A stretch of 64,000 nt of DNA from a virus. Numbering within the stretch: the stretch's first letter is position 1; each line of letters begins with the position of its first letter. The position numbers were made by a program, and so were the translations under genes. The stretch is taken from positions 20,215 through 84,214 of the IMG/VR virus record IMGVR_UViG_3300032213_001070; one strand, given 5' to 3'. The notes below the pieces were generated by a model that did not search any database, was not told the origin of the DNA, and saw only the letters and a list, made by a program, of their open reading frames with translations. Positions 1 to 64,000 of this stretch are shown here, piece after piece.

Positions 1-774
1 ACAATGAGCTATGATCCTAAGAATAAGTTCTGGATTAGTTTCCATGACTGGCACCCGGATCTTACAATTCCTACAAAAGATGTGTTCTTAACTAGTAAGA
101 ATAATACTATATGGAAACATAATTTGCTATGTAATGATTACTGTAAGTTCTATGGAGTTAACTATCCATTTGAAATAGAAATTCCAATACCTACTGGACA
201 GTCAGTTACAACAGTAAAGTCTATAGAGTATATACTAGAATGCTATAGAAGATCTGCCTTTAACTGTGTAGATCAATTCCATGTATTAGACTTTAACTTT
301 GATCATGCTGTTATCTATAATACAGAACAAGTTTCCGGATATCTAAATCTTAATCTATTCCCTAAGAATAATATATCTTTGAGTCTACAGTATCCTAAGT
401 TAAATCCTAACCTAGCATCTTATGATGTACTTTATTCTAAAGAAGAACAGAAGTATAGAATAAATCAATTCTGGGATATAACTAGAGATAGAGCAGAGTT
501 TCCTATTGGGTCTAATTACCCTCCAACGGGACCTCTAATTCCAGGAACTACAATCTTGCAAGGTAATTATGATGATCAATATATTTGGTTAACTGGTCCT
601 GATGGATATAGCAGAACTCTTAATCCGGCAAATATGGATTATACTAAACCATTATTGCAAAGAAAAAAATTCAGACATTACTTAAATTACATAACTTTAA
701 GAAAAGATATTTCTGGAGATGTAAACATGATCTTCAAATTACTTAATACAAAGAATCAGCAATCACCTAGATAA
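1..774 (+). CDS. Virion structural protein, C-terminal part (5' end outside window)
   Basis: The frame is open to the left edge of the window, so the first ATG visible (base 4) is probably internal and this is the C-terminal 257 codons of a longer gene. The segment starts with a YDPK...WISFHDWHPD block followed by KNNTIWKHN, an aromatic-rich, beta-type sequence that I associate with large tail or connector proteins of Bacteroidota phages, possibly the muzzle-type tail protein of crAss-like phages. No catalytic motif or membrane segment is visible. The stop codon overlaps the next start (TAATG), so it is the upstream member of the late virion operon. Role inferred from position and from memory of the family only. 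Confidence 0.6.
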   Translation, partial: TMSYDPKNKFWISFHDWHPDLTIPTKDVFLTSKNNTIWKHNLLCNDYCKFYGVNYPFEIEIPIPTGQSVTTVKSIEYILECYRRSAFNCVDQFHVLDFNFDHAVIYNTEQVSGYLNLNLFPKNNISLSLQYPKLNPNLASYDVLYSKEEQKYRINQFWDITRDRAEFPIGSNYPPTGPLIPGTTILQGNYDDQYIWLTGPDGYSRTLNPANMDYTKPLLQRKKFRHYLNYITLRKDISGDVNMIFKLLNTKNQQSPR

Positions 775-3029
775 TGTTTAATAAAAAAGTTTTACAACAA
801 GCAGTTAAGGATTTAGATAAGGCTAAGAAACCAGCTAAGTCAAAAGATATTATTGTAGACCCTAGAGGTCAATGGGCTTTCCCGGGAGAAGTAACTAGAA
901 TACCTTCTAATACAATTACTATGGAAGGAGTAGATTATCCTGTACTTGGTATACCCAATTATGGAGAACCAAAGATAATGATGCCGGGACAGTACTATGA
1001 GTTTCCAGAAGCTGACTATGTTGATGAGTATCCTGAGTTTGCTGAAGGCGGTAGTGCAGGATGCCCTAAAGGATTTTATTATAATGGAAAAGAATGTGTT
1101 AAAAGTTTTGTTCCTGTAGCAAAACAAACACCAAAAGCAAAATCAGTTACAAAAAATAAAAAAGAACAAGAATTACTTGATTACGGTAAAAAAACTTTAC
1201 CTAATAAAAAAGTTACAAGTAAACCTATTGACAATATACCTTTTTATGGTGATATTAGTAATGCTGTGCAACCTGATGATTTAATAGAAAATATAGTAGA
1301 AGTTGCAGACCCTACTGGAGTTTTTTCTTGGGATGATGCTTATAGAGCAAAAACAGCATGGGATAAATCAGGTTCTAAATATCCTAGTGCAAATCAAGTT
1401 TTAGATATGTTTGGAGCCGTTCCAGGCTTAGGTAAATTAGGAAAACTAAAGTATTTAAAAAATGCAAGTGCTATAAAAAATTCTATGAAATATGTAGCAC
1501 CTGCATTTGGAGTTATTCCTTGGCAACAAATAGTAAACGCAGTTGATACAGGTCAAGATATTAATCAAGACAATATTAAATTTCAAGATGGTGGAGAATA
1601 TGTAGAACTAGATCTTACTCCAGAAGAAATACAAGAGTATGCTAAAGGAGGTTACATTGTAGAAGATATCTCTGTACCTTTATTAACAAAAGCACAAAGA
1701 GGTTTATTTAAGAAAAAAGATAAACAAGACCCAAACAAGTTAGAATATAGAGAACCTGTAAAAGTAGAAGATGATCTTGTAGAATCAGTAACTCCTTTTC
1801 CAGAGGCTCCTGAAGATTTTAAAAAAGGTGTAGCTAACTTAAAAGAAGTAGAAGCAGGTCCTTATTGGCTTGGTATATCAAGAGAATATTCTGGTAAACA
1901 TAATAAACAAGCATATATAGATAAAAAGAAAAGACAATATCTTAGAAATACCAATAGAGGTTTAGCAAAAGCTGCTGGGCTTAATATGGAAAATTTTCCT
2001 AAAGATGTAGAAAAGAACTTTATCAATGAATACAACTACAAGAGAAATAACTATGTAGTAAAGAATCTTTTTAAAAATGCAGGTGTATCACCTAATAAGA
2101 GAGAAGAATGGGTTGATACAATAAATTCAGATAATAATGCAGATGTAAGAGCATTAATTAAAAATTCTAAATATGGTAATAAACTTAAACCAAGTATTTG
2201 GGCTAGAACCTTAGCAGGTCTTGGTACAATGGCTTCTAAGTTTAGTCCAGAGATTGCTGATGCAATGGAGCGGGGTGATTTACCTGGTTTAACTAGAGAA
2301 GAACAAAGAGCTATTAAAAATGCAAATATTAAAGGCATTCCTGTAGGAGGCATAGAAGCATTAGCAGGAGCAGACGCAGTTGGTGTAGCACTGGCTAATG
2401 CAGTAGAAGCATCTGGTAATGAATCATACGGAGGTGATTATAAAAAAGCACCCGGATTATTATCAGGAGATGTAATGCCAAAGATTACTGATGATCAGAT
2501 AGCTGTATTAAATCCGTCTACATATACTGTTGGTTATGATTTGGCTCCTGTAGGAAAAGGTCTTTTAAAAGGTGTAACTAAAATTGGTAAAGCAAGTGTT
2601 AAAGCTGGAAAAGCCGGTATTAAATCAGGTAAGAAATTTGGAAAAAGTATATCTGAAATAGATTTAAAACCTGCTATGGGAAAGTTACAAGCTCATTTTG
2701 ACAGACCTCCCGGACCACTTATGCTTGGTATGTCTAAAGGTGCTATCTTTGATAAAGAAATTAAGAACCCTGATTACTTTACTGATTTAATGAAGATTAA
2801 TAAATATAGTCCAAAGCAAAAGAAGTATTATGAAGGGCTTGTTAACTCAGTTAAGAAGCAAGGTAACATGGCTAGTCAAAAACAATATGATGAACTTCAA
2901 AGGCTTAAAACTGGAGATACTAATTATGGTAAAAAAGGTTATGCAAAAGGAGGAATTGTATCTGATTTATCCAGAAAAGAAATTGATAAGCTTGTAGCTC
3001 AAGGTTATATAGTAGAAACTGTGGACTAA
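774..3029 (+). CDS. Virion structural protein with repeated GYIVE modules
   Basis: A 751-aa lysine-rich protein. Residues about 28-85 carry a DPRGQWAFPGEVTRIPS block and a PVLGIPNYGEP block that I recall from virion proteins of Bacteroidota phages. Two short modules of the same design (double Gly, strand, LxxxEI helix, then GYIVE) lie at about 272-300 and at the extreme C-terminus, 722-751. A CPKGFYYNGKEC segment near residue 100 has two cysteines, and residues 200-260 contain hydrophobic helices. The start overlaps the previous stop by one base. It is probably an internal or tail-associated virion protein; no enzymatic motif was seen. The gene ends in a palindrome that recurs after the gene ending at 8909. 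Confidence 0.6.
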   Translation: MFNKKVLQQAVKDLDKAKKPAKSKDIIVDPRGQWAFPGEVTRIPSNTITMEGVDYPVLGIPNYGEPKIMMPGQYYEFPEADYVDEYPEFAEGGSAGCPKGFYYNGKECVKSFVPVAKQTPKAKSVTKNKKEQELLDYGKKTLPNKKVTSKPIDNIPFYGDISNAVQPDDLIENIVEVADPTGVFSWDDAYRAKTAWDKSGSKYPSANQVLDMFGAVPGLGKLGKLKYLKNASAIKNSMKYVAPAFGVIPWQQIVNAVDTGQDINQDNIKFQDGGEYVELDLTPEEIQEYAKGGYIVEDISVPLLTKAQRGLFKKKDKQDPNKLEYREPVKVEDDLVESVTPFPEAPEDFKKGVANLKEVEAGPYWLGISREYSGKHNKQAYIDKKKRQYLRNTNRGLAKAAGLNMENFPKDVEKNFINEYNYKRNNYVVKNLFKNAGVSPNKREEWVDTINSDNNADVRALIKNSKYGNKLKPSIWARTLAGLGTMASKFSPEIADAMERGDLPGLTREEQRAIKNANIKGIPVGGIEALAGADAVGVALANAVEASGNESYGGDYKKAPGLLSGDVMPKITDDQIAVLNPSTYTVGYDLAPVGKGLLKGVTKIGKASVKAGKAGIKSGKKFGKSISEIDLKPAMGKLQAHFDRPPGPLMLGMSKGAIFDKEIKNPDYFTDLMKINKYSPKQKKYYEGLVNSVKKQGNMASQKQYDELQRLKTGDTNYGKKGYAKGGIVSDLSRKEIDKLVAQGYIVETVD

Positions 3030-3043
3030 ACTTTATAAGTTTA
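3027..3043 (+). repeat. Stop-codon palindrome, copy 1
   Basis: A 17-nt inverted repeat begins at the TAA stop of the preceding gene, with 7-nt arms TAAACTT and AAGTTTA around TAT. The same 17 nt with one mismatch starts at the TAA stop at 8907. It is too AT-rich for a strong intrinsic terminator; it may be a weak terminator, an RNA-processing site or part of a promoter region for the next gene. Confidence 0.4.
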
Positions 3044-3086
3044 CCCATTAAATTAAAAATTAGTATATTTAATTATAAACACAATT

Positions 3087-5840
3087 ATGGCAAAAGTAAG
3101 AATACGCAAAGCCGGTCCAGGAGAGAAACCTGGATATTATAATAAAACAGCAATGTTCTTGAAAAAGGCACAGGACGGAATGCAAGTAGAATCATATGCT
3201 CCTACTAGCCAAGAAGAAATGCTCCAAGCTTATTATATGTATGCATATGGTCAACTAGTTAATGATGTTGAACCAGATAATGTGTATAATGAATTAGTTG
3301 ACAAAGGTCTACCGCAACAAATTGCAGTTAGACTTATTGACTCTCTCATGGATAGATTAACAGAAGAAGGAGAAATCAGTCCAGAGTATAAACAAAACAA
3401 AGAGGCACAAGCACAAGCAGAAGCAAAACAAGAACAACCTGCAGAAGAGACATCAGAAGAAGAAACACCTGCAGAAGCAGAAGATGAGTCTATGTATGAA
3501 GAAGATCAAGAGATGGCTGACTTAGAAGAAGGCTATGCTGATGATAGATCATACATGCAAGATGGAGGTGAGCAAGAGGAAGAAGATGTTGAATATAGTG
3601 AAGATGGTGCATCAGCTGTAATAGATCAGTATGATGAAGTAAAGCAAGGATCACAAGATGAAGTTACAAACATTGATGAGTTGATTGCAAATACTCCAGG
3701 TATACAACCTGGTTTAAACTTTCCTGGTTTAGCAGAATATGTTCCAGATTATCAAGAGATAGAGTGGCAACCAATTGATGCTTTAGAAACTTCTCAAGCT
3801 GAAGTACCGCAAGAAATGAAGCATGGTGGTGCTCATAATAAAAGAAACTTTGTAAAAAATGTAATGTCTCTTCTAAAAAAACAAGATGGTGGTGAAGGAG
3901 AAGAGGAGCAAAAAGAAGATAAATCATTAGGCAAAGGTAATCCTATGGATACTATAACTGATGATGTAAAAAAACATAAGAACAATTTCCTAGATGCTAT
4001 TAAGACTAAAGCTACTAAAGTTAAGACAGAAGAGATGTATGATAAGATGATGAAGTCAAATGACCCATCATTACAGCAAATGGCAATGCAAGGAGAACAG
4101 CCTGAAGAACAACCATATCAAATGGGTGGAATGACAGGTGGTGAAGATCCATTATACAAATTTTTTGGTGGTGGTGAAGAAGATCCTGATTACTATGAAG
4201 CAGACTTTTTACCAGAAGCTCAGTATGGAGCTAATGTTCCAAATGCAACTGAGATTAATGACTATATTAAAAAAGTCATTGAACAAAATAAAAAAAATAA
4301 CAAGGGTAATAAATCAACAGTAGTACCTAAGGCTACAATTAAATATGTACCTAGATATCATACTGGACCTGGATCATTCCGTAATGTTATGCTACCTTGG
4401 AATCCTATATTTGGTAACAGATATATGTTACAAGGTAGTCCGTACATGTTAGGATCACGTATGCCATATATGGATCCATTAACTGGAATGAAACCTGTTG
4501 CTAGACACGTCAGCAAAAGAGGAATCTTAGGTAGACCAAAACAATGGACAGATATATACTCTGTAGATGCTATGGGTAAATTACCTAATATGGATCCTAG
4601 TGTATTTAAATATTTAGGATTATCTAATAACTCAACTCCTAATAAGGTTTTACCAACAAGTGGTAGGTCAGATACTTCAGGACTTACTCTTCCTTCTAAA
4701 ACAGCTATAAAAGCTGGTGAAAGAGAAATGGCTAGAAATGCTAGAAGATTAGCTAGAAATCCAGAGTTACTTGAAGTTGGACCTCCTGCAGCTAAAACAG
4801 TTCCTGATAACTCTGAGACAGAAAAATTCTTACATCAAAGAAAACAACAAGGATATGTTTTAGATGAGAATGGTAACTGGATAAAGATAGGTACTCCAAA
4901 AATGGAAATCAGAAAACCAGAGAGAGAATCTAAACTAGCAGGAGTTGATAGAATTAATTATGAGAAAACAATTAGAGAATCTGGTTCTAGAGCTGATCAG
5001 GAAAGACCAATTGGTAATAGAGCATATGAGGAAAGAAACAGAAGAATATCTCCTTCAAAAGAAAAACTGAATGAGCTCTATAGTAGAGATGTAATGGAAG
5101 AGCAAAGATATGGAGGAATACATAGATTTATCCCAAAAGCAAATAATGGTTTAACTATTAATAATCCTAATCTTCCACAGCCAGGTCCAGCTAATCCTGA
5201 TCTTGCTGTAGGAAATCAAGCAGGAATGTTAACTATGCAACCACAACAACAAGCATGGTCATCATTAACACCTAATGTACCACAACAACAATCTAATCAA
5301 CCTATATCATTACCAACCAGAAGTTCTAAAGAAGTTGGTCAACAATTAATGGACAGTAGTAAAAAGAAACTAGAAGGTGAAGCTGACATGGATCCTAAAG
5401 GTAACTTAGTAGGAGTTGACTATAAAAGAAAACGTAACTTTGATGGTGAAGCAGCAGTAAACATATTTAATGCAGGTATGAGAGGTGTAACAGGATTCTT
5501 AAATAGAAGAGATGATAAGAGAAAAGAAGCACAAATGTATGATAATATGACATCTGACAATCTTTATGCAGCACAAGCTACTAAACACCGTGGTGACTGG
5601 GTAGACTTAGGTTCTCAAATGGGTCAATTCCGTTTTGATCAAATGGGTCAAGACAGAAGCGGTTTCTCATCATATGGTAAATATGGTGGTTACATGCAGG
5701 ATGGTGGAGAAATGGACTATGCTCCTGAAGAAGATTACCAAGATTTTACACCTAGTTATGAAGAGGGTGATGAAGTTTATATGACTGAGGATGACATTCA
5801 ACAATTTATGGCCAATGGTGGTCAAATAGAATATATATAA
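3087..5840 (+). CDS. Acidic virion protein with many double-glycine motifs
   Basis: A 917-aa protein in three parts: a basic N-terminus (MAKVRIRKAGPGEKPGYYNK), a long Glu/Gln-rich and probably disordered stretch (about 100-370), and a central to C-terminal region with Pro/Gln-rich linkers (about 680-760) and a helical 'NIFNAGMRG' part near 790. At least eight double-glycine motifs preceded by Gln, Asp, Asn or an aromatic residue are scattered through it, for example near 158, 246, 267, 348, 675, 868 and 911, the last just before the C-terminus. I recognise the style from late regions of Bacteroidota phages but no assigned function. It is likely an internal (cargo) or processed virion protein. 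It is preceded by 57 bp of AT-rich DNA that may hold a promoter. Confidence 0.6.
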   Translation: MAKVRIRKAGPGEKPGYYNKTAMFLKKAQDGMQVESYAPTSQEEMLQAYYMYAYGQLVNDVEPDNVYNELVDKGLPQQIAVRLIDSLMDRLTEEGEISPEYKQNKEAQAQAEAKQEQPAEETSEEETPAEAEDESMYEEDQEMADLEEGYADDRSYMQDGGEQEEEDVEYSEDGASAVIDQYDEVKQGSQDEVTNIDELIANTPGIQPGLNFPGLAEYVPDYQEIEWQPIDALETSQAEVPQEMKHGGAHNKRNFVKNVMSLLKKQDGGEGEEEQKEDKSLGKGNPMDTITDDVKKHKNNFLDAIKTKATKVKTEEMYDKMMKSNDPSLQQMAMQGEQPEEQPYQMGGMTGGEDPLYKFFGGGEEDPDYYEADFLPEAQYGANVPNATEINDYIKKVIEQNKKNNKGNKSTVVPKATIKYVPRYHTGPGSFRNVMLPWNPIFGNRYMLQGSPYMLGSRMPYMDPLTGMKPVARHVSKRGILGRPKQWTDIYSVDAMGKLPNMDPSVFKYLGLSNNSTPNKVLPTSGRSDTSGLTLPSKTAIKAGEREMARNARRLARNPELLEVGPPAAKTVPDNSETEKFLHQRKQQGYVLDENGNWIKIGTPKMEIRKPERESKLAGVDRINYEKTIRESGSRADQERPIGNRAYEERNRRISPSKEKLNELYSRDVMEEQRYGGIHRFIPKANNGLTINNPNLPQPGPANPDLAVGNQAGMLTMQPQQQAWSSLTPNVPQQQSNQPISLPTRSSKEVGQQLMDSSKKKLEGEADMDPKGNLVGVDYKRKRNFDGEAAVNIFNAGMRGVTGFLNRRDDKRKEAQMYDNMTSDNLYAAQATKHRGDWVDLGSQMGQFRFDQMGQDRSGFSSYGKYGGYMQDGGEMDYAPEEDYQDFTPSYEEGDEVYMTEDDIQQFMANGGQIEYI

Positions 5841-5849
5841 TTTTATATT

Positions 5850-8800
5850 ATGTTAAGAAGAGTAAGAATTAAAAAGCTACCCCAAGCTAAAACAGGATAC
5901 CAAGTAAGAGGATCATTATATAATGATGTACCTTCTATGGGTGGTGGCGCAGACTATAATGCATATATAGGTGAACCACATTTAAAAGCTAGTAAATATA
6001 TTACTGCTGTTCCTAGAGAAGAAGCTAACTTAGAAGCAGAAGGTGGTGAAACTGTATTTGGTGATATCAATGGAGATGGTATGCCAGAACATAAAACTAT
6101 CAAAGGCCCTAGACACTCTGAAGGCGGAGTACCTTTAAAACTTCCTGATGATAGTTTTATTTTCAGTGATACTAAGTCAATGAAAATGAAAGAACCAAAC
6201 TTCCTTGCTATGTTTGGTAAAAAAACCGGATCATATACACCAGCAGAACTTGCTAAACAGTATGATGTAGAAAGATATAGAAAGATACTACAGGATCCTA
6301 ATTCAGATATGTTAGATAAAAAGACAGCTGAATTAATGTTAAAAAACTATACACTTAAGTTAGGAGCTTTAGCATTAGCACAAGAAAGCAAGAAAGGATT
6401 CCCGCAGGGTATACCGGCAGTAGCTAGACCATATATGGAAGCTATGGGTATTAAAGATGAAGATGTATTACCTGATCAACAAATTACTTCTACTATTAAG
6501 GAATTAGATCAACAACAAAAGAATAATCAAAGAAGTGCTGCTACTATGGCTTCACCTACTGAAGAACAAGATGAAGAGTATGGTGATGAAGCTGAAGAAG
6601 CACAAATGATGAATAGTGATAGACCTGTTGCAACACCAGAACCTATGGAAGATGAAGCTGCAGGAATGACACCAGAAGAAGCTGAAATGCAGTTTGGTGG
6701 CATGTTATCATCTGATAGAGCATTTGCTTTCCAAAATGGTGGATGGCTTCCAGAAGAAGTTGCAGTATTTACAGGTACTGTACCTTATGCTGAATATGGT
6801 ATGGCTATGGGGGTTAATCCTCAAAACTATGAAGGTAGAAAAAAACATATCCATGGAGCAACAAGATTTTTCCAAAATGGAGGTAACTTACCAAAAGCTC
6901 AAGGAGGAATAGAAGTTGATATAACTGGTATGACACCTCAACAAAGAGATAAAGCCTTAGATGAAGCAAGAACTAAAAATCCAGGTAAAGAAATCAATGT
7001 TATTGAAAATGGTAAAAAGAAATCAGCTAAGTATAAAAAGTTAAAAGCACAAGAGCTTACAGATATAGAAGGAGTGGATATGAAGACATTTGGAAATACT
7101 CCAAACTCTGTAGCTGCTGCTGCTCAATATAAACTTCTTGAGAAGAACTTAAAAGATCCTAAAGTAATGAACAAGCTTTATGAAGAAACAATAAGTTCAT
7201 TAAAAGATAAAAGATCTTATGTGGGTAAAGATGGTGTACAAGGAAAAACTTGGGAAGAAAGAGGAAATGCTTTACCATCTCCTGCAGAAGTAAGAGATCA
7301 GTTCTTAACACATCAGAAAAGAAACTTATCATTCCGTGGACAAAATATAGATCCTAACTTATTTACAGATACTGGTGCAGGATTAGCTCCTGCTGCAGAA
7401 CTTATAAAAAGAGGTGCTATTAATCCTAAGACTGGTAAAAAAATTACTAATGAAGAAGAAGCAAAAGAAGCTAAAGAACATATGCGTCAAACATATGGTG
7501 GTGGAAGAAAAGGTTATACTAAAGATGGTGAAATAATTGATGTTTCTATAGATGAGGTATCAGGTAAGATTGGTATACCATTAGAGAAAGATGAAAAATC
7601 AAGAGCCTTGCAACAAGCTACTTTCCATGGTTATACACATATGGCAGAGAATAAAGGTAATTATGATGCAGATACTCAATATGCACTTAAGAACTTTATT
7701 CCAGAATCATTACAAGCTGGAGTGGGAGATGAGATAAGTATGGGTAAAGGTTTGTTTAAAAATAAAGGTGTACAGATATCTCCTATTGATGACTTTTATA
7801 AACTTGATGATGAAGAATATAAATCTAAAGCTGGTAACACTACATTAGGTCACTTAGCAGGTGCTGGTCTTGAAGAGTATACTTTTGAAGATATAAATGA
7901 AGGACCTTGTGAATGTGAAGATGGGTCTAAACCACAACGTAAAGAAGATGGTACATGTCCATGTGAAACTAAACCTAAAGGTGAAAAACCATGCCCATGT
8001 GAAAAATCTGATGGTACAAAAATTGATGTTGGTGTTAATCCTAATACTGGAGAATGTAATCCATGTGTAGAAGAACAACCCGTTGATATTGAACAACCAG
8101 CTGAATGGTGGTTACAAGATACTATTAAAACTGCCGGAGCATTTGGAGATTTAATGAGTATTAAGAAACATATGCCTTGGGCACCAAGAGTTGATCTTGA
8201 AACACCAAGACCTACATTCTTAGATCCTACTAGAGAGTTAGCTGCTAATGCTGAACAAGCAAATATTCAGACACAGGCTGCTGCACAATTTGCAGGACCT
8301 CAAGCATTATCCGCAAGAGCATCTAGTATTCAAGGTACTGCTGCTAAAAATGCCGCAGATGTATTATCTAAATATAACAATGCTAATGTTAATATAGCAA
8401 ATCAGTTTGAGACACAAGCAACTAATATCCGGAATCAAGAACAGATGATGAATCAAGCTGGTACTCAAAGACTGTATGATCAAAACACAGTAGCTAATCA
8501 GCAGTTTGATAATGCTAAGCTTGCTATGAGAAGTAACTTGAGAAATCAGTATACTAATGCTATTACTAATAGAGCTAAGACAGCTGCTCTTAATGATCTG
8601 TATCCTCAGTATGCGGTTAGCCCGGCTACCGGTGGATTTAATAGATTCCAGAATCCAAAAGATTTTACTGGAGAAAAAACCAGTACTACTAAAACATATG
8701 ATGAATGGCTTAAGTATTATATAGACCAAGGTAACACACCTGAACAAGCTTCTACAAATGCAAAGAATGCAGTAAATACTCAAGCTTCTAGTGGTGGAAC

Positions 8801-8909
8801 TACTGACAAAGCAGCTATGGCAAAACAAATGGGTTATGGAGCATATGGAGGTCAGTTAAAGAAAGGTGGATTTGTGTATGCCGATGTTATCTATCCATTT
8901 ATACTATAA
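5850..8909 (+). CDS. Virion protein with GPRHSEGG domain and CxC-rich insert
   Basis: A 1019-aa protein. Residues about 40-110 form a recognisable conserved domain of Bacteroidota phage virion proteins: YIGEPHLKASKYI, VPREEANLEAEGGE, GDINGDG, then GPRHSEGGVPLKLPDDSFIFSD. A Cys-rich segment at about 686-740 contains repeated CxC and CPC units and could bind metal. The C-terminal third (about 770-930) is Ala/Gln/Asn-rich and predicted helical (AANAEQANIQTQAAAQ), typical of ejected or tail-lumen proteins. Double-Gly motifs recur near 282, 296, 342, 352 and 1000. It begins 9 bp after the previous stop. The exact role is unknown. Confidence 0.65.
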   Translation: MLRRVRIKKLPQAKTGYQVRGSLYNDVPSMGGGADYNAYIGEPHLKASKYITAVPREEANLEAEGGETVFGDINGDGMPEHKTIKGPRHSEGGVPLKLPDDSFIFSDTKSMKMKEPNFLAMFGKKTGSYTPAELAKQYDVERYRKILQDPNSDMLDKKTAELMLKNYTLKLGALALAQESKKGFPQGIPAVARPYMEAMGIKDEDVLPDQQITSTIKELDQQQKNNQRSAATMASPTEEQDEEYGDEAEEAQMMNSDRPVATPEPMEDEAAGMTPEEAEMQFGGMLSSDRAFAFQNGGWLPEEVAVFTGTVPYAEYGMAMGVNPQNYEGRKKHIHGATRFFQNGGNLPKAQGGIEVDITGMTPQQRDKALDEARTKNPGKEINVIENGKKKSAKYKKLKAQELTDIEGVDMKTFGNTPNSVAAAAQYKLLEKNLKDPKVMNKLYEETISSLKDKRSYVGKDGVQGKTWEERGNALPSPAEVRDQFLTHQKRNLSFRGQNIDPNLFTDTGAGLAPAAELIKRGAINPKTGKKITNEEEAKEAKEHMRQTYGGGRKGYTKDGEIIDVSIDEVSGKIGIPLEKDEKSRALQQATFHGYTHMAENKGNYDADTQYALKNFIPESLQAGVGDEISMGKGLFKNKGVQISPIDDFYKLDDEEYKSKAGNTTLGHLAGAGLEEYTFEDINEGPCECEDGSKPQRKEDGTCPCETKPKGEKPCPCEKSDGTKIDVGVNPNTGECNPCVEEQPVDIEQPAEWWLQDTIKTAGAFGDLMSIKKHMPWAPRVDLETPRPTFLDPTRELAANAEQANIQTQAAAQFAGPQALSARASSIQGTAAKNAADVLSKYNNANVNIANQFETQATNIRNQEQMMNQAGTQRLYDQNTVANQQFDNAKLAMRSNLRNQYTNAITNRAKTAALNDLYPQYAVSPATGGFNRFQNPKDFTGEKTSTTKTYDEWLKYYIDQGNTPEQASTNAKNAVNTQASSGGTTDKAAMAKQMGYGAYGGQLKKGGFVYADVIYPFIL

Positions 8910-8923
8910 ACTTTATATGTTTA
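8907..8923 (+). repeat. Stop-codon palindrome, copy 2
   Basis: The sequence TAAACTTTATATGTTTA starts at the stop codon of the preceding gene and matches the 3027-3043 copy in 16 of 17 positions. It is followed by about 70 bp without coding sequence before the next ATG, so it may be a terminator/promoter boundary inside the late operon. Confidence 0.4.
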
Positions 8924-8992
8924 TTAAACTTTAAAAATTTTAATAGCTTTACAACAAAGAAAAAACAAAACAACTTTTAAATACTTATAAAT

Positions 8993-11900
8993 ATGGCGAC
9001 CTATTTAAGTGGCGTTACTGATTATATTCCGGACTACCAGCCATTTCAGCCAGACCTGAACTTTTATGCTAATGTGTTACAAACAAAGCAAAGTCAGTAT
9101 GATACAAACTGGAAGCAGGTAAATAATCTATATGCTGAATTACACAATTCTGATCTTACACATGACTTAAATGTTAAGAAAAAAGATGAGCTATTAAAAC
9201 AAATAGACTTCAACTTAAAAAGAGTTAGTGGACTTGATTTATCATTAGAACAAAATGTAAACCAAGCTACCCAAGTATTTAGACCATTCTATGAGGATAA
9301 GTACTTGATGAAAGATATGGCTTGGACAAAAAACTATAATTCAACATTAAGTAGAGCATTGAATCTTAATAACTCTCAGGATGAAAAGATGAGATCTCAA
9401 TACTGGGATGAAGGTGTTAAAGAAATGCAATACCGCAAACAAGAGTTTAAAGACTCTACACTAGATGAAACACTAAACTTTGGTAATGTTAAATATACTC
9501 CAAAGGTTGATGTTTTATCTAAGTATCAAGAAATATTTAAAAAGTCAGGCTTATCAGTTGATATTAAAGATGTAGATGCTTCAGGAATGTATTTTGTAAG
9601 AGAGAAGAATGGAAAAGTATTACTTGCTCCTTTACAAAAGTTGTTTATGACATCATATATAAATGATCCGGCAACACAAGCTTTCTATGCAACTCAAGCA
9701 TATGTAAAAAGAAAAGACTATGCAGAACAAAATGCATCTAAATTTAATGGTAACAAAGCTGAAGCTGAAAAAGAATACTTAAGAGATCAGTATAAGTGGT
9801 TACAGAACAAAGCTAAAGAAGAAAATGTAGATGCTAAAGATGCTGTATCTGTAAATAAAAACAAAACAGCAACTGTTGAAAAACAAATTCTTGATAAAGA
9901 TGCAAATCCTTATAGTGAGTCTTATTTAGATACTTTAAATAAAGCAATGGCTATTGATGAAACAGTAGCTAATCATGCTGATAAAATAAATAAAGAAGTA
10001 AATGGAGATGGTACATCTTCAGTAACAATGTCTAGACCACAAGGAGATCCTTCTCAGTTAGACTTTTCTAATATGACGTTAGCTAGGCTTAAAGTTGATT
10101 CAGCTTTTGCATCTTCATTAGCTGAGAGAGACATTAATGCAGCTGCTGATATTTATTCATATACAAATTATGTTTATGAAAAATCAGTTAATCCGGTAGG
10201 ACTAGAAGGATTAAGACATAGAAACTCTATTGCAAGACTTGACTATGCTAGTCAACTTAAAATGCGTGAAATTGATTATAAGTCACAAAAAGATATAGAA
10301 AAAGCTAGGGTAGAGCAAGGCCTTGCAGATGGTACCATCTGGTATGATAAAGATAATAAGATGCATATAGATTACGGTGATGCTTACAAAGCTAACTGGG
10401 GATCTACATCAGGACAAGTAGGCAGTGAATATAATGTCATGGCTAAAAATGTTAAAGATAGAGATGAGGTAGTATCAAGTTTAACAGGAGACTATATTGG
10501 CCGAACACTTACACATCTTAATAATCTTGCAGAGGGTGATTCACAAATAACTAGCAAAGAACTTTGGAATGCTGTATCATTCTTAGATCCTAATAGTAAA
10601 GAAGCAAAAGATAGATATAAGACTAGAGATGGTAAACAACTAGTTGCTCAACTTTATAAAAAGTATCAAGAGAACCCAGGCAAGTTTGTATTAGAATTTT
10701 CTAAGACCAATCAAGTTCTTAAACTTAAAAAGTTTATGGACTCATGGTCATCAAGAAATGCAGGGCATCCGATTGCATATGAATATAACTCTGATGCAAG
10801 TAATGTTAAAATTGAAAGGTTTAAAAGATTTAATGAAGCTTCAAAAATAGTAGATCAACATAACTATAACAAGATAAGTAAGAATCTTATTTCAACATTA
10901 GAGTCAAATGAAGACTTTAAGAATCTAAAAGATGAAACAAAACAAAAGATAGTTGATGTATATATTAAAAACCTAAAGACTGGTAAACAACCTGAAAAAG
11001 GTAAACAAACCTGGTCTGGTAAAACAAGAGATGAAAGTGAGCAAGAGGTTTTTGAAAAGTTTTTAGATCAGCAATTAGGGTATAATAAGTTTGCAACTAA
11101 AAGACACATTGCTACAAGAGGTGAAATTGAAGCAGGTATAGAAAGTGGTGACAGACCGTACCGTAGTGGATTCAGAAATAAAACAGGAATAAATATTGGT
11201 AACCTCTTTGATGTTATGACTAATGCTTATAATAAAACTATAAACCAAACAGGTGATGATGGTTTAATGAGTTATGCAGGTGTTGTAAGAAAACAAGGTG
11301 GTAGATATGCATTAGCCACAAATGATCTTGTAGCTAAAGATGTTATTCTTTCTAAACCAGGTTACGGAGGTTTCCGTGATTTTCAGCAAGCTATGCAAGA
11401 TATAAGCAGAATCCGATTTAGCCAGGATCCTAGTAAGTATGCAGTTACTTATGGTGGCACAACTATATCAGCTGCTGAAAAGAATAGATTAGATCCGGGT
11501 AAAGTAAAAGCAATGCTAAAAGAATTGCAGTTATCAGCCGGCAAAAAGAGTACAACTAAGTTTACAATTGCTAGAGATGGTATGGCTTTAGAAAATCTAG
11601 ACTTAAGAGCATTTAGAATTAAACCTTCTAAGGAAATATTAGATAAGTATTTTAAAACAGCTGATGGTAAAGTAAACACATCTGTAGTAAATGATATACT
11701 TAAAAATGGTATAAGCTTTATTGCACCTAAAAGTGAGTGGACAAATGATTTTATACTTGAGAATGAACTGACTCCAACTGAAATGATACTTAATGCCAAA
11801 AAGAAAATTGAGTATGTTCAAGGTAATGGAGCTGGTAAGTATATAATAGAAAAAGTTAATAATGTACCTGGAGTAGATTATAGAGTTAATTATACAGGCT

Positions 11901-12130
11901 ATTATATAAATAGAGATGGAACAGTAAGAACTTTAACTGATTACCTTCCATTGCAAAAATCAGGAAATAAAGTTGATGACAGTGAAGATACTTTACAAAA
12001 TATGCTTAGAGAAATTGATGAAAAAAATAAAGAAACTTATAAGCAAATTCAAATGAGTGGAGACACTGAAGCAATGAGAAGAGTAAAAGAATTTTTTGCA
12101 AACCCTGTAAAAGGAGGTTATCAATATTAA
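8993..12130 (+). CDS. Large helical virion protein, possible ejected/cargo protein
   Basis: A 1045-aa protein rich in Lys, Asn and Asp with long predicted helices. The N-terminus (GVTDYIPDYQPFQPDLNFYAN, then an SQYDTNWKQVNNLYAEL helix and SGLDLSLEQNVNQATQVF) is a conserved block I recall from virion proteins of Bacteroidota phages with giant virion RNA polymerases. No signal peptide, membrane span or catalytic motif was seen. It is preceded by 83 bp of AT-rich non-coding DNA, the longest gap in the late arm and a likely promoter site, and is followed after 5 bp by the 2050-aa gene. I infer an internal virion or ejection protein. Confidence 0.6.
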   Translation: MATYLSGVTDYIPDYQPFQPDLNFYANVLQTKQSQYDTNWKQVNNLYAELHNSDLTHDLNVKKKDELLKQIDFNLKRVSGLDLSLEQNVNQATQVFRPFYEDKYLMKDMAWTKNYNSTLSRALNLNNSQDEKMRSQYWDEGVKEMQYRKQEFKDSTLDETLNFGNVKYTPKVDVLSKYQEIFKKSGLSVDIKDVDASGMYFVREKNGKVLLAPLQKLFMTSYINDPATQAFYATQAYVKRKDYAEQNASKFNGNKAEAEKEYLRDQYKWLQNKAKEENVDAKDAVSVNKNKTATVEKQILDKDANPYSESYLDTLNKAMAIDETVANHADKINKEVNGDGTSSVTMSRPQGDPSQLDFSNMTLARLKVDSAFASSLAERDINAAADIYSYTNYVYEKSVNPVGLEGLRHRNSIARLDYASQLKMREIDYKSQKDIEKARVEQGLADGTIWYDKDNKMHIDYGDAYKANWGSTSGQVGSEYNVMAKNVKDRDEVVSSLTGDYIGRTLTHLNNLAEGDSQITSKELWNAVSFLDPNSKEAKDRYKTRDGKQLVAQLYKKYQENPGKFVLEFSKTNQVLKLKKFMDSWSSRNAGHPIAYEYNSDASNVKIERFKRFNEASKIVDQHNYNKISKNLISTLESNEDFKNLKDETKQKIVDVYIKNLKTGKQPEKGKQTWSGKTRDESEQEVFEKFLDQQLGYNKFATKRHIATRGEIEAGIESGDRPYRSGFRNKTGINIGNLFDVMTNAYNKTINQTGDDGLMSYAGVVRKQGGRYALATNDLVAKDVILSKPGYGGFRDFQQAMQDISRIRFSQDPSKYAVTYGGTTISAAEKNRLDPGKVKAMLKELQLSAGKKSTTKFTIARDGMALENLDLRAFRIKPSKEILDKYFKTADGKVNTSVVNDILKNGISFIAPKSEWTNDFILENELTPTEMILNAKKKIEYVQGNGAGKYIIEKVNNVPGVDYRVNYTGYYINRDGTVRTLTDYLPLQKSGNKVDDSEDTLQNMLREIDEKNKETYKQIQMSGDTEAMRRVKEFFANPVKGGYQY

Positions 12131-12135
12131 TCAAT

Positions 12136-15100
12136 ATGGCTGAAGAAACAAATATACCAGATGATGGAGTAAATGAGCTTTCACAAAAAAGTCCATTTAT
12201 TGCACCAGCTTCTATAGGAATGACTGAATATAAACCTATTACTCCTCCAGTACTTGATATTCATGATCTTAACTTAAAATCTAATATTGATAATCCAGCA
12301 TTAAGAGTTAAAGATACTACTACCGGATCTGCACCATATCATCCAAAAAGAGTTGATTCAAGTGATGCTCCTAAGTTTGGAGGTCTTGATGGAATATTTG
12401 CAAAAACAAAAGCTCAGTTAGTACAGAATGTAGATAATAAAGTATACAATAAAATGTACGCTTATGACTCTTCACCAAAAGGAGCACATAAAGCTAGGTA
12501 TAAAGCATATGGTCAAGAGACATATGATAAGATTGGTTTCTCACCGGAGATAGATAATGAAACATGGTTTAATGCAAACACAACCATGTATGATGATTGG
12601 AAGCGTATGGCTACCAATGCAGCATGGCCAATGATGAAACTTGGTTTTATTAGTCCTATAAAATCATATGGTAAACTTTTTGGTCAAGCTGATATAGGTC
12701 AGGACTTAGCAGAGGCTAGAGATTATGAAGAATACAATGCTATAGGTTATTCTACTAAAGGTGGTATAGGTGGATTTGCAATTAACTTGCAGAATTCAGC
12801 AGCATACTCTGTGGGTATAATCACTGAGTCTGTAGTTGAAGGAGCTCTTATTGGAGCTGCTGTAGGTGCAGTAGCAGGAGAAGGAATTGGAGCAGCCCCA
12901 GGAGCTGCACTTGGTGGTATATTTGAAGGTATATCAGCAATAGGAAGATTACCAAAGACTCTGTATCAAATGAGCAAGAATCTTGGTAAGATGACTATGA
13001 ATCTTAAAAAGCTTCAGAATCTTTCAGAGGTTAAGAATGTATTTGCAAATGCAGGTAGAACTATGGGGAATTTTGTAAATCCTTTTACAAATACCACAGA
13101 AGCTGCAATGAAATATGTATTTAAAAATCCTGATGATCTTACCAACTTAGCTAGAAGTGCAAGAACAGCTGGAGCTATGTGGCATGATGTAAAGAATATA
13201 AATGCTGCATTATCTGAAGGAAGACTTGAAGGAGGATTTACAGAACAAAGAGTATATGATGATCTCTATAACAAATACTATGATAAGTACGGAGTAGCTC
13301 CTACAGATGAGTTACAAAAAGATATGCGTAAGCAAGCAAAAGTAGCTGGATTCCAAAACACTTGGAAGAACACATTGCTTGTAAACTATAGTAATAAGAT
13401 AGCTTTCCCGTCAATCACTAGAGCAGGTTTTATGAAAGGTCTTCCAACCTTCAGTAAAACATTCGGAACAGTAGGACCTTATCAGTTAATATATGACCCG
13501 GCTAAGAAAGTTGCAAAAGAAGCTTACCGTATTGAAAAGGTATCTTTAAAGAATGCTGCTAAGTCATTAGTTAAACCAGCTACATATGGTAAAACTGCTC
13601 TTAATTACTTTAAGGCAAATCTAGTAGAAGGTTTTCAAGAGACTGCACAGGATGTATTGTCAAATGCAACAGAAGAGTATTACACAAACAGCTTTAAAAA
13701 TAAAGACCGACAGAACTTTGATTACTCAATGGCTACTCTTGGTTCAGCATTAAAGAAACAAATCAGTGCTCAAGGTGCTGAAACATTTGCTTCTGGATTT
13801 GCTATGGGTACCATACTTGGTATTCCCGGAGGAGTAAAAGAATATTTAAGTGTAGGATACAATAAGTATTTTAAGAACCGTGCTAACTATGATCAGTATG
13901 TTGCTGAAAGAGAAGGTGAAGCACAAAGCATTGTTGATGCATTAAATACAATGGACAAGAATGCTAAACACTTCTTTGATCCTAGACTTAATAATTATGT
14001 TAATCAGATGCTTGTAGGTAAAGTAGCTGATGACCCGGATAATGTTTCTGCTAAAGAAGCTAAAGATGCAAGCTTTGCAGGTTTTAAATCTGCTGTGAGA
14101 ACTGCATTAAGAACCGGTACCTTTGATATGTTCATTGATAACTTTCAAGGATACAAACAAGCTAGCCCAGAAGACATTGAAGCAGCATGGAGTCTAGAAC
14201 CTGGACAAGGTACAAAAGCATTAGAGTATATTGATAGTGCAACAAAGACTGCAAAAGATATTGCTTCTAGATGGCAATTCTCTAAAAATAAATTTAAAGA
14301 AGTTGTTAATCCAAATCAGTTTGCTGAAGATACGCCAGAGAGACAAATGGCTGATATTTATAATGAAGCTTACTTGACTGGATTAGACAATCTTGTATTT
14401 ATGGGCTCAGCATTTGATAATAACTCTGAGAGATTGTCAAAGATGTATACCAAGCTTTCTTCTTTATCTGCTATACAAAATTCAAGATTCTCAAACTTTG
14501 CAAACATTGTAGAGCCAGAAAAACTGCAGAAAGAGATTGCTATGCTCCGTACAGATGTAGAGTTAGGAAAAAATGCTACAACTCCAGAAGCAAAAGAACA
14601 GTATAAAAAACAAAAAGATTTATTAGAAAAACTAGAAAACTATCAATCACAACAGTTTGGAGCTACAGTACAGTTTCTTAAAAAACTAAGAGATACTCAG
14701 AAGAGTATAATGGAATCTGAGGAAGGTATTTCTGCAAGTGAAGCTCAACAAAAAGCTTTAGATCAAGTTGTTGAAGAGTATGATGAACAAGGATTAAATT
14801 CTTTTGAAGACTATAAAAATAGTTATAGAGAGTTACTAGACACTCTTGCTGGGTCAGAAGAAGACAAAGTAAAATTAAATAGAGAGTTAGATGATGCTGG
14901 AGGCTTTGATGAGTTTTTTCAAATGCTTATGGATTCATATCTACTTAGAAATGAAAATACTAACCTTAATAAGTTTATCAATCTATTGAATGATCCAAAA
15001 GGTTTCTATGAGCATGTTCAGAGAAACTTTGACTGGATGAAAAAGCTGTATGATAACAGACAAGACTATTATACTGATGTTGTAAATAATTCTATGTTGG

Positions 15101-18100
15101 CTATCCAGAGAAACAGTCTTTTGGAAGAGTTAGCTGAAAAAGGTATTTATGTAGACTTAGAAGAGTTTGCTGAATGGACAGAAGATAATAACAACCTACC
15201 AACTTACTTTATTGATCAGGTAAATAACAGAATCATAAACCAAGATAGTTATTTGTATGATCAGTACATACAACTATTTGTTGATGCTTCTCAGATTGAT
15301 AGTAAAAACCCACCGGTAAAGAAATCTGACAAAGATCAAAAGCTACAGAAGATAGTTGATGATTATAATGATCAAAGAGATGGTGAACTTGAAACTGTTA
15401 AGAATACATATGACCGCACATTAAAAGAACTAGTTGGATATACTCAGGAAGAGATTGATGAGATGATCAGTCAAGCAACAGCAGAGTCTGAGATGTCAGA
15501 AGATGATGTTAAAGATGAAGTTAAGCTTATAGAAAAAGCATTAAAGCAACTTGATTCAAATAATGTAGTTGAGATACAAGCAGTGTTTGATATTGCTGTA
15601 GACAAAAATATGTTTACCGCACAAGAGTATAATCTTAAAAAAGAAGATATATTCAGTGATGATGCTTTACTAGAAGAAATGCAAGCTATTTCAGAAAGAT
15701 TTACTGATGTAGATGAAGTAGAAGCACAAGATGCCGCAGCAAATGTAATGATCTTAAAACCATTACTTGAATCAAGACTTGAAGTATTAAATACATATGA
15801 TCAAACAAAAGGTCTAGAAGGTGTACCACAGTATGAAGACACAAAGCCATATGCTGACTATACTAAAGCTGTAGATGAGATAAACAAAAAGTATGACAAT
15901 CTTATTGATGAGGCTGAAGGTAGATTAGCTGCAGAAACAAGAGCTGATGTAGAGGCTAAGAGACCAGAAGCAATGAAGAAAACTATTAAGCAAATCAGAG
16001 ACTTAATAGAAACCAAAGAAGATATAGTTCAGACTAAGAGAAACTATATTGTAGATGGTGAGCTTCATGATAGAATGTCTAATAGAATCAAGACTGGATA
16101 TGATACTTATGGATACACCGGTGAATCTGATTTAGTTGATGTATATGATAGTACTATTGGTGCTGCTTTAGAAGGTACTGCTGATACTAAAGCTGATCTA
16201 GAAGCTCAGAAAGCTGATATAGAAAAACAGAAAGAAGTCTATAAAAAAATGACTAAAGGTACTCCCATTATTAAAGATAACATTAAAGGCACCAAGATAG
16301 GAGATAAATATGATGATAGATTAAAAGTGATAGTTATTGATGAAAGTTTAGCAGATAACTTTGATCCTAAAATTGCTGATGATAATGGACAAGGTTATGA
16401 GGTTATAAGTAAAATTAAAGAATATGGTGAGATGGAAAATGGTGTTCAGACAAAAGCACCAAAAGTTGAAATTATAATTTTTAACAATAAAGAAGATGCA
16501 AACGCCTTTTTTGAAGCAAGAAAAATTAAATTAGATAAAAATATAGCTGATGCAGAACTAGCTGCTTTAGAACAACCAACTCCTCCGGGAGTTCTTACTC
16601 AAAATGTCATTGATGCCTTTATAAAAGAACTAGTTGATGCAGACCTACCAGGAGTAAACACTAATAAGTTTACTGTAGATATAGTAAGAGATGAGTTAGA
16701 AACTTTAATAGCTCCTGAAGGAACTAGGCTGACTAAGAAAACTCAAAAACAAATTGATAGCTTAAACTCTCAATTAGCTGATGTTGAATCTAAGTTAGCT
16801 TCAGTAAAAGACAAGAAGAGATTAGCTACTCTTGAGAAGCAAAAGAAAAGACTTGAAGAAGTTATTAAGGATGAAGAGACTGGTAAATACCGGGAGCCTT
16901 TTGAAATGACAAATGATAACATTAAATCATTTGTACTCAACACAGTAAAAGAAAATGCATTTGAAGAATCAAGAGATGCCGGAAATATTCTAGATCCTAT
17001 GCTTAAAAACTTCTTAGATACTGAAACATCTAAGAAACCTGCATATGATCCTAAGCTTATGAGTAAGGAAGCATATGATAACTTATTTGATGATGAGACA
17101 GGCTACTTAACTAAGTTTAAAAAGATGGCAGATGCTGGTGAAATATATATTTTCACTAAGAATCTTTATGTACATTCTAACAATCTAGTAGATGAGAATG
17201 GTAAAAAGTTACCTCCAGTTGCTGGTGAGATTGATATGATTATAGTAGACCGCAAAGGTAGAGCTTTCATAGCAGACTTAAAGACCGGTAAAGTAGCTAA
17301 GTGGCTTAACTATAAAACAAGAGGTACTAAGTCATTTGAAAAACAAATAGAGAATACTATGCAACAAACCGGTTACTCTAACTTGTTAGAGAACATGGGT
17401 ACTACTGTTGATGGTATAATGATATTCCCGCTTGAGATTGGCTTTGATAGCAAAGGTTTTATCAAATCTGCTAATGCTCCTACTAATCCGTCATTGTTTG
17501 CTGGAGAAGAAGTTATTGGAGATGAAGGTACACTACCTTACACAATCCAATTAGACAAAGGAAACAACACACAGATCAAGAATGAAGAGACTGGGCAATA
17601 TGAGAATATATCTATTGATCAGTTTATGCAGAGATTGATTCCTGTAAAAGGTAAGAAGACTACACAAATAAAAACTAAACCGGCACCAACAGATGTAATT
17701 CCTGAAGAAGAAAGAGCACTTGCTGATGAGTTCATGCTTAAGATGGCTAATGCTAAAGAGTTTGATGACCTTACAGAAGTAGCATTGGAGCTTGATGAAA
17801 TGAAACCTAACTTAAGCAAAGAAACATATAACATGCTTAAGTATCAGTTGGATACTAGAATGTCAATGGATCTAAATATCCCTAATGATATTATTCTAAA
17901 TACCGATGAAATTTATATCTTTACACAGCCGGTAAAAGCCCTTAAAATAACTGAAGGATATAGAGTTAAAATTGATATGTTAGATCCTGAAACTCAAAAA
18001 GTTATAATATCAAGAGTAGGTCCCGGAAGAACAAGAAGTATTGAAATGAGTATTAAAGATTTTACAGAAAATACCATGACAGAAGAACAATTAAATAACC

Positions 18101-18288
18101 TTCCAAAAGAAGAACCTACATATCAACCTTCTCAAGAAGAGATAGATATGTTAAATGAAAGTCTTGAAAATACAAATGAAGGTTTATCTGAGTTTGAACA
18201 ACTTGCAAAGTTAGAGGCGGATGCATATGCAGAAGGTGTAACACTTGATTCTTTAGAAAACAATTTCCTTAATAATATTAAATGTTAA
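12136..18288 (+). CDS. Giant virion protein with glycine-zipper segment and PD-(D/E)XK nuclease-like domain
   Basis: A 2050-aa protein. Residues about 232-268 form a hydrophobic, GxxxG-rich stretch (EGALIGAAVGAVAGEGIG) suited to membrane insertion; a second apolar patch is near 553-575. The middle (about 780-1600) is coiled-coil-like and charged. Around 1690-1770 lies a PD-(D/E)XK nuclease signature: GEIDMIIVD (Asp1700), then AFIADLKTGK (Asp1714, Lys1716), then a Q-type helix (QQTGYSNLLENM). The protein ends in ...NNIKC just before the RNA polymerase polyprotein. I infer a protein ejected with the polymerase that crosses the host envelope and carries a nuclease; activity is unproven. The size and neighbourhood fit polyvalent virion proteins of Bacteroidota phages. 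Confidence 0.7.
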   Translation: MAEETNIPDDGVNELSQKSPFIAPASIGMTEYKPITPPVLDIHDLNLKSNIDNPALRVKDTTTGSAPYHPKRVDSSDAPKFGGLDGIFAKTKAQLVQNVDNKVYNKMYAYDSSPKGAHKARYKAYGQETYDKIGFSPEIDNETWFNANTTMYDDWKRMATNAAWPMMKLGFISPIKSYGKLFGQADIGQDLAEARDYEEYNAIGYSTKGGIGGFAINLQNSAAYSVGIITESVVEGALIGAAVGAVAGEGIGAAPGAALGGIFEGISAIGRLPKTLYQMSKNLGKMTMNLKKLQNLSEVKNVFANAGRTMGNFVNPFTNTTEAAMKYVFKNPDDLTNLARSARTAGAMWHDVKNINAALSEGRLEGGFTEQRVYDDLYNKYYDKYGVAPTDELQKDMRKQAKVAGFQNTWKNTLLVNYSNKIAFPSITRAGFMKGLPTFSKTFGTVGPYQLIYDPAKKVAKEAYRIEKVSLKNAAKSLVKPATYGKTALNYFKANLVEGFQETAQDVLSNATEEYYTNSFKNKDRQNFDYSMATLGSALKKQISAQGAETFASGFAMGTILGIPGGVKEYLSVGYNKYFKNRANYDQYVAEREGEAQSIVDALNTMDKNAKHFFDPRLNNYVNQMLVGKVADDPDNVSAKEAKDASFAGFKSAVRTALRTGTFDMFIDNFQGYKQASPEDIEAAWSLEPGQGTKALEYIDSATKTAKDIASRWQFSKNKFKEVVNPNQFAEDTPERQMADIYNEAYLTGLDNLVFMGSAFDNNSERLSKMYTKLSSLSAIQNSRFSNFANIVEPEKLQKEIAMLRTDVELGKNATTPEAKEQYKKQKDLLEKLENYQSQQFGATVQFLKKLRDTQKSIMESEEGISASEAQQKALDQVVEEYDEQGLNSFEDYKNSYRELLDTLAGSEEDKVKLNRELDDAGGFDEFFQMLMDSYLLRNENTNLNKFINLLNDPKGFYEHVQRNFDWMKKLYDNRQDYYTDVVNNSMLAIQRNSLLEELAEKGIYVDLEEFAEWTEDNNNLPTYFIDQVNNRIINQDSYLYDQYIQLFVDASQIDSKNPPVKKSDKDQKLQKIVDDYNDQRDGELETVKNTYDRTLKELVGYTQEEIDEMISQATAESEMSEDDVKDEVKLIEKALKQLDSNNVVEIQAVFDIAVDKNMFTAQEYNLKKEDIFSDDALLEEMQAISERFTDVDEVEAQDAAANVMILKPLLESRLEVLNTYDQTKGLEGVPQYEDTKPYADYTKAVDEINKKYDNLIDEAEGRLAAETRADVEAKRPEAMKKTIKQIRDLIETKEDIVQTKRNYIVDGELHDRMSNRIKTGYDTYGYTGESDLVDVYDSTIGAALEGTADTKADLEAQKADIEKQKEVYKKMTKGTPIIKDNIKGTKIGDKYDDRLKVIVIDESLADNFDPKIADDNGQGYEVISKIKEYGEMENGVQTKAPKVEIIIFNNKEDANAFFEARKIKLDKNIADAELAALEQPTPPGVLTQNVIDAFIKELVDADLPGVNTNKFTVDIVRDELETLIAPEGTRLTKKTQKQIDSLNSQLADVESKLASVKDKKRLATLEKQKKRLEEVIKDEETGKYREPFEMTNDNIKSFVLNTVKENAFEESRDAGNILDPMLKNFLDTETSKKPAYDPKLMSKEAYDNLFDDETGYLTKFKKMADAGEIYIFTKNLYVHSNNLVDENGKKLPPVAGEIDMIIVDRKGRAFIADLKTGKVAKWLNYKTRGTKSFEKQIENTMQQTGYSNLLENMGTTVDGIMIFPLEIGFDSKGFIKSANAPTNPSLFAGEEVIGDEGTLPYTIQLDKGNNTQIKNEETGQYENISIDQFMQRLIPVKGKKTTQIKTKPAPTDVIPEEERALADEFMLKMANAKEFDDLTEVALELDEMKPNLSKETYNMLKYQLDTRMSMDLNIPNDIILNTDEIYIFTQPVKALKITEGYRVKIDMLDPETQKVIISRVGPGRTRSIEMSIKDFTENTMTEEQLNNLPKEEPTYQPSQEEIDMLNESLENTNEGLSEFEQLAKLEADAYAEGVTLDSLENNFLNNIKC

Positions 18289-18292
18289 TTAG

Positions 18293-21200
18293 ATGATTAC
18301 TTGTCCAATTACCCGGCAGCCTCTTGAAGATTTTTACAAGTATGTATACCGTGCTATTAATGATAAATTAAAAGACAATAAGACATTTGATGTAAATCAA
18401 TTTATGGAAGATTTATTTAAAAAGTCTTCTGAAAAGTCTGATCCTGAAACTGCAGCTAAGTGGTTACAGAGTACCCCAAGAGTAATTAATCTAATTGTTA
18501 CTAAATCATTCAGTGATAAGATTCCTTTAGTTAAAGGTCTAGATGGCATCTATGGTTTAATGACTGACTTTTCTAAACCAGACGGAGAAGGTCTTAAGAA
18601 TGTACTAGCTAAGTATGTAAAGAAACAAGATGTAAAAGATCTTAAACCTGTGATAGCTCATCAGTTATCATTAGAGTTTAGTACTGAAGAAGATGAGCCG
18701 GAGGGAGAAGATATACCAAAGAATTCACCTTCAGTTACTGCAAGACTTAAATCTACAATTCCATTTTCCGGAACCTTACCATCATTTACACCAGTAGATC
18801 CAAAGCAAAAGTCAGATACTTATATAGAGAAACTAGATAAACCAAGAGCACAGATATTAACCAATCTAACCAGGTTAGCAAATGCTTTTAATTCTACTGA
18901 TCCTTTTTCTGATTTTGTTTATCAAAATAAAAAGATCAGAATAAAAGCTGTTAACCTATATGCATTCTCACAACAGAACTTTAATGATCTAGATCCTACT
19001 ACTCAGGAAGAGATAAGGCTATCTGGAGTTATGGTGGCTATAGGTAATGCACAAGCCAATGTTACTCAAGCTGACAAAAGAGTATTATTAGTTGTTACAG
19101 ATGATAGTGGTCAGAATCTTTACTTTGATGAAGAGGGTAATATAACCAACAAAGGCAATGGGAAACTATTGTATCAGTTTATGCGGGATGTTAGAAACAC
19201 AGCAAAAGGATATGTGGTTACTGATATCTATGGTAATGAAGAACAATTGATGCCTATTTCAGAGTATGTGGCAAAAAACTATAACTCTGAGATTGATGGA
19301 GATCTTAATACCTTTACTGAGAAGGTTAAAGACCAACGGGAGAAAGAACTTAAGAGACTGTTTGAATTACGGGAAAAAGCATTGGGGTCAGAAGTTATGT
19401 TAGAGTTTGAGGGCCTAACGGAGGGAGTATCATCTGAAGTTACTGCAACAAGGTTACCTCTATCTGATTTCTTAAAAATACCAGGTTCTACTAAAGCTAA
19501 CTTGAAGACAATTAGAACTCTTAAAAAAGCAGAGGGTAAGTTTTTTAAAGGTTATGCTGTAATAAATCTAAATGGAACAGAGTTTCAAGTTAGAAGATCA
19601 TCTATGCCTGATTCTGTAGCTGACCAAATTGCTGCAGTTATGTTTGATCCTAACATACCTTTTGAAACTAAAAAGGATTTTTACTCACAGTTTATTCCAG
19701 AAGATAGTGACACTAAACTGGCATATACTATGCGTAAGCATGAGATCATACCTGACATGGAGAAGAAGTCATTTAGAATTAAACTCTATGATCAAGTAGG
19801 AGAGAAAGAAGGGTTCATGACAAAGCCTACTCATGATTTTAAAATTTCTGAAGCTTCATTGAAAAAAGCTAGTGAAGAGTCATTAGCAAATGGTAGAAAA
19901 CTACTTAGTGATATATTTAAAACTGGTAGATCAAACGGTAAAGCTACATACATGTCATACAAATCTGATCTACTAAATAGTGAAGATTACCTTGTATATG
20001 ATACTCAGACAAAACAGATTGATGTTGCAAACTATATTAATTTCTTATCAGGACTAGATGGTTATGTAATGTTGGTTGATGGAGACCCAGGGTTTTATAA
20101 TAAAACATTACTCTTTAATGAACCTACAGAACTTTCTAAAGATTTAAAAGAACAACCAGAAGAAGAAGAAGACTGGTTTGATCAGCAAATAAGAGAAGCT
20201 AGAGAATTTGCTGAAAAGCAAAAAGCATTAGAAAATGCAAGCAAGACTCCTGTAGAGATAGAGTTTGACTTTATTATTGATAGAGCATTATCTCCAGAAT
20301 ACAAAGCTCAACTGGAGCAGCAAGGTGTAAAAGCAAAAAGTAATAATTACTATTATGCAGCTAGTCTCATCCAATCTATAAATACAGACAGAAGATATAG
20401 TAGAGAAGTAGCAGAACAACTCCGAGACATGCTCTCAGGTTATATTGGAGCTTTATCTGATGCACAGATAAAAACAATTAACTCAGCAATAAATGCTGCA
20501 TTTCCGCAACTTAGTACACCTGTACAAAATGCAGTTGATATAATACAGAAAACTATTGAGCCGGAGATGCCGGATCCAACTACTGGTATTATAGAACCAG
20601 GTAGCAATCTTACACAAGATGAGCAAGATACACTTGATGAATTTGGTTTATTCCGTGCAGGTTATATTGCTGATGAAATTGGAGCTAAGGATTTAAAGAA
20701 TGTACTTAACTGGTGGAACAAAACTAAGATAGGCAAAGAACTACAAAAGCATATTAAACTAGAGCATGCTTATAATCTAGCTAACTCAGATGTATTTGCA
20801 AAGTTTGTAGTTAGTGGTGCCACTCTTACCAATCCGGATATTAAAGCACAGATCCAGATTAATCCAAACAAAGGTACCTTGGTAGATATCTATCATGAGG
20901 CTTTCCATGCATTCACACAGTTATATCTTACCCGTCAAGAGAAATACAATCTTTATGATGAGGTAAAAAACTATACAGATGCTAATGGTAAAGAGCCATA
21001 TAAAAACTTTTCATATAAGGATATAGATGAACTTCTTGCTGAAGACTTCAGAACCTATATGAAAACTAATTATATCAAGAAAGGTTCTCCTGTAAGAAAT
21101 AGATTGTTTAGAAAGATCTTAAACTTTATCCGGGCTTTATTTGGTAAAAAACCAATCAATCCTACTGAAGTTGTTACAGAAACTATGAATGTTCCAGCTG

Positions 21201-24200
21201 TTAGAGAGTTGTTTGAAAACTTAAATTACTCTTCAAACAAAAAATCATTTGTAAGAAAATATCAGGCTAACATAAGTAATGTAGATTGGTTTGAGCTTGA
21301 CCGGGGTATCAGCAAACTAAATAGACCAACAGATACGGCATTAAGCACACAAGACTCTCAGCTTATATCTGACTCAATGGATATGATTATCTCAGATATA
21401 GTTGATGATTATTACAAAGCTAGATTAAAGACAGGTAAAGTTACAAAGTCTGGTACTATTGGATTATTGCTTGATCCTGAAAAAAGACATGGTACTTATA
21501 AGATTATAGAAAAAAGATTACAGAAAAAACTTGATGAGTTTAAAACTAAATTACATTCTCAACCTGGTATAGCTCCATTTAGTGAGATAAAGAATTTAGA
21601 AGATATCCAAGAGAATGCTGTAGCTGTTTTAAAATCTGCTAAAGGTGAGGATAAATATGTATTCCTTAAGTCACAGATTGATGGTTTTGATAATCTTAAT
21701 CCTGAAATCAAAAAAGGTACAAGGATTAAAGGTGAATCTTGGCGCGGTATAAAAATAGTAGGTGACTTCTATTCACATAAATCTATTAAAAAAGATAAAA
21801 CACCTGTAAGTATTCTTGTTGTATCTAGTTTAGAAGATGCAAGACAACAGTTTGAAAATTATGTAGCAGGTGGTGCTAAAGAATATACTGACTTTGAAGA
21901 GAAAGATGTTCCTGATTACATGCTATCTGCAGAACAAGAGTTACTGTTAGATAATGTAAGAATACTACAAGCTGCATTAGATAACTATGGTGACCCAGAA
22001 TGGGAACTAAAAGGTATCCCACCTACTGGTACAATTGCATTCCACTTACAAAATTCTGACTTTGAACTTTCTAAAACTAAATATGAGTTAGATAAGAGCT
22101 TGCTAAATGAAGAAAATGAAGAAGAAGATGACCAAGAAAAAGATCAGTCACGTGATTCTGAAACTCCATTTGGTGGTGAAGCATCTAACAAAAAGTCTTT
22201 ACTGCAACTTGCATCTAAAGAAGTTATATACATACTTAAGAGTCTTAGTAAAGTTAATAGAGAGGGAGAAGTGTCTTATAACAGACTTGGGTTCAAAGAG
22301 CGCGCAGACTTTAGAAAAGTTTGGAATATAGTTACTAAAACTATTGGAGGTTTAAGAGATAGAGTTGATGCATATGATAAGTTAATGGAAGAAGCTAAGA
22401 ACTTCTCAGAGATAGCACAACTTATTGAAACTAAACTTCCGGATCCAAAAGCTATTTCAAGTATATTTGAGCAAGGTGTTAGTAATTCATTCTGGCAAAC
22501 ATTTGCAAAACCATCTGTAAAGTATTGGCAGTTTACTGTATTTCCTCAGTATGAGTCAGTAACAAATGAACTAACAGGTGAATCAGAAAATATTATTACT
22601 AGTTATGAATCTGAGGTAACTCAATCATCAATAGAAGTAGACAGTACTGTTAGAAAGTTTGAAGCTTTGTTTAAAAGCAGTCTTGCTAATGATTACATAG
22701 AAAAGAATTCTGCTAATCAATCACAGTTGAAACTAGCCAATCTAGTTAAGGGCTTTGAAGATAAATCTAATCCGGGACAACTAGATAAGAATAGATCATT
22801 TGAATTTGCAGCAGCATTAGGTATAAAGTTAGATGATTTACCAGTAATTAGAAAGAGTCTTGAGACTAAGTCTGATTATTATGGCCTACCTTATATATAT
22901 GATATTGCCAAAGATTTTTTAGCTATACAGTCTGCAGAGAAAAAGATAGGACAGCAAGAAGAGTTCTTAAATAAGTTTATTAGTAATCCTATTGGAACCC
23001 TCCGTGGGGAAATACCAAAAGGAGTATTAAAAACATTTAAGAAAGAAGTAACAGAGAAGAACATCTTAAAGAGACTAGCAGAACTGCAGTCTCAGTATGG
23101 ATATGATTCTGCTAATCCAGGAGTATTGCTTCCTGATGGAAACAGAGTATTTGAGAATGTAAATCATAGTGAGGTAACTGTAACTGTTGATGCACTTAAC
23201 AGAGTTACTAAATTAAGTGACTTATGGGAATCAGATGAATTCGGTTATATGGATCATTTAAAACCTGGTAAATCATTCTTTACTCTAAGATCAAAAGTCT
23301 TTGGGGCCCTGTTTGATATGTCTAAAAATACATCTGAAGAAAATTTATTTGATAAGAAGAGCAACAGATCCTTAGAACTTATTCAGACAGCAGGTACACA
23401 AATAGCTGATGTTGAAGGTGTTAACACATCTGACTTAGATAAAGCTGGTAAGTTTATGCAGGAGTTTCATACTTTCTTATTAAATGGTGTAGCTGAGTTT
23501 ATCCGACATGCTGAGAAAAAATCTGCATTTGGTATAAGACAAGTAGGTGGAAAACAGAAAGTGATTGTTAACGGTATTACAAATGGTGTTGATCAAAGCT
23601 TGTACATTGATATGAACAAGTTTATAAAACCAGGAGAAACACAACTAAGTCCAGGTGAGATAGTTGCTGTTGGTGGGTACTTCTTAGATTATATTGCTGT
23701 TGAGTTTGATAGAATCAGATACTTTAAACAAAACCCTAATGTTCTTGAAACTATAAAAGGTTATAACAGAGAGATCAAAGATGAACAAGGAAATGTTATT
23801 GCCCGTGCTGGTGAATTGTTTACTGTGTTTGATAACATCTTAAGAGATAAGACCAAGAAAGACTTATACAAGCTTACTTCAGATCCGGCATTAGATTTAC
23901 CTACATATGTAAGAAACAATCAAGAGTTATTCCTTAAAATACAAACAGATATTACTGATTACTTTAATGAGAAACTTGAGTCTCTTACTAAAGAGTATGT
24001 AGATAACTTAAATTTCATGGATGAGAAACTCTATGAAAAAGCAGGCATTTTAGAAAAAGATAGAAAAGGTGGATTAGCTACAGAACCGTTAGTTAAAGCA
24101 TATCTTTATAACAGCTGGATTCATAAGTTTGAGATGTTTAATATCTTTAATGGTGATGCATCTCAATTTAATCATGATAAACAAGAGGTACAGAAAAGAG

Positions 24201-27200
24201 CTCCGGGATCTACATCAGATGGTGATGCATTCTTGAATGATAAGTACATGCATAAGTTTATTAATAGTGTACTAAATAATAAAACATATGCTAAAGCTTT
24301 AGCTAAAGAACTTGGCAGAGATGACCTAGATAAATTTGTTTCTAATGGTAAGTTAAACACTGGAGTAATTGCGGATGCTGAAAGAAAATCTGTATATCTA
24401 GATGAAATGCTTGGAGCATGGGAGGAAAAATACCGTAAGGATTTAACTCCTATAATCAAAAATAAAACAGAATTAGAAAAAGCAATTAGTAAAAAGCTAG
24501 CTAAAGATGCTAAGGCTTATAAAGAAATGAAAGAGTCTGATGGTGCTGCATTTGTTACATTTGATGCATACCGTATTCTTAAGATTCAAGGTAACAGCTG
24601 GGCTCCTGCACAAGAGGAGTTATACCAAAAGATTATTGCTGGTGAAGAAGTAGACCCTTTAAAAGTAAAAGAGTTCTTCTCTATATATAAATTACACTAC
24701 TATGGGGCAATTGCAAATTCTCCCATAGCAGCAACAGCAATGCATAAGTTTGCGGTAGCTCCTATAATACCTAGCTTAGCAACTAAAGGAACACAGCTCT
24801 ATAATTTACATGTTAAAATGTTAGAAAACAATTTACAGTATGTAACATTTGGTTCTGGTTCTAAAGTATCTACTCTTACTACTACTGGTAGCTTTGATAA
24901 CATATTTGCTGATGCCAATCAAAAAGCGGTATCAATGGATGCTCCTATTAAAACTAATCAAATACACATTGAGTATCTTAAAGATGTGACTAAAGTAGCT
25001 ACTAAACTTAAGAAAGAAATTAGCTACCCAACACAAAAAAGGGTATTGTTGTTAGATGGTTTATTTAATGTAGGTGAAGCAATCAATAAAACAAGTGGAG
25101 AAATAGCTTCTAATTATAAAGCAGCAGTAGATAACTACACTGAAGTATTAACTCTTGACTTATTAAATAAAATAGGTTATGAGTTTGATAAAAATACAGG
25201 AAGCTATGTTGGTAAACTTGATAAGTTTATTGAACTTATTAGAGATGAATTAGGAGCCAAAGAAGTTCCTGATCATTTAATTAAACTACTAGACACAACA
25301 TTAGCAGGTAATCTGACAATGGATTTTTCTATTCACCCAGAGGCTGATACACTGGAAAAGGTTATTGTTAACCGTATTCAGAAGAGTGTGATTACTCAGA
25401 AGACTAAAGGTGAATCAATGGTTCAGGCACCATCTACATTCTATAATGGAGTATGGGATACTGCATTTGAAAGAGATGAAGCTATCAAAAAGAATGATGA
25501 GTTAATTAAAAAATTCTTAGGTTCAAATGTTTTACCTTTCTATAGAACAGGGTTTGATGAAAAGGGTAACAGAATAGCTACTCAAGCTATGAAGGTTGCT
25601 ATTCCATTCAATGGTGACTTTTTAAATTTATTAAATTTAAAGCACCCGGATGGAGAACCAATTGGAAACAGAGACCGCCTAAATGATTTAATTAAGAATG
25701 ATGCTTGGTTAAATGAAAACAAAGACTTAATTACTATTGCTGGTCCAAGGATCCCGACTGATGCTGCCAACACAATGGAATTTGCTGAAGTATGGCACTT
25801 TATTGACCCTGCTCAAGGTAATACAGTAATTGTACCAACAGAGATAGTTGCAAAAGCTGGATCTGACTTTGACGTTGATAAGATATATTTCATGATGCCT
25901 AATATCAATTCAAAAGGAGAATTAGTAAAGGCACCTGCTGAAAGTATGGAAGATCTTAAAGCTTTGGTAGATAAATCTAATAAAGCAAGTAAGAAAGAAA
26001 GAAAAGAAAAAGGATTGATGAATCCTCAAGCTTTAATAGATCAGTATAAGAAAGCAGCTCAAAATAAACTTATTGAAAGTACAAAGGCAATCCTTTCATT
26101 ACCAGACAATTATGCTAGCTTAACTAAACCAAATAATACATACTTGGTAGAAGATGAGGTAGAGTTCTATGACACATATGCTAGAGGTTATAACAATAAG
26201 TTAAATGCCCATCAAGAAGGTGTAAGAATGAATGGTAAAGATGAAGTTATGAGCCCATCAAGAATATTTGATGAGGACTATAACTTAAGTGTCCATGAGT
26301 CTAACTTATCGGGAAGCTTACCATTAGGTATAATGGCTAAGAAAAATAAAGTACATAGTTTGTTTAAGAGTATAGGTGCTCTTATGCCTAAGTCATACAG
26401 AGCTACTGTATGGAATGATGAAACAAAAAGATATGATGAGTTAGAGGCAGAGTATGATGTTGTTATCAATATGAAGCATAACAAAACTAGAAATGCTAAA
26501 GGACAAGAAGTAGTTTCTCTATCTAATGAAAACAATGTAGATGGTGAAAAAATTGGTGATATATTCTCACATGGTCTTCAGGGATTACTTGACCGAGCTA
26601 AGAATCCTTTTCCATTTAAATTGCAGATTGTAAAAGAAGCATTATCTACTATCAACCATCTTATTGAAGCTGGTGTAAGTGTACCAGAAACATTTGCATT
26701 TGTTAATAACCCATGGATTGTTAAGTATATTGAATACCAAATGCGTTTTGGTGGTTCAACATCTAAGTTCATGTCTATACCAATTCTTAAACATCAGGTT
26801 AAGGCTGCAGCAATGAAGCAAACTATTGATGATATGATTTCAGCCGGTGGTACTAGTATGAAAAAGTTTATAAGTGAGCTAGTTAATATTGCAAATCAAA
26901 AAAGATTAGCTGACACAGTTACAATGCTAAAAAAACAAGAGAAGTCAAAGAAATATAATTACATGCTAGAAGGTATTGATGTACCATTTACAGCAACTGT
27001 AGAAGATATGGTTTTCAAAAAAGGCTTCCAGTTAAATAAGATTGCGCTTTTAAAAGAAGTTGATCCTACTAAAGGGTTTGATAAACAGAAGGTAGTATTC
27101 AGTAAATCAAAAAGTATAACAAACAATGATAACTTTTACTATGCTGCACAGGCTGCATGGCAAAAAACTTTTGGAAATACTTATGCTAATGAATCAGAAT

Positions 27201-29506
27201 TAAAATCTCTTGTAAGAGGTGGATTGTCTCCAACACCACAGAACCTAGCTATCTTGTTACATATGTTGCAATTAGAAAAGCAATTCAAAGGAATGGATGA
27301 GCTAGAAATGGCATTTAGTCCGGATACTGGATTACTTGATACTACATTACAAGTTAAAAAAAGAGATCAAGCTTTGAAATTATTCTCAGAAGGTTCTAAG
27401 ATTGATAAAGATTTCTTAAATAGATTAAGATATGATTCCATTCTATCATCATTCTACAAGAGTGATATGATAATGGATTTAGTAACACCATTATTCTCAT
27501 TAAGATTGAATGACCAAATATCAAACTTTATTGAGAAGAAGATTAATCTAAACAAAGATATCATAGCTCAAAAGTATGGCCCAGGAATTAAAGGTCAAGA
27601 GAGATTTATTAACATGTACAATAATGCAGTAGTAAATTACATCTTCCAAAACACTATGTCTAATTATCCTGATGAGTCTGGACAACCAGTTCTTATTCCA
27701 GATACAATACATACCTTTCCTGTTACTCAAGTAGAAAAAGGTCCTGCGGTTATATTAAATGAAAAAGGCTTTAGAGTAAATTTTAAAAAAGCTCAGGAAG
27801 ATTATAAAAACAAAATCTTCTTAACTACTAACAATACAGATGAGAGCTATGCTAAAACTGGTCAGGATGCATTTACTCCACGGGAGAATCCTTTCCCAAC
27901 ATTCTCAAGCTACTTAAAGTTCATTACAGAAAAAGAATATTTAAGCAGTATATACCCTGATCAGACTGATGTCTTTTTAACTCAGACAGCACTTATGAAT
28001 AACTTTAACCGTGCTTTTATTATGGGTACAACAAAGTATTCATATACTAATATGGTTATGGATATCATTAGTGAGTTTGAAGATCAAAACATAAAAGAAA
28101 ACTATCCGGTATTAGCTCAGCTAGCACCAGCTAAGTTTGTTAAAGATGTAAATGTTATTGAGTTAAATGATAAGGCAACAGCCAAAGGAGTTATTGCAGA
28201 AGATTATTATAAGAATCTAAAACAATTAGCGGATCCAACAGTAAGAAAAGTTACCTATACAGATAAGACTAAACAAAAACAAGATAACCAAAGAATAACT
28301 GATGTATTCAAGGACTTCTCACTGCTTATGTTTTATCAACATGGTACAGGATATTCTAGATTAGGTTTTGGAAAAGTATTAGATCCAGAATCTTTTGTAA
28401 AAAAAATGCAGTATGCTTCTAATGCTTTCTTGAATAACAATCTATCAGAAGAAACATTTGAAAGAATCTATAACAGATTCATTACTAAGTCACAGTTTAA
28501 AGATTATACTATTGACCCAAGTAATCCAGATGCTTTTGAATCTTCAGAAGATATACTAAGTGAATTCTCTGAAGAAGACTTGATAGAAATGGGATTACTA
28601 CAACCAGGACAAAAACCTACTCAACCATCTACTAGTATTAAACCTTCTGATTTTACTAATCATTCTGGTGGTGCATATGGAGGGGATACTTTCTGGGATA
28701 TTATTGGTAGAGAATTTGGAGTTACTAATCATAAACACTATAAAGATGCGGGTAATCCTAATTTATCTCAAAAATTAAGAAATGCAGGTGTTAAAGCTAC
28801 AATTCTTACTAAAGAACAGATGGATACTGCAAGAATTGAGGTGGAAAAATTACTTGGAGAAAAATATCCTGATACTTTACAAGGAAACTTACAAGTAAGA
28901 AATTATTATCAAGTAGCTAATGCAGATGCTGTATTTGCTGTTGCTGAAATAGATTCTGGTACAAAGCCTGGAGTTTTTGGTGGAACAAATACTGCTGTTC
29001 AATTAGGTATAAAACTAGGTAAACCTGTATATGTATTTGATTTAGATACCAAGAAATGGTATACACAAGATACAGAGTATCTTGAAACTGGTTATGATAA
29101 AACTAAACATGAATGGAATTACAATGGTTGGATAGAAATACCTACACCTACTCTTACTAAAAACTTTGCTGGTGTAGGATCAAGAGATATTGAATCTTAT
29201 AATGTACAAAAGGATGGTAAATGGGTGCCAAGAGATAAATACAAAGGTAAAGAAACTGAAGAAGCTGCTAAACAAGCTATTAGAGATGTATATACTAATA
29301 CATTTGCAACTCCTACCACTCAACCTACAGCTATTCAGACTGCTGCAGCAACACCGTTAGATAAAATAAATGAATTTTATAACAGTCTTACTCAGGAACA
29401 AAAAGATAAATTAGGTAACTTAGATGACTTGATTGCTGAGTATAATGATGTTCCGTTTGACTATCCGGTAGAAGATTATATTGAAAGTATTAAATGTAAG
29501 TTATAA
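18293..29506 (+). CDS. Giant virion RNA polymerase polyprotein (zincin - RNAP - SLOG-like)
   Basis: A 3737-aa polyprotein. It opens with MITCPITRQPLEDF. A zincin site HEAFH lies at residues 868-872 (IYHEAFHAFTQLYL). The RNA polymerase core is clear: GPRIPTDAANTMEFAEVW followed by VAKAGSDFDVDKIYFMMP, where Asp2525, Asp2527 and Asp2529 match the metal-binding DxDxD loop of double-psi beta-barrel polymerases such as the crAss-like phage virion polymerase. Downstream, MAKKNKVHSLF is a candidate second-barrel segment. Residues about 3457-3650 resemble a SLOG/LOG Rossmann domain (HSGGAYGGDTFWD, then GGTNTAVQLGIKLGKPVYVF). It likely travels in the capsid and transcribes early genes after ejection. 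No intein junctions were seen. Domain functions are by motif; packaging is inferred from the family. Confidence 0.85.
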   Translation: MITCPITRQPLEDFYKYVYRAINDKLKDNKTFDVNQFMEDLFKKSSEKSDPETAAKWLQSTPRVINLIVTKSFSDKIPLVKGLDGIYGLMTDFSKPDGEGLKNVLAKYVKKQDVKDLKPVIAHQLSLEFSTEEDEPEGEDIPKNSPSVTARLKSTIPFSGTLPSFTPVDPKQKSDTYIEKLDKPRAQILTNLTRLANAFNSTDPFSDFVYQNKKIRIKAVNLYAFSQQNFNDLDPTTQEEIRLSGVMVAIGNAQANVTQADKRVLLVVTDDSGQNLYFDEEGNITNKGNGKLLYQFMRDVRNTAKGYVVTDIYGNEEQLMPISEYVAKNYNSEIDGDLNTFTEKVKDQREKELKRLFELREKALGSEVMLEFEGLTEGVSSEVTATRLPLSDFLKIPGSTKANLKTIRTLKKAEGKFFKGYAVINLNGTEFQVRRSSMPDSVADQIAAVMFDPNIPFETKKDFYSQFIPEDSDTKLAYTMRKHEIIPDMEKKSFRIKLYDQVGEKEGFMTKPTHDFKISEASLKKASEESLANGRKLLSDIFKTGRSNGKATYMSYKSDLLNSEDYLVYDTQTKQIDVANYINFLSGLDGYVMLVDGDPGFYNKTLLFNEPTELSKDLKEQPEEEEDWFDQQIREAREFAEKQKALENASKTPVEIEFDFIIDRALSPEYKAQLEQQGVKAKSNNYYYAASLIQSINTDRRYSREVAEQLRDMLSGYIGALSDAQIKTINSAINAAFPQLSTPVQNAVDIIQKTIEPEMPDPTTGIIEPGSNLTQDEQDTLDEFGLFRAGYIADEIGAKDLKNVLNWWNKTKIGKELQKHIKLEHAYNLANSDVFAKFVVSGATLTNPDIKAQIQINPNKGTLVDIYHEAFHAFTQLYLTRQEKYNLYDEVKNYTDANGKEPYKNFSYKDIDELLAEDFRTYMKTNYIKKGSPVRNRLFRKILNFIRALFGKKPINPTEVVTETMNVPAVRELFENLNYSSNKKSFVRKYQANISNVDWFELDRGISKLNRPTDTALSTQDSQLISDSMDMIISDIVDDYYKARLKTGKVTKSGTIGLLLDPEKRHGTYKIIEKRLQKKLDEFKTKLHSQPGIAPFSEIKNLEDIQENAVAVLKSAKGEDKYVFLKSQIDGFDNLNPEIKKGTRIKGESWRGIKIVGDFYSHKSIKKDKTPVSILVVSSLEDARQQFENYVAGGAKEYTDFEEKDVPDYMLSAEQELLLDNVRILQAALDNYGDPEWELKGIPPTGTIAFHLQNSDFELSKTKYELDKSLLNEENEEEDDQEKDQSRDSETPFGGEASNKKSLLQLASKEVIYILKSLSKVNREGEVSYNRLGFKERADFRKVWNIVTKTIGGLRDRVDAYDKLMEEAKNFSEIAQLIETKLPDPKAISSIFEQGVSNSFWQTFAKPSVKYWQFTVFPQYESVTNELTGESENIITSYESEVTQSSIEVDSTVRKFEALFKSSLANDYIEKNSANQSQLKLANLVKGFEDKSNPGQLDKNRSFEFAAALGIKLDDLPVIRKSLETKSDYYGLPYIYDIAKDFLAIQSAEKKIGQQEEFLNKFISNPIGTLRGEIPKGVLKTFKKEVTEKNILKRLAELQSQYGYDSANPGVLLPDGNRVFENVNHSEVTVTVDALNRVTKLSDLWESDEFGYMDHLKPGKSFFTLRSKVFGALFDMSKNTSEENLFDKKSNRSLELIQTAGTQIADVEGVNTSDLDKAGKFMQEFHTFLLNGVAEFIRHAEKKSAFGIRQVGGKQKVIVNGITNGVDQSLYIDMNKFIKPGETQLSPGEIVAVGGYFLDYIAVEFDRIRYFKQNPNVLETIKGYNREIKDEQGNVIARAGELFTVFDNILRDKTKKDLYKLTSDPALDLPTYVRNNQELFLKIQTDITDYFNEKLESLTKEYVDNLNFMDEKLYEKAGILEKDRKGGLATEPLVKAYLYNSWIHKFEMFNIFNGDASQFNHDKQEVQKRAPGSTSDGDAFLNDKYMHKFINSVLNNKTYAKALAKELGRDDLDKFVSNGKLNTGVIADAERKSVYLDEMLGAWEEKYRKDLTPIIKNKTELEKAISKKLAKDAKAYKEMKESDGAAFVTFDAYRILKIQGNSWAPAQEELYQKIIAGEEVDPLKVKEFFSIYKLHYYGAIANSPIAATAMHKFAVAPIIPSLATKGTQLYNLHVKMLENNLQYVTFGSGSKVSTLTTTGSFDNIFADANQKAVSMDAPIKTNQIHIEYLKDVTKVATKLKKEISYPTQKRVLLLDGLFNVGEAINKTSGEIASNYKAAVDNYTEVLTLDLLNKIGYEFDKNTGSYVGKLDKFIELIRDELGAKEVPDHLIKLLDTTLAGNLTMDFSIHPEADTLEKVIVNRIQKSVITQKTKGESMVQAPSTFYNGVWDTAFERDEAIKKNDELIKKFLGSNVLPFYRTGFDEKGNRIATQAMKVAIPFNGDFLNLLNLKHPDGEPIGNRDRLNDLIKNDAWLNENKDLITIAGPRIPTDAANTMEFAEVWHFIDPAQGNTVIVPTEIVAKAGSDFDVDKIYFMMPNINSKGELVKAPAESMEDLKALVDKSNKASKKERKEKGLMNPQALIDQYKKAAQNKLIESTKAILSLPDNYASLTKPNNTYLVEDEVEFYDTYARGYNNKLNAHQEGVRMNGKDEVMSPSRIFDEDYNLSVHESNLSGSLPLGIMAKKNKVHSLFKSIGALMPKSYRATVWNDETKRYDELEAEYDVVINMKHNKTRNAKGQEVVSLSNENNVDGEKIGDIFSHGLQGLLDRAKNPFPFKLQIVKEALSTINHLIEAGVSVPETFAFVNNPWIVKYIEYQMRFGGSTSKFMSIPILKHQVKAAAMKQTIDDMISAGGTSMKKFISELVNIANQKRLADTVTMLKKQEKSKKYNYMLEGIDVPFTATVEDMVFKKGFQLNKIALLKEVDPTKGFDKQKVVFSKSKSITNNDNFYYAAQAAWQKTFGNTYANESELKSLVRGGLSPTPQNLAILLHMLQLEKQFKGMDELEMAFSPDTGLLDTTLQVKKRDQALKLFSEGSKIDKDFLNRLRYDSILSSFYKSDMIMDLVTPLFSLRLNDQISNFIEKKINLNKDIIAQKYGPGIKGQERFINMYNNAVVNYIFQNTMSNYPDESGQPVLIPDTIHTFPVTQVEKGPAVILNEKGFRVNFKKAQEDYKNKIFLTTNNTDESYAKTGQDAFTPRENPFPTFSSYLKFITEKEYLSSIYPDQTDVFLTQTALMNNFNRAFIMGTTKYSYTNMVMDIISEFEDQNIKENYPVLAQLAPAKFVKDVNVIELNDKATAKGVIAEDYYKNLKQLADPTVRKVTYTDKTKQKQDNQRITDVFKDFSLLMFYQHGTGYSRLGFGKVLDPESFVKKMQYASNAFLNNNLSEETFERIYNRFITKSQFKDYTIDPSNPDAFESSEDILSEFSEEDLIEMGLLQPGQKPTQPSTSIKPSDFTNHSGGAYGGDTFWDIIGREFGVTNHKHYKDAGNPNLSQKLRNAGVKATILTKEQMDTARIEVEKLLGEKYPDTLQGNLQVRNYYQVANADAVFAVAEIDSGTKPGVFGGTNTAVQLGIKLGKPVYVFDLDTKKWYTQDTEYLETGYDKTKHEWNYNGWIEIPTPTLTKNFAGVGSRDIESYNVQKDGKWVPRDKYKGKETEEAAKQAIRDVYTNTFATPTTQPTAIQTAAATPLDKINEFYNSLTQEQKDKLGNLDDLIAEYNDVPFDYPVEDYIESIKCKL

Positions 29507-30432
29507 TGAGTTGTATTAATAAGGCAGATAAAGCATATAAAGCTCTCCAAAATGTTTATGGAGATGCACTGGCAGAAGCTTTTGTACGGGCTCATCCTTT
29601 TAATAAAGGTAAGTCTGAAGATATAAACTTTGATATACCTAGTAAAAAGGAAGTTAAAGATTGGCTTACTGAACAAAAACAAAACATACCAAAGAATATT
29701 AAGAGAGCCTTAGAACTTAACCCATATCTTTCTGAGACTGCACTTAAAAGCATGCTTAAAGGTGTTGTTAGTACATTTAAAGACAGAATGTTTATAACTA
29801 CAGGTTGGTTGTTTTCCGGATCCAGTGCATTAGGTCAAGAGGTATTTGAAACTATCTATAAGCCTAACATGGCTGTTATGAATAATCTAGCAGACAACTA
29901 CCCGGATATCTTCAGATTAATCCCTACTAAGAATGCATATACAACTATGGTTGAAATAACACCAAGAGTTAAAGCAGAAGAAGAGGCAGAAGAAGGTGAG
30001 GTTCTAGAAGATGATGAACTTAAAACAGATGAGCCTGCAATAGTTGAAAGCATAAGAACATACAGGTCAATTGTAGATAATAACAATGGCCGTAAACCTA
30101 TAGAGTTTATGGCTGGTGACTTAAAGTGGCAGTTAAACAATAAAGGTTTATACAATCTTGTAGATAAGTTTACTAATGCTGTATATGTTAGAAATATAAA
30201 TTTAGAAACTGGTGAAATGATTCCTGAAGTATTACCAGAGACCCCGGTAGATGAAGCAAAAAGAGATAGAATCTTTAGATCAGTTATGCAAATGATTAAA
30301 GAACAAAAACTAGATGAGTATCTTGCTGTAAAAGGTATTGACACTGCAGATATATATGAAGCTTTAAGAGATGCTGAAACTGATAATGATTTGAATAAAG
30401 TTATAGAAACAATATTAAAAGCAGTATGTTAA
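29506..30432 (+). CDS. Virion-associated protein, unknown
   Basis: A 308-aa protein whose start shares one base with the polymerase stop (TAATG) and whose end overlaps the next gene by 7 bp, so the three are tightly coupled. The N-terminus has a Cys at position 3 and an AYKALQNVYGDALAEAFVRAH helix, similar in layout to the small N-terminal module of the next protein. The middle has an acidic stretch (EEEAEEGEVLEDDE, about 158-171) and the protein ends ...KAVC. No catalytic motif is visible. The position suggests a partner of the polymerase polyprotein or a detached segment of it. Confidence 0.55.
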   Translation: MSCINKADKAYKALQNVYGDALAEAFVRAHPFNKGKSEDINFDIPSKKEVKDWLTEQKQNIPKNIKRALELNPYLSETALKSMLKGVVSTFKDRMFITTGWLFSGSSALGQEVFETIYKPNMAVMNNLADNYPDIFRLIPTKNAYTTMVEITPRVKAEEEAEEGEVLEDDELKTDEPAIVESIRTYRSIVDNNNGRKPIEFMAGDLKWQLNNKGLYNLVDKFTNAVYVRNINLETGEMIPEVLPETPVDEAKRDRIFRSVMQMIKEQKLDEYLAVKGIDTADIYEALRDAETDNDLNKVIETILKAVC

Positions 30433-33400
30433 GTTGTCCTAGAAAAAATAGTAGAGAGTGGCAAGCTATTCTTGCAGAAACTCACGGTAATGAGGAAGAG
30501 GCTCAAAGACTATGGGTTGAAAGAGAGTTTGATACTAATCCTGATCTTAATGAAGTAGTTAAAGATGAGAACTATGAGGATGAAAGACAAGGTGAACCAG
30601 GGCAGGAAGAGCTAGAACCTAATGATGATTTTTCTAGATTAATACAGAGAATCAAGATATATATCAATAGACAGATTGAGATTCTTAACAGTAAGAAAAT
30701 TGCTAATAAAAAGTATAAGCAATCTAAACTTAAAAAACTTCTTACTGAGATGGAGGCATTAGAAGGTGTAGCATCTATAAATATATTTGTAAAAGATGCT
30801 TATGATAAATCTCTACAGGTAAGAGCTAGAATGAATAAGCTACTTGCTAATAAAGGTAAGATGTCTTCTAAAGAGGTAATGATTGAGCTTACCGGATTAA
30901 ATGATTTTGCAAATAGCTACTCTATATTAGATGAGATTGACTCAGCTGATATTTTAAATTACTTTACCACAGCTTCAGAACAAGAAATGATGGGTCCAAT
31001 AACTCCACAAAAAATGTTAACGGATGCTATTTCAATAAGACAAAAGGTAAAAGAAAAAGTAATTACTCAGGGTATACCTTTATTAGCAGAGTTCTTAGTA
31101 GAATACAAATCTACTTTACAAGATACTACTATTGCAGATACTGTTGCTGCTCTTGAAAAAGAAATAGAAGATATACAGAATAATGCTAAGATGCCAGATG
31201 AGAAAAAAGAAAAGCTCATCAAAGAAAAACAAGATAGGATTAAAACATTTGAGACATTTGATGTTGACCAAGCTTCTATTGAAAAGATACTTAAAGAAGC
31301 ATCAAGTGATATTGGTGTGCTTGATTTCTTAATCTCCCCTCTTATTACATCTTCTGACAGTGCATTAGCATTATTTGCTAAAGCAATCAAGAGCCAGTTA
31401 GAATTTGCTAGACAAAAAGATATTAAAGTCAGAGACAGTTTGGTAAAAGCTTTTGAAAAATATAGAGCTGTTGCCCCGGCAAGTTCTGATAATACTGCAA
31501 AGTTTAATGAAGGTATCTATGAGGAAGTAGATATACCTATCTATGATGAAAAGGATGAGATATCCGGCTATAGAAAAGAAGTTCAGTTTGTACAGAAGTA
31601 TGACATGAGTAAATTTAATAAAGCCAGAAGTGAGTTCTTTAAACAACTTGGTGCTTTACCAAAACCTGTAGGAGAAAAACCTACTAAAGAAGAGAAAGCC
31701 AAAAGCAAAGCTTGGTGGGAGGCTAGAAATAAATGGTATAAAGAAAATACTCAACCTAGACCAAAAGCAGAAAGAGATGCTATAATTCTTCAGATGCAGA
31801 CTGATAGAGACAATAAACTCATTAGTCAAGAAGATTATGAAAAATGGGAAAGAAAAAACATTAGAGAATACAAAGGTGAAGTGACTTACTTTGAAGATTT
31901 AGCTGTACCTGCAGATAAATATAAAAGTGATAAATGGAATGCCATGTATGATTCTAATGATGTTGCAAAGAATGAGAAAGGTAGATATCATGCTGAGTTA
32001 CTTAGAATATATCAAGAAGCTCAGGATAAATTACCAGAATCACAACAACCAGGATTCAGAGTACCATCTGTATCTAAGTCTGACTTAGAAAGATTAATGC
32101 AGAACGGTATCAAAGATTTAATAAAAACTAATGTTAGTGAAGCAGTTAGACTTCAGTCATGGGATACAGAGTTTGCATTAGGAACTTTATCAGAAGAAGA
32201 TGCTAAGTTCTTACCGGTATACTATAATCAACCCATAGATGCAAAAGATGTAACATTAGATTTAGCTTCTTCAGTATTGTTATTTAGTGCAATGGCAAAT
32301 AAATATGAGGCACTTAACAATGTAAATGCTGAGATATCTTTAATGAAAACTATTGTTGGTGCCCGCAGTGTACCTGTTACAAATAGTAAAGGACAAGCTG
32401 TACTAGATGCTTTTGCTAACAAGCTAGGTTATGAGGAGTACATCCGGCAGAATGGAGAATCTTATTCTAAAAAACACTTGAATGCATTTATAGATATGGT
32501 TATCTATGGTGAAATGCAAAAAGCTGAAGAAATCTTTGGTGGTTTATCACTTACTAAGATTACTAATACTGCTATGTCTTATTCAGCTATCACAACTATT
32601 GCTGCTGACTTGCTTAAAGGTGTAGCTAATAACCTACAGGGAAACATTCAAGTACTTATAGAAGCGGTAGGTGGTCAGTTCTTTAACCGCGCCAACTTAA
32701 GAAGAGGTAAATCTTTTCTAGCAAAAAATCTACCTAGTATATTAGGAGACTTTGGTAAACCTGCACCAACAAGTTTAGTTGGAAAACTAGTAGAGAAGTA
32801 TGATCCTATGCAAGGTAACTTCAAAGATAACTATGGTAAAAAGATAAGTATGGGTGTAGCTAATAAACTTTTCCGTACAGATACATTATTCTTTAACCAG
32901 CACTTTGGGGAATATGAGATTCAAGTATCTACTATGTTAGCTTTATTTGATAATATCAAAGTACTAGATACTCAAACTAATGAAGAGATAACTTTACTAC
33001 AAGCCTATAATATCTATGGTGCTGATGAAGCACAAAGCAAAATAAAAATTGCTAAAATGGATAGCAAAGGTCAACCGGTTACAGATGACCAAGGTAATCA
33101 GGTATATGTACCATTTGGAGAAACCCAGAGACAAGATATACAAAATAGACTACATGGATTAAACAAATACATGCATGGTGTCTATAATGACTTTGACAAA
33201 GGCACATTACAAAAGTATTCATTAGGTAGACTAGCAATCATGTGGAGAAAGCATGTTGTTCCTGGATATAAAAGAAGATTTAAAAGAGTATCCATGGACC
33301 ATGAAATTGGGACACCAACAGAAGGATACTATAGAACTTTTATTATGACAATGAGATCAGATCTTAAACAGTATAAATATAATATTATTAAGAACTGGTC

Positions 33401-33857
33401 AACTTATACACCATTTCAAAAAGCTCAGATTTCAAAAGTACTTACTGAGATAAGTATAATCTTAGCACTAACAACATTAGGGTTTGTATTAACTAGATTG
33501 CTGGTTAATCCTGATGATGATGAAAGAGATCCAATCCAAAATAACTATGCTTATAACTTTTTACTTTATGAGACATTAAGGATGAGATCTGAGACTGCAT
33601 CTTATATTAATCCTATAGATGCTATCCGTGTAATGAGATCACCATCAGCTATGACAAGTACTATAGATAGACTTATTAAGTTTGTCAATCAAGTATTACC
33701 TTGGAATATAACTGAAGAATATAAAAGAGAATCAGGTGTGTGGAATAAAGGAGATAATAAAGCTTGGGCTGCATTTGTAAAACTAATGGGTATCTCAGGT
33801 TATAATATGGATCCTGAACAAGCATACAAATCATTTGAGGCAAGTTTCTTTAAATAA
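30426..33857 (+). CDS. Large virion/ejection protein with one C-terminal membrane segment
   Basis: A 1143-aa protein. It starts MLSCPRKNSREWQAIL...QRLW, matching a short CPxxxSxEWxxL...AxxLW module that I recall at the N-termini of large phage polyvalent proteins. The middle contains long charged helices (about 220-290) and an apolar stretch near 715-745 (SYSAITTIAADLLKGVANNL). One strong membrane segment lies at about 1002-1028 (ISIILALTTLGFVLTRLLV), followed by NPDDDERDP. No catalytic site was recognised. It is the last large gene of the late operon; I infer an ejected or membrane-engaging virion protein. Confidence 0.6.
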   Translation: MLSCPRKNSREWQAILAETHGNEEEAQRLWVEREFDTNPDLNEVVKDENYEDERQGEPGQEELEPNDDFSRLIQRIKIYINRQIEILNSKKIANKKYKQSKLKKLLTEMEALEGVASINIFVKDAYDKSLQVRARMNKLLANKGKMSSKEVMIELTGLNDFANSYSILDEIDSADILNYFTTASEQEMMGPITPQKMLTDAISIRQKVKEKVITQGIPLLAEFLVEYKSTLQDTTIADTVAALEKEIEDIQNNAKMPDEKKEKLIKEKQDRIKTFETFDVDQASIEKILKEASSDIGVLDFLISPLITSSDSALALFAKAIKSQLEFARQKDIKVRDSLVKAFEKYRAVAPASSDNTAKFNEGIYEEVDIPIYDEKDEISGYRKEVQFVQKYDMSKFNKARSEFFKQLGALPKPVGEKPTKEEKAKSKAWWEARNKWYKENTQPRPKAERDAIILQMQTDRDNKLISQEDYEKWERKNIREYKGEVTYFEDLAVPADKYKSDKWNAMYDSNDVAKNEKGRYHAELLRIYQEAQDKLPESQQPGFRVPSVSKSDLERLMQNGIKDLIKTNVSEAVRLQSWDTEFALGTLSEEDAKFLPVYYNQPIDAKDVTLDLASSVLLFSAMANKYEALNNVNAEISLMKTIVGARSVPVTNSKGQAVLDAFANKLGYEEYIRQNGESYSKKHLNAFIDMVIYGEMQKAEEIFGGLSLTKITNTAMSYSAITTIAADLLKGVANNLQGNIQVLIEAVGGQFFNRANLRRGKSFLAKNLPSILGDFGKPAPTSLVGKLVEKYDPMQGNFKDNYGKKISMGVANKLFRTDTLFFNQHFGEYEIQVSTMLALFDNIKVLDTQTNEEITLLQAYNIYGADEAQSKIKIAKMDSKGQPVTDDQGNQVYVPFGETQRQDIQNRLHGLNKYMHGVYNDFDKGTLQKYSLGRLAIMWRKHVVPGYKRRFKRVSMDHEIGTPTEGYYRTFIMTMRSDLKQYKYNIIKNWSTYTPFQKAQISKVLTEISIILALTTLGFVLTRLLVNPDDDERDPIQNNYAYNFLLYETLRMRSETASYINPIDAIRVMRSPSAMTSTIDRLIKFVNQVLPWNITEEYKRESGVWNKGDNKAWAAFVKLMGISGYNMDPEQAYKSFEASFFK

Positions 33858-33863
33858 ATAACT

Positions 33864-34004
33864 ATGGCAAAGACAGCAACATCAACAGTAAAAGCATATA
33901 CCAAGGTTAAAAAATCTAGACCAGGTGTGCATAGCAAAACCAAGAATTCTAGAATGAAAGGTGCTAAGCACTACAAGAAGGCTTATAGAGCACAAGGGAG
34001 GTAG
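33864..34004 (+). CDS. Small highly basic protein
   Basis: A 46-aa protein, about a third Lys/Arg plus His (KKSRPGVHSKTKNSRMKGAK, ending KAYRAQGR). It starts 6 bp after the preceding gene and is the last + strand gene before the convergent - strand block. I have a memory of similar short basic proteins beside structural genes in Bacteroidota phages, but no function. The composition suggests nucleic-acid binding, perhaps a packaged DNA- or RNA-binding peptide. There is no paralogue in the window. Confidence 0.65.
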   Translation: MAKTATSTVKAYTKVKKSRPGVHSKTKNSRMKGAKHYKKAYRAQGR

Positions 34005-34019
34005 CAGAAAGAAAAAAAA

Positions 34020-34039
34020 GGGGAACCCGAAAGTTCCCC
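34020..34039 (-). terminator. Intrinsic terminator at the convergent arm boundary
   Basis: A 7-bp stem GGGGAAC/GTTCCCC with a 6-nt loop. On the - strand it is followed directly by a run of eight T, so it terminates transcription coming from the 57-aa gene. The + strand side lacks a T-run, so termination of the late operon here is less certain. Confidence 0.75.
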
Positions 34040-34041
34040 AA

Positions 34042-34215
34042 TTAATCTTCTTCACAACAGTCACATTCTTCTGACTCTAATTGTCCATACTCATTATCAA
34101 ACCAGTCTTTGGCTTCTTGTTTTGTTGGATAATCTTTAAGTCCTGCTTCTATAGCAGCTGCAAATCCTGCCATATAGGCTTCCATCATTGCTTTTCTGAA
34201 TGCTACTGGATGCAT
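34042..34215 (-). CDS. Small protein with CDCC tail
   Basis: A 57-aa protein, MHPVAFRKAMMEAYMAGFAA at the start and an acidic tail ending EECDCCEED. It starts 1 bp after the stop of the MazG-like gene and stops 2 bp before the terminator stem, so it is the last gene of the early arm. The N-terminal half is a predicted amphipathic helix pair; the CxCC cluster could bind metal. Function unknown. Confidence 0.65.
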   Translation of the reverse strand: MHPVAFRKAMMEAYMAGFAAAIEAGLKDYPTKQEAKDWFDNEYGQLESEECDCCEED

Positions 34216-34216
34216 G

Positions 34217-34603
34217 TTAATCTACTTTAATAAATTTACTGATATCAGGTCTGAAGTATCCCGGACCTTTTAATATTTTTCCATCTTCTCTAAGAATAGG
34301 CTTACCATCTTCACCTAATTTACTCATATTACTTTCTTGTATTTCATCAAATACATCTTGTATAATATACTGCATACCATGTTTAAGTATAGTTCCGCAT
34401 AATATATATAGCTTATCACCTAGTGCATCTGCTATATCTACTAGTGAGTTTTTGTGACATGCTTCAAGATACTCATCATTCTCTTCAGCCATCAGTCTAT
34501 GTCTTAGTACTGCTTCATCTTTCTCAAGATTCTGTGGCCATTGACCATCTATTTGATTAAAGGCTCTATGAAATTCTGCTACTGCTTTTAATTGTTTTTC
34601 CAT
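34217..34603 (-). CDS. MazG-like nucleotide pyrophosphohydrolase
   Basis: A 128-aa all-alpha NTP pyrophosphohydrolase of the MazG/HisE type. The metal-binding pattern is visible as AEENDEYLEA (Glu40, Glu41, Glu44) followed by VDIADALGDKLYILCG (Asp56, Asp59, Asp63). The C-terminal GEDGKPILREDGKILKGPGY tail is typical of small phage members. Such enzymes hydrolyse (d)NTPs to monophosphates and are thought to clean the nucleotide pool or lower alarmone-type signals during infection. It lies downstream of the terminator at 34614-34645, so it probably has its own promoter in 34604-34681. Confidence 0.85.
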   Translation of the reverse strand: MEKQLKAVAEFHRAFNQIDGQWPQNLEKDEAVLRHRLMAEENDEYLEACHKNSLVDIADALGDKLYILCGTILKHGMQYIIQDVFDEIQESNMSKLGEDGKPILREDGKILKGPGYFRPDISKFIKVD

Positions 34604-34613
34604 AATGTAAATT

Positions 34614-34645
34614 TAAAAAAAAAGGGGACACATTGCTGCATCCCC
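34614..34645 (-). terminator. Intrinsic terminator after the DUF932-like gene
   Basis: The stem GGGGA/TCCCC (34624-34628 with 34641-34645) encloses a 12-nt loop and is followed on the - strand by a long T-run (bases 34623 down to 34616). It lies 37 bp past the stop of the 410-aa gene. Confidence 0.65.
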
Positions 34646-34681
34646 GGATTGATTATTGTTCCTATATTAACTATAGGGCAA

Positions 34682-35914
34682 TTAGAAGAAATCTGGAATG
34701 CTGCTTCCATCATCTTCTGTTTCTTCATCATTACTTAAATCTAATTCAAAATCTACACTAGATTCTTTTTTCTCTACAGGAATAGAATCTAGATCAGCTA
34801 CTGCTGGTGTACCCACAGAAGATTCTGTAGCCTCAAGCATTTCATAATCGGCAGGACTAGCACTTAAGCTAAAGTCATCTACACTATATTCAAATGCATT
34901 ATTCTCAGGTTCAGGTGCCGGCATTTGAGGAATATCCTCATCATCTTCTGGATCTGGTTCTGGAACAACCGGTGCTTCAAATGTGTTACCTGCAGGATCA
35001 GTGTAGTGTATTACTTCATCATTCACCCATGGTAATTCTTCTTCTGTAACTTCAATAGTATCTTCTTCAACAAATGAATCTTCTACAGCTTCAGTTTCCT
35101 CTAGAATGATTTCTTCTGATTGGTGCAGATCATCTGCACAGTTATCTTCTTCTTGCACCACTTGATTATCAGGCACTTGCGTAACTGGAGCAGTAGCCGG
35201 TGCAAAATTACATATGGTCCCTATAAAGTAATGTAATATTCTCTGATCTTCCATCCAAGTTTTAGGATGTGAATGCTGTAATGAGTTAGTTACAAAGTTA
35301 TAGAATGCCCACAAGCTATCTGTATTAGCAAATACTTGTTGTGGTTTCTTCATTTGATCTCTAATCATACTAGCTTGTTCAGTAGTAAGAATTTCATACT
35401 CTGCAAACAGGACACCCAAAAGTTGTGCTTGTCTTCTTTTGTTCAAGCTTACTCCTTCCATAGAAGCTTTATCAGCACATAACTGATTATAATACATATG
35501 TGCATTAGAAATATATTGGTCTATAGTATCTTTTACTTCAGTATCTGCAGTACCAGTATGCTTTCTAACCCAGCTACCTATATCCCCGGAGATCATAACT
35601 GATCCGCTTTGATTGATATAAGCACCAACTACACATTTAAATTTCACTTGTTTGTTATAACTGTTTGTCCATGCAAACATCATTGACAACTCAGGATCCT
35701 GATTGAAGTTCAATCTATAGATACCTTGAGCTATTTGTCCATCGGCAGTACATCTATACTCCTCTTCTACAATTCCAAATCCTGCAGTAGCAAGAGCTTG
35801 GTATGCATAATCCATTACAAATTGGTGGCTAATTACAGTATAACTAGCACCATGGTTTGGTAAAGGCACACTAACTAGGTGCGCCTTTGTTGTGTTCTGT
35901 ATTTTCTTTGGCAT
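34682..35914 (-). CDS. DUF932-like phage/plasmid protein
   Basis: A 410-aa protein. The first 240 residues resemble the DUF932 (phage/plasmid-like protein) fold: VPLPNHGASYTVISHQFVMD, MFAWTNSYNKQVKFKCVVGAY, then SGDIGSWVRKHTGTAD. The remaining 150 residues are a strongly acidic, low-complexity tail. Its ATG follows the DNA polymerase stop with no gap (TAA-ATG), so both are on one transcript ending at the terminator below. The biochemical role of this family is unknown; linkage to replication genes is common. Family call from remembered motifs. Confidence 0.6.
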   Translation of the reverse strand: MPKKIQNTTKAHLVSVPLPNHGASYTVISHQFVMDYAYQALATAGFGIVEEEYRCTADGQIAQGIYRLNFNQDPELSMMFAWTNSYNKQVKFKCVVGAYINQSGSVMISGDIGSWVRKHTGTADTEVKDTIDQYISNAHMYYNQLCADKASMEGVSLNKRRQAQLLGVLFAEYEILTTEQASMIRDQMKKPQQVFANTDSLWAFYNFVTNSLQHSHPKTWMEDQRILHYFIGTICNFAPATAPVTQVPDNQVVQEEDNCADDLHQSEEIILEETEAVEDSFVEEDTIEVTEEELPWVNDEVIHYTDPAGNTFEAPVVPEPDPEDDEDIPQMPAPEPENNAFEYSVDDFSLSASPADYEMLEATESSVGTPAVADLDSIPVEKKESSVDFELDLSNDEETEDDGSSIPDFF

Positions 35915-37813
35915 TTAAAATAATTTTAATTGATTTCTATTTGGCTCTAACCCAGCTATCTCTTTCTTTATCTTATCTAGATAATAGCTTAGATTAATCT
36001 TGTAATCATCAAATGGTTTTTCTTCATGGTCAATATAAATAGTCTGCATCCATTGGCCGGATTCTATTTGAGTTTCTCTACCATCAAACAAGTTAGTCTT
36101 AATAACCTTACAGCCGGAGTTAGATACATAATATCTAATAGTATCCTGCAGTTTTGTCTTCTCATACTCACCATTAACAATAGCATGTGAATAAAATTCC
36201 CAGTCACCTTTTATCTTTTTACCACCACAATAATCAAATATGTTTTGGTTTTGTTTTAGATAATCTTCAGGCTCAATACCATCTACAAAATATGCATGTA
36301 GAGCTTTAGGAACTATCAGGAAACTTTTATTCTTATGCAACGCCAGGTTTTCATACTCAAATCTACCTTTACATTTAGATTTACCATCTTCAGTAACTGC
36401 TATGTAGTTATTTACATCACCCAATACAAACTTAGAATACTTATCATGTTCCAGTTGTAGATTAGTAATCCTTTCCCATTCTGCACATATCTCCATATAC
36501 TTATCTACTTTGTCTCTTGGAATCAGAGTTTCCAAACCATCTGTATTCTGAGCTAACGGTATAGATCCTGGTATACCTTCAGTAAGCATTTCATACAGTA
36601 GAGTTAGACTCAACTGACCATTAATTGTAATCCTCATGGTAAACTCTGGATCATATAGAAAACTATTCTCATCATTACTGAGTCCATAAGTTGAGTTAAG
36701 AATAATCTTATATACATAATTCTTAGGATCCTTCTTAGGTATCTTCTTTCTTTCTTCAAAAAACCACTCATATAGTTCACAAAAATCTGCTTGTGGTAAA
36801 TGTCCCGGAGCCCATCCATTTCTAATAGCTAGATTAGGATAGAAACTAGTAACATCTGAAGTCATGATGATCATATCATCAGTAGACTCATACACTCTAC
36901 TAGTTCTAGCACCATGGATACCACCAAGACCATAATCAGTTTTAACTCCTTTATACTGCACTGAATACTTAAATCCTCCTTTAGTCTCACCTGGATAAAT
37001 AACAACTTCCCTAAATTTCTTTAACAGGTTCTGAAATGTAGCTGTCTTAAATTCTATATAAGGTAGTATGATATCATTAACAACAATCTGAGGTCTATGA
37101 GTTCTCATCTGTCTCAGTTCATATTTCTTTATACCAGTCTGTTTACTCAAGAAATGTAGAAACAATTCTTTAGATATCCGTGGCTCAGAGGCTGAGAACA
37201 AATCAATATTATATTCATCTGTCAAAGCTCTCCTAAGATTAATCTGCTCTTTACTGAGCTGCATAATCTGTTTAGTAGACCTAACATCATTAATACAGTA
37301 ATTGATAATATCCGGAATCTGTTCCGCTACTACTTCAGTAGTATGATGAATAGGCATATCTATGATATTCTTCCAATCCATTGTATACTGAATCCATTTC
37401 AAGCTAGATCTCTTAGCTGGATTATCCCAGTGGTTAAGTTTAAATACATCTACCTGTCTGATGTGTAAATCTCTAGGACTAAATTCTAAGAACTCTCCAT
37501 CACTCTGTCTTCTGATTACATCTTGTGCTTTAGAATATATGAACCTAGCAATCTCATCACCAGTCATATCAAGTAAGTCATGACCTTTAGCCAAGCAGTG
37601 TTCAGTGATTTGACTGTCAAATCCTAAACCATTAAAGCTAATATGCCATTCATTATTATTTACATTATGCATTAAGAAAGTTAAGAAAGGAACAATGTCA
37701 TTTCTAGACTCATGCATTACAAATATCTCTCTGTCTTCAGATTTTATATCTTCAAAGACTGCAATGAAACAATTAGATAATGTTTCATAATCCATTACAT
37801 AGTGTGTTTTCAT
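35915..37813 (-). CDS. Family B DNA polymerase with 3'-5' exonuclease
   Basis: Numbered from the ATG at 37813 (632 aa); a GTG six bases upstream is in frame but less likely. The exonuclease motifs are present: ExoI DYET (Asp8, Glu10), ExoII FNGLGFDSQ (Asn61, Asp66), ExoIII YCINDVRST (Tyr172, Asp176). The polymerase motifs follow: A, TSDVTSFYPNLA (Asp320); B, KIILNSTYG (369-377); C, QNTDG (422-426). In motif C the usual DTD is NTD, so the second, metal-binding Asp (425) is kept. The length is short for family B, as in several phage enzymes. It is the replicative polymerase of the phage, co-transcribed with the DUF932-like gene. Confidence 0.95.
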   Translation of the reverse strand: MKTHYVMDYETLSNCFIAVFEDIKSEDREIFVMHESRNDIVPFLTFLMHNVNNNEWHISFNGLGFDSQITEHCLAKGHDLLDMTGDEIARFIYSKAQDVIRRQSDGEFLEFSPRDLHIRQVDVFKLNHWDNPAKRSSLKWIQYTMDWKNIIDMPIHHTTEVVAEQIPDIINYCINDVRSTKQIMQLSKEQINLRRALTDEYNIDLFSASEPRISKELFLHFLSKQTGIKKYELRQMRTHRPQIVVNDIILPYIEFKTATFQNLLKKFREVVIYPGETKGGFKYSVQYKGVKTDYGLGGIHGARTSRVYESTDDMIIMTSDVTSFYPNLAIRNGWAPGHLPQADFCELYEWFFEERKKIPKKDPKNYVYKIILNSTYGLSNDENSFLYDPEFTMRITINGQLSLTLLYEMLTEGIPGSIPLAQNTDGLETLIPRDKVDKYMEICAEWERITNLQLEHDKYSKFVLGDVNNYIAVTEDGKSKCKGRFEYENLALHKNKSFLIVPKALHAYFVDGIEPEDYLKQNQNIFDYCGGKKIKGDWEFYSHAIVNGEYEKTKLQDTIRYYVSNSGCKVIKTNLFDGRETQIESGQWMQTIYIDHEEKPFDDYKINLSYYLDKIKKEIAGLEPNRNQLKLF

Positions 37814-37854
37814 ACCCACTTGTTCAGTTAAGCTGTTCCCCCGTTTTAGTTAAT

Positions 37855-37884
37855 AAAAAAAGAGGGTGTTTGGTACCCACCCTC
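37855..37884 (-). terminator. Intrinsic terminator after the 131-aa gene
   Basis: A 7-bp stem GAGGGTG/CACCCTC (37862-37868 with 37878-37884) with a 9-nt loop, followed on the - strand by a T-run from the A-run at 37855-37861. It separates the genes above from the DNA polymerase transcript. Confidence 0.75.
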
Positions 37885-37904
37885 CCTTTTAATTTAGAAG
37901 AACG

Positions 37905-38300
37905 CTACTTTGTAGCTTTTTTACCTAGGCTTTCTGTTTCACCCAAGAATTTTTTGTAATCAAACTTCTTTGCATTTACTGCAAACAAAGATATAACATC
38001 TTCCATAGCTGCTTTGTCTTCTACATAGAACTCTTGGAATACTTCAATCTTATGTCTTTCTTCTCTAAAGTTTCTACCATTGGTTCTTGCACTTTTTACT
38101 GTCATTGGATCACCATTGTCATCCAACTTAGGTAGCATATGCAAAGCCTGCTTGGTTATTTTAGAAATTATTACAAAGACTTTAGTATCCGGATCAAAGA
38201 TACATTCTACATAAGGACATGAATCCGCTATAGGAATCAATCTAAAAGTTTGCTTATCATTCCAAGTTGCTTGGATAAGCATCATTGTGTTTTCACTCAT
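37905..38300 (-). CDS. Conserved phage protein, unknown (131 aa)
   Basis: A 131-aa protein with a compact beta-rich N-terminal half (MMLIQATWNDKQTFRLIP, then CPYVECIFDPDTKVFVIISK) and a Lys-rich helical C-terminus. I recall homologues of this layout in Bacteroidota phages but no function. It sits between the nuclease cluster and the polymerase and is the last gene before the 37855-37884 terminator, suggesting strong or separate expression. Confidence 0.6.
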   Translation of the reverse strand: MSENTMMLIQATWNDKQTFRLIPIADSCPYVECIFDPDTKVFVIISKITKQALHMLPKLDDNGDPMTVKSARTNGRNFREERHKIEVFQEFYVEDKAAMEDVISLFAVNAKKFDYKKFLGETESLGKKATK

Positions 38301-38320
38301 TTTTTAGTTGGTTTTAATTT

Positions 38321-38893
38321 TTACAAAGATAATCTAGAATTATTAATATTCTCAAAATTTGCAACAGCAGTTAGTAACATTTCTTTATCTAGATTTGGTT
38401 TGTCACATAGTTCCCCTACTTCTTCTAATAGTTTTTGAGGTACATCAAGTAACTCAGCATATCTCTTAAAGAACTTTTCAGGAAACATATAGCTTGTTAC
38501 ATAAATATAATTACCACTATGTTTGTCAAAAAAATTAACTATTTTACGCTTTATATCATCACTTATTTTACTATATCTACCATTTATCATATGGTCCCAA
38601 TCATTACCTAAATCAACAAAATCAAATACAAATACAGCTTGATTATCATGTAGTTTGCTATAATTGCAAAGTCTACTATGTTTTATTAAAACATCATTTT
38701 CAAAATCTGCATAATCATCATCTGTTGTATCATACACACAAATAAGTTTTTTATCCTCAGAGGAGTACATCTCTGCCCAAGCAAAATAAGTTTCTACTGG
38801 AACAATCTGTGTACCTCTTTTAATGTCTAAGAGCGGATAAACAAATATCTTAGACTTTTGGAAATACTTTCTATAAAGCGCATTAATTACCAT
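38321..38893 (-). CDS. Hypothetical protein, 190 aa
   Basis: Not recognised. An N-terminal NALYRKYFQKSKIFVYPLLD segment precedes an alternating hydrophobic/acidic core (KLICVYDTTDDDYADFENDV, VFVFDFVDLGNDWDHMI) that looks like an alpha/beta fold, and a helical C-terminus. No signal peptide or catalytic motif is obvious. It starts 5 bp after the RecB-like nuclease stop, so it is in the same operon and is probably linked to DNA metabolism. Confidence 0.6.
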   Translation of the reverse strand: MVINALYRKYFQKSKIFVYPLLDIKRGTQIVPVETYFAWAEMYSSEDKKLICVYDTTDDDYADFENDVLIKHSRLCNYSKLHDNQAVFVFDFVDLGNDWDHMINGRYSKISDDIKRKIVNFFDKHSGNYIYVTSYMFPEKFFKRYAELLDVPQKLLEEVGELCDKPNLDKEMLLTAVANFENINNSRLSL

Positions 38894-38898
38894 AAATA

Positions 38899-39903
38899 CT
38901 ACAATTTTATATTACCTAATGCTAGCTCATATGGTAGATCATACCTCTTGTTTTCATAGTGCCACTTAATCTTTTGCACTATATCTTCAAACTGATCAGC
39001 CCATTTGGCTAGTGTTTCTGAAGAAACTTGGTAAGGATAAACTTGATTGTACTTATCAATTACTATAAAAGTAACTTGTACATTCCAATCATCGGTAATA
39101 CTGAACCTTTCTTTAGCTAGTAGTACATAGATAACGGCCTGGACCCAATATCTATAATACTCCACAGAGTCAGGAAAGTCTTGTATTGACTTACCAAGAG
39201 TCTTTAAGTCATTAATAAAGATAGTTTTTGAGTTATGATCAACAACTACATTGTCAAGGACACCGTGGAAACCAAAAGGTAGATTGTCTAGTTCAGCTTT
39301 TACAAACAACTCATTGTAAGCTTCAATAGATTTGTCTTCTACATCTCTGTCTAGTTGTAGCAATGCCCGCACATTACTGTTATTCTTTAGTATTTCAACT
39401 GAAACTTTACAGCCATCTAAAGTTGGTTGATCTACTGTTGTTTTATCTAGACTAAGTTTAAGAAATTCAAAATACTCTGTGTTCTCTGATGTCAGAATCT
39501 TGTCAAGTCTTTGCTGATCTGTTTTGAGTGTCTGATAGAGATTTGCTGTAAGTAGCTGTGTGAGTATATCTTGTGAGTAGTCTGACAAATTTAATGTATT
39601 ATTTCCAACTGTCAAGTGATATTTAAAAATATTATCAATAATTTTTCTCTGACTATCAGTAGGAAACTTACCCGGCATAGTTACAAAATGCTCATCATAC
39701 TTATCTGGCTCAAACAAAAGACAGTGCAGAACGCGCCCTCCTACAAGATGCGCGTCTGTACCATCTTCCCTCTGATTCAAAACATAATGATTATAAAACA
39801 TGGCCGGTGAAAACAATAACTTGTTGATGCCGCTATAACTGAAGTAAAACTTCTGTCTATAGAATCTATCTAGTTCCTCAGAACCAATCAAAGTCTGTAT
39901 CAT
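38899..39903 (-). CDS. PD-(D/E)XK exonuclease (RecB/Cas4/RecE-like)
   Basis: A 334-aa nuclease of the RecB-like superfamily. The N-terminal FSYSGINKLLFSPAMFYNHY helix and GGRVLHCLL (His60) match the Cas4/RecE-type layout. The catalytic core is seen near residues 213-233 as GFHGVLDNVVVD, then TIFINDLKT (D...DLK), with the following YYRYWVQAVIY helix supplying the Q motif. A role in recombination or end processing with the Sak4-like ATPase and SSB is likely. It overlaps the next upstream gene by 26 bp. Confidence 0.8.
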   Translation of the reverse strand: MIQTLIGSEELDRFYRQKFYFSYSGINKLLFSPAMFYNHYVLNQREDGTDAHLVGGRVLHCLLFEPDKYDEHFVTMPGKFPTDSQRKIIDNIFKYHLTVGNNTLNLSDYSQDILTQLLTANLYQTLKTDQQRLDKILTSENTEYFEFLKLSLDKTTVDQPTLDGCKVSVEILKNNSNVRALLQLDRDVEDKSIEAYNELFVKAELDNLPFGFHGVLDNVVVDHNSKTIFINDLKTLGKSIQDFPDSVEYYRYWVQAVIYVLLAKERFSITDDWNVQVTFIVIDKYNQVYPYQVSSETLAKWADQFEDIVQKIKWHYENKRYDLPYELALGNIKL

Positions 39904-41146
39904 CTTGTTTTATTTGATTGTTATTTGTCTCTAGTTCAGGCTCCGGTTTTTCCTCTTCAAGTTCTATTGGATCTGATACAGCTTCAGTTGTCTCTAATAC
40001 TGTTAAATCAGCTTCTATGTCTTCATTAGCTATTTCAACCTCATTAGCCACCCTAGCCACCCTAGGAGAGTTATCCTCAGGCACCTCAGGAATAAAGTCA
40101 TCAACATGTTCATAGATATAATTTGCATTTAACTGTTTGAGTAAGTCTTCACTAATAGTAACAGTTTTAACTTTAAAGTAATCAGTGTCTCCAGTTTTTC
40201 CAATTTCATTAGAATACCTTCTCATCAAAACATCTAGTTTATCTGTAGTTAAGACACCTTTGTCAATAAGAGACTTGACAATGTCATCTATATCAGTACC
40301 TAAATAGCTTTTGTTTTTCTTAAGAAATCCAATAAGAGACTTAAAATTCACATGGTTCTTAGTATGACAACTAGATATCTGGTAACTATATTCTTTAAAC
40401 AACATCTCTAAAAACAGCAAAGACTCAATGTAATTAGAATTAGCCATAATCTCCATAGCCAAGATATGATTATCATTATCATTACTCTCAAACATTTGGC
40501 TTATCTGTTCATACATAGCTTCATCTATAATAGTAGCATCATCACCATTTATATGCTTTAGAATTGACATCTCATCATATACAGTAGCACCTACCATCTT
40601 ATGACATAAGTCAGCATGATCATCATCAATAGCATTATACCACTTAGAAGAATTCATATTATCACTGTGTGATTTTAGAGCTGCATTATCCCCATGTCTA
40701 ATGTCATTATATACAGAATAATCAAACAATACTTTGTCTTCTTGATAGTTTTCTAATGCTTCTCGGATGTTTTCTCTGTACCTGTCATCCATATACATAT
40801 TTGGATCATTCATTAACTCATTGAAGTCTGTAAGATCCATGCTGTATCTCCATACACCACTAGTAATTTTATCCTTTGTATTCTTTGCAGCAAATATATG
40901 TGTTGCTTCATCTATATTTCTTACAGTTCTTATCCCATGTTGTAAAGCTAGATCTTTAAGCTTTATTCTTGGAACATTGACTCCTGGTAGAAAATAAAGT
41001 TTGTCACCTTTTGTAGGAACATATTCATCAAGATATGTGGGAAACATATCTTCAGTCCTATCTTCCATACAGAATAAAGGTTCTACTTTAATCATTACCT
41101 CTCTTTCACTTGATTCTACTTCTGATATTACAATATATCTTTTCAT
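39878..41146 (-). CDS. Hypothetical protein with DNH-type repeat domain, 422 aa
   Basis: Not recognised as a known family. The N-terminal 110 residues are mixed alpha/beta (KGDKLYFLPGVNVPRIKLKD, then a segment like THIFAAKNTKDK). Residues about 212-255 contain QMFESNDNDNHILAMEIM, which aligns with stretches in the proteins at 44034-44435 and 54013-54420, suggesting a shared small helical domain. The last 70 residues are acidic and low-complexity, ending DDTDFDWF. It is the first gene of a unit that continues into the RecB-like nuclease. Confidence 0.6.
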   Translation of the reverse strand: MKRYIVISEVESSEREVMIKVEPLFCMEDRTEDMFPTYLDEYVPTKGDKLYFLPGVNVPRIKLKDLALQHGIRTVRNIDEATHIFAAKNTKDKITSGVWRYSMDLTDFNELMNDPNMYMDDRYRENIREALENYQEDKVLFDYSVYNDIRHGDNAALKSHSDNMNSSKWYNAIDDDHADLCHKMVGATVYDEMSILKHINGDDATIIDEAMYEQISQMFESNDNDNHILAMEIMANSNYIESLLFLEMLFKEYSYQISSCHTKNHVNFKSLIGFLKKNKSYLGTDIDDIVKSLIDKGVLTTDKLDVLMRRYSNEIGKTGDTDYFKVKTVTISEDLLKQLNANYIYEHVDDFIPEVPEDNSPRVARVANEVEIANEDIEADLTVLETTEAVSDPIELEEEKPEPELETNNNQIKQDDTDFDWF

Positions 41147-41163
41147 AGTTTAAAAATTAATAA

Positions 41164-41181
41164 GGGGAGTATTACCTCCCC
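41164..41181 (-). terminator. Intrinsic terminator after the AAA+ ATPase gene
   Basis: A 6-bp stem GGGGAG/CTCCCC with a 6-nt loop, followed on the - strand by a T/A-rich tail (TTATTAATTTTT). It lies about 60 bp past the AAA+ stop. The U-tract is weaker than at the other sites. Confidence 0.55.
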
Positions 41182-41240
41182 CTATGTTTGTTTGTATTTA
41201 AATTATTTTTCTTTAAAAGGGAAAAAGCTTAATGCTTCAA

Positions 41241-42410
41241 TTACTTGACAGCCATCTTCACCACGTCCTTATTCATCATAAGTTGTGCAAACTTAACCTT
41301 GTTTCCATTGACAATCTCCTTGATGATATAGTATCTAAGGTCATCAGTAAATGCATCACAGTCTGTAGTAAGCTTGATTAGTCTTTGAGTCATTCCGCTC
41401 GGAACAGGCTTAGTATCTGCAAACACCAATGAATAATTTATTAATCTGGTTGCAATCACACTAGATATGTCTGCTCTAAAGTCATCATCTTTACCTACAG
41501 CATTTGTTAATGCATTCATTACATATTGCTCATCTTTAGTAAGTGTATCTTCAGGTGAGATAATCTTATCCAACTTGTTGTTAATGAACATAGTAAACAT
41601 AGAACTAAAGTCTACACCAACAGAACCCTCACCAATCATTTGAATTAGAGGCAGGTCTGCTTCAAACTTAGGAATAGAGCTAATAGCATTAAAGAAAGTA
41701 GTAATAGATCTTGGATTAACTCTTTGAGTTACCAATTCTGGGTGCATCAACATAAAGTTAATACATCTACCATCTATTCCTGCAGTCTCAGCCCACTTAG
41801 CCCATACGTTTACATCATACTTCAACTCCACAGATACAAATCTTGTCTTCTGAGCTACATCCAAGCTAGTTACATTATAGTCACCATTGTCCGGATTAGT
41901 AGTCAAGATCACATGCCAGTTCTTAGGAAGCTTCCATGATACATATTCCTGTCTATCTAAGATCTCCATAGTAGCTTGCATAAATCTATGGTCAGCCCGG
42001 GTATAGTCATCAAGAATCAAGAAACCACCTTCTCCTTTACCTTGAATCCATTCAGGAGCAGCATGTGACATACGCTTACCAATAACTTTGTAACCTTTCT
42101 TAATGGCTGCATCTATCTGAGCTTCATTAATCCAAGTAGTTTTACCTTCTGCATTCTGTATTTCAAATTCTTTTACAGGAAAACCAACTAAGTCACCTAA
42201 TTCTTCCAACTGAGATAAATTCAGCTTTACTACTTGCATGTCCATTTCTTTACCCAACTGCATGATAGCAGAAGTCTTACCCAGACCAGCATCACCCTCA
42301 ATATTAATAGCTACGGGAACCTTACCCTCTGCTTGAATATACTGATTGTTGTTAACCATGTGCTTAATAAAGCTCTTTAACTCTTCTACATTCAATTGTA
42401 CTTGACTCAT
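41241..42410 (-). CDS. AAA+ ATPase, MoxR-like
   Basis: A 389-aa AAA+ protein. Walker A is GDAGLGKT (39-46), Walker B is GGFLILDDYTRAD (about 127-139), and sensor 1 is in VILTTNPDNGDYN. The segment LDVAQKTRFVSVELKYD fits the MoxR/CoxD-type group that works with VWA-domain proteins, and the adjacent upstream gene indeed encodes a VWA protein (10 bp gap). Such pairs act as metal-insertion or complex-remodelling chaperones in bacteria. In this phage the substrate is unknown. The unit ends at the hairpin at 41164-41181. Confidence 0.85.
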   Translation of the reverse strand: MSQVQLNVEELKSFIKHMVNNNQYIQAEGKVPVAINIEGDAGLGKTSAIMQLGKEMDMQVVKLNLSQLEELGDLVGFPVKEFEIQNAEGKTTWINEAQIDAAIKKGYKVIGKRMSHAAPEWIQGKGEGGFLILDDYTRADHRFMQATMEILDRQEYVSWKLPKNWHVILTTNPDNGDYNVTSLDVAQKTRFVSVELKYDVNVWAKWAETAGIDGRCINFMLMHPELVTQRVNPRSITTFFNAISSIPKFEADLPLIQMIGEGSVGVDFSSMFTMFINNKLDKIISPEDTLTKDEQYVMNALTNAVGKDDDFRADISSVIATRLINYSLVFADTKPVPSGMTQRLIKLTTDCDAFTDDLRYYIIKEIVNGNKVKFAQLMMNKDVVKMAVK

Positions 42411-42420
42411 AATCTTTAAT

Positions 42421-43428
42421 TTATAATTCTAATTTAATTACTTTACCTGGTAAATCATTATTCATATAGGACTGCTCTGATAAAACCCATAGGATGTTCC
42501 CTTTTGGTTTTACAGAATAACCACATTCACCATCAGTAAAATACACCAGGCTAGTATATTTCTTTAGGTTTTCATTATAATATTCCAGGACGGGATCAAA
42601 CTCAGTCCCACCTCTTCCGTGTATATTCATTTCATGCTTTCCTGTATAAGGTTTGATAGAATGTATTTTAGTATCACATTGTACTATAGTAATATCAACA
42701 CCTGCCTTATAGATATGATGAATCTCATTCATAAACTCTTTGAGCTCATCATCACTTACAGAACCTGAAGTATCTATAGCTAAAAGCATATGTTGTTTCA
42801 TCTTAATCTTGAGACCCGGATTGTCACTAAATCTTCTATTCTCTTTCCGCCTGATTTTCTTGGTAAATACTTTTGTACTGATTCCAGTAAACCTACGGAT
42901 ATACCCTCTCCAGTCAAACTTAGGTGGTACAATCTCCTCAACTACAATAACTCCTTCTATCTCACCAGGAACAGTACCACGTTTCTTAACAGTTTGCTCC
43001 TTAGCATCACTAAGCACTTTCTGCAATTGCTTTTCAATTAACTTTTGCTCAGCTTCAGTAAGATTATCAAACTCTTCCCAGGTACCATGATCAGGAACAT
43101 TACCCATATCAATATTGTCAAGAAGATTGTCCATTGCTTGATTACCGCAAGTACCATTCTTCTCTTTCTCATCTTTAAACTCTTTAAGCTTGTCATAGTA
43201 ATATCTACAACCTGCTCTAAGTTCAAGATTCATATCAGCATAGTCTTCTATAAAAATACCTCTACCAGGAGCATTCTTAAGTATCTCAGCTATTTCTTCA
43301 GGACTAGCTCCTGTTTCTATAGCTGCAGACATTTCAAGTTTTAGTTTTTCATTCAATGCTTCATATTCTTCTTTAGAATATTCTCCGCCCGGCAACCAAG
43401 ACTTTTCAATGTACTGATTGATTTCCAT
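42421..43428 (-). CDS. Metallopeptidase/VWA protein (DUF2201-like), exon 2: VWA domain
   Basis: Exon 2 of an intron-split gene (335 codons plus stop); the spliced protein would be 434 aa. It carries the VWA domain with the MIDAS motif LAIDTSGSVS (Asp at about residue 318 of the spliced protein) and ends in GRGGTEFDP and VYFTDGECG. Upstream are a linker with EEFDNLTEAEQKLIEKQLQ and a basic ERF-type region FDWRGYIRRFTG typical of DUF2201-like proteins. An ATG at 43446 gives an apparent separate ORF, but its first six codons lie in the intron. The true exon begins MEINQYIEKSWLPGG, the usual continuation of the metallopeptidase domain. Partner of the AAA+ protein downstream. Confidence 0.85.
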   Translation of the reverse strand: MEINQYIEKSWLPGGEYSKEEYEALNEKLKLEMSAAIETGASPEEIAEILKNAPGRGIFIEDYADMNLELRAGCRYYYDKLKEFKDEKEKNGTCGNQAMDNLLDNIDMGNVPDHGTWEEFDNLTEAEQKLIEKQLQKVLSDAKEQTVKKRGTVPGEIEGVIVVEEIVPPKFDWRGYIRRFTGISTKVFTKKIRRKENRRFSDNPGLKIKMKQHMLLAIDTSGSVSDDELKEFMNEIHHIYKAGVDITIVQCDTKIHSIKPYTGKHEMNIHGRGGTEFDPVLEYYNENLKKYTSLVYFTDGECGYSVKPKGNILWVLSEQSYMNNDLPGKVIKLEL

Positions 43429-43737
43429 CATTTGTGTTAGCTGCATGTTTCCCTGCAGATCGGACTATACCTTCACCCCAGTAGGGTGGCTTATTGTAGT
43501 CTCTGAACCTCTTTCTTTAAAATAGTTTTCAAATTTATTCTTCTTTCTGTCTAACTTTTTAAAGAAATTTGGCTGCGGATCACCCATTTGGACATCTCTA
43601 TCTTTTTTACTATACCTGAATAATTAGTTCAGCCACATACTACCTCACGGTGCATGCTTAGTAGATAGAGCTTTAGGATTTTCCCGTCAATTTAAAGCTT
43701 TCTCTTACACATTACTGTGCAACGGGACTAGGAATTA
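43429..43737 (-). ncRNA. Group I intron (309 nt, no ORF)
   Basis: On the - strand all four group I core elements are readable in order: P TTGACGGGAA (43681-43690), Q GATCCGCAGCC (43571-43581), R GTTCAGAGACTACAA (43494-43508), S AAGGTATAGTCCG (43461-43473). P7 pairs GACTA with TAGTC; P8 is CACCC/GGGTG; P9 is CTGCA/TGCAG; P4 can pair CGGG with TCCG; an extended P6 pairs TTTCTTTAAAA with TTTTAAAGAAA. The 5' exon ends GGAT and pairs with GTCC at the internal guide, giving the required U.G pair, while TTCC beside it can pair with GGAA in exon 2 (P10). The intron ends in G. It starts with TAA, stopping translation of unspliced RNA, as in T4 introns. Confidence 0.92.
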
Positions 43738-44034
43738 ATCCATTGCAACATTTGCAAGTCTCTTATCACTAAACTTAAAGTAAGTAGTAAGGTGACCAAA
43801 TGCAATATGAAGCAATTCATGTTTTAATATACCAAGCCTCTGTTCTTCATTAAGACCTTCCCAAAAATCAGGATTAATAGCAAGCTGATAATTAATACCA
43901 TTCTTACTAACTCCGGCAGTAGGAACTCTCTTAGCATCCCATAGCTTATTCAACATGATGAGAAAGAACCCATAATAAGGTTCCTTCAACATTAGGTCTT
44001 TACTAGCTTTACTTAAACTCTGAACTTTGTCCAT
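43738..44034 (-). CDS. Metallopeptidase/VWA protein (DUF2201-like), exon 1: zincin-like domain
   Basis: Exon 1 (99 codons) holds the putative metallopeptidase domain of a DUF2201-type protein: KHELLHIAFGH places the HExxH zinc site at His72, Glu73, His76, with His81 as a further ligand candidate. The reading frame ends ...LANVAMD, after which TAA is the first intron codon. Joined to exon 2 it continues MEINQYI, the pattern expected for the family. The start shares a base with the stop of the 133-aa gene upstream (TAATG). In bacteria, fusions of this peptidase-like domain with VWA sit beside MoxR-type ATPases, as here. Confidence 0.85.
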
Positions 44035-44435
44035 TAGTCTTTTAGTTTAATATCTATTTCAAATTTTTCTGTTGGATATCCTAGTTGTCCTAAGAACCCA
44101 ACCATATCTACTACAAAATTCTCTAAGAACAATTCTATTGAATCTTTAGAAGATCCATTAGAAGTCATAAGTGATAAACACTTACCGCTAGTAAGATTAT
44201 TATCCCCTAGTGCAGCAGCTTTATTTAACACCTTATAAGATTTTGGTGCTTCTTTTTCCCAAGCATCTTTTGGTAACTTAGAAAACTTATACAGCACTAG
44301 TAACTCACCAATATATTTTTTGTGGTCAGTATTCTCTAATGCTTGAAATGCAATAACATGATTATCCTGATCTTCAGATTTAAGCATGTTTAATAAATTC
44401 TTTGTTTCTTCTTTGTCAAAAATCATTTTTGCCAT
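44034..44435 (-). CDS. Hypothetical protein with DNH-type repeat domain, 133 aa
   Basis: Not recognised. Residues 15-45 (MLKSEDQDNHVIAFQALE, then a helix ending LVLYKFSKLP) resemble segments in the 422-aa protein at 39878-41146 and the 135-aa protein at 54013-54420. The rest is helical with a hydrophobic core near 100-120 (LENFVVDMVGFLGQLGYP). Start and stop both overlap neighbours by one base, so it is translationally coupled between the 127-aa gene and the metallopeptidase/VWA gene. Confidence 0.6.
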   Translation of the reverse strand: MAKMIFDKEETKNLLNMLKSEDQDNHVIAFQALENTDHKKYIGELLVLYKFSKLPKDAWEKEAPKSYKVLNKAAALGDNNLTSGKCLSLMTSNGSSKDSIELFLENFVVDMVGFLGQLGYPTEKFEIDIKLKD

Positions 44436-44818
44436 TAGTTCTTATTTTTTTGTTCTACAATTTCAATTAGTTTTTCAAGACAAGAAAGTTCAGCTTCTTC
44501 TCTAGTCCTGTGCAATTTATCTGATTCAATAGATAATTGATGGTCTGTATAATTTTGAATCCACCAATCAAAGCATCCTTCTTCCTTAGACGGTACGATG
44601 AATCCACTCCATTCAGTTGAATAATCAAACCATCTAAATGCTTGAGAGAATGTTGGTGCAATTAACCATTCTTCATCAATGTCATCTTGTTCTCTTACCG
44701 TAAATAGATATTCTTCTTCATCATAAAAAGCAAAGCAGTCTTCATCAACACCTTCTTTTTTATATCCAAGTTGCTTCATTTTTAAAGCTAACTCATAAGG
44801 TACAAATTCTTTTTCCAT
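44435..44818 (-). CDS. Conserved phage protein, unknown (127 aa)
   Basis: A 127-aa acidic, aromatic-rich protein beginning MEKEFVPYELALKMKQLGY and containing LIAPTFSQAFRWFDY and a GCFDWWIQNY segment. I recall this family as frequent in phages and prophages of Flavobacteria and Bacteroides, always without a known function. Its start shares a base with the previous stop and belongs to one of the repeated AAGACTAATGGA junctions. Confidence 0.65.
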   Translation of the reverse strand: MEKEFVPYELALKMKQLGYKKEGVDEDCFAFYDEEEYLFTVREQDDIDEEWLIAPTFSQAFRWFDYSTEWSGFIVPSKEEGCFDWWIQNYTDHQLSIESDKLHRTREEAELSCLEKLIEIVEQKNKN

Positions 44819-45102
44819 TAGTCTTCTATTTTAAATAAATTTAATCCCAAAATAACTGCGTCTAAAGGTTTTTTAATAGCAGGATGCATACTTTTAGTAT
44901 CTAATATTAAACCATCTTTTTCATTTTCATCTTTAGTTACAAATGCTACATATATCTGATGACCATTATATTTATCTTCAGTGAGTATGTCACCTCTTTC
45001 AAATGGTGAACTTTCAGGTATCTGATATACTCCAGTTAGTTTTATATAAGAACCATCTATTGTTACAGTATCTACTGTAAATATGTTATTTACTTTTTCC
45101 AT
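44818..45102 (-). CDS. Hypothetical protein, 94 aa
   Basis: Not recognised. It is a beta-rich small protein (VNNIFTVDTVTIDGSYIKLT, ERGDILTEDKYNGHQIYVAF) ending LNLFKIED. Both boundaries are one-base TAATG overlaps carrying the repeated junction sequence described in the findings. No membrane segment or catalytic motif. Confidence 0.55.
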   Translation of the reverse strand: MEKVNNIFTVDTVTIDGSYIKLTGVYQIPESSPFERGDILTEDKYNGHQIYVAFVTKDENEKDGLILDTKSMHPAIKKPLDAVILGLNLFKIED

Positions 45103-45449
45103 TAGTCTTCTATTTTTAAAGTTTTAATTGCCCATTTCTCAGGCTTACCACTTGCAATCATAGTAACCCATTCTTTAGCAGTTGGAATGTAATTATTGCA
45201 ATCCTCCTTAATATGCTGTTCAGCAACATATCTTGTATATACAGTTTTACCATCAGCATTTATGAAACTTTTTCCAAATACTCTTTCACATTCAAATATA
45301 CCTTCACTATGGTGACGGAACATTCTATGCATACTGTGTCCAATCCACCCTTTAGTTTCATCAAGCCACTCGTGAATAGCTTGATAATCAGAAACTTGAC
45401 CTTTCCATTTTCTTACTGATGTTTTACAGTGTTCTAAAGGATGTGCCAT
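45102..45449 (-). CDS. DUF6915-like protein
   Basis: A 115-aa protein matching a pattern I remember as DUF6915: MAHPLEHCKTSVRKWKGQVS, IHEWLDETKG, MHRMFRHHSEGIFECERVFG, then YVAEQHIKEDCNNYIPTAKEW. The His-rich middle (HRMFRHH) and the conserved EQHIKED are its marks. Such proteins are found on phages, plasmids and integrative elements, and I recall them near DUF6878 proteins, as here. Function unknown; the His/Asp/Glu pattern could bind metal. Confidence 0.65.
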   Translation of the reverse strand: MAHPLEHCKTSVRKWKGQVSDYQAIHEWLDETKGWIGHSMHRMFRHHSEGIFECERVFGKSFINADGKTVYTRYVAEQHIKEDCNNYIPTAKEWVTMIASGKPEKWAIKTLKIED

Positions 45450-45853
45450 TATTCTTCAGCTTTTTCTAAGATACTACCATCATGAAAATATTCTTCATAA
45501 ACAATAATTCTTACACTATTGTTTATAATATATTTTCCTGAAGGAACACAAATACATAATTCACCAAAACCACCTTCATTATTCCACCAATCTTCTATAT
45601 CATTAAGAAGTTTTTCATCAGCAAAGGATTCAATTGCCTTATGGGCATCTTGAGAAATATTATGTAACAACCAATCATTTTCCCAATCTTCTACATTGTC
45701 ATTTACATCTTCTGGAGTTTCACACTTTTCTGTTGTATAACCAATCCATTCTATGGAACCGGAGTCTCCTCCGCCATCATATTTTACTTTAATACCGGTA
45801 ACACCAAGATCAGCCAACTTAAGAAGAAGGCCTGTTAATTCATTTTCTGTCAT
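45449..45853 (-). CDS. DUF6878-like protein
   Basis: A 134-aa acidic protein. LGVTGIKVKYDGGGDSGSIE and, later, DIEDWWNNEGGFGELCICVP match the DUF6878 signature (VxYDGxGDSGxIE followed by WENNxGxxG) as I remember it. Function unknown. The stop overlaps the start of the DUF6915-like gene by one base, so the two are co-translated. Confidence 0.65.
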   Translation of the reverse strand: MTENELTGLLLKLADLGVTGIKVKYDGGGDSGSIEWIGYTTEKCETPEDVNDNVEDWENDWLLHNISQDAHKAIESFADEKLLNDIEDWWNNEGGFGELCICVPSGKYIINNSVRIIVYEEYFHDGSILEKAEE

Positions 45854-46041
45854 ACTTTTGCTTTTTGAATAAAATGTTTTGCTACTTCAGGAATGTGTTT
45901 CTTGTAGTAAGGTTGTTCAGATTTACACCATTGTTTCACTTCATCCTTTGTATTAAACTTTTGGTACGGAAATGTTATTTCCAACTCTTTGATAAAATCA
46001 TTTACAGTCCAACCTTCCCAGATGTGTCTGTCATTACTCAT
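45850..46041 (-). CDS. Hypothetical protein, 63 aa
   Basis: Not recognised. It is a small Lys/aromatic-rich protein (HIWEGWTVNDFIKELE, KQWCKSEQPYYKKHIPEVAK) with predicted helices and no membrane segment. It overlaps the DUF6878-like gene by 4 bp (ATGA). Confidence 0.5.
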   Translation of the reverse strand: MSNDRHIWEGWTVNDFIKELEITFPYQKFNTKDEVKQWCKSEQPYYKKHIPEVAKHFIQKAKV

Positions 46042-46042
46042 A

Positions 46043-46468
46043 TTATTTTATTTTAAAGAAACGGCCAAGTATATTTCCATTTAAGAATTCTTCTTTCTCA
46101 AGAACTTCCCTAACAAACTGATACTTAGTCTCATAATATGTAAGTTCCATTTTGGAAAAACATATCTTAACCATAAACCTTTTAATCTTTACACCAGCTT
46201 TGTGAGCTTCTTTAAGAACTGCATTACTACTATAATAGTTTTGATAACTGGGTTTAGTAACAGTCTCATACTTTTTAGTCCTTTTATCTGTTACTTGAGC
46301 CATAGCTCTTTTACCAAACTTCTTTTTTGTAACAGAGTAAAAGTTCTTTTTACCTACATATCTTACAGACTTTCCATTGATAACAGCTTCCATCTCATAC
46401 ACAAAACCTACGGCTCCATCTGGAATCATGCTATCATTAAAAGGTCTTCCTTCATATAACCAACTCAT
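46043..46468 (-). CDS. SegE-like GIY-YIG endonuclease
   Basis: 141 aa from the ATG at 46468, which overlaps the previous stop as ATGA; an in-frame TTG at 46495 is less likely. It fits the SegE-type GIY-YIG family: GFVYEMEAVINGKSVRYVGKKNF (GIY-YIG-like strand pair), YQNYYSSNAVLKEAHKAGVK, then MELTYYETKYQFVREVLEKE with the catalytic-helix Glu region, and NGNILGRFFKIK. Free-standing members of this family cut DNA and promote their own spread in T4. It sits just downstream of the primase with no sign of an intron. Confidence 0.8.
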   Translation of the reverse strand: MSWLYEGRPFNDSMIPDGAVGFVYEMEAVINGKSVRYVGKKNFYSVTKKKFGKRAMAQVTDKRTKKYETVTKPSYQNYYSSNAVLKEAHKAGVKIKRFMVKICFSKMELTYYETKYQFVREVLEKEEFLNGNILGRFFKIK

Positions 46469-46620
46469 TTGTGCTTGTATCTTTTCATGTGCCAATCCGC
46501 TACAGTATTAACCATAGTAGCTAATATACTTATTGCTTCTTCTATTGATCTTGCTTCAAAACTTAATCTTGCTTTTGTTATATTATGTTTAAAAACATAA
46601 TCATACATAGGATTTTTCAT
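46465..46620 (-). CDS. Small helical protein, 51 aa
   Basis: A short ORF coupled on both sides by ATGA overlaps (with the primase stop and with the SegE-like start). The sequence begins MKNPMYDYVFKHNITKARLS, continues FEARSIEEAISILATMVNTV and ends with a basic tail (HMKRYKHK). The tight coupling makes it a real gene; function unknown. Confidence 0.65.
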   Translation of the reverse strand: MKNPMYDYVFKHNITKARLSFEARSIEEAISILATMVNTVADWHMKRYKHK

Positions 46621-47597
46621 AATGCTTGTTTTAATAGTAAAAATAATACATCTCTAACTTTATCTATACCATGCAGCTTAACAGAATCTGAAAGATCTTT
46701 TTCCATAGGTAGAATAATATAATTAAACCCATACATATGTTTGTATCTTTCAGCTGCTTTTATCCCCGGCTCATCATTATCAAACAGAACAATAATCTTT
46801 TGATAATGTCTTACAAACTCACTCATAGCTCTTTCACCTATCATAGTATTCTCACTGTCCGGAGCAATAGCTTCAATATTATTAATACCTAGTCTATTAA
46901 AACACATCAGATCTTTAAGAGAAGAAGTAATCAGTAGATATTTACTTTCATACTTAAGCTGATCCATACCTTGGATATAATTCTCAACTTTTATAAATTT
47001 CTTATCTGGTACCTTGGGCATGTAAATTTTGTATAAACTCCCATCATTTCTAAAATAACCATATGTATATGGCTTTTTAAATACAAATGAAGTCATAGTA
47101 CCATCTGTTTCTGTTTTCTCCATTGTAAAGAAATCTAAAGGAACAACATTATATCTATCAAGCATACTAGAACCAATTTTAAAACCTATCCAGTAATCTT
47201 TATCTAAATTATTCCAGTGCCTCATCTCATAATCCACAACCTTAAACTTGTCATGTATTACTATTTCTCTCTTCTCAAGTACTGTATTGTTTTTAAGATA
47301 TGCTTGATAGTCATTCATTAGTTTCTTAGCTGCTTCACCTGGAGACAGGTTATACAACTGCTGAATCAAATTCCATGAGCTACCCTGATTACCTGAAGAA
47401 AAATCTTTGTGCTTATATCTATTAGATACAACATCAAAATAAATAAACATAGAAGGAACTTTATCCTTTGAGTTAAATGCAGAAAGCATTTTTATATCTT
47501 GACCTGTAAGTTTTTCTTTTAGGTTTAAATAATATTCATAAATCCATTCATCCGGTACATCTTTTATATCAGATATCAGTCCTTTGGTTGAAATCAT
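46617..47597 (-). CDS. DNA primase, TOPRIM-containing
   Basis: A 326-aa DnaG-type primase. The N-terminal part has the RNA-polymerase-proximal pattern SAFNSKDKVPSMFIYFD, then YKHKDFSSGNQGSSWNLIQQ. No zinc-binding Cys cluster is visible. The TOPRIM domain starts near 222 (YLLITSSLKDLMCFNRLG) and has IVLFDNDEPGIKAAERY near 272-288 (the DxD motif as DND). The Glu expected in the first TOPRIM motif is replaced (TSSLKD), a variation I recall from other phage primases. It works with the DnaB-type helicase encoded 3 kb upstream in the same direction. It lies downstream of the 47619-47643 terminator, so it has its own promoter or depends on read-through. Confidence 0.85.
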   Translation of the reverse strand: MISTKGLISDIKDVPDEWIYEYYLNLKEKLTGQDIKMLSAFNSKDKVPSMFIYFDVVSNRYKHKDFSSGNQGSSWNLIQQLYNLSPGEAAKKLMNDYQAYLKNNTVLEKREIVIHDKFKVVDYEMRHWNNLDKDYWIGFKIGSSMLDRYNVVPLDFFTMEKTETDGTMTSFVFKKPYTYGYFRNDGSLYKIYMPKVPDKKFIKVENYIQGMDQLKYESKYLLITSSLKDLMCFNRLGINNIEAIAPDSENTMIGERAMSEFVRHYQKIIVLFDNDEPGIKAAERYKHMYGFNYIILPMEKDLSDSVKLHGIDKVRDVLFLLLKQAL

Positions 47598-47612
47598 AAC
47601 ACATAATTAAAT

Positions 47613-47643
47613 AAAAAAGGGGCCAGAAGTATTAACTGACCCC
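47613..47643 (-). terminator. Intrinsic terminator after the SSB-like gene
   Basis: GGGGCCAG (47619-47626) pairs with CTGACCCC (47636-47643), with one mismatch and a 9-nt loop. On the - strand it runs into a T-run from the A-run at 47613-47618. It lies 16 bp past the 228-aa gene. Confidence 0.7.
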
Positions 47644-47658
47644 TCTTGACTAGTTTAA

Positions 47659-48345
47659 TTAGTCTAAGCTGAAATCAGTAGAAGTTTTATTTGGGATAGT
47701 TAAATCATCATCATCTCCAAAATTCTTAACTTCTTGCACTTCTTGTTTCTTTAAATGAACACTTTCATCAAAAGTTAGTACTTTACCATCTTTAACACTA
47801 CCATAAGCATATTTACCTTTGTCTGCTTTTGGAAGATATAAATTATAGTTAGTATAACCATTTTTGTCAATATATTCTCTACCTGCAACACAGAAGTTTA
47901 AATAGATATCTTTGAACGGTGCAGATTTGTTGAAAGCAATTACAAAGTCATCAATAGTAGCATGTAAATCATCTTGACTTTCAAACCATTGAGAAATGCC
48001 AAGATTATTACAAAGACTTTTAAGAAATAACATAAGTGATTTATCTCTCTCAATCTTAATTCCACCTTTAGTAACACCATCAGCAAAAGCATACATACTT
48101 GCTTTTACTTTACCTACTTGACCAGCATGTCTTCCTAAACTTTCATTGTCTTTATCAATATAAAAACCTTCAAAACCATCAATTGGTTCAGTTTCTACAT
48201 GTAAAAGCAAATGCTTTGCACCCTCAATAAAGCTAAAATCTTCAAGCTCTAGCTTGTTAATTTTAAGTGTAACATTTCCAGGTGAAATTGTTTTAGGAAG
48301 CCCTCCGCCTCCACTAGTTACTAGGTCTTTTGTACTTAATCCCAT
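47659..48345 (-). CDS. Probable single-stranded DNA-binding protein
   Basis: A 228-aa protein. The N-terminus has a Gly-rich turn (TSGGGGLPKTISPGNVTLKI), then a beta-rich body (KHLLLHVETEPIDGFEGFYI, VGKVKASMYAFADG, IYLNFCVAGREY) and a short acidic C-terminal tail (NFGDDDDLTIP). The beta-barrel-like body plus acidic tail, and the position directly after the Sak4-like ATPase, fit a phage SSB. Sak4 recombinases are known to work with a partner SSB. I recall conserved homologues in Bacteroidota phages. There is no direct motif proof, so the call is by layout and context. Confidence 0.55.
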   Translation of the reverse strand: MGLSTKDLVTSGGGGLPKTISPGNVTLKINKLELEDFSFIEGAKHLLLHVETEPIDGFEGFYIDKDNESLGRHAGQVGKVKASMYAFADGVTKGGIKIERDKSLMLFLKSLCNNLGISQWFESQDDLHATIDDFVIAFNKSAPFKDIYLNFCVAGREYIDKNGYTNYNLYLPKADKGKYAYGSVKDGKVLTFDESVHLKKQEVQEVKNFGDDDDLTIPNKTSTDFSLD

Positions 48346-48356
48346 TGTTATTTATT

Positions 48357-48521
48357 TTAATTATTAATGAATACTTTGTCCCATGAAGTTGTTAAAACTC
48401 CACTCTCTGAATCTGTAATTACTATCTCTTGATTTCTCAAATGATCCGGTCTTGCACCGCAAGTTACTTCTTCACTAGTTTTGAAACTTAAAATAGTTTT
48501 GTTTCCTTTTCTATACATATA
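48357..48521 (-). CDS. Sak4-like RecA-type ATPase, exon 2
   Basis: Exon 2 gives the C-terminal 54 residues (YMYRKGNKTILSFKTSEE, GARPDHLRNQEIVITD, ending SWDKVFINN). An ATG at 48545 opens an apparent separate 62-aa ORF, but its first eight codons are intron sequence. Spliced to exon 1 the junction reads ...ADAIG-YMYRKGNK, the expected continuation of Sak4-type proteins, giving 241 aa in total. The SSB-like gene follows 11 bp downstream. Confidence 0.85.
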   Translation of the reverse strand, partial: YMYRKGNKTILSFKTSEEVTCGARPDHLRNQEIVITDSESGVLTTSWDKVFINN

Positions 48522-49337
48522 CATTATCTTCAAATTAATTTGCAAAATTAACCCCGTTTATTAAACTGCTTAACATTTCTGCTAAGATGAGACTATATCT
48601 TCTTCCTTGTTAGGAAGGCTTCCTTTTCCACTACCATTAGCTTGTAGTGTACTCCCCTTTGGGATAGTCGTTGAACCTTTTATAAATAAGTTTTCATATA
48701 CTTGCTTTATCCAAAGTACCCATTCATCATATGAATAGTTCTTTTTAGCAAAATTACATTTTTGACAGCAAGGAACACAATTATTTAGCGTATAACCAAT
48801 GCTATTGTCCTTTCTATCTATACCATTATATACAAACTCAGATGTATCTTTAAATTTTCTTTTATGTCCTTTAAATGTATTTGCTGGAACAGCATTACAA
48901 TAATGACAGTTTTGAACTACAAGTTCCTTAAATTCATCTAAATTAATATCAAAAGTATAATTTCTAAGTAAAGCTTGCTTTTGGTAATTCATGTAAACTT
49001 GATAAAACATTGCTGTAAAAAGAGGTTTAGAACTTCTTTCAACTATTTGTTCAATATTATAACAACCACAAGATTTACTTGCCCCAGATTTAACTGAATA
49101 ACCAGTAACTTTTTTAATGCTTCCACAATCACATTGGCAAATATATCTTTTTGTAGATTTTTCCCAATGAAGCACTGCCCATCTATTAATTTTTGTCCCG
49201 GGTTCTAAACTTAATTTACTCATATTTACTTATTTATAACTTGGCTGCTGATTGTCTTCACCTTTCAGTGGTCAGAGTTCCCAGCAATTAAAAAGCTTTT
49301 TCAATCTATATTACTATAGAAAGTGGCTACTAATTTA
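48522..49337 (-). ncRNA. Group I intron (816 nt) with HNH endonuclease ORF
   Basis: The core elements on the - strand: P TTGCTGGGAACTC (about 49274-49287), Q AATCAGCAGCC (about 49243-49253), R GGTTCAACGACTATCCC (48661-48677), S GAAGATATAGTCTCA (48588-48602). P7 pairs GACTAT with ATAGTC. The 5' exon ends TGGT and pairs with GCCA in the internal guide, giving the U.G splice-site pair; a 3-bp P10 with exon 2 is possible. The intron starts TAA (in-frame stop, as in the T4 td intron) and ends ...GATAATG before exon 2. The endonuclease ORF begins just after Q, in the P6 loop, and runs through R and S, so its last codons are also ribozyme core. Confidence 0.92.
48582..49223 (-). CDS. Intron-encoded HNH homing endonuclease
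   Basis: A 213-aa protein. The N-terminus (PGTKINRWAVLHWEKSTKRY, CQCDCGSIKKVT, ASKSCGC) is the Cys-based DNA-binding module common in HNH homing enzymes. The HNH nuclease core is CHYCNAVP, then YNGIDRKDNSIGYTLNNCVP and CCQKCNFAKK, followed by YSYDEWVLWIKQVYENL. It is encoded inside the intron of the Sak4-like gene and presumably cuts the intronless allele. The last 30 or so residues (TTIPKGSTLQANGSGKGS onward) are unlike the family and overlap ribozyme core sequence, so they are probably a read-through tail. Confidence 0.9.
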   Translation of the reverse strand: MSKLSLEPGTKINRWAVLHWEKSTKRYICQCDCGSIKKVTGYSVKSGASKSCGCYNIEQIVERSSKPLFTAMFYQVYMNYQKQALLRNYTFDINLDEFKELVVQNCHYCNAVPANTFKGHKRKFKDTSEFVYNGIDRKDNSIGYTLNNCVPCCQKCNFAKKNYSYDEWVLWIKQVYENLFIKGSTTIPKGSTLQANGSGKGSLPNKEEDIVSS

Positions 49338-49898
49338 ACCAATTGCATCAGCATTTGCACAGATTAAAGATTTAATTTTACCTGTCAAATCAATGTTTGC
49401 AGACATAACCATATCCCCTTTATCATCAACTACCTTGTCTTTAATGTGACCAGATAAAATAATGTGGGGTGCTAAGGTATCAATAAAATCTAAAACCTGG
49501 AAAAATGCTTCACGGATATATAAATATCCAGCACCATTTGGCAATGTAGAAACAGTATCACCACTAAAACTTTTACCCATTGGAGTATTCTTATACAGCT
49601 TAATTGCAAGCGGCATAATCATAGTCTCTAATGCAGTCACAGTATCTATAGTAACATACTTATAGGGTTTACCTGCTTCTTTGATTGCTTTACCGGCATC
49701 TAATAGCTCTTGAAGATTACTAACTTTAATCTTAAGAGCATCTACATAATCAGAACCATTTTCTAAATCTATAATCAGATTGTTGTCTAATCCTGCAAAT
49801 GCAGTTGTTTTACCTGTCTTTGGCTTTGAATAAATCAGTAATCTCTTTGGATTAACCTGACTTGCCTTTACTTTACTTGTTGGAAGTACTATACTCAT
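49338..49898 (-). CDS. Sak4-like RecA-type ATPase, exon 1
   Basis: Exon 1 (187 codons) holds the ATPase core of a Sak4-type single-strand annealing/recombination protein. Walker A is YSKPKTGKTTAF (Lys30), followed by NLIIDLENGSDYV and a Walker B-type strand (YKYVTIDTVTALE) and HIILSGHIKDKV. The frame ends ...ANADAIG with TAA as the first intron codon. The start overlaps the upstream gene by 4 bp (ATGA). It probably loads on ssDNA with the adjacent SSB-like protein and uses ends made by the RecB-like nuclease at 38899-39903. Confidence 0.88.
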
Positions 49899-50569
49899 AT
49901 TTCACTTTTTGTATGTTTTTTAATCAAATCATTCAACCAAGGCTTAGCACTTACCGGTTCCATTAGCATAATTGCTGCTAAATCTCTAATAGTTGCTTCA
50001 CTTAAAGGTACATCAGCAATTTCTACATTGTCTGTATCTGCTTCTACTTTTAAATCAGAACCAACTTCTGCCTCAAAATCAGGAAATAAAGACTGTTGTA
50101 ATCTTGGCAGTTTGATATTTTCAACTGCAGATTCAGCAGGAGCTGCACCCGCATCTTTTCTTTTCTGATATACATTATAAGGTATCTCAGTTCCATCTTT
50201 AAGAACAGCACGCAATTCAGTTACAGGAATAGTATAAAGTTTATAAGGCTCACCTTTATAGTTTACACCTTCTTTCATCTCATACTCTTCTCCATAATAA
50301 GGATTGTTTCTGTACTTAAATAATTGTCTGTCAGAATTAAAAGGCACAATGTCAGTTACATTGTCTTTTTCATCTTTAACATTGTCATAGAACTCAATGT
50401 AGATATCAAGCTCCTTAGTTATCTCAGACGCAAAAAGCTGAAATTGCCTTTCTGCTTTACCTTTTACAAAGTAAGCGGTCTTAATAACAAATGTAGGATC
50501 TGCTATTCCATGAGCTCTAAATGTCTCCAAGTGTTCTGCAAAAAACTCTTTTTCTTTTTCTTTTCTCAT
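49895..50569 (-). CDS. Conserved phage protein, unknown (224 aa)
   Basis: Not assigned. A Lys/Glu-rich N-terminus (MRKEKEKEFFAEHLETFRAH) is followed by a beta-rich middle (ELDIYIEFYDNVKDE, YKLYTIPVTELRAVL) and a helical C-terminus after an acidic linker. It is coupled to the Sak4-like gene by a 4-bp overlap and follows the DnaB-type helicase by 14 bp, so it is part of the replication/recombination unit and may be an accessory of either. Confidence 0.6.
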   Translation of the reverse strand: MRKEKEKEFFAEHLETFRAHGIADPTFVIKTAYFVKGKAERQFQLFASEITKELDIYIEFYDNVKDEKDNVTDIVPFNSDRQLFKYRNNPYYGEEYEMKEGVNYKGEPYKLYTIPVTELRAVLKDGTEIPYNVYQKRKDAGAAPAESAVENIKLPRLQQSLFPDFEAEVGSDLKVEADTDNVEIADVPLSEATIRDLAAIMLMEPVSAKPWLNDLIKKHTKSEI

Positions 50570-50583
50570 ACTCTATTTACATT

Positions 50584-51585
50584 TTAAATTGATACTTTTT
50601 TTGTAGCTTGTGCCGGTGTGTCTATCTCTACAATCCTCATGATTGTTCTGTCTAGCTTAAAGAAGCTCATCCTTGTGGTACCATTTCTAGATTTTAGAAA
50701 ATGAAAGACTAATAAGTCTTCATCATTTATAATATATCTATCAGGACCATACTGTCTTATTTTTCTTAGAGAGGGTTTATTTATACCTAAGACTACATCC
50801 GCATGCTGCAATAAAGCATCTGACCCATAAATGTCTGAATCCAATACATAATTTCCATACTCACCATCTCTCTGCCTCTCTACATTATCTATGTTTCTGT
50901 TAAGCTGACTTAACACTACAAAAGCTACCGGATAGTTTTTTTTCATCATAGTGAGTGCCTTGCCTAATGCTGAGAGCATCTCAAAGTCATCCTTTTGGTT
51001 TTTTGCTTTTGCAAATAATGTTGAGTGATCTATACCTACAAGCATATTCATATATGTTCCATCTGGTTTCTTAAACTTTTCCATTTCATAATGAATAGTT
51101 GCACACATTTCATCAACATTACAAGTATCATATAGAACTCTAGTAAGATCATGTTCTACAGATTTCTCATAATACTCAACACATTTGTCATAGATTGCCT
51201 TATCCACCTTTACTCCATCTTTACTCATTAATGTATTGTAATCAGCACCGGTTTCTAAACTAAGTTTTCTTACTCCGCTAGTTTCATCTACCATCTCAAA
51301 CTGAAACTTAAGTATTCTAAATTCTTGATCAGGATTTTGGTCTATTATATCACTAAATAACTGTTCTAAGAATAAAGTTTTACCCGTTCCAGGTCTAGCA
51401 CCAACTACGGTGATAGTTCTCCATTCTAATCCATCACAAAAAGCATCATTAAATTTGGGCCATGCACTTTTAAGAGATTTAATATCTCCATTTCTTCTGC
51501 CTTTCATCTTAAGGATTGCTTTTCTTAGTGAGTCTCTTTCACTTACAGGCAGCAAAGGCCTGGCTCCATTAAATAATTCTGCCAT
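50584..51585 (-). CDS. Replicative DNA helicase, DnaB-type RecA domain
   Basis: A 333-aa protein with the RecA-like motor of DnaB helicases. Walker A is VVGARPGTGKT (60-70), then FQFEMVDETSGVRKLS (motif 1a), MLVGIDHSTL (Walker B), FVVLSQLNRN (motif 3) and YGSDALLQHADVVLGI (motif 4 region with the arginine-finger neighbourhood). The N-terminal primase-binding domain of cellular DnaB is missing: only about 45 residues precede the motor, as in several phage helicases. It is in the same direction as the primase and polymerase. The start lies 4 bp after a 58-aa membrane protein. Confidence 0.9.
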   Translation of the reverse strand: MAELFNGARPLLPVSERDSLRKAILKMKGRRNGDIKSLKSAWPKFNDAFCDGLEWRTITVVGARPGTGKTLFLEQLFSDIIDQNPDQEFRILKFQFEMVDETSGVRKLSLETGADYNTLMSKDGVKVDKAIYDKCVEYYEKSVEHDLTRVLYDTCNVDEMCATIHYEMEKFKKPDGTYMNMLVGIDHSTLFAKAKNQKDDFEMLSALGKALTMMKKNYPVAFVVLSQLNRNIDNVERQRDGEYGNYVLDSDIYGSDALLQHADVVLGINKPSLRKIRQYGPDRYIINDEDLLVFHFLKSRNGTTRMSFFKLDRTIMRIVEIDTPAQATKKVSI

Positions 51586-51589
51586 TGTA

Positions 51590-51766
51590 TTATTGATTTT
51601 CTAGTTTACTATGTTTCATTTGGTTATACACCTCATGTAATAATGTAATCAGCAATTCAATTAAGAAATACTTCCAAAAAGGCATAGATATAATAAATAA
51701 ATCTACTATACCATAACCTATTGCTGTTCCTAATATTGCTGTAATAAATAAAGTTCCTTTTGTCAT
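51590..51766 (-). CDS. Small membrane protein, 58 aa
   Basis: A 58-aa ORF overlapping the upstream stop as ATGA and ending 4 bp before the helicase start. Two hydrophobic segments are visible: LFITAILGTAIGYGIVDLF and FWKYFLIELLITLL. Probably a small inner-membrane protein; function unknown. It is part of the replication operon by position. Confidence 0.65.
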   Translation of the reverse strand: MTKGTLFITAILGTAIGYGIVDLFIISMPFWKYFLIELLITLLHEVYNQMKHSKLENQ

Positions 51767-52353
51767 ACCACTCTTTCTTTAAAATAAGAACCACCTTCTC
51801 CATCAAGGGTTGTGTTTAATAACTGACAATATGTTGCTAGATCAGATTCAAAGCTCTTATCTATATTTTGCCTTCTTATGAAATACTGAGAATTTCTCAT
51901 ATAATCATAATTTCTGACACTATACTCATCAACATATTTTTCAGTAGCTTTTAGGATTGTCTCCCAGTCATAATCATAATTCTCAAAGAACCATTTAAAA
52001 GCACCTTCAAGATTCTTGGCATTTACTCTAGCATATTTACCAGAGTTAAGTTTCCTATTAGGAAATATTTCTACATATTCCTGTATCTTCTCTAGGAAGC
52101 CATCACCCATTAAATCTCTGAGTGTTTTCTTTTTAGTTCTTTTAAAGAACCCGTTAATTTCCTCCATAAAGATAAGACTTTTGCTTGTAAGTTGCAAGTT
52201 TTCATCAAGCCAATGGTCTTGTTGCAGCCTTTTGCACTCAAGTTCTTTATTAACATAATTATAGGGTACTATTTTTTCTTTTATACAATGCAAAACATAG
52301 TATGTGTTTGGTGTCAGGTTCTCTTTTATCAACCTTTGAAATATCTCTGTCAT
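51763..52353 (-). CDS. Possible helicase loader/replication accessory, 196 aa
   Basis: 196 aa from the ATG at 52353, which shares a base with the uracil-DNA glycosylase stop (TAATG); an in-frame TTG at 52359 is rejected. The N-terminal NTYYVLHCIKEKIVPYNYV segment looks like a winged-helix-type domain, and the C-terminal half (EGAFKWFFENYDYDWETILK, ATEKYVDEY, YFIRRQ) is helical. The position between UDG and the DnaB-type helicase suggests a replisome organiser or loader, but no AAA+ motif is present. The role is inference from context only. Confidence 0.55.
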   Translation of the reverse strand: MTEIFQRLIKENLTPNTYYVLHCIKEKIVPYNYVNKELECKRLQQDHWLDENLQLTSKSLIFMEEINGFFKRTKKKTLRDLMGDGFLEKIQEYVEIFPNRKLNSGKYARVNAKNLEGAFKWFFENYDYDWETILKATEKYVDEYSVRNYDYMRNSQYFIRRQNIDKSFESDLATYCQLLNTTLDGEGGSYFKERVV

Positions 52354-53066
52354 TACCAAGTTATTTTTGCATTAAACTGTCTTTCTACAACTTCATTAAC
52401 CTTAACAAATAAGTTATCTGAGTTCCATCTTTCTTGATTGCTATATGCTGCACTGGCAGGATGGGTTACAAAAAACTTATAGTTAGTATCATTTACTGTT
52501 TCAGACCATTCTTGAGCCTGCTTACCCATATATACATATACAAGTCCGGCTTCATTCCATGTCAAATAATCAAATAAATAAGCCATAAAAGGTTTCCATA
52601 TGTTGTAATGCTGTCCTATTTTACCTACTGTAGTAGTAAGAGCAGTATTAACTAATAGAATACCTTGTTCAGACCATCTGGTTAAATCTACATCTAAACT
52701 TCCAGGATGTCCATTGTAAACAGTTCTGTTTACTTCATCAAGCATATACTTAAGACTAGGTTGTAATTCCTTTGTATTACTACAACTGAATGCTATTCCA
52801 TCAGCAACTCCTAGTTGAAAATAAGGATCTTGACCTACTATAATTACTTTAAGATCATTTCTTGGACATTCTTCAAATGCTCTAAATACATTTTTAAGTG
52901 GTGGTGTAAACCTTCTACCATCACTAGCAAGTCTTGCAAGCTCAGTAATTATATTATCAAAGTCACCACTAAATATAAAAGATTTAAAAATATTAGCCCA
53001 ACCGCTGGGTTCTAACTTTTCAAACATTTTTTGTTTAATTTCATCAAGATCTAATATTTGTTTCAT
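52353..53066 (-). CDS. ung: Uracil-DNA glycosylase, family 1
   Basis: A 237-aa enzyme. The catalytic water-activating motif is VIIVGQDPYFQLGVADGIAF (Asp80 in GQDPY), matching family 1 UDG. The uracil-recognition and leucine-loop region is FFVTHPASAAYSNQERW (HPSPLS-type, here HPASAA). Length and motif spacing are normal for the family. It excises uracil from DNA in base-excision repair; many crAss-like phages encode one beside replication genes. It is the first gene of the leftward replication unit, and its ATG lies back to back with the only + strand gene of this arm. Confidence 0.92.
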   Translation of the reverse strand: MKQILDLDEIKQKMFEKLEPSGWANIFKSFIFSGDFDNIITELARLASDGRRFTPPLKNVFRAFEECPRNDLKVIIVGQDPYFQLGVADGIAFSCSNTKELQPSLKYMLDEVNRTVYNGHPGSLDVDLTRWSEQGILLVNTALTTTVGKIGQHYNIWKPFMAYLFDYLTWNEAGLVYVYMGKQAQEWSETVNDTNYKFFVTHPASAAYSNQERWNSDNLFVKVNEVVERQFNAKITW

Positions 53067-53073
53067 ATTTTTG
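53066..53073 (+). promoter_or_regulatory. Possible Bacteroidota-type -7 box (TATTTTTG)
   Basis: The sequence TATTTTTG fits the TAnnTTTG consensus of Bacteroidota promoters and lies 18 bp upstream of the ATG of the isolated + strand gene. No TTTG -33 box is present at the right distance, so it is weak; the motif can arise by chance in such AT-rich DNA. Confidence 0.3.
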
Positions 53074-53090
53074 TTTAAAATAAATTATTT

Positions 53091-53402
53091 ATGGCTATTA
53101 AAGTTAAAGAACTAAAAGATGATGCAGTCCTTGAAATAAAGGTTAATAAAAACTTTTACTTGATGACTAAATCTCTATCTTATTATCTATTTAATCAGAT
53201 AAATAAAGAAAATAAAGAAGAGTATTTAAAACAGATCATGGAAGGTAAATATGAAGATATGGATGATCTTCAAAGATCTTTTTATACTGTTACTTTATTA
53301 CTTGCAGAAATTGAAAGAACAGGTAATGATAAAAATCTTTATTCTGAAAAAGAAGTTCTGCAGCCTGGTGATGAAGGTTATGTAGCTCCTAAGAAAGATT
53401 AA
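53091..53402 (+). CDS. Conserved phage protein, isolated + strand gene
   Basis: A 103-aa protein, the only + strand gene in the early arm. It reads AIKVKELKDDAVLEIKVNKN, FYLMTKSLSYYLFNQINKE, DLQRSFYTVTLLLAEIER, then an acidic tail ending PGDEGYVAPKKD. I recall homologues in Bacteroidota phages without a function; small acidic helical proteins of this size are sometimes structural chaperones. Only 24 bp separate its start from the divergent UDG gene, and its last 14 bp overlap the end of the convergent 124-aa gene. Orientation suggests late expression with the virion genes. Confidence 0.7.
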   Translation: MAIKVKELKDDAVLEIKVNKNFYLMTKSLSYYLFNQINKENKEEYLKQIMEGKYEDMDDLQRSFYTVTLLLAEIERTGNDKNLYSEKEVLQPGDEGYVAPKKD

Positions 53403-53763
53403 TATTATAAAGCTTACCTACTTCTACACAAGCTTCAATAGCTAGTGCTAATTCATCTTTACTACAGTCTGCAAATGATTTGCAAAATGTTGCATCTCCT
53501 CCATCATAACATAACCCTGATCTTTCTTTAATCAGTACTTTCATTTCTTCAAAAGTATAGCCAGATTCTTTGGCTAATTCTCTTATACATGCATGCACTT
53601 TTGCCAATTGTGCAATACTATGGTCTGCATCAGCTAGACCAATATACATTTCTACTTTCTGTCCTTCTGGAAGTTTATCCAAAAAGATTTGGTAAGCTAA
53701 TCTTGCCTTTTCATCAGGATAGATTAACTTACCATCTTGCTTTACTAACTTAACTGATAACAT
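53389..53763 (-). CDS. NinB-like protein (tentative), 124 aa
   Basis: A 124-aa protein: a short beta N-terminus (LSVKLVKQDGKLIYPDEKAR), VEMYIGLADADHSIAQLAKV, CIRELAKESGYTFEEMKVLI and a C-terminal ELALAIEACVEVGKLYNINL. The order (strand, HSxxQ-type helix, GYTxEEMK, terminal helix) resembles NinB-type recombination proteins of phages, but the match is loose. It overlaps the end of the + strand gene by 14 bp, tail to tail. Confidence 0.4.
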   Translation of the reverse strand: MLSVKLVKQDGKLIYPDEKARLAYQIFLDKLPEGQKVEMYIGLADADHSIAQLAKVHACIRELAKESGYTFEEMKVLIKERSGLCYDGGDATFCKSFADCSKDELALAIEACVEVGKLYNINLS

Positions 53764-53764
53764 A

Positions 53765-54016
53765 TTAACAAGTTATATTACTAATTACTTCAAGAAACTG
53801 CATATAATGTTCTCTTGAATAAATTCTAATTGCTGGAATATCCCAACATTTTATTGTCCAATTATTATCTTTTACATCTATACTGTCTGTGCTATATAAG
53901 ACTATATTGTCACAGAGTTCTTTATTGTAATAATAATAATCATATCCATTCTGACTTTCAACATCTTGAATTAATATTTTTTCAAATCCTAATTCTATTA
54001 ATTCTTTTTCTGTCAT
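53765..54016 (-). CDS. Hypothetical protein, 83 aa
   Basis: Not recognised. It begins TEKELIELGFEKILIQDVES and is rich in Tyr/Asp (YDYYYYNKELCDN). A C-terminal EHYMQFLEVISNIT helix follows. The layout (ELxxLGF, then a short strand pair with an aromatic core) resembles that of the small tandem family at 54747-55587. It overlaps the upstream gene by 4 bp. Confidence 0.55.
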   Translation of the reverse strand: MTEKELIELGFEKILIQDVESQNGYDYYYYNKELCDNIVLYSTDSIDVKDNNWTIKCWDIPAIRIYSREHYMQFLEVISNITC

Positions 54017-54420
54017 TTGTTTACTAATTTAGTTAAGAAATCTGCTGGATTCAGAACTTCTTGTGAATAATTTTGCCGGGCATAATCATAGCCTTTATAA
54101 TCCATTAAAGCTCCAAACTTAGCATGTCTTTCTTTCATATAGTGTTTGACTATCTGTACTACAATATAGAAGTTATCCTTATCTTCTGATATCATCATAT
54201 TATATACATTTTCTACTTCATCAGCAGTAATTAAACCTAAGAGTTTATTAAGCTTTAATTCAGCATAAAACATAAACTTTCTATACTGCCCATGATATGG
54301 ACCGGAAGCATATAAGTTAAAAGTATAACTCATATGATCCACATTCTTTAACAACTCATAATGATCAGAACAAATAGCTACACAAAGTTTGCTTAGCTGT
54401 TTATCTTCTCTTTTACCCAT
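54013..54420 (-). CDS. Hypothetical protein with DNH-type repeat domain, 135 aa
   Basis: Not recognised. It is helical, Tyr/Lys-rich. The segment MMISEDKDNFYIVVQIVKHY (about 79-98) is similar to MLKSEDQDNHVIAFQALE at 44034-44435 and MFESNDNDNHILAMEIM at 39878-41146. The N-terminus has KLCVAICSDHYELLKNVDHM. The start shares a base with the stop of the 32-aa membrane peptide upstream. Confidence 0.55.
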   Translation of the reverse strand: MGKREDKQLSKLCVAICSDHYELLKNVDHMSYTFNLYASGPYHGQYRKFMFYAELKLNKLLGLITADEVENVYNMMISEDKDNFYIVVQIVKHYMKERHAKFGALMDYKGYDYARQNYSQEVLNPADFLTKLVNK

Positions 54421-54518
54421 TACTCATCCCAGTTATTGTCATCATCATTTCTTAAAGGAAGAACTATAAGAACAAAAGTAACTAGTACTATTCCTATGAA
54501 TATAAATATTGTATCCAT
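54420..54518 (-). CDS. Single-pass membrane peptide, 32 aa
   Basis: A 32-aa ORF: a short hydrophobic helix (TIFIFIGIVLVTFVLIVL) then PLRNDDDNNWDE. The start follows the previous stop by 1 bp and the stop shares a base with the next start (TAATG), which supports a real gene. Membrane topology is probably N-out with an acidic cytoplasmic tail; function unknown. Confidence 0.6.
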   Translation of the reverse strand: MDTIFIFIGIVLVTFVLIVLPLRNDDDNNWDE

Positions 54519-54519
54519 C

Positions 54520-54744
54520 TTATTCTAAGTTTATATTATAACTACTCAAGATCTCCCGGATCTTCTCTCTAACCTCTTCATAAACTTCTGCAATTTCTGA
54601 AGGTAATTTGTCATTATACTTTATCTGTTCTCTAAGACTTTGATCCAGATCCCACATAGATAGTTTCCATTTGTAACCATCTAATGCATCTCTAGCATCA
54701 TCTTTTTCTTCTACAGAGTCAAACTCTAATATTATTTTTGCCAT
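54520..54744 (-). CDS. Conserved small phage protein, 74 aa
   Basis: A 74-aa protein: MAKIILEFDSVEEKDDARDA, ALDGYKWKLSMWDLDQSLRE, then a C-terminal amphipathic helix (EVYEEVREKIREILSSYNI). This layout (ILEFDSxEE, ALxGxKWKxxxWDLDQxLR) is very common in phages of many hosts. No function is assigned to it that I know of. It lies 2 bp after the preceding gene. Confidence 0.7.
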   Translation of the reverse strand: MAKIILEFDSVEEKDDARDALDGYKWKLSMWDLDQSLREQIKYNDKLPSEIAEVYEEVREKIREILSSYNINLE

Positions 54745-54746
54745 AA

Positions 54747-55034
54747 CTATCTGTTTATAAATTTAATTGCACCATTAAAATGATCCACTATATCAAAGAA
54801 TCTTTGAGGATTAGTTTCATCATAATCTAAAATACTGCTTATTGCAAGCTCATAGTCATCTTCAAGATCCATTGTTACACTCATAAAATAAGTGTTTGTT
54901 AAGGGTTCTCTAAAGATTACTGATATCAACAAGTCTTTATAAAGCAAACAATACAATTCTTTTAGTTTATTATTTGGCTTGAATCCATACTTTTTTAAAT
55001 TTCTCTTAACTTTTGCAACTTCTTTTTTTGTCAT
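54747..55034 (-). CDS. Tandem small-protein family member 3, 95 aa
   Basis: The third (most downstream) of three neighbouring small proteins with the same plan: an N-terminal helix ending KYGF (KVKRNLKKYGFKPNN), a pair of Tyr-containing strands, a second strand pair, and a C-terminal helix (FFDIVDHFNGAIKFIN). Sequence identity to the two neighbours is low, so common ancestry is an inference from layout. Overlaps its neighbour by 4 bp. Function unknown. Confidence 0.55.
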   Translation of the reverse strand: MTKKEVAKVKRNLKKYGFKPNNKLKELYCLLYKDLLISVIFREPLTNTYFMSVTMDLEDDYELAISSILDYDETNPQRFFDIVDHFNGAIKFINR

Positions 55035-55300
55035 GCTCTTGCAAATTGAAATAATGCTACTAATTTACTATACTCATCTAACACCCATTCTGGAGTAAAT
55101 ACAGCTTCATGACCTTTAAGAAAAACAATAACATTATCAATTACAGACATTTTTATATCCGCATACCAGTTATTGGTATAAAGTAATACAAATTCAACAC
55201 TAATATCTTTATACATATATTTATGATGATTATTACTGTTTCTATAAAAACCATACTTCACAAGCTTCTTACCAATTAATTCTGTATCTCTAAGTGTCAT
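55031..55300 (-). CDS. Tandem small-protein family member 2, 89 aa
   Basis: The second of three tandem small proteins: MTLRDTELIGKKLVKYGFYR, then YMYKDISVEFVLLYTNNWYA, and a C-terminal WVLDEYSKLVALFQFARA helix. The MTLRDTE start parallels MKLRDIE of the next protein. It shares a base with the gene upstream and overlaps the gene downstream by 4 bp. Function unknown. Confidence 0.55.
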   Translation of the reverse strand: MTLRDTELIGKKLVKYGFYRNSNNHHKYMYKDISVEFVLLYTNNWYADIKMSVIDNVIVFLKGHEAVFTPEWVLDEYSKLVALFQFARA

Positions 55301-55587
55301 TATTCTATAAATTTATGAAATGCTATTAAGTTTTTACACCACTGATGCGCAGGACCTAAGATATTTTTATGCCCGGTAACAAAATCTTTTGTAAGTTTTG
55401 TATTTGTTCCAGATAAAGCAGCTTCAACTATATAATAATCAAAACTCTTAGATGAATGTATTGTTACTTCAACAGTCCAGCTATTACCAAATTTATTGTA
55501 ATAAAAAACATTGTCTTTACCCTTTACTGTAAAATAACCTAAAGCTTTAGCCTGTTCTCTACATCTTTCTATATCTCTAAGTTTCAT
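55300..55587 (-). CDS. Tandem small-protein family member 1, 95 aa
   Basis: The first of three tandem small proteins: MKLRDIERCREQAKALGYFT, then strands VFYYNKFGNSWTVEVTIHSS, and a C-terminal HQWCKNLIAFHKFIE helix. It begins just after a copy of the ACCTTTAAATCAGAATA junction repeat, so the tandem group may have been acquired as a block. Function unknown. Confidence 0.55.
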   Translation of the reverse strand: MKLRDIERCREQAKALGYFTVKGKDNVFYYNKFGNSWTVEVTIHSSKSFDYYIVEAALSGTNTKLTKDFVTGHKNILGPAHQWCKNLIAFHKFIE

Positions 55588-55606
55588 ACATATTATTCTG
55601 ATTTAA
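55585..55606 (-). repeat. Junction repeat, isolated copy
   Basis: ACCTTTAAATCAGAATAATATG lies at the end of the 71-aa gene and before the tandem small-protein group, 5.9 kb away from the main cluster of copies. Confidence 0.7.
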
Positions 55607-55808
55607 AGGTTTCGTTGTAGTATTGTTCTGCTGATTTATATGTGGTTATTTTACCTCGTTCATCTCCAAAATTAATAGCATTAATTATCTGCTCTTTCTC
55701 CATTTCTTTGGCTTTATCCCAACATTCTGAATTATGTTTAAAGTGCTCTTCTGTCCAAGGTTCAGATATTAAATTATCTTCTAACCATTCTATTGCTGTC
55801 TGTTCCAT
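55593..55808 (-). CDS. Small MEQTA...MEKEQI...TFKSE protein, 71 aa
   Basis: 71 aa from the ATG at 55808, 1 bp after the upstream stop. An upstream in-frame ATG at 55859 would overlap that gene by 50 bp and is rejected. It begins MEQTAIEWLEDNLISEPWTE, has AKEMEKEQIINAINFGDERG and ends YYNETFKSE. The protein at 61481-61684 has the same plan (MKQTALEF..., AKAMEKEQIENAYLRG, TFKSE), so the two are paralogues. The last codons belong to the repeated junction sequence. Such proteins are common in Flavobacteria phages; function unknown. Confidence 0.7.
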   Translation of the reverse strand: MEQTAIEWLEDNLISEPWTEEHFKHNSECWDKAKEMEKEQIINAINFGDERGKITTYKSAEQYYNETFKSE

Positions 55809-55809
55809 A

Positions 55810-56004
55810 TTACTTGTTTTTTCTTTGGTCCCAGTAATCAATAAAAAATCCTGCGGCAACTATTAAGTTCATACCGCAGGAAGCTATAATCTCAATAGCA
55901 TCTTCATAGATAGTACTCAACAAATGTATGTGACCTACTGTCCAAAAAGGTATGGCTAAGTTTTGGCTTATCCAAACTATAAGATATTTAATGAAATGTT
56001 TCAA
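55810..56004 (-). CDS. Small membrane protein, 64 aa
   Basis: Two apolar segments can be seen: HFIKYLIVWISQNLAIPFW and SCGMNLIVAAGFFIDYW, ending QRKNK. The start follows the previous stop directly. It is likely an inner-membrane protein, possibly influencing host entry exclusion or lysis, but there is no direct evidence. Confidence 0.6.
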   Translation of the reverse strand: MKHFIKYLIVWISQNLAIPFWTVGHIHLLSTIYEDAIEIIASCGMNLIVAAGFFIDYWDQRKNK

Positions 56005-56418
56005 TTACTGTAATGCTTCAAGTATCTTATCAAGATTCTTATTTGTAAGAAAAAATGTTGTTCCAGAACTAGACATATAAGCCATGTTAGAGCCTGTCTT
56101 TAAGAACCAAGTCTTTCCATCTAATTCAAAGGTTAACTCTTTCTTATCTATTACAGCCTGCTTTAAGATATTAAAAAACTCTACTGTACTTTCTTTAGAT
56201 CCTAAATGTATATAATCAATGTCAGTAATATATTGGTACTCAAGATTCTTGTAATACAATGTATACCAGTTCTTTTCAGCATCATAAAAATGATTAAGTC
56301 TAGGTAAACCTGTAAGTTTACTATACCATACTATACTATCTTTTGTTGTTTCTTTTACAACAATTTGTGAATGTGCTGTACTTGCTGACAACACTAACAA
56401 TAAAAATAACTTTTTCAT
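56005..56418 (-). CDS. Exported protein with signal peptide, 137 aa
   Basis: A clear Sec signal peptide: MKKLFLLLVLSASTAHSQ, with a probable cut after AHS and Gln as the first mature residue, typical for Bacteroidota. The mature part is beta-rich (DSIVWYSKLTGLPRLNHFYD, ELTFELDGKTWFLKTGSNMA). No lipobox Cys. Made early in infection, it would act in the periplasm; superinfection exclusion or envelope change is possible but unproven. I recall similar short exported proteins in Bacteroidota phages. Confidence 0.7.
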   Translation of the reverse strand: MKKLFLLLVLSASTAHSQIVVKETTKDSIVWYSKLTGLPRLNHFYDAEKNWYTLYYKNLEYQYITDIDYIHLGSKESTVEFFNILKQAVIDKKELTFELDGKTWFLKTGSNMAYMSSSGTTFFLTNKNLDKILEALQ

Positions 56419-56420
56419 AA

Positions 56421-56642
56421 TTAAAAATTTCTGTTTCTTCTTTTAATAATTCTGTCTATTAGCTTAAACATGCTGTCAAAGAATATGTAATTTACAAGTG
56501 ACATAACCATTAGTAAAATCCAATTCCATACTCCCGGATAACATAAAGACATATACATCACTATACCTGTACTACCTATAATAGCAAGTAAATGCATAAA
56601 TACCATATACCATAACACCCAAGTTCTAATCCCCTTCTTCAT
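56421..56642 (-). CDS. Small membrane protein, 73 aa
   Basis: Two membrane segments, TWVLWYMVFMHLLAIIGSTG and WNWILLMVMSLVNYIFF, followed by a basic tail (RIIKRRNRNF). The positive-inside rule puts the C-terminus in the cytoplasm. It overlaps the upstream gene by 4 bp (ATGA). Function unknown. Confidence 0.6.
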   Translation of the reverse strand: MKKGIRTWVLWYMVFMHLLAIIGSTGIVMYMSLCYPGVWNWILLMVMSLVNYIFFDSMFKLIDRIIKRRNRNF

Positions 56643-56890
56643 TGTTCACTGTTTTCTCCGGCTTTTCCTTCACCGGTTTGTTTAGAAAATTCTCTTTCAG
56701 CTTCAATCTTCTTTGCAATCTCTCTTGGATTTGCAGATTCAATGTGTTGTAATCTGAGTCTTTCTTGTCTTTCTTCATATTCTTGCCAATTATACATTTC
56801 TAGTTCTTTCATTCTAACCGCATCTTCTATAGTCATACCTTCTGGTATACCTCCATTTGCATTAATTAAATCTATACAAAATTCTTTCAT
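56639..56890 (-). CDS. Hypothetical charged helical protein, 83 aa
   Basis: 83 aa from the ATG at 56890, which overlaps the upstream stop as ATGA; an ATG nine bases further up is possible but would lengthen the overlap. The sequence MKEFCIDLINANGGIPEGMT, then TIEDAVRMKELEMYNWQEYE is followed by an Arg/Glu-rich coiled helix and an acidic end. A GGAAGG stretch sits just before the ATG, one of few Shine-Dalgarno-like sites here. Not recognised. Confidence 0.6.
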   Translation of the reverse strand: MKEFCIDLINANGGIPEGMTIEDAVRMKELEMYNWQEYEERQERLRLQHIESANPREIAKKIEAEREFSKQTGEGKAGENSEQ

Positions 56891-57336
56891 CCTTCCCATA
56901 ATTTCAAGGCTTTTAGTGTTAATTCTTTTACTGCCATATCAATTCTTGATATCTCCTTAAATTCCATATACTTTTTGATTTTCTTTCTAGCATCTTTATC
57001 AAAGTGAGTTATAACAGCTGTATATCTTTTATCAGCCTGTCCTGCTTTATGATTAGGAAACTCATATGGAAATGCAATCATAAGATCATTTACATTTGCA
57101 ATAAAACTAATATCACTATATTCAAGTAATTGATATGGGTGAAACTTTGCAGAAGTTACCGTTTCTCTTTTCATATCAAATACTTTTCCTATAGTAACTT
57201 CTGTTTTATTAAACTTGTAATACATAAGTGCAATTAGATAGTTTCTTCTATCCATACTTCTTCTGTTCTTACCCTCCTTAAGAAGATCCTTAACTAACTC
57301 ACATTGCACCAACACATCTTCATAAGTATAATCCAT
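56887..57336 (-). CDS. DNA-binding protein with DnaA-domain-IV-like helix-turn-helix, 149 aa
   Basis: A 149-aa protein. Residues 28-66 (MDRRNYLIALMYYKFNKTEV, then TIGKVFDMKRETVTSAKFH) resemble the DnaA C-terminal DNA-binding fold: 'YLIALLYYKF...TEVxIGxxFxxxRxTVxxAK'. The remainder is a mixed region (YTAVITHFDKDARKKIKKYM) with a basic helix. It may regulate transcription or replication of the phage. The HTH likeness is by pattern, and the family is unnamed to me. Overlaps the next gene by 4 bp. Confidence 0.55.
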   Translation of the reverse strand: MDYTYEDVLVQCELVKDLLKEGKNRRSMDRRNYLIALMYYKFNKTEVTIGKVFDMKRETVTSAKFHPYQLLEYSDISFIANVNDLMIAFPYEFPNHKAGQADKRYTAVITHFDKDARKKIKKYMEFKEISRIDMAVKELTLKALKLWEG

Positions 57337-57339
57337 AAG

Positions 57340-57522
57340 CTACATAAAAAATGGGAACAATAATCCTTTTATCTCAGATATAATAGGTCCAATAATAAGT
57401 GTACTTAAAAATCCATGTGTTTGAGACCACTGATACCAAAAATACAGCATAAATACATGTGCTGTAATCATATATAACCAGATAATAGCTGTAAAGACAG
57501 CTAGTCCATCATCATTTTTCAT
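57340..57522 (-). CDS. Small membrane protein, 60 aa
   Basis: One or two membrane segments: LAVFTAIIWLYMITAHVFML and FLSTLIIGPIISEIKGLLFP. The start is 11 bp after the stop of the preceding gene. It belongs to the cluster of small membrane proteins between 54.4 and 57.5 kb. Function unknown. Confidence 0.6.
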   Translation of the reverse strand: MKNDDGLAVFTAIIWLYMITAHVFMLYFWYQWSQTHGFLSTLIIGPIISEIKGLLFPFFM

Positions 57523-57533
57523 AATAATAAATT

Positions 57534-57803
57534 TTAAATTAATTCTAAATCTGCTTCTTGAAAATGTTCTGCTTCTATTGCTTCTAAAGTAACATAAGGT
57601 GCAAATCTATCCGCACTGTAATACTCATAAGGAAATGATTGTTCTGATAGTTGTACTTCTTTTAATCTATAACCATATCTATTTTGTTGTAGACTCATTC
57701 TGGCTACTTCAACTACAGTATATACCTTACCTTCTTCTAACCATTCATATGGTGATATTCTTTTAGGCTTGTTACTGGCATTAATACATATTACTTTTAA
57801 CAT
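57534..57803 (-). CDS. Conserved small phage protein, 89 aa
   Basis: An 89-aa, probably beta-barrel-like protein: MLKVICINASNKPKRISPYE, WLEEGKVYTVVEVARMSLQQ, then GYRLKEVQLSE and YYSADRFAPY. I recall this plan (CIN, K.P.EIP, EGKxYTV, GYxLxExxL, RF) in Bacteroidota phages as an SH3-like small protein of unknown role. Its start overlaps the end of the GIY-YIG endonuclease gene by 7 bp. Confidence 0.6.
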   Translation of the reverse strand: MLKVICINASNKPKRISPYEWLEEGKVYTVVEVARMSLQQNRYGYRLKEVQLSEQSFPYEYYSADRFAPYVTLEAIEAEHFQEADLELI

Positions 57804-58516
57804 GACATAAATTTATATCTTTTTTTAAAATACTTATTTGTATCTATATACTTTTTATAATTTGTTGGTCTTCCTGTAACTTTAAAAGCTGAATCAGTTG
57901 ATAAATATGTTGTTACAGTATCTAAAAGTATATCATGTACTTTTAACATGATTTTGTTTCCTGCAAGCAAATTAACATTTATTTTTAAAGGATAATTTTT
58001 TTCATTGTATCTCCAAAAATAATTATTACTTGTTCTTGATAAATCTACTAAAGCATGTCTTAGTGTACTTGATCCACAATTAAAATATTTTGCAGCATCA
58101 AGTATAGAATCCCACTTTTTTATAAAATTACCTTCTAAATCATACTGCAATATAGACTTAGATAATTTTTTTGCAAGAATTTTATACTTTTCATGACTGT
58201 GTTTAAAACCTAATGTACCTTCACCACCTAATGTAGCATTAGTTAAATCAAAACCCCATTGTTTAAATTGACCTATCCAATAAATTTCAAGATCACAAGC
58301 TTCTTCTAAAGAATTTGCTCTATCTAATTCTTTAATGATAGGTTTTTGATTTTGCATTTTTAATTTTTTAATCCAGTTAGTTTTATGAGAATTACAATCT
58401 TTTGACTTTGTGCAGTGCCCAGATAATCTTACACTTAATTTTACAGAAGTTAAACCAATGTATCTTATGTCTAAACTTATAGGATCTTGTAATGTATATA
58501 TTATGAATTTTTTCAT
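57797..58516 (-). CDS. GIY-YIG/NUMOD homing endonuclease (free-standing)
   Basis: 239 aa from the ATG at 58516; an in-frame TTG at 58522 is unlikely. The GIY-YIG core is FIIYTLQDPISLDIRYIGLT, with Arg in the usual SVRLSGHC loop, NWIKKLKMQNQKPIIKEL and the catalytic Glu helix DLEIYWIGQFKQWG; LTNATLGGEGTLGFKHS is the typical linker. A NUMOD1-like DNA-binding repeat follows (SILQYDLEGNFIKKWDSILD, AAKYFNCGSSTLRHAL). It lies between the ClpS-like gene and the 89-aa gene without splitting either. A TATATTTG promoter box lies just upstream. Confidence 0.9.
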   Translation of the reverse strand: MKKFIIYTLQDPISLDIRYIGLTSVKLSVRLSGHCTKSKDCNSHKTNWIKKLKMQNQKPIIKELDRANSLEEACDLEIYWIGQFKQWGFDLTNATLGGEGTLGFKHSHEKYKILAKKLSKSILQYDLEGNFIKKWDSILDAAKYFNCGSSTLRHALVDLSRTSNNYFWRYNEKNYPLKINVNLLAGNKIMLKVHDILLDTVTTYLSTDSAFKVTGRPTNYKKYIDTNKYFKKRYKFMSC

Positions 58517-58519
58517 ATT

Positions 58520-58548
58520 CAAATATACAAAAAATTAATCAATGCAAA
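58520..58548 (-). promoter_or_regulatory. Bacteroidota-type promoter for the GIY-YIG endonuclease
   Basis: On the - strand, TTTG, 17 nt, then TATATTTG match the TTTG/TAnnTTTG promoter of Bacteroidota. The -7 box (58520-58527) ends 3 nt before the ATG at 58516, so the transcript would be leaderless or nearly so. The -33 TTTG falls within the last codons of the ClpS-like gene. Confidence 0.5.
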
Positions 58549-58838
58549 TCACCTGCATACTCTTCAATTTCTGATTTAATATCTAGACCATCAAATGTAT
58601 TCTTTAAATCAAACATTTCCAAGAAATCTCCTGATTTAACTGCACATTTTCCGGTATTGTGTGCTATGACCGCACATTGCTCAGCTTGAATAGGCTCATG
58701 TTTACAGAACCTAATCAAACTAGCCATGATATACTGATAAGAATTTACATCATCATTGTAAATAACTACTTTATGTGTCTTGGTCTCTTCCATACCATTA
58801 AGATAATAAATTAAACTGTCACATTGAAATTTTTCCAC
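58539..58838 (-). CDS. ClpS-like N-degron adaptor
   Basis: A 99-aa protein with the ClpS fold pattern: HKVVIYNDDVNSYQYIMASL, then AEQCAVIAHNTGKCAVKSG. The NDD triplet matches Asn34-Asp35-Asp36 of E. coli ClpS, and the His of IAHNTG matches His66, both part of the N-degron pocket. The gatekeeper Met40 position is Tyr here (NSYQYI), so substrate preference may differ. ClpS brings N-end-rule substrates to the ClpA(C)P protease. It may redirect or inhibit host proteolysis. The ATG at 58838 overlaps the helicase by 28 bp; an internal ATG at 58793 is the alternative start and leaves the domain intact. Confidence 0.82.
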   Translation of the reverse strand: MEKFQCDSLIYYLNGMEETKTHKVVIYNDDVNSYQYIMASLIRFCKHEPIQAEQCAVIAHNTGKCAVKSGDFLEMFDLKNTFDGLDIKSEIEEYAGDLH

Positions 58839-59908
58839 ATAATTTTAGTCTGGTCAAATCCTTCCAATGCATCTTTTACCCATTTCTCATCTACTGTATC
58901 CATATAACATAGTATGTGGACAATAGCTTTATCATCTGGGTTTAATCTTAATAACCTACCTATTCTCTGAGCGGCCTTTCTCTCATTACCATATGCATGC
59001 ATAATAATACCTTGTTTTAAATTAGGTATGTTTACACCCTCATTCAACTGTAGAACAGTAGAAAGTTTGGTAATCTCTCCATCTTTGAACTTAAGCAAGT
59101 TCTCTTCTGATTTTGGATTGTTGCTATGATAGCTATGATCACATAACTTATCAGCTTGAGCCTGAGTATTAGCAAATAGAATACACTTACTTTCTATGCT
59201 GTCAAATAATAACTTAGCATACTTTTCTTTAGTAGGATATTCCATAAGAGCTTTCATTCTCATAACTCTAAGCATATGTACACTTCCAGAACCTACATCT
59301 AGTCTTCTAGACCAATACACATAATTAGATTCTTCATCTGTCATATATGTTTTATTCTTCATAGTGACTTGATAGTTCTTTTCTTTGCTTAATCTTAGCT
59401 CATGCACAACAATCTTATAATCATTCAGTATTCCATTTTCTATGGCATCATCTGCCTTAAATGTAAATACTACAGGACAAAACTCTTGTACTAACTTACC
59501 TTTCTCTGAATAGTCTCTCTTTGGTGGAGTACCGGTCAGCCCAAGTATCTTGCCTTTGAATAACTGCAAAAATCCCCGGTGACTGTCTAGTAAACTATGC
59601 ATCTCATCTAAATACACAACATCATAATCATTAGGATCATGTTTGTTTAAGCTTAGATAAGTAGTAAAAACTATTCTACCTAGAAGATGATGCTTATCAA
59701 ACTTAACAGCATCATCTTTCCAGGATTGAAATATAGCTTTCTTAGGTGCCACAACAAGACATTTCATCAGTGGTGTAGTGTTTCTATCCATATGAGTCAG
59801 GCCAACAAGGGTCTTACCGACCCCTGTGCCTAAGACTACGGAAGCCCGCTGCTTACCATCAGTAGCAGCTAAAGCTTCCATTTGTATGTCTTGTCTGTCT
59901 TTTGTCAT
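58811..59908 (-). CDS. SF2 DNA/RNA helicase (ResIII/DEAD-like)
   Basis: A 365-aa superfamily 2 helicase. Motif I is SVVLGTGVGKTLVG (24-37), Ia VVAPKKAIFQSW, II VYLDEMHSLLD (DEMH, a DExH variant), III ILGLTGTPPKR, V NEGVNIPNLKQGIIMHAYG and VI AAQRIGRLLRLNP. The N-terminus (DRQDIQMEALAATDGKQRAS) matches the Q-motif area. This is a compact form typical of phages. It probably remodels DNA in replication or recombination. It overlaps the ParB-like gene by 4 bp, so the two are coupled. Confidence 0.92.
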   Translation of the reverse strand: MTKDRQDIQMEALAATDGKQRASVVLGTGVGKTLVGLTHMDRNTTPLMKCLVVAPKKAIFQSWKDDAVKFDKHHLLGRIVFTTYLSLNKHDPNDYDVVYLDEMHSLLDSHRGFLQLFKGKILGLTGTPPKRDYSEKGKLVQEFCPVVFTFKADDAIENGILNDYKIVVHELRLSKEKNYQVTMKNKTYMTDEESNYVYWSRRLDVGSGSVHMLRVMRMKALMEYPTKEKYAKLLFDSIESKCILFANTQAQADKLCDHSYHSNNPKSEENLLKFKDGEITKLSTVLQLNEGVNIPNLKQGIIMHAYGNERKAAQRIGRLLRLNPDDKAIVHILCYMDTVDEKWVKDALEGFDQTKIMWKNFNVTV

Positions 59909-60648
59909 TTTGGTAAATTAAATATTTTCTTTCTAATGTAATTACCTGTCTCATCACCAGTAGACATAAGCTTAACTGTTTTTAGATGTTTATCTAAGTT
60001 AGCCATGACTTTGGTATGATTGTAATTACCATAAGCTTGCATAAATGCTGTTAAAAATTGAAATTTAACTGCTCTATCTGACATACCAATCTTTAGGAAG
60101 ATATCATTAAATGCTTTACACATTGCTTCAGCATTTGGATTAGTAATAGTAAAATTACCTGTTTTGATAATTGAAGTACCATGCTTAAGTCCTGGGCTAT
60201 TTACTCCAAGCATAGCAAGCATAGTAACTTCTATATCATACATATTCTTCCACTTGAACAGTTTCATATAATCTGGACGGATCATTTTCCATGCATTAAC
60301 ATAGTTCATTAAATCCCAAGACTTAGATGAGTTATTTAAGTATGCCATCTTTTCAATTAAATCTTCTTCAGATTCAATTTCAATTTCTACATAAGGAATC
60401 ATTCTATCTTCTCTTTCCAATGCTGTAGCAAGATGCTGACCATCAATTATATAGGTTTTATCTTCACCTTCTATAATATTAGTAGTACAGGCTATAACAC
60501 ATCTTAATACACCCATTTTCCGGATACTGGTAATCATCTTTTGAACATGTTTGCTATCAATACCTCTGTTCATAGGTAAAACAGAGAATGTTGAATAGTT
60601 CATTGTGTGTTTAATTTTAAGTTCTTTTCCAATCATTTTCATAATCAT
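59905..60648 (-). CDS. ParB/Srx-like domain protein
   Basis: A 247-aa protein with a ParB-type N-terminal domain: LPMNRGIDSKHVQKMITSIR, then GVLRCVIACTT and YIIDGQHLATALEREDR, where the DGQHLxxAL motif corresponds to the ParB/sulfiredoxin GxHRxxA nucleotide site. The C-terminal part is helical and unlike ParB DNA-binding domains. Proteins like this are frequent in Bacteroidota phages next to helicases; the role may be nuclease or regulator. It starts a unit with the SF2 helicase, ClpS and downstream genes. Confidence 0.75.
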   Translation of the reverse strand: MIMKMIGKELKIKHTMNYSTFSVLPMNRGIDSKHVQKMITSIRKMGVLRCVIACTTNIIEGEDKTYIIDGQHLATALEREDRMIPYVEIEIESEEDLIEKMAYLNNSSKSWDLMNYVNAWKMIRPDYMKLFKWKNMYDIEVTMLAMLGVNSPGLKHGTSIIKTGNFTITNPNAEAMCKAFNDIFLKIGMSDRAVKFQFLTAFMQAYGNYNHTKVMANLDKHLKTVKLMSTGDETGNYIRKKIFNLPK

Positions 60649-60669
60649 AAGTTTTAAATTATTTATAAA

Positions 60670-60837
60670 TCATTTTAGCCAGCCCATTGTACGGGCTTCT
60701 TCTGGATGATTATGCACCCAGTCATGACAGTTTCTGCAAACTGCCTTCCATGTACTTTGTATTAAATAAAATGCATCTCTGTTAGCTCCTGCATCAAAAA
60801 ATAAATTATTTAAAAATTTTTTATTAAGTTTTGTATT
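60670..60837 (-). pseudogene. HNH endonuclease remnant (C-terminal fragment)
   Basis: An open frame of 55 codons with no plausible start: ...FFDAGANRDAFYLIQSTW, then VCRNCHDWVHNHPEEARTMG ending WLK. The CRNCHxWxHxxPEEAxxMGW ending is the usual C-terminus of phage HNH nucleases, but the upstream catalytic part and the first Cys pair are gone; the frame is closed by TAA at 60840. It overlaps the end of the 47-aa gene by 28 bp. Confidence 0.65.
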
Positions 60838-60953
60838 TTACCAAGAAATCCTTTATAAATTATACCATCTTGATAATCTTTAACTAAATACATACCAATC
60901 ATACTAACAATAAATCCAATAGACCACAATAAATAACAAATTAATATTAACAT
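60810..60953 (-). CDS. Small membrane protein, 47 aa
   Basis: MLILICYLLWSIGFIVSMIG is a membrane segment, followed by MYLVKDYQDGIIYKGFLGKI and a basic end. The start lies 3 bp after the stop of the 57-aa gene. The size and tail suggest a single-pass protein. Function unknown. Confidence 0.55.
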   Translation of the reverse strand: MLILICYLLWSIGFIVSMIGMYLVKDYQDGIIYKGFLGKIQNLIKNF

Positions 60954-60956
60954 AAT

Positions 60957-61130
60957 TTAAGAATTAAAAGTAAAGAATTTTCTCTTAGCAACTTCAATCT
61001 GTTTACGGAAATAATGTCCCTTTAGATTGTTGCTTTCTAATTTACATAGTGCTAACTTATCTGCACAGAACAGTATGTACTTTAAAATACGTACTTTTTT
61101 TATGTCTTGTGAATTATATATATTTTTCAT
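60957..61130 (-). CDS. Small basic protein, 57 aa
   Basis: MKNIYNSQDIKKVRILKYIL, then FCADKLALCKLESNNLKGHY and a basic FRKQIEVAKRKFFTFNS tail. Helical and Lys-rich, without a membrane segment. It lies 4 bp after the end of the zincin gene. Not recognised. Confidence 0.55.
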   Translation of the reverse strand: MKNIYNSQDIKKVRILKYILFCADKLALCKLESNNLKGHYFRKQIEVAKRKFFTFNS

Positions 61131-61134
61131 TTAT

Positions 61135-61479
61135 CTATTTTATTTGGTTAACTAAAAATTGCAATAAATAAGCATAAGCTTCATCTGATTCTTTAGACAA
61201 CGGTATCCCTATTTTATTAAATATAAAACATACAGCATGAAAACATTCATGAGCAATTAAACCAGTTTCATCAAGATTTTTTAATCTTATTATAGTAAAT
61301 CCAGTATCATGAAATAATGTTCTCCCAGTTACAATTTTATCATCCCAATCAGAAAAATAATAATCAAATTCTTTTTTAGTCATTTTGTGTTTAAGTTCTT
61401 TATAGAGAACTTTATTACTTTGTCCTACTGAAACTACAACTGTTTTACAATAAATTTCTAATTCTATTATTTTAAACAT
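61135..61479 (-). CDS. Small zincin-type metallopeptidase-like protein
   Basis: 114 aa from the ATG at 61479, 1 bp after the upstream stop; an upstream ATG at 61515 overlaps that gene and is rejected. The zinc motif is GLIAHECFHAVCFIFNKIGI (HExxH), with a downstream acidic EAYAYLLQFLVNQI that can supply the third ligand. I recall this 'HECxHAVxFIFxxIGxxLSxESxEAxAYL' family as common in phages of Bacteroidota and others. Substrate unknown. Confidence 0.75.
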   Translation of the reverse strand: MFKIIELEIYCKTVVVSVGQSNKVLYKELKHKMTKKEFDYYFSDWDDKIVTGRTLFHDTGFTIIRLKNLDETGLIAHECFHAVCFIFNKIGIPLSKESDEAYAYLLQFLVNQIK

Positions 61480-61480
61480 A

Positions 61481-61684
61481 TTACTCTGATTTAAATGTTG
61501 GGTCATAATTTGCAATACCTCTTAGGTAAGCATTTTCAATCTGCTCTTTCTCCATTGCTTTGGCTTGTTCAATTAACTTTACTCTTTTGATACCATACTC
61601 TACTTGATTAATTTTATTTGCTAAAAAGTCAAGAGTTAATTTTACTTCTTGCTCCGCATAAAATTCTAATGCTGTCTGTTTCAT
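61481..61684 (-). CDS. Small MKQTA...MEKEQI...TFKSE protein, 67 aa
   Basis: A paralogue of the protein at 55593-55808: MKQTALEFYAEQEVKLTLDF, then AKAMEKEQIENAYLRGIANY and a TFKSE end. Both gene ends form the repeated junction ACNTTTAAATCAGA. It starts 1 bp after the upstream stop. Common in Flavobacteria phages; function unknown. Confidence 0.7.
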   Translation of the reverse strand: MKQTALEFYAEQEVKLTLDFLANKINQVEYGIKRVKLIEQAKAMEKEQIENAYLRGIANYDPTFKSE

Positions 61685-61685
61685 T

Positions 61686-61895
61686 CTATTCTGATTTAAA
61701 GGTTAATAATTTTTCACATTTTTCATAGTCCTCAATCCTTAAAAAATATTTGAGGGTATCTTCAACAATAGAAGAATAATATTCTTTTTGTATATCTGGA
61801 GATATTTCACAATTTAATATTTGTTCATAGTAAATATTATAAAGCATATTAGTTATTTCTTCTGCAAACTTTCTAAGTTTAGTATCTAAAATCAT
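61686..61895 (-). CDS. Hypothetical protein, 69 aa
   Basis: A helical, Glu/Tyr-rich protein: ILDTKLRKFAEEITNMLYNI, YYEQILNCEISPDIQKEYYS, ending EKLLTFKSE. The LTFKSE ending is produced by the junction repeat, so its C-terminus was shaped by the repeat. No function recognised. Confidence 0.55.
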   Translation of the reverse strand: MILDTKLRKFAEEITNMLYNIYYEQILNCEISPDIQKEYYSSIVEDTLKYFLRIEDYEKCEKLLTFKSE

Positions 61896-61924
61896 CTTAC
61901 TCTGATTTAAAGGTTAATTCCATA

Positions 61925-62695
61925 CTATTTCTTTTTAAATTGTTCTAATACTTCTTTTGAAGTATAATCTGTGTCTGGTTGTGAGTGCCATTTTAAACCT
62001 GTATCATAAAAGTTTTCTCTTACATACTCCAGTAATGCAACTACTTCTTCCTCACTATACATTCTTTCAGCTTGCCATTTAGCACCTATTTTAGCATAAG
62101 TTAAAGGTGATGAATATTTATTTTTATCTAAATGTATTCTTACAGCTTCTTCAAGTGTTTCTTGTTTAGACATCATTGTAGAATTAAATATTCTTTCTTC
62201 TTTCTTTGCTGCTTCAGTATAAGTAAGTGTTTCTTGTTTAGGTTCTTCTTTTGGAATGATGATTTTGTAATAACTACTATGCTCAATGCACTCATCTCCT
62301 AATCCCATATCAACTTCAAAATCTACTACTTTAGTTTCAACACTTTCACAGCTTGGATTCTTTACAAACCATTCTAAAAAGTTATCATCAATAGCTTGTA
62401 CACCATCTGCAATTAAGTCTTGGTCTGTTGTTAGGATGATTTTACTTCTTGTGTTTGATTTTAAGTTATCAGAATCACAAGGATTTTCTAATTCATAACC
62501 CATTCCAAAATCATGTATAACAGCATCACCCTCTTTAATTTCTGAATCAGAAGTGATGTAGATGTGTTGATTTGTATAAGAATCATTTTTACTTCTAATT
62601 GAACTTTGTTCAAAATTAGCAATTACAAAATTTTTATTATTTCCAAGTCTTATTCTACTTGGTTTTTCTGTTGGTAATAAATGTATGTTTTTCAT
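61925..62695 (-). CDS. MKNIHLLPTEKPSR family protein, copy 2
   Basis: A 256-aa protein of a family very common in Bacteroidota phages: MKNIHLLPTEKPSRIRLGNN, QHIYITSDSEIKEGDAVIHD, IILTTDQDLIADGVQAIDDN, FLEWFVKNPSC, YKIIIPKEEPKQETL, then AKWQAERMYSEEEV and LEQFKKK. The copy at 63166-63909 is a paralogue. The middle (variable) part differs strongly. Function unknown; the domain looks like a beta-rich sensor or adaptor with a helical end. Confidence 0.75.
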   Translation of the reverse strand: MKNIHLLPTEKPSRIRLGNNKNFVIANFEQSSIRSKNDSYTNQHIYITSDSEIKEGDAVIHDFGMGYELENPCDSDNLKSNTRSKIILTTDQDLIADGVQAIDDNFLEWFVKNPSCESVETKVVDFEVDMGLGDECIEHSSYYKIIIPKEEPKQETLTYTEAAKKEERIFNSTMMSKQETLEEAVRIHLDKNKYSSPLTYAKIGAKWQAERMYSEEEVVALLEYVRENFYDTGLKWHSQPDTDYTSKEVLEQFKKK

Positions 62696-62705
62696 ATTGT
62701 TTAAT

Positions 62706-62909
62706 TTAAAGGTTAATTATTTCTTGTTTAATGACTATTGAGTATCTATTTATTTCTCCATACCTTGCCCAAAAAGTATTATCTTGTGGAAAAGTAAGTT
62801 GTTCTGCATCTATTGTGAACTTATGTTGATACCAATAACCTTTTCTTAATTTTCTATACCACTTATATCTACCTAAATAAGTGTCAACCCAAGTTTGTTT
62901 TTGTTTCAT
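62706..62909 (-). CDS. Conserved small phage protein, 67 aa
   Basis: MKQKQTWVDTYLGRYKWYRK, then LRKGYWYQHKF and AEQLTFPQDNTFWARYGEINRY. This WVDTYLGRYKWYRKLRKG pattern is widespread in Bacteroidota phages, without a known function. Highly aromatic and basic. Both gene boundaries carry the junction repeat. Confidence 0.7.
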   Translation of the reverse strand: MKQKQTWVDTYLGRYKWYRKLRKGYWYQHKFTIDAEQLTFPQDNTFWARYGEINRYSIVIKQEIINL

Positions 62910-62931
62910 TCTATTCTGATTTAAAGGTTAA

Positions 62932-63144
62932 TTATTGCATTTTTTCATGACGTTCTTTGGTTTTTACCCACTCCTTAAATTCTTTTCGGTAAAATTGAAA
63001 TTCAATAATTATCCAAATGTTTTTGAATCTTTTTCCTAAGTGATTCATAACCCATTCAAAAAATTTTATGAATAAAAATAAAAATGCGATTAAGGATAAA
63101 ATCCAAAAAGTTGAAAATCCAACATAGTAATAAAAATTATACAT
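62932..63144 (-). CDS. Small membrane protein, 70 aa
   Basis: One long membrane segment (FSTFWILSLIAFLFLFIKFF) after an aromatic N-terminus, then a basic amphipathic tail (WIIIEFQFYRKEFKEWVKTK). Probably N-out, C-in. It lies between two copies of the junction repeat. Function unknown. Confidence 0.65.
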   Translation of the reverse strand: MYNFYYYVGFSTFWILSLIAFLFLFIKFFEWVMNHLGKRFKNIWIIIEFQFYRKEFKEWVKTKERHEKMQ

Positions 63145-63165
63145 TCTATTCTGATTTAAAGGTTA

Positions 63166-63909
63166 CTACTTCTTTTTAAATTGTTCTAACCATTCTTTAG
63201 TTGAAAGTAAATCATGATTAGTATATCTCCATGTTAATAATAAATCTAAAACTTCTTCTTCACTATACATTCTTTCAGACTGCCATTTAACACCTAGATT
63301 AAACATATCTAATGGATTAAGATTTGAACTAAACTCTAATCCTTTGGACTTTAATTCTTTACTAAATGCTTCTTCAAGTGTTTCTTGTTTAGGTTCTTCT
63401 AAAGATTTAAAAAACACATCATCAGGTAATGCTTTAGGTAATTCAAATGGATTAGGTTCTTCTTGTGGAATGATGATTTTGTAATACCCATAAGGCACAT
63501 CATTAGCAATAAAAATTTGACTTGGAGTTTTTATGTAATTAACCTCAACTTCCTCACAACTTGGGTTCTTAACAAACCATTCTAAGAACTCATCCTCAAT
63601 AGCTTGAACACCATCTGCAATTAAGTCTTGGTCTGTTGTTAGGATGATTTTCTTCCAATTCTTAAATGTTCCTGAATATTGGGATTTTTCAACTCTGTTT
63701 AATTCAATATCACAAATCCAATCTCCTTCTTTAATTTCTGAATCATCAGTGATGTAGATGTGTCTTTGTCCACTCAAAAGACCATTGTTGCATTTAGACT
63801 CTTCTTGATTGAGTATTAACTTATAAGAAATACCTTCTTCAGATTGAACTTTTGAATAATGTAACCTACTTGGTTTTTCTGTTGGTAATAAATGTATGTT
63901 TTTCATATT
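63166..63909 (-). CDS. MKNIHLLPTEKPSR family protein, copy 1
   Basis: 247 aa from the ATG at 63909. An ATG 24 bases upstream is in frame, but those codons (MELTFKLNN) come from the junction repeat, and the family normally starts MKNIHLLPTEKPSR. The blocks HIYITDDSEIKEGDW, KIILTTDQDLIADGVQAIED, EFLEWFVKNPSCEEVEV, YYKIIIPQEEPNPF, VKWQSERMYSEEEV and LEQFKKK match the copy at 61925-62695. Paralogue pair; function unknown. Confidence 0.75.
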   Translation of the reverse strand, partial: NMKNIHLLPTEKPSRLHYSKVQSEEGISYKLILNQEESKCNNGLLSGQRHIYITDDSEIKEGDWICDIELNRVEKSQYSGTFKNWKKIILTTDQDLIADGVQAIEDEFLEWFVKNPSCEEVEVNYIKTPSQIFIANDVPYGYYKIIIPQEEPNPFELPKALPDDVFFKSLEEPKQETLEEAFSKELKSKGLEFSSNLNPLDMFNLGVKWQSERMYSEEEVLDLLLTWRYTNHDLLSTKEWLEQFKKK

Positions 63910-63923
63910 GTTTAATTTAAAGG

Positions 63924-64000
63924 TTAATTCCATTCAGCATACTTAAATTTTAAGAACTTATGTTGTCTTTTATTATTTATATATGCTTGTATTGTACTTC
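63924..64000 (-). CDS. Partial ORF at right edge (C-terminus only)
   Basis: The frame is open to the right edge of the window and ends ...AYINNKRQHKFLKFKYAEWN. It is followed by a junction repeat copy, like the other genes here, which supports a real gene whose 5' part is outside the window. The last 15 or so residues are Lys/aromatic-rich. No identification is possible. Confidence 0.45.
   Translation of the reverse strand, partial: STIQAYINNKRQHKFLKFKYAEWN

Follow-up and report, generated by a model that had tools for sequence, protein, structure and literature searches.

The gene block and its giant polymerase

The DNA analysed here, hereafter the window, is a stretch of 64,000 nucleotides that occupies positions 20215-84214 of a virus record 84214 bases long, and the coordinates given below are those of the window. 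A block of four plus-strand genes encodes the proteins P1 (12136-18288, 2050 aa), P2 (18293-29506, 3737 aa), P3 (29506-30432, 308 aa) and P4 (30426-33857, 1143 aa). The P2 frame opens with ATG and contains no internal stops, and on grounds of similarity we assign its product as the multidomain catalytic subunit of a crAss-like virion RNA polymerase (vRNAP). Its catalytic region (residues 2150-2839, 24740-26809) was matched at 1e-283 by a crAss-type RNAP HMM, which was built in this work with the window included in it, and the polymerase region was matched at 6e-10 by tblastn to Crassvirales cr108_1; GPRIPTDAANTMEF is found at residues 2484-2497, and the DxDxD loop SDFDVDK at residues 2524-2530 (25862-25882). 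The preliminary description of this DNA had identified a virion RNA polymerase from that loop, an identification borne out here as crAss-like, and all the motifs it had placed in the frame were found at their positions. Further, upstream of the window lies a structural gene with matches in Flavobacterium and Cellulophaga phages as well as in the crAss-like csAssE-Sib, and the phage is therefore crAss-like. A PDB sequence search with the whole P2 chain gave no match, and a second RNAP core scan found nothing. In cr108_1 (L117:9506-21096, gp054/gp053), the RNAP gene is broken within the DxDxD motif (...AKAGSD / YDIDK...); an intron, of which other crAss-like phages offer known cases, is the probable cause.

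P2 resembles gp66 (PDB 6VR4) of Cellulophaga phage phi14:2 and crAss001 gp50/gp47/gp49, these being DxDxD double-psi-barrel-type polymerases carried in a giant virion chain and encoded in the same gene block, and differs from gp66 in length, the latter having 2180 aa. The phi14:2 proteins gp65-67 are annotated from mass spectrometry as virion-packaged, and crAss001 virions package gp47, gp49 and gp50 (PMC10172136); by homology with these two phages, P2 would be packaged in the virion and injected.

Residues 868-872 of P2 (20894-20908, +) constitute a HEAFH motif within a putative zincin region (about 20600-21592, +). The chance expectation of HExxH is 0.03 per protein of P2 composition, and the motif is kept in 15/15 non-redundant relatives; in the alignment it is followed by a conserved ExxAExFR helix (ELLAEDFR in P2, 21029-21052), with ExxAE located ~40 residues downstream in most relatives. 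Because of HEAxH and this conserved helix, the region is probably a zincin. The zincin proposed in the preliminary description thus holds for the motif, which displays a gluzincin-like spacing, and remains putative as to its fold: the AlphaFold model of residues 770-1100 was poor (pLDDT 53.7) and matched nothing, a PDB search with the zincin profile gave no match, and when its profile was compared with that of the N4 HExxH region, the two motifs aligned at a non-significant probability of 4%. Elsewhere in the window (41241-43446, minus strand), a weak MoxR-type AAA match adjoins a VWA/DUF2201 protein whose N-terminal part is a putative metallopeptidase, a pair that is unusual in phages; a VWA-like gene is also present in crAss001 (gp52).

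A SLOG domain in an exchangeable slot

The C-terminal domain of P2 (residues 3445-3690, 28625-29362, +) carries the SLOG motifs HSGGAYGGDTFWD (residues 3457-3469) and GGTNTAVQLGIKLGKPVYVF (residues 3563-3582), and residues 3453-3599 match phrog_768, annotated as 'DprA-like', at 3e-8. An AlphaFold model of residues 3440-3695, built from an alignment of 17 homologues, reached a pLDDT of 85.7 and a pTM of 0.83, and its best match was 3IMK, a putative 'molybdenum carrier' (Foldseek probability 1.00; Z 12.1 over 147 residues), followed by DprA (4ljk, Z 6.3) and by unrelated folds with Z of 5.7 or less. The SLOG-like Rossmann region noticed previously is thus supported by the model. Since the order of its motifs is permuted, with SGGxxGxD first and GVGSR last, a feature shared with standalone phage homologues (L002, L071, L109), the domain is assigned from the modelled fold and the alignment to the circularly permuted YpsA type (cpYpsA), a specific SLOG type that is new here beyond the earlier SLOG-like call. 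The only PF12694 match was weak and partial, in the relative L006 (E 0.09, below the curated cut-off), with none in the window protein. Fold and permuted motif order are shared with 3IMK, PF12694 cpYpsA and phrog_768, from which the P2 domain differs in being longer (about 245 aa), in its insertions and in a Gln at the conserved acidic position of LOG proteins. The LOG phosphoribohydrolase motif is PGGxGTxxE, with a catalytic Glu; in P2 the corresponding GGTNTAVQ has a Gln that is nearly invariant among the aligned homologues (GGT-x-x-A-V-Q), so that the domain departs from this motif. The net charge of the domain is near zero in most copies, with no excess of positive charge.

Close relatives share ~70% identity with P2 over residues 1-3450 and over the C-terminal 47-66 residues, while the stretch between them differs. 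After this slot comes a conserved 47-aa tail ending in KCKL (29363-29503, +), recognized by identity with L022 and also present in L024, L026 and L027. Among these relatives, whose RNAP regions are 73-80% identical, the slot contains macro-like, SLOG and AlkB domains in L022 and L023, NADAR, SLOG and AlkB in L024, an unnamed domain with AlkB and no SLOG in L026, and only a macro-like domain, again with no SLOG, in L027; in the window it holds SLOG alone. The NADAR assignment has a Pfam value of 4e-13, and the macro-like cargo matches A1S_2505 in L022 (1.7e-34) and DarG in L023 (1.4e-3), with TARG1 as top hit of a PDB profile search (E 0.11). The unnamed domain, also present in L015, looked ASCH-like by eye, an assignment supported by no library. 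Further uncharacterised cargo was observed in the vRNAP giants L020, L050 and L042, including DUF7831 (6.6e-35, L050) and DUF1848 (1.8e-18, L042); in large phages, L095, L101 and L104 are small two-domain proteins with the A1S_2505 macro-like domain fused directly to the same SLOG.

At the DNA level, only nucleotides 28617-29332 show 85-87% identity with L006, L007 and L019; these loci share the SLOG cassette, but their polymerases have almost no DNA similarity to that of the window. The last 193 nt of the P2 gene, in turn, are 98.4% identical to L022, which carries a different SLOG. This pattern leads us to regard the SLOG of P2, on the DNA comparisons, as a mobile cassette exchanged between polymerases. 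Consistently, SLOG identity did not correlate with RNAP identity over 528 pairs (Spearman 0.05); L019 and the window share 20% identity in the RNAP and 82% in the SLOG. The cassette is under purifying selection (dN/dS about 0.15-0.3, window versus relatives).

The distribution of the domain was assessed in a sample gathered by SLOG, which informs on SLOG attachments and not on the share of vRNAPs carrying it. From 69 non-redundant loci, 40 combined SLOG and a crAss-type RNAP in a single ORF (36 after the RNAP and 4 before it), 16 of these 40 ORFs additionally containing NADAR, AlkB or macro-like domains; 5 were N4-type vRNAP ORFs, 13 were small proteins (one of which, cr272_1, is part of a recoded giant), and 11 lay elsewhere. 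A related SLOG is thus found in the vRNAPs of Klebsiella phage Pylas and Alteromonas phage PT15-A5 (Schitoviridae), which unlike P2 display a T7-like RNAP fold in a single chain without any cysteine. In Pylas this SLOG separates the N4 NTD from the RNAP part, and in L059 a SLOG separates RNAP from CTD; in a quick tree the four N4-type copies fell in separate places among the crAss copies, at least three of them forced by supported branches. In PT15-A5 the SGGxxGxD loop is lost, and nucleotide binding may therefore be dispensable there. The macaque-gut crassvirus cr130_1 encodes a single 5801-residue ORF, with 74 internal TAG read as Gln, that comprises HEAFH, DFDID, SLOG and NADAR, its GenBank name reflecting the SLOG only; likewise, the Crassvirales giants L112 (NC_055901), L116 (NC_055892) and L032 (NC_055896), labelled 'DprA-like DNA recombination-mediator protein' because of the SLOG cassette alone, are virion RNA polymerases.

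From the N-terminus on, P2 thus consists of a region with a probable zincin, the RNAP core, a cargo slot near the C-terminus and the conserved tail, an architecture of several unrelated effector-type domains (HExxH region, RNAP and SLOG) in one chain that resembles the multidomain injected polyvalent proteins, which include the N4 vRNAP fused to zincin, ART and lysozyme (Iyer 2017, PMC5512222), injection of P2 being assumed by homology. It departs from them in its crAss-type RNAP, in the SLOG, macro, NADAR and AlkB cargo of a swappable slot, and in the use of several chains with coupled ends. The same families co-occur and are fused in the viral SLOG/Macro/NADAR network, for which an anti-ADPr role was proposed, although its proteins are mostly standalone and, in the available part of that source, vRNAP fusion is not seen (Iyer 2022, PMC9503650); the word crAss is absent from its main text.

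Cysteines at the facing ends of the block proteins

P1 to P4 contain 6 Cys in 7238 aa, all at facing chain ends (binomial P 7e-13). The single Cys of P1 is its last residue, Cys2050 (18283-18285), which faces Cys4 of P2 (18302-18304, +); the second and last Cys of P2, Cys3735 (29495-29497, +), faces Cys3 of P3 (29512-29514), whose other Cys is the terminal residue 308 (30427-30429) and faces the single Cys of P4 at residue 4 (30435-30437). Every junction thus has Cys on both sides, and the outer ends of the block, including the C-terminus of P4, have none. The same pattern is observed in phi14:2, where C1797 is the only Cys of gp67, C3 and C2179 those of gp66, and C3 that of gp65 (4/4 terminal, P 8e-9), and in crAss001, with C2339 alone in gp47, C5, C1334 and C2404 in gp50, and C5 alone in gp49 (4/5 terminal, P 2e-8). 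In total, 12/12 junctions from 8 genomes and at least two families had Cys on both sides, and none of the tested outer ends had one; the background frequency of terminal Cys was 1/45 CDS at the N-terminus and 2/45 at the C-terminus. The crAss001 gp47 gene lies on the other strand, apart from gp50 and gp49, and still obeys the rule, which therefore operates at the protein level; a DNA effect of overlapping genes is ruled out by the same gene. Mere cysteine avoidance was also rejected, as the remaining residues are non-random in place.

Among 40 metagenomic RNAP ORFs the rule was followed in 34, and most of the six exceptions were fragments or had a neighbour missing: L011 has no Cys and its locus no partner, L012 has inserted ORFs, L060 is a fragment of a recoded gene, L062 is a weak fragment match, L089 has its Cys 13 residues from the end, and L107 has a C-terminal Cys with the next ORF outside the locus. 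In L006 and L010, which have P2 and P3 as one fused chain, the Cys pair is absent at the fusion point; in L027, which has P2 in two pieces, a new pair is present at the split. The N4-type single-chain polymerases examined contain no cysteine at all. Regarding internal cysteines, their depletion was noted in the window, phi14:2 and other environmental phages and is missing in TAG-recoded gut genomes, whose loci (L004, L056, L060, L061, L083, L085, L108) keep the terminal pairs and have many internal Cys; perhaps the depletion is relaxed in anoxic habitats. A literature search, with the original phi14:2 paper outside its coverage, found no report of the terminal-cysteine pattern in crAss-like vRNAP blocks.

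Delivery of the chains and role of their cargo

From the presence of Cys at facing ends, their loss upon P2+P3 fusion, their gain upon P2 splitting and their retention in crAss001, we infer that P1, P2, P3 and P4 may be coupled head to tail by disulfides joining each C-terminal Cys to the N-terminal Cys of the next chain. The coupled chains would traverse the narrow tail in a fixed order, like a single thread, and would be released by reduction in the cytoplasm. Extended to the giant RNAP proteins of Crassvirales, this proposal, to which we give an even chance, predicts a covalent train packaged head to tail, in which fusion and Cys coupling would be interchangeable and which would bear swappable defence-countering modules. 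It would account for all the terminal-cysteine observations. Interchain disulfides are known in the tail of crAss001 virions, and the authors of that work proposed that the cargo must partly unfold for constrictions under 50 angstroms (PMC10172136). Two points count against the train, namely the many internal Cys of TAG-recoded gut phages and the assembly of phages in a reducing cytoplasm. Less probably, the terminal Cys could serve another role, such as a shared metal site, a packaging recognition tag or an attachment to another virion protein, given that our knowledge of these residues consists of their positions; this fits poorly with a single Cys per end, where extra Cys/His ligands were not seen, with pairs that occur at inner ends only, disappear on fusion and arise on splitting, and with the pairing of gp47, encoded apart and on the other strand.

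As for the cargo, the explanation that we favour, with some reserve, is that P2 is an injected crAss-like RNAP chain with a counter-defence SLOG in a swapped slot, travelling in the disulfide-coupled P1-P4 train. The SLOG would be delivered among the first phage proteins, would bind or process a NAD/ADP-ribose-type nucleotide and would thereby blunt host defence ahead of any phage gene expression, the slot cargo being swapped as host defences change. The link to nucleotide-based host defence at entry that the preliminary description had suggested for the SLOG is supported indirectly by the NADAR, macro-like (A1S_2505/DarG-like) and AlkB-like domains that close relatives carry in this slot. NADAR, macro and SLOG are predicted as a set countering ADP-ribose-based immune signals (Iyer 2022, PMC9503650). 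The mobility of the cassette, the alternatives in its slot and the occurrence of SLOG in N4-type polymerases favour a role at entry against ADP-ribose- or nucleic-acid-based defences, soluble signals and DNA lesions being inseparable here as targets. Points against this reading are the nearly invariant Gln at the LOG catalytic Glu position and the loss of the SGGxxGxD loop in PT15-A5.

Three other roles were considered. A possible, less probable one is that the slot enzymes clean the template for reading by the polymerase: DarG/TARG1-like macro or NADAR domains would strip ADP-ribose, and AlkB alkyl groups, from incoming phage DNA or its RNA, while SLOG would bind nucleic acid or lesions. Nucleic acid is the substrate of both AlkB-like enzymes and SF1 helicases; the former are present in 9/40 ORFs and the latter in L007, L013, L019, L020, L042, L044, L070 and L074, while NADAR occurs in L024 and L042. 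The DarG and TARG1 matches point in the same direction, as DarG reverses DNA ADP-ribosylation by a macro or NADAR domain (PMC11481870); however, the SLOG is cpYpsA-like, with DprA second and a near-neutral charge in most copies, and it is the only cargo of the window. It is rather unlikely that SLOG is instead the polymerase's own sensor or structural module, exerting allosteric control by host NAD/ADPr state or acting as a folding spacer: its location in linkers of N4-type vRNAPs, the allosteric control of RNAP by the N4 CTD (PMC12633501) and the sensor roles proposed for some SLOG fusions in Iyer 2022 (PMC9503650) would suit such a module, but exchange between polymerases of 20% identity and across two unrelated folds, and absence from the close relatives L026 and L027, are at odds with a part tuned to one polymerase. 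A DprA-like recombination mediator, binding ssDNA and loading RecA on incoming DNA as the GenBank names of the cr130_1 and cr109_1 giants and the phrog_768 and 4ljk matches would imply, is improbable in view of the superior 3IMK match, the permuted motif order and the lack of excess positive charge.

The cassette slot and the coupled chain-end cysteines, both missed by the preliminary description, are the parts most worth following. With the slot, injected polymerases would double as vehicles for candidate counter-defence domains ahead of phage gene expression, and the interval between the RNAP core and the conserved tail offers a route to search for such candidates. The cysteine rule allows a direct and cheap test in two cultured phages, in part with existing mass-spectrometry data. 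The question of how megadalton cargo passes a tail channel of under 50 angstroms, and in which order, arises for both crassviruses and N4; if true, cysteine coupling would make the separate crassvirus proteins thread the tail like one polypeptide.

Follow-up and report, generated by a model that had tools for sequence, protein, structure and literature searches.

A group I intron in a phage metallopeptidase-VWA gene, probably descended from a LAGLIDADG-bearing mobile intron by deletion of the endonuclease gene

A 309-nt element on the minus strand (43429-43737) of the window, by which we mean the whole 64,000-nt stretch analysed, itself part of a virus contig 84,214 bases long, is best read as a self-splicing group I intron which descends from a mobile form bearing a LAGLIDADG endonuclease gene and from which that gene has been deleted. 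Judged from the sequence, we put the probability of this reading at about 0.93. The interrupted gene appears as two annotated reading frames on the minus strand, a zincin-like ORF (44034-43735) and a VWA ORF (43446-42421). That these are one gene containing a 309-nt group I intron had been proposed in the initial annotation, and the covariance search recommended there agrees: Rfam Intron_gpI (RF00028) matches positions 43747-43441, minus strand, with 83.4 bits (E 1e-19; gathering score 50) and is the sole Rfam family above threshold within the window. The four core motifs described as readable (GACGGGAA, GATCCGCAGCC, TTCAGAGACTACA and GGTATAGTCC) are all found inside the intron. Its origin as the remnant of an endonuclease-bearing intron had been overlooked.

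The borders are fixed by intronless alleles. The joined 434-residue protein used as a query retrieved 80 loci, most of which span residues 1-434, with identities of up to 98%, and the comparison with intronless DUF2201 homologues, also suggested at the outset, shows residues 1-434 coded without a gap. The predicted join VAMD|MEINQYI and the whole protein form a single uninterrupted frame of 1302 nt in phages that are 97-98% identical, and the best intronless matches (L003 and L004-L007) have both flanks in common with the window, at about 97% nucleotide identity near the site. Since the join is free of gaps in these alleles, VAMD|MEINQYI is exact and the intron corresponds to 43737-43429; the junction is unable to slide because exon 1 ends in T, the intron starts with T and ends in G, and exon 2 starts with A. 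Exact in-frame removal of the intron reproduces the intronless homologue. The splice-site features first noted by eye are also borne out. At the 5′ splice site the exon end GGAU (P1 5′ strand, 43738-43741) pairs through a terminal U-G with the guide GUCC (43725-43728), the intron ends in G, and P10 is formed by the guide UUCC (43731-43734) with GGAA of exon 2 (43423-43426). An alternative 5′ splice site, with UGCAAU/GUUGCA as P1, was rejected: no frame would then be compatible with the terminal G, and the guide strand in question is part of the covarying P2. An alternative 3′ end at 43441 would add LTQM, which is absent from the intronless alleles, and would be without P9.0. This comparison supports a group I intron that interrupts a single metallopeptidase-VWA gene, is exactly bounded and can be removed in frame; it would be expected to self-splice in a guanosine-dependent manner.

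Conservation of the fold was assessed in 14 further two-ended copies of the intron together with that of the window, their cores aligned with the ORF removed, which gave 11 distinct rows. The helices were hand-drawn on the window copy, hence the importance of slid-helix controls: compensatory pair types number 13 across the real helices and one across all slid controls. P1, P2, P3, P4, P6, P7, P8, P9 and P9.0 are paired in every distinct copy, and P10, P5a, P5c and P6a in nearly all row-by-pair cells. P1 is paired in 11 of 11 distinct copies (44/44 cells), P9.0, whose 3′ strand (AU) stands with the terminal G at 43429-43431, in 22/22 cells and P10 in 40/41. Compensatory changes occur in P2, P3, P5a, P5c, P6a, P9 and P10. 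The best covarying helix is the P2 hairpin (43705-43722; 66/66 cells, four compensatory types, none in its slid controls), which varies as a unit from UUGCAC/GUGUAA to CUAUAU/AUAUAG. Within the conserved core, P3 (43693-43698 with 43489-43493; 55/55 cells) has one compensatory type, P4 (43683-43689 with 43574-43579; 66/66) and P7 (43497-43501 with 43463-43467; 55/55) are invariant, and the P8 hairpin lies at 43474-43488. The P5 extension (43596-43670) consists of the P5a helix and an internal hairpin, with compensatory changes in both. P6a (43512-43567), an 11-bp helix of UUUCUUUAAAA with UUUUAAAGAAA, is paired in 119/121 cells and is intact despite the deletion described below. The loop of the P9 hairpin (43441-43458) includes the in-frame ATG (43446) of the annotated VWA ORF. 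The plain folding energy of the intron is unremarkable (z −1.9), as expected for a pseudoknotted RNA.

The 5′ exon (43738-44034, minus strand) codes for residues 1-99 of the DUF2201 metallopeptidase-VWA protein, including HELLH at 72-76, and the 3′ exon (42421-43428, minus strand) for residues 100-434, that is, the rest of DUF2201_N and a VWA-like DUF2201 domain. The insertion had been placed directly after the HExxH domain. It actually lies inside a domain, since the match to Pfam DUF2201_N extends from residue 5 to 281 once the exons are joined and the intron falls at residue 99. This span, together with a far better score for the joined protein than for the first exon alone (1e-15 against 5e-8), implies that the 99-residue upstream piece is a domain fragment and not a complete peptidase. 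The splice junction is situated in a run, ANVAMDMEINQYI (which includes ANVAMD|MEINQYI), that hardly varies among 20 homologues and, in a poor AlphaFold model of an intronless protein (mean pLDDT 53.5), in a predicted helix at 91-102. A PDB search revealed no sequence relative of the protein. An ATPase gene (phrog_1297, 41241-42410, minus strand) lies directly downstream, which suggests a MoxR-VWA type pair. In many public phage records (H11, H14, H18 and others) homologues of the metallopeptidase-VWA protein are labelled 'HNH endonuclease', apparently a misannotation that has been propagated.

This intron recurs, at an identical site and with both ends present, in at least 14 further IMG/VR phages (L083, L085-L097). 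These copies share the P1 guide, core and 3′ end with that of the window (core 85-98% identical) and are 1070-1095 nt long, each holding an ORF of 271-279 codons of which the window intron lacks about 770 nt. Three further copies are partial; ORF sequence is visible in L084 and L098, while L100 stops before the ORF. The ORF starts in the P6 region, between the two P6 strands, crosses P6, P7, P3 and P8 into the P7 3′ strand and ends in SHPTGVKV or a near variant. Both of the two ORFs tested score against LAGLIDADG_3, and dN/dS ratios of 0.17-0.36 in seven pairs, from rough Nei-Gojobori counts which leave out the segment overlapping the ribozyme core, indicate purifying selection. The ORF would thus encode a LAGLIDADG-type, and presumably active, endonuclease. 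In the alignment the match between the window and the ORF-bearing copies breaks off after CTTTAAAAAGTT and resumes at GTTAGACAGAAAG; the nucleotides missing relative to L088 fall between two copies of the 3-bp repeat GTT, which marks the junction at 43553-43555 (minus strand) and pins the break to within three bases. As aligned, the window copy is an endonuclease-bearing intron minus about 770 nt, removed by what appears to be a clean and recent deletion. The intron, initially described as ORF-less, is more accurately called endonuclease-deleted: a remnant frame of 40 codons (43465-43587, minus strand) ends in LDRKKNKFENYFKERGSETTISHPTGVKV, the C-terminus of the lost enzyme, and is near-identical to the tail found in the intact relatives. 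Its last ~29 codons are those of the endonuclease ORF and overlap the ribozyme core.

No other deletion form was found in viral_contigs with an exact core pattern at short spacing, and genome_contigs gave zero matches to the core pattern. The core pattern and an exon-anchored pattern retrieve the same 15 loci; short P1-pattern matches in L099 and L101 were discarded as chance. Because the deletion form is represented by one copy in a single metagenomic assembly, an assembly error keeps some small probability, though such an error would by chance have had to spare both the core and P6a. At gathering threshold the ORF-bearing copies went unreported in the Rfam scan, and the metallopeptidase-VWA gene is called as two genes; introns of this type are therefore easily under-counted.

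The relationships among the introns conflict with those of the host gene. Between the window and L083 the intron core is 98.4% identical, against 72% for exon 2 at the nucleotide level and 54% at its third positions; L089 is closer to the window in its exons (75%) and more distant in its intron (87%). The window intron matches those of L088 and L083 at 98% identity and other copies differ by 13-15%, so that constraint on the RNA alone is insufficient to account for the disagreement. On a tree of the exon-2 protein, where the window is placed among intronless rows, the presence of the intron requires seven changes, at least six of them forced by well supported branches. We conclude from this disagreement that the intron family has moved horizontally between phages. 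The flanks in the window show no tract co-converted from a donor with the ORF and so point to no particular route of arrival for this copy.

These data are best explained by the following history. The ancestor would have been a mobile intron with a LAGLIDADG homing endonuclease ORF that spread by homing between related phages. A single deletion in the window phage has since removed the endonuclease gene from its start through most of its length, leaving the tail, which is at the same time ribozyme core. The remaining intron should still splice: in the transcript the 5′ exon would pair with the guide (P1), guanosine would attack after GGAU, and the freed 5′ exon would in turn attack after the terminal G, placed by P9.0 and P10, to yield a joined message for one 434-residue DUF2201-type protein with metallopeptidase-like and VWA domains. 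With the 40-codon remnant in place of the intact endonuclease gene of the relatives, homing by its own means would probably no longer be possible. It could still be mobile if a free-standing endonuclease acted in trans or in collaboration. A SegE-like GIY-YIG gene (46043-46495, minus strand) lies 2.3 kb upstream, and there is precedent for homing in trans by introns without an active endonuclease of their own (PMC3984707, PMC2988022). This gene is, however, conserved in most intron-bearing and intronless relatives alike and hence unlinked to the intron; it was rejected as a specific partner, and we regard mobility in trans as improbable, if the least so of the alternatives.

The initial annotation also held that splicing controls the ratio of two protein forms. 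On that view unspliced RNA would be translated into the peptidase-like part and possibly, starting at the ATG at 43446, into a separate VWA part. The intron does open with an in-frame TAA as its first codon, the in-frame ATG is preceded by AGGGAAAC, and in T4 intron splicing varies with translation and growth state (PMC11878797, PMC3073962). Yet group I introns in general tend to have a stop codon immediately behind the 5′ splice site (PMC3073962), which is read as shielding splicing from ribosomes (PMC3073962, PMC3984707), and the ATG is unconserved, being replaced by TTG at the same place in the intact copies and by TTA in L093. The relatives that are 97-98% identical, and most others, are intronless and make only the fused protein; there is no conserved split form among relatives, and the cut falls inside the peptidase domain and in the nearly invariant run. 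We consider such a switch very unlikely, and equally so a history in which the intron was kept after the deletion as a translation-coupled or growth-dependent gate on the metallopeptidase-VWA gene, the P9 ATG letting the VWA half be made alone. By analogy with T4, some coupling of splicing to translation or growth is conceivable here. The idea that the short form is ancestral and that the relatives acquired the endonuclease gene later is hardly credible: endonucleases are able to invade ORF-less introns (PMC3984707), but the window retains the end of the endonuclease (on its own weaker evidence, because this tail also overlaps the RNA core), the exact-pattern search gave a single short copy as against 14 or more with the ORF, spread over many branches, and the short form is 98% identical to two of these when others are up to 15% different.

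Descent by deletion from an endonuclease-bearing intron has a textbook parallel. In the T4 nrdB intron a large deletion has inactivated I-TevIII, of which RB3 has an active version (PMC2988022, citing Eddy and Gold 1991). Like the window intron, the nrdB intron is of group I, interrupts a protein-coding phage gene and had its endonuclease inactivated by a large deletion, and a relative has the intact form; unlike it, the T4 enzyme is of the HNH type and the host gene encodes ribonucleotide reductase, compared with a LAGLIDADG enzyme and a DUF2201 metallopeptidase-VWA gene here. Endonuclease-deleted forms are predicted by the homing cycle (PMC1654191), and the window intron is a further case of this long-known kind of relic, solid but ordinary. 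Its interest lies in the snapshot it offers of one step of the cycle in uncultured phages, with alleles of one gene that lack the intron, carry it together with the endonuclease, or carry it with the endonuclease deleted. The middle of the intron (~43557-43697) resembles sequences of Pseudoalteromonas phage H101, Enterococcus phage VRE9 and Bacillus phages Moonbeam and Yucatan (71-83% over 90-130 nt), and Rfam reports group I introns in the H101 and Yucatan regions. Where annotated, the context differs from that of the window: the VRE9 intron is next to nrdD, the Yucatan intron lies between DNA polymerase pieces and the H101 region has an HNH ORF. Self-splicing introns of crAss-like phages (PMC7886860) are likewise of group I, some with LAGLIDADG ORFs, and occupy core phage genes; in contrast to the present case they were found mainly through their endonucleases, and other host genes were named. 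Polymerase and structural genes gave no firm taxonomic placement, crAss-like or other, of the window phage.

Other introns and endonuclease genes were observed in the window and its relatives. A second window intron (48522-49337, minus strand, 816 nt) is located in a Sak4-like gene whose 5′ exon starts at 49898. It contains an HNH/endonuclease VII-like ORF (48582-49223), and intronless homologues code for the joined 241-residue protein; its Rfam match is sub-threshold (43.4 bits). A GIY-YIG/NUMOD1 gene lies at 57797-58522 (minus strand). The metallopeptidase-VWA gene itself has two further insertion sites: one in L083 (3280-4383), where 1104 nt with a 277-codon LAGLIDADG-like ORF split the zinc-binding motif (HEL|LH), and one in the VWA part (RGG|TEF) in L097 (3209-4175), where the insertion of 967 nt also carries a LAGLIDADG-like ORF. 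In L093 a group I intron (9060-9295, 87 bits) is found in or near the downstream MoxR-like ATPase gene.
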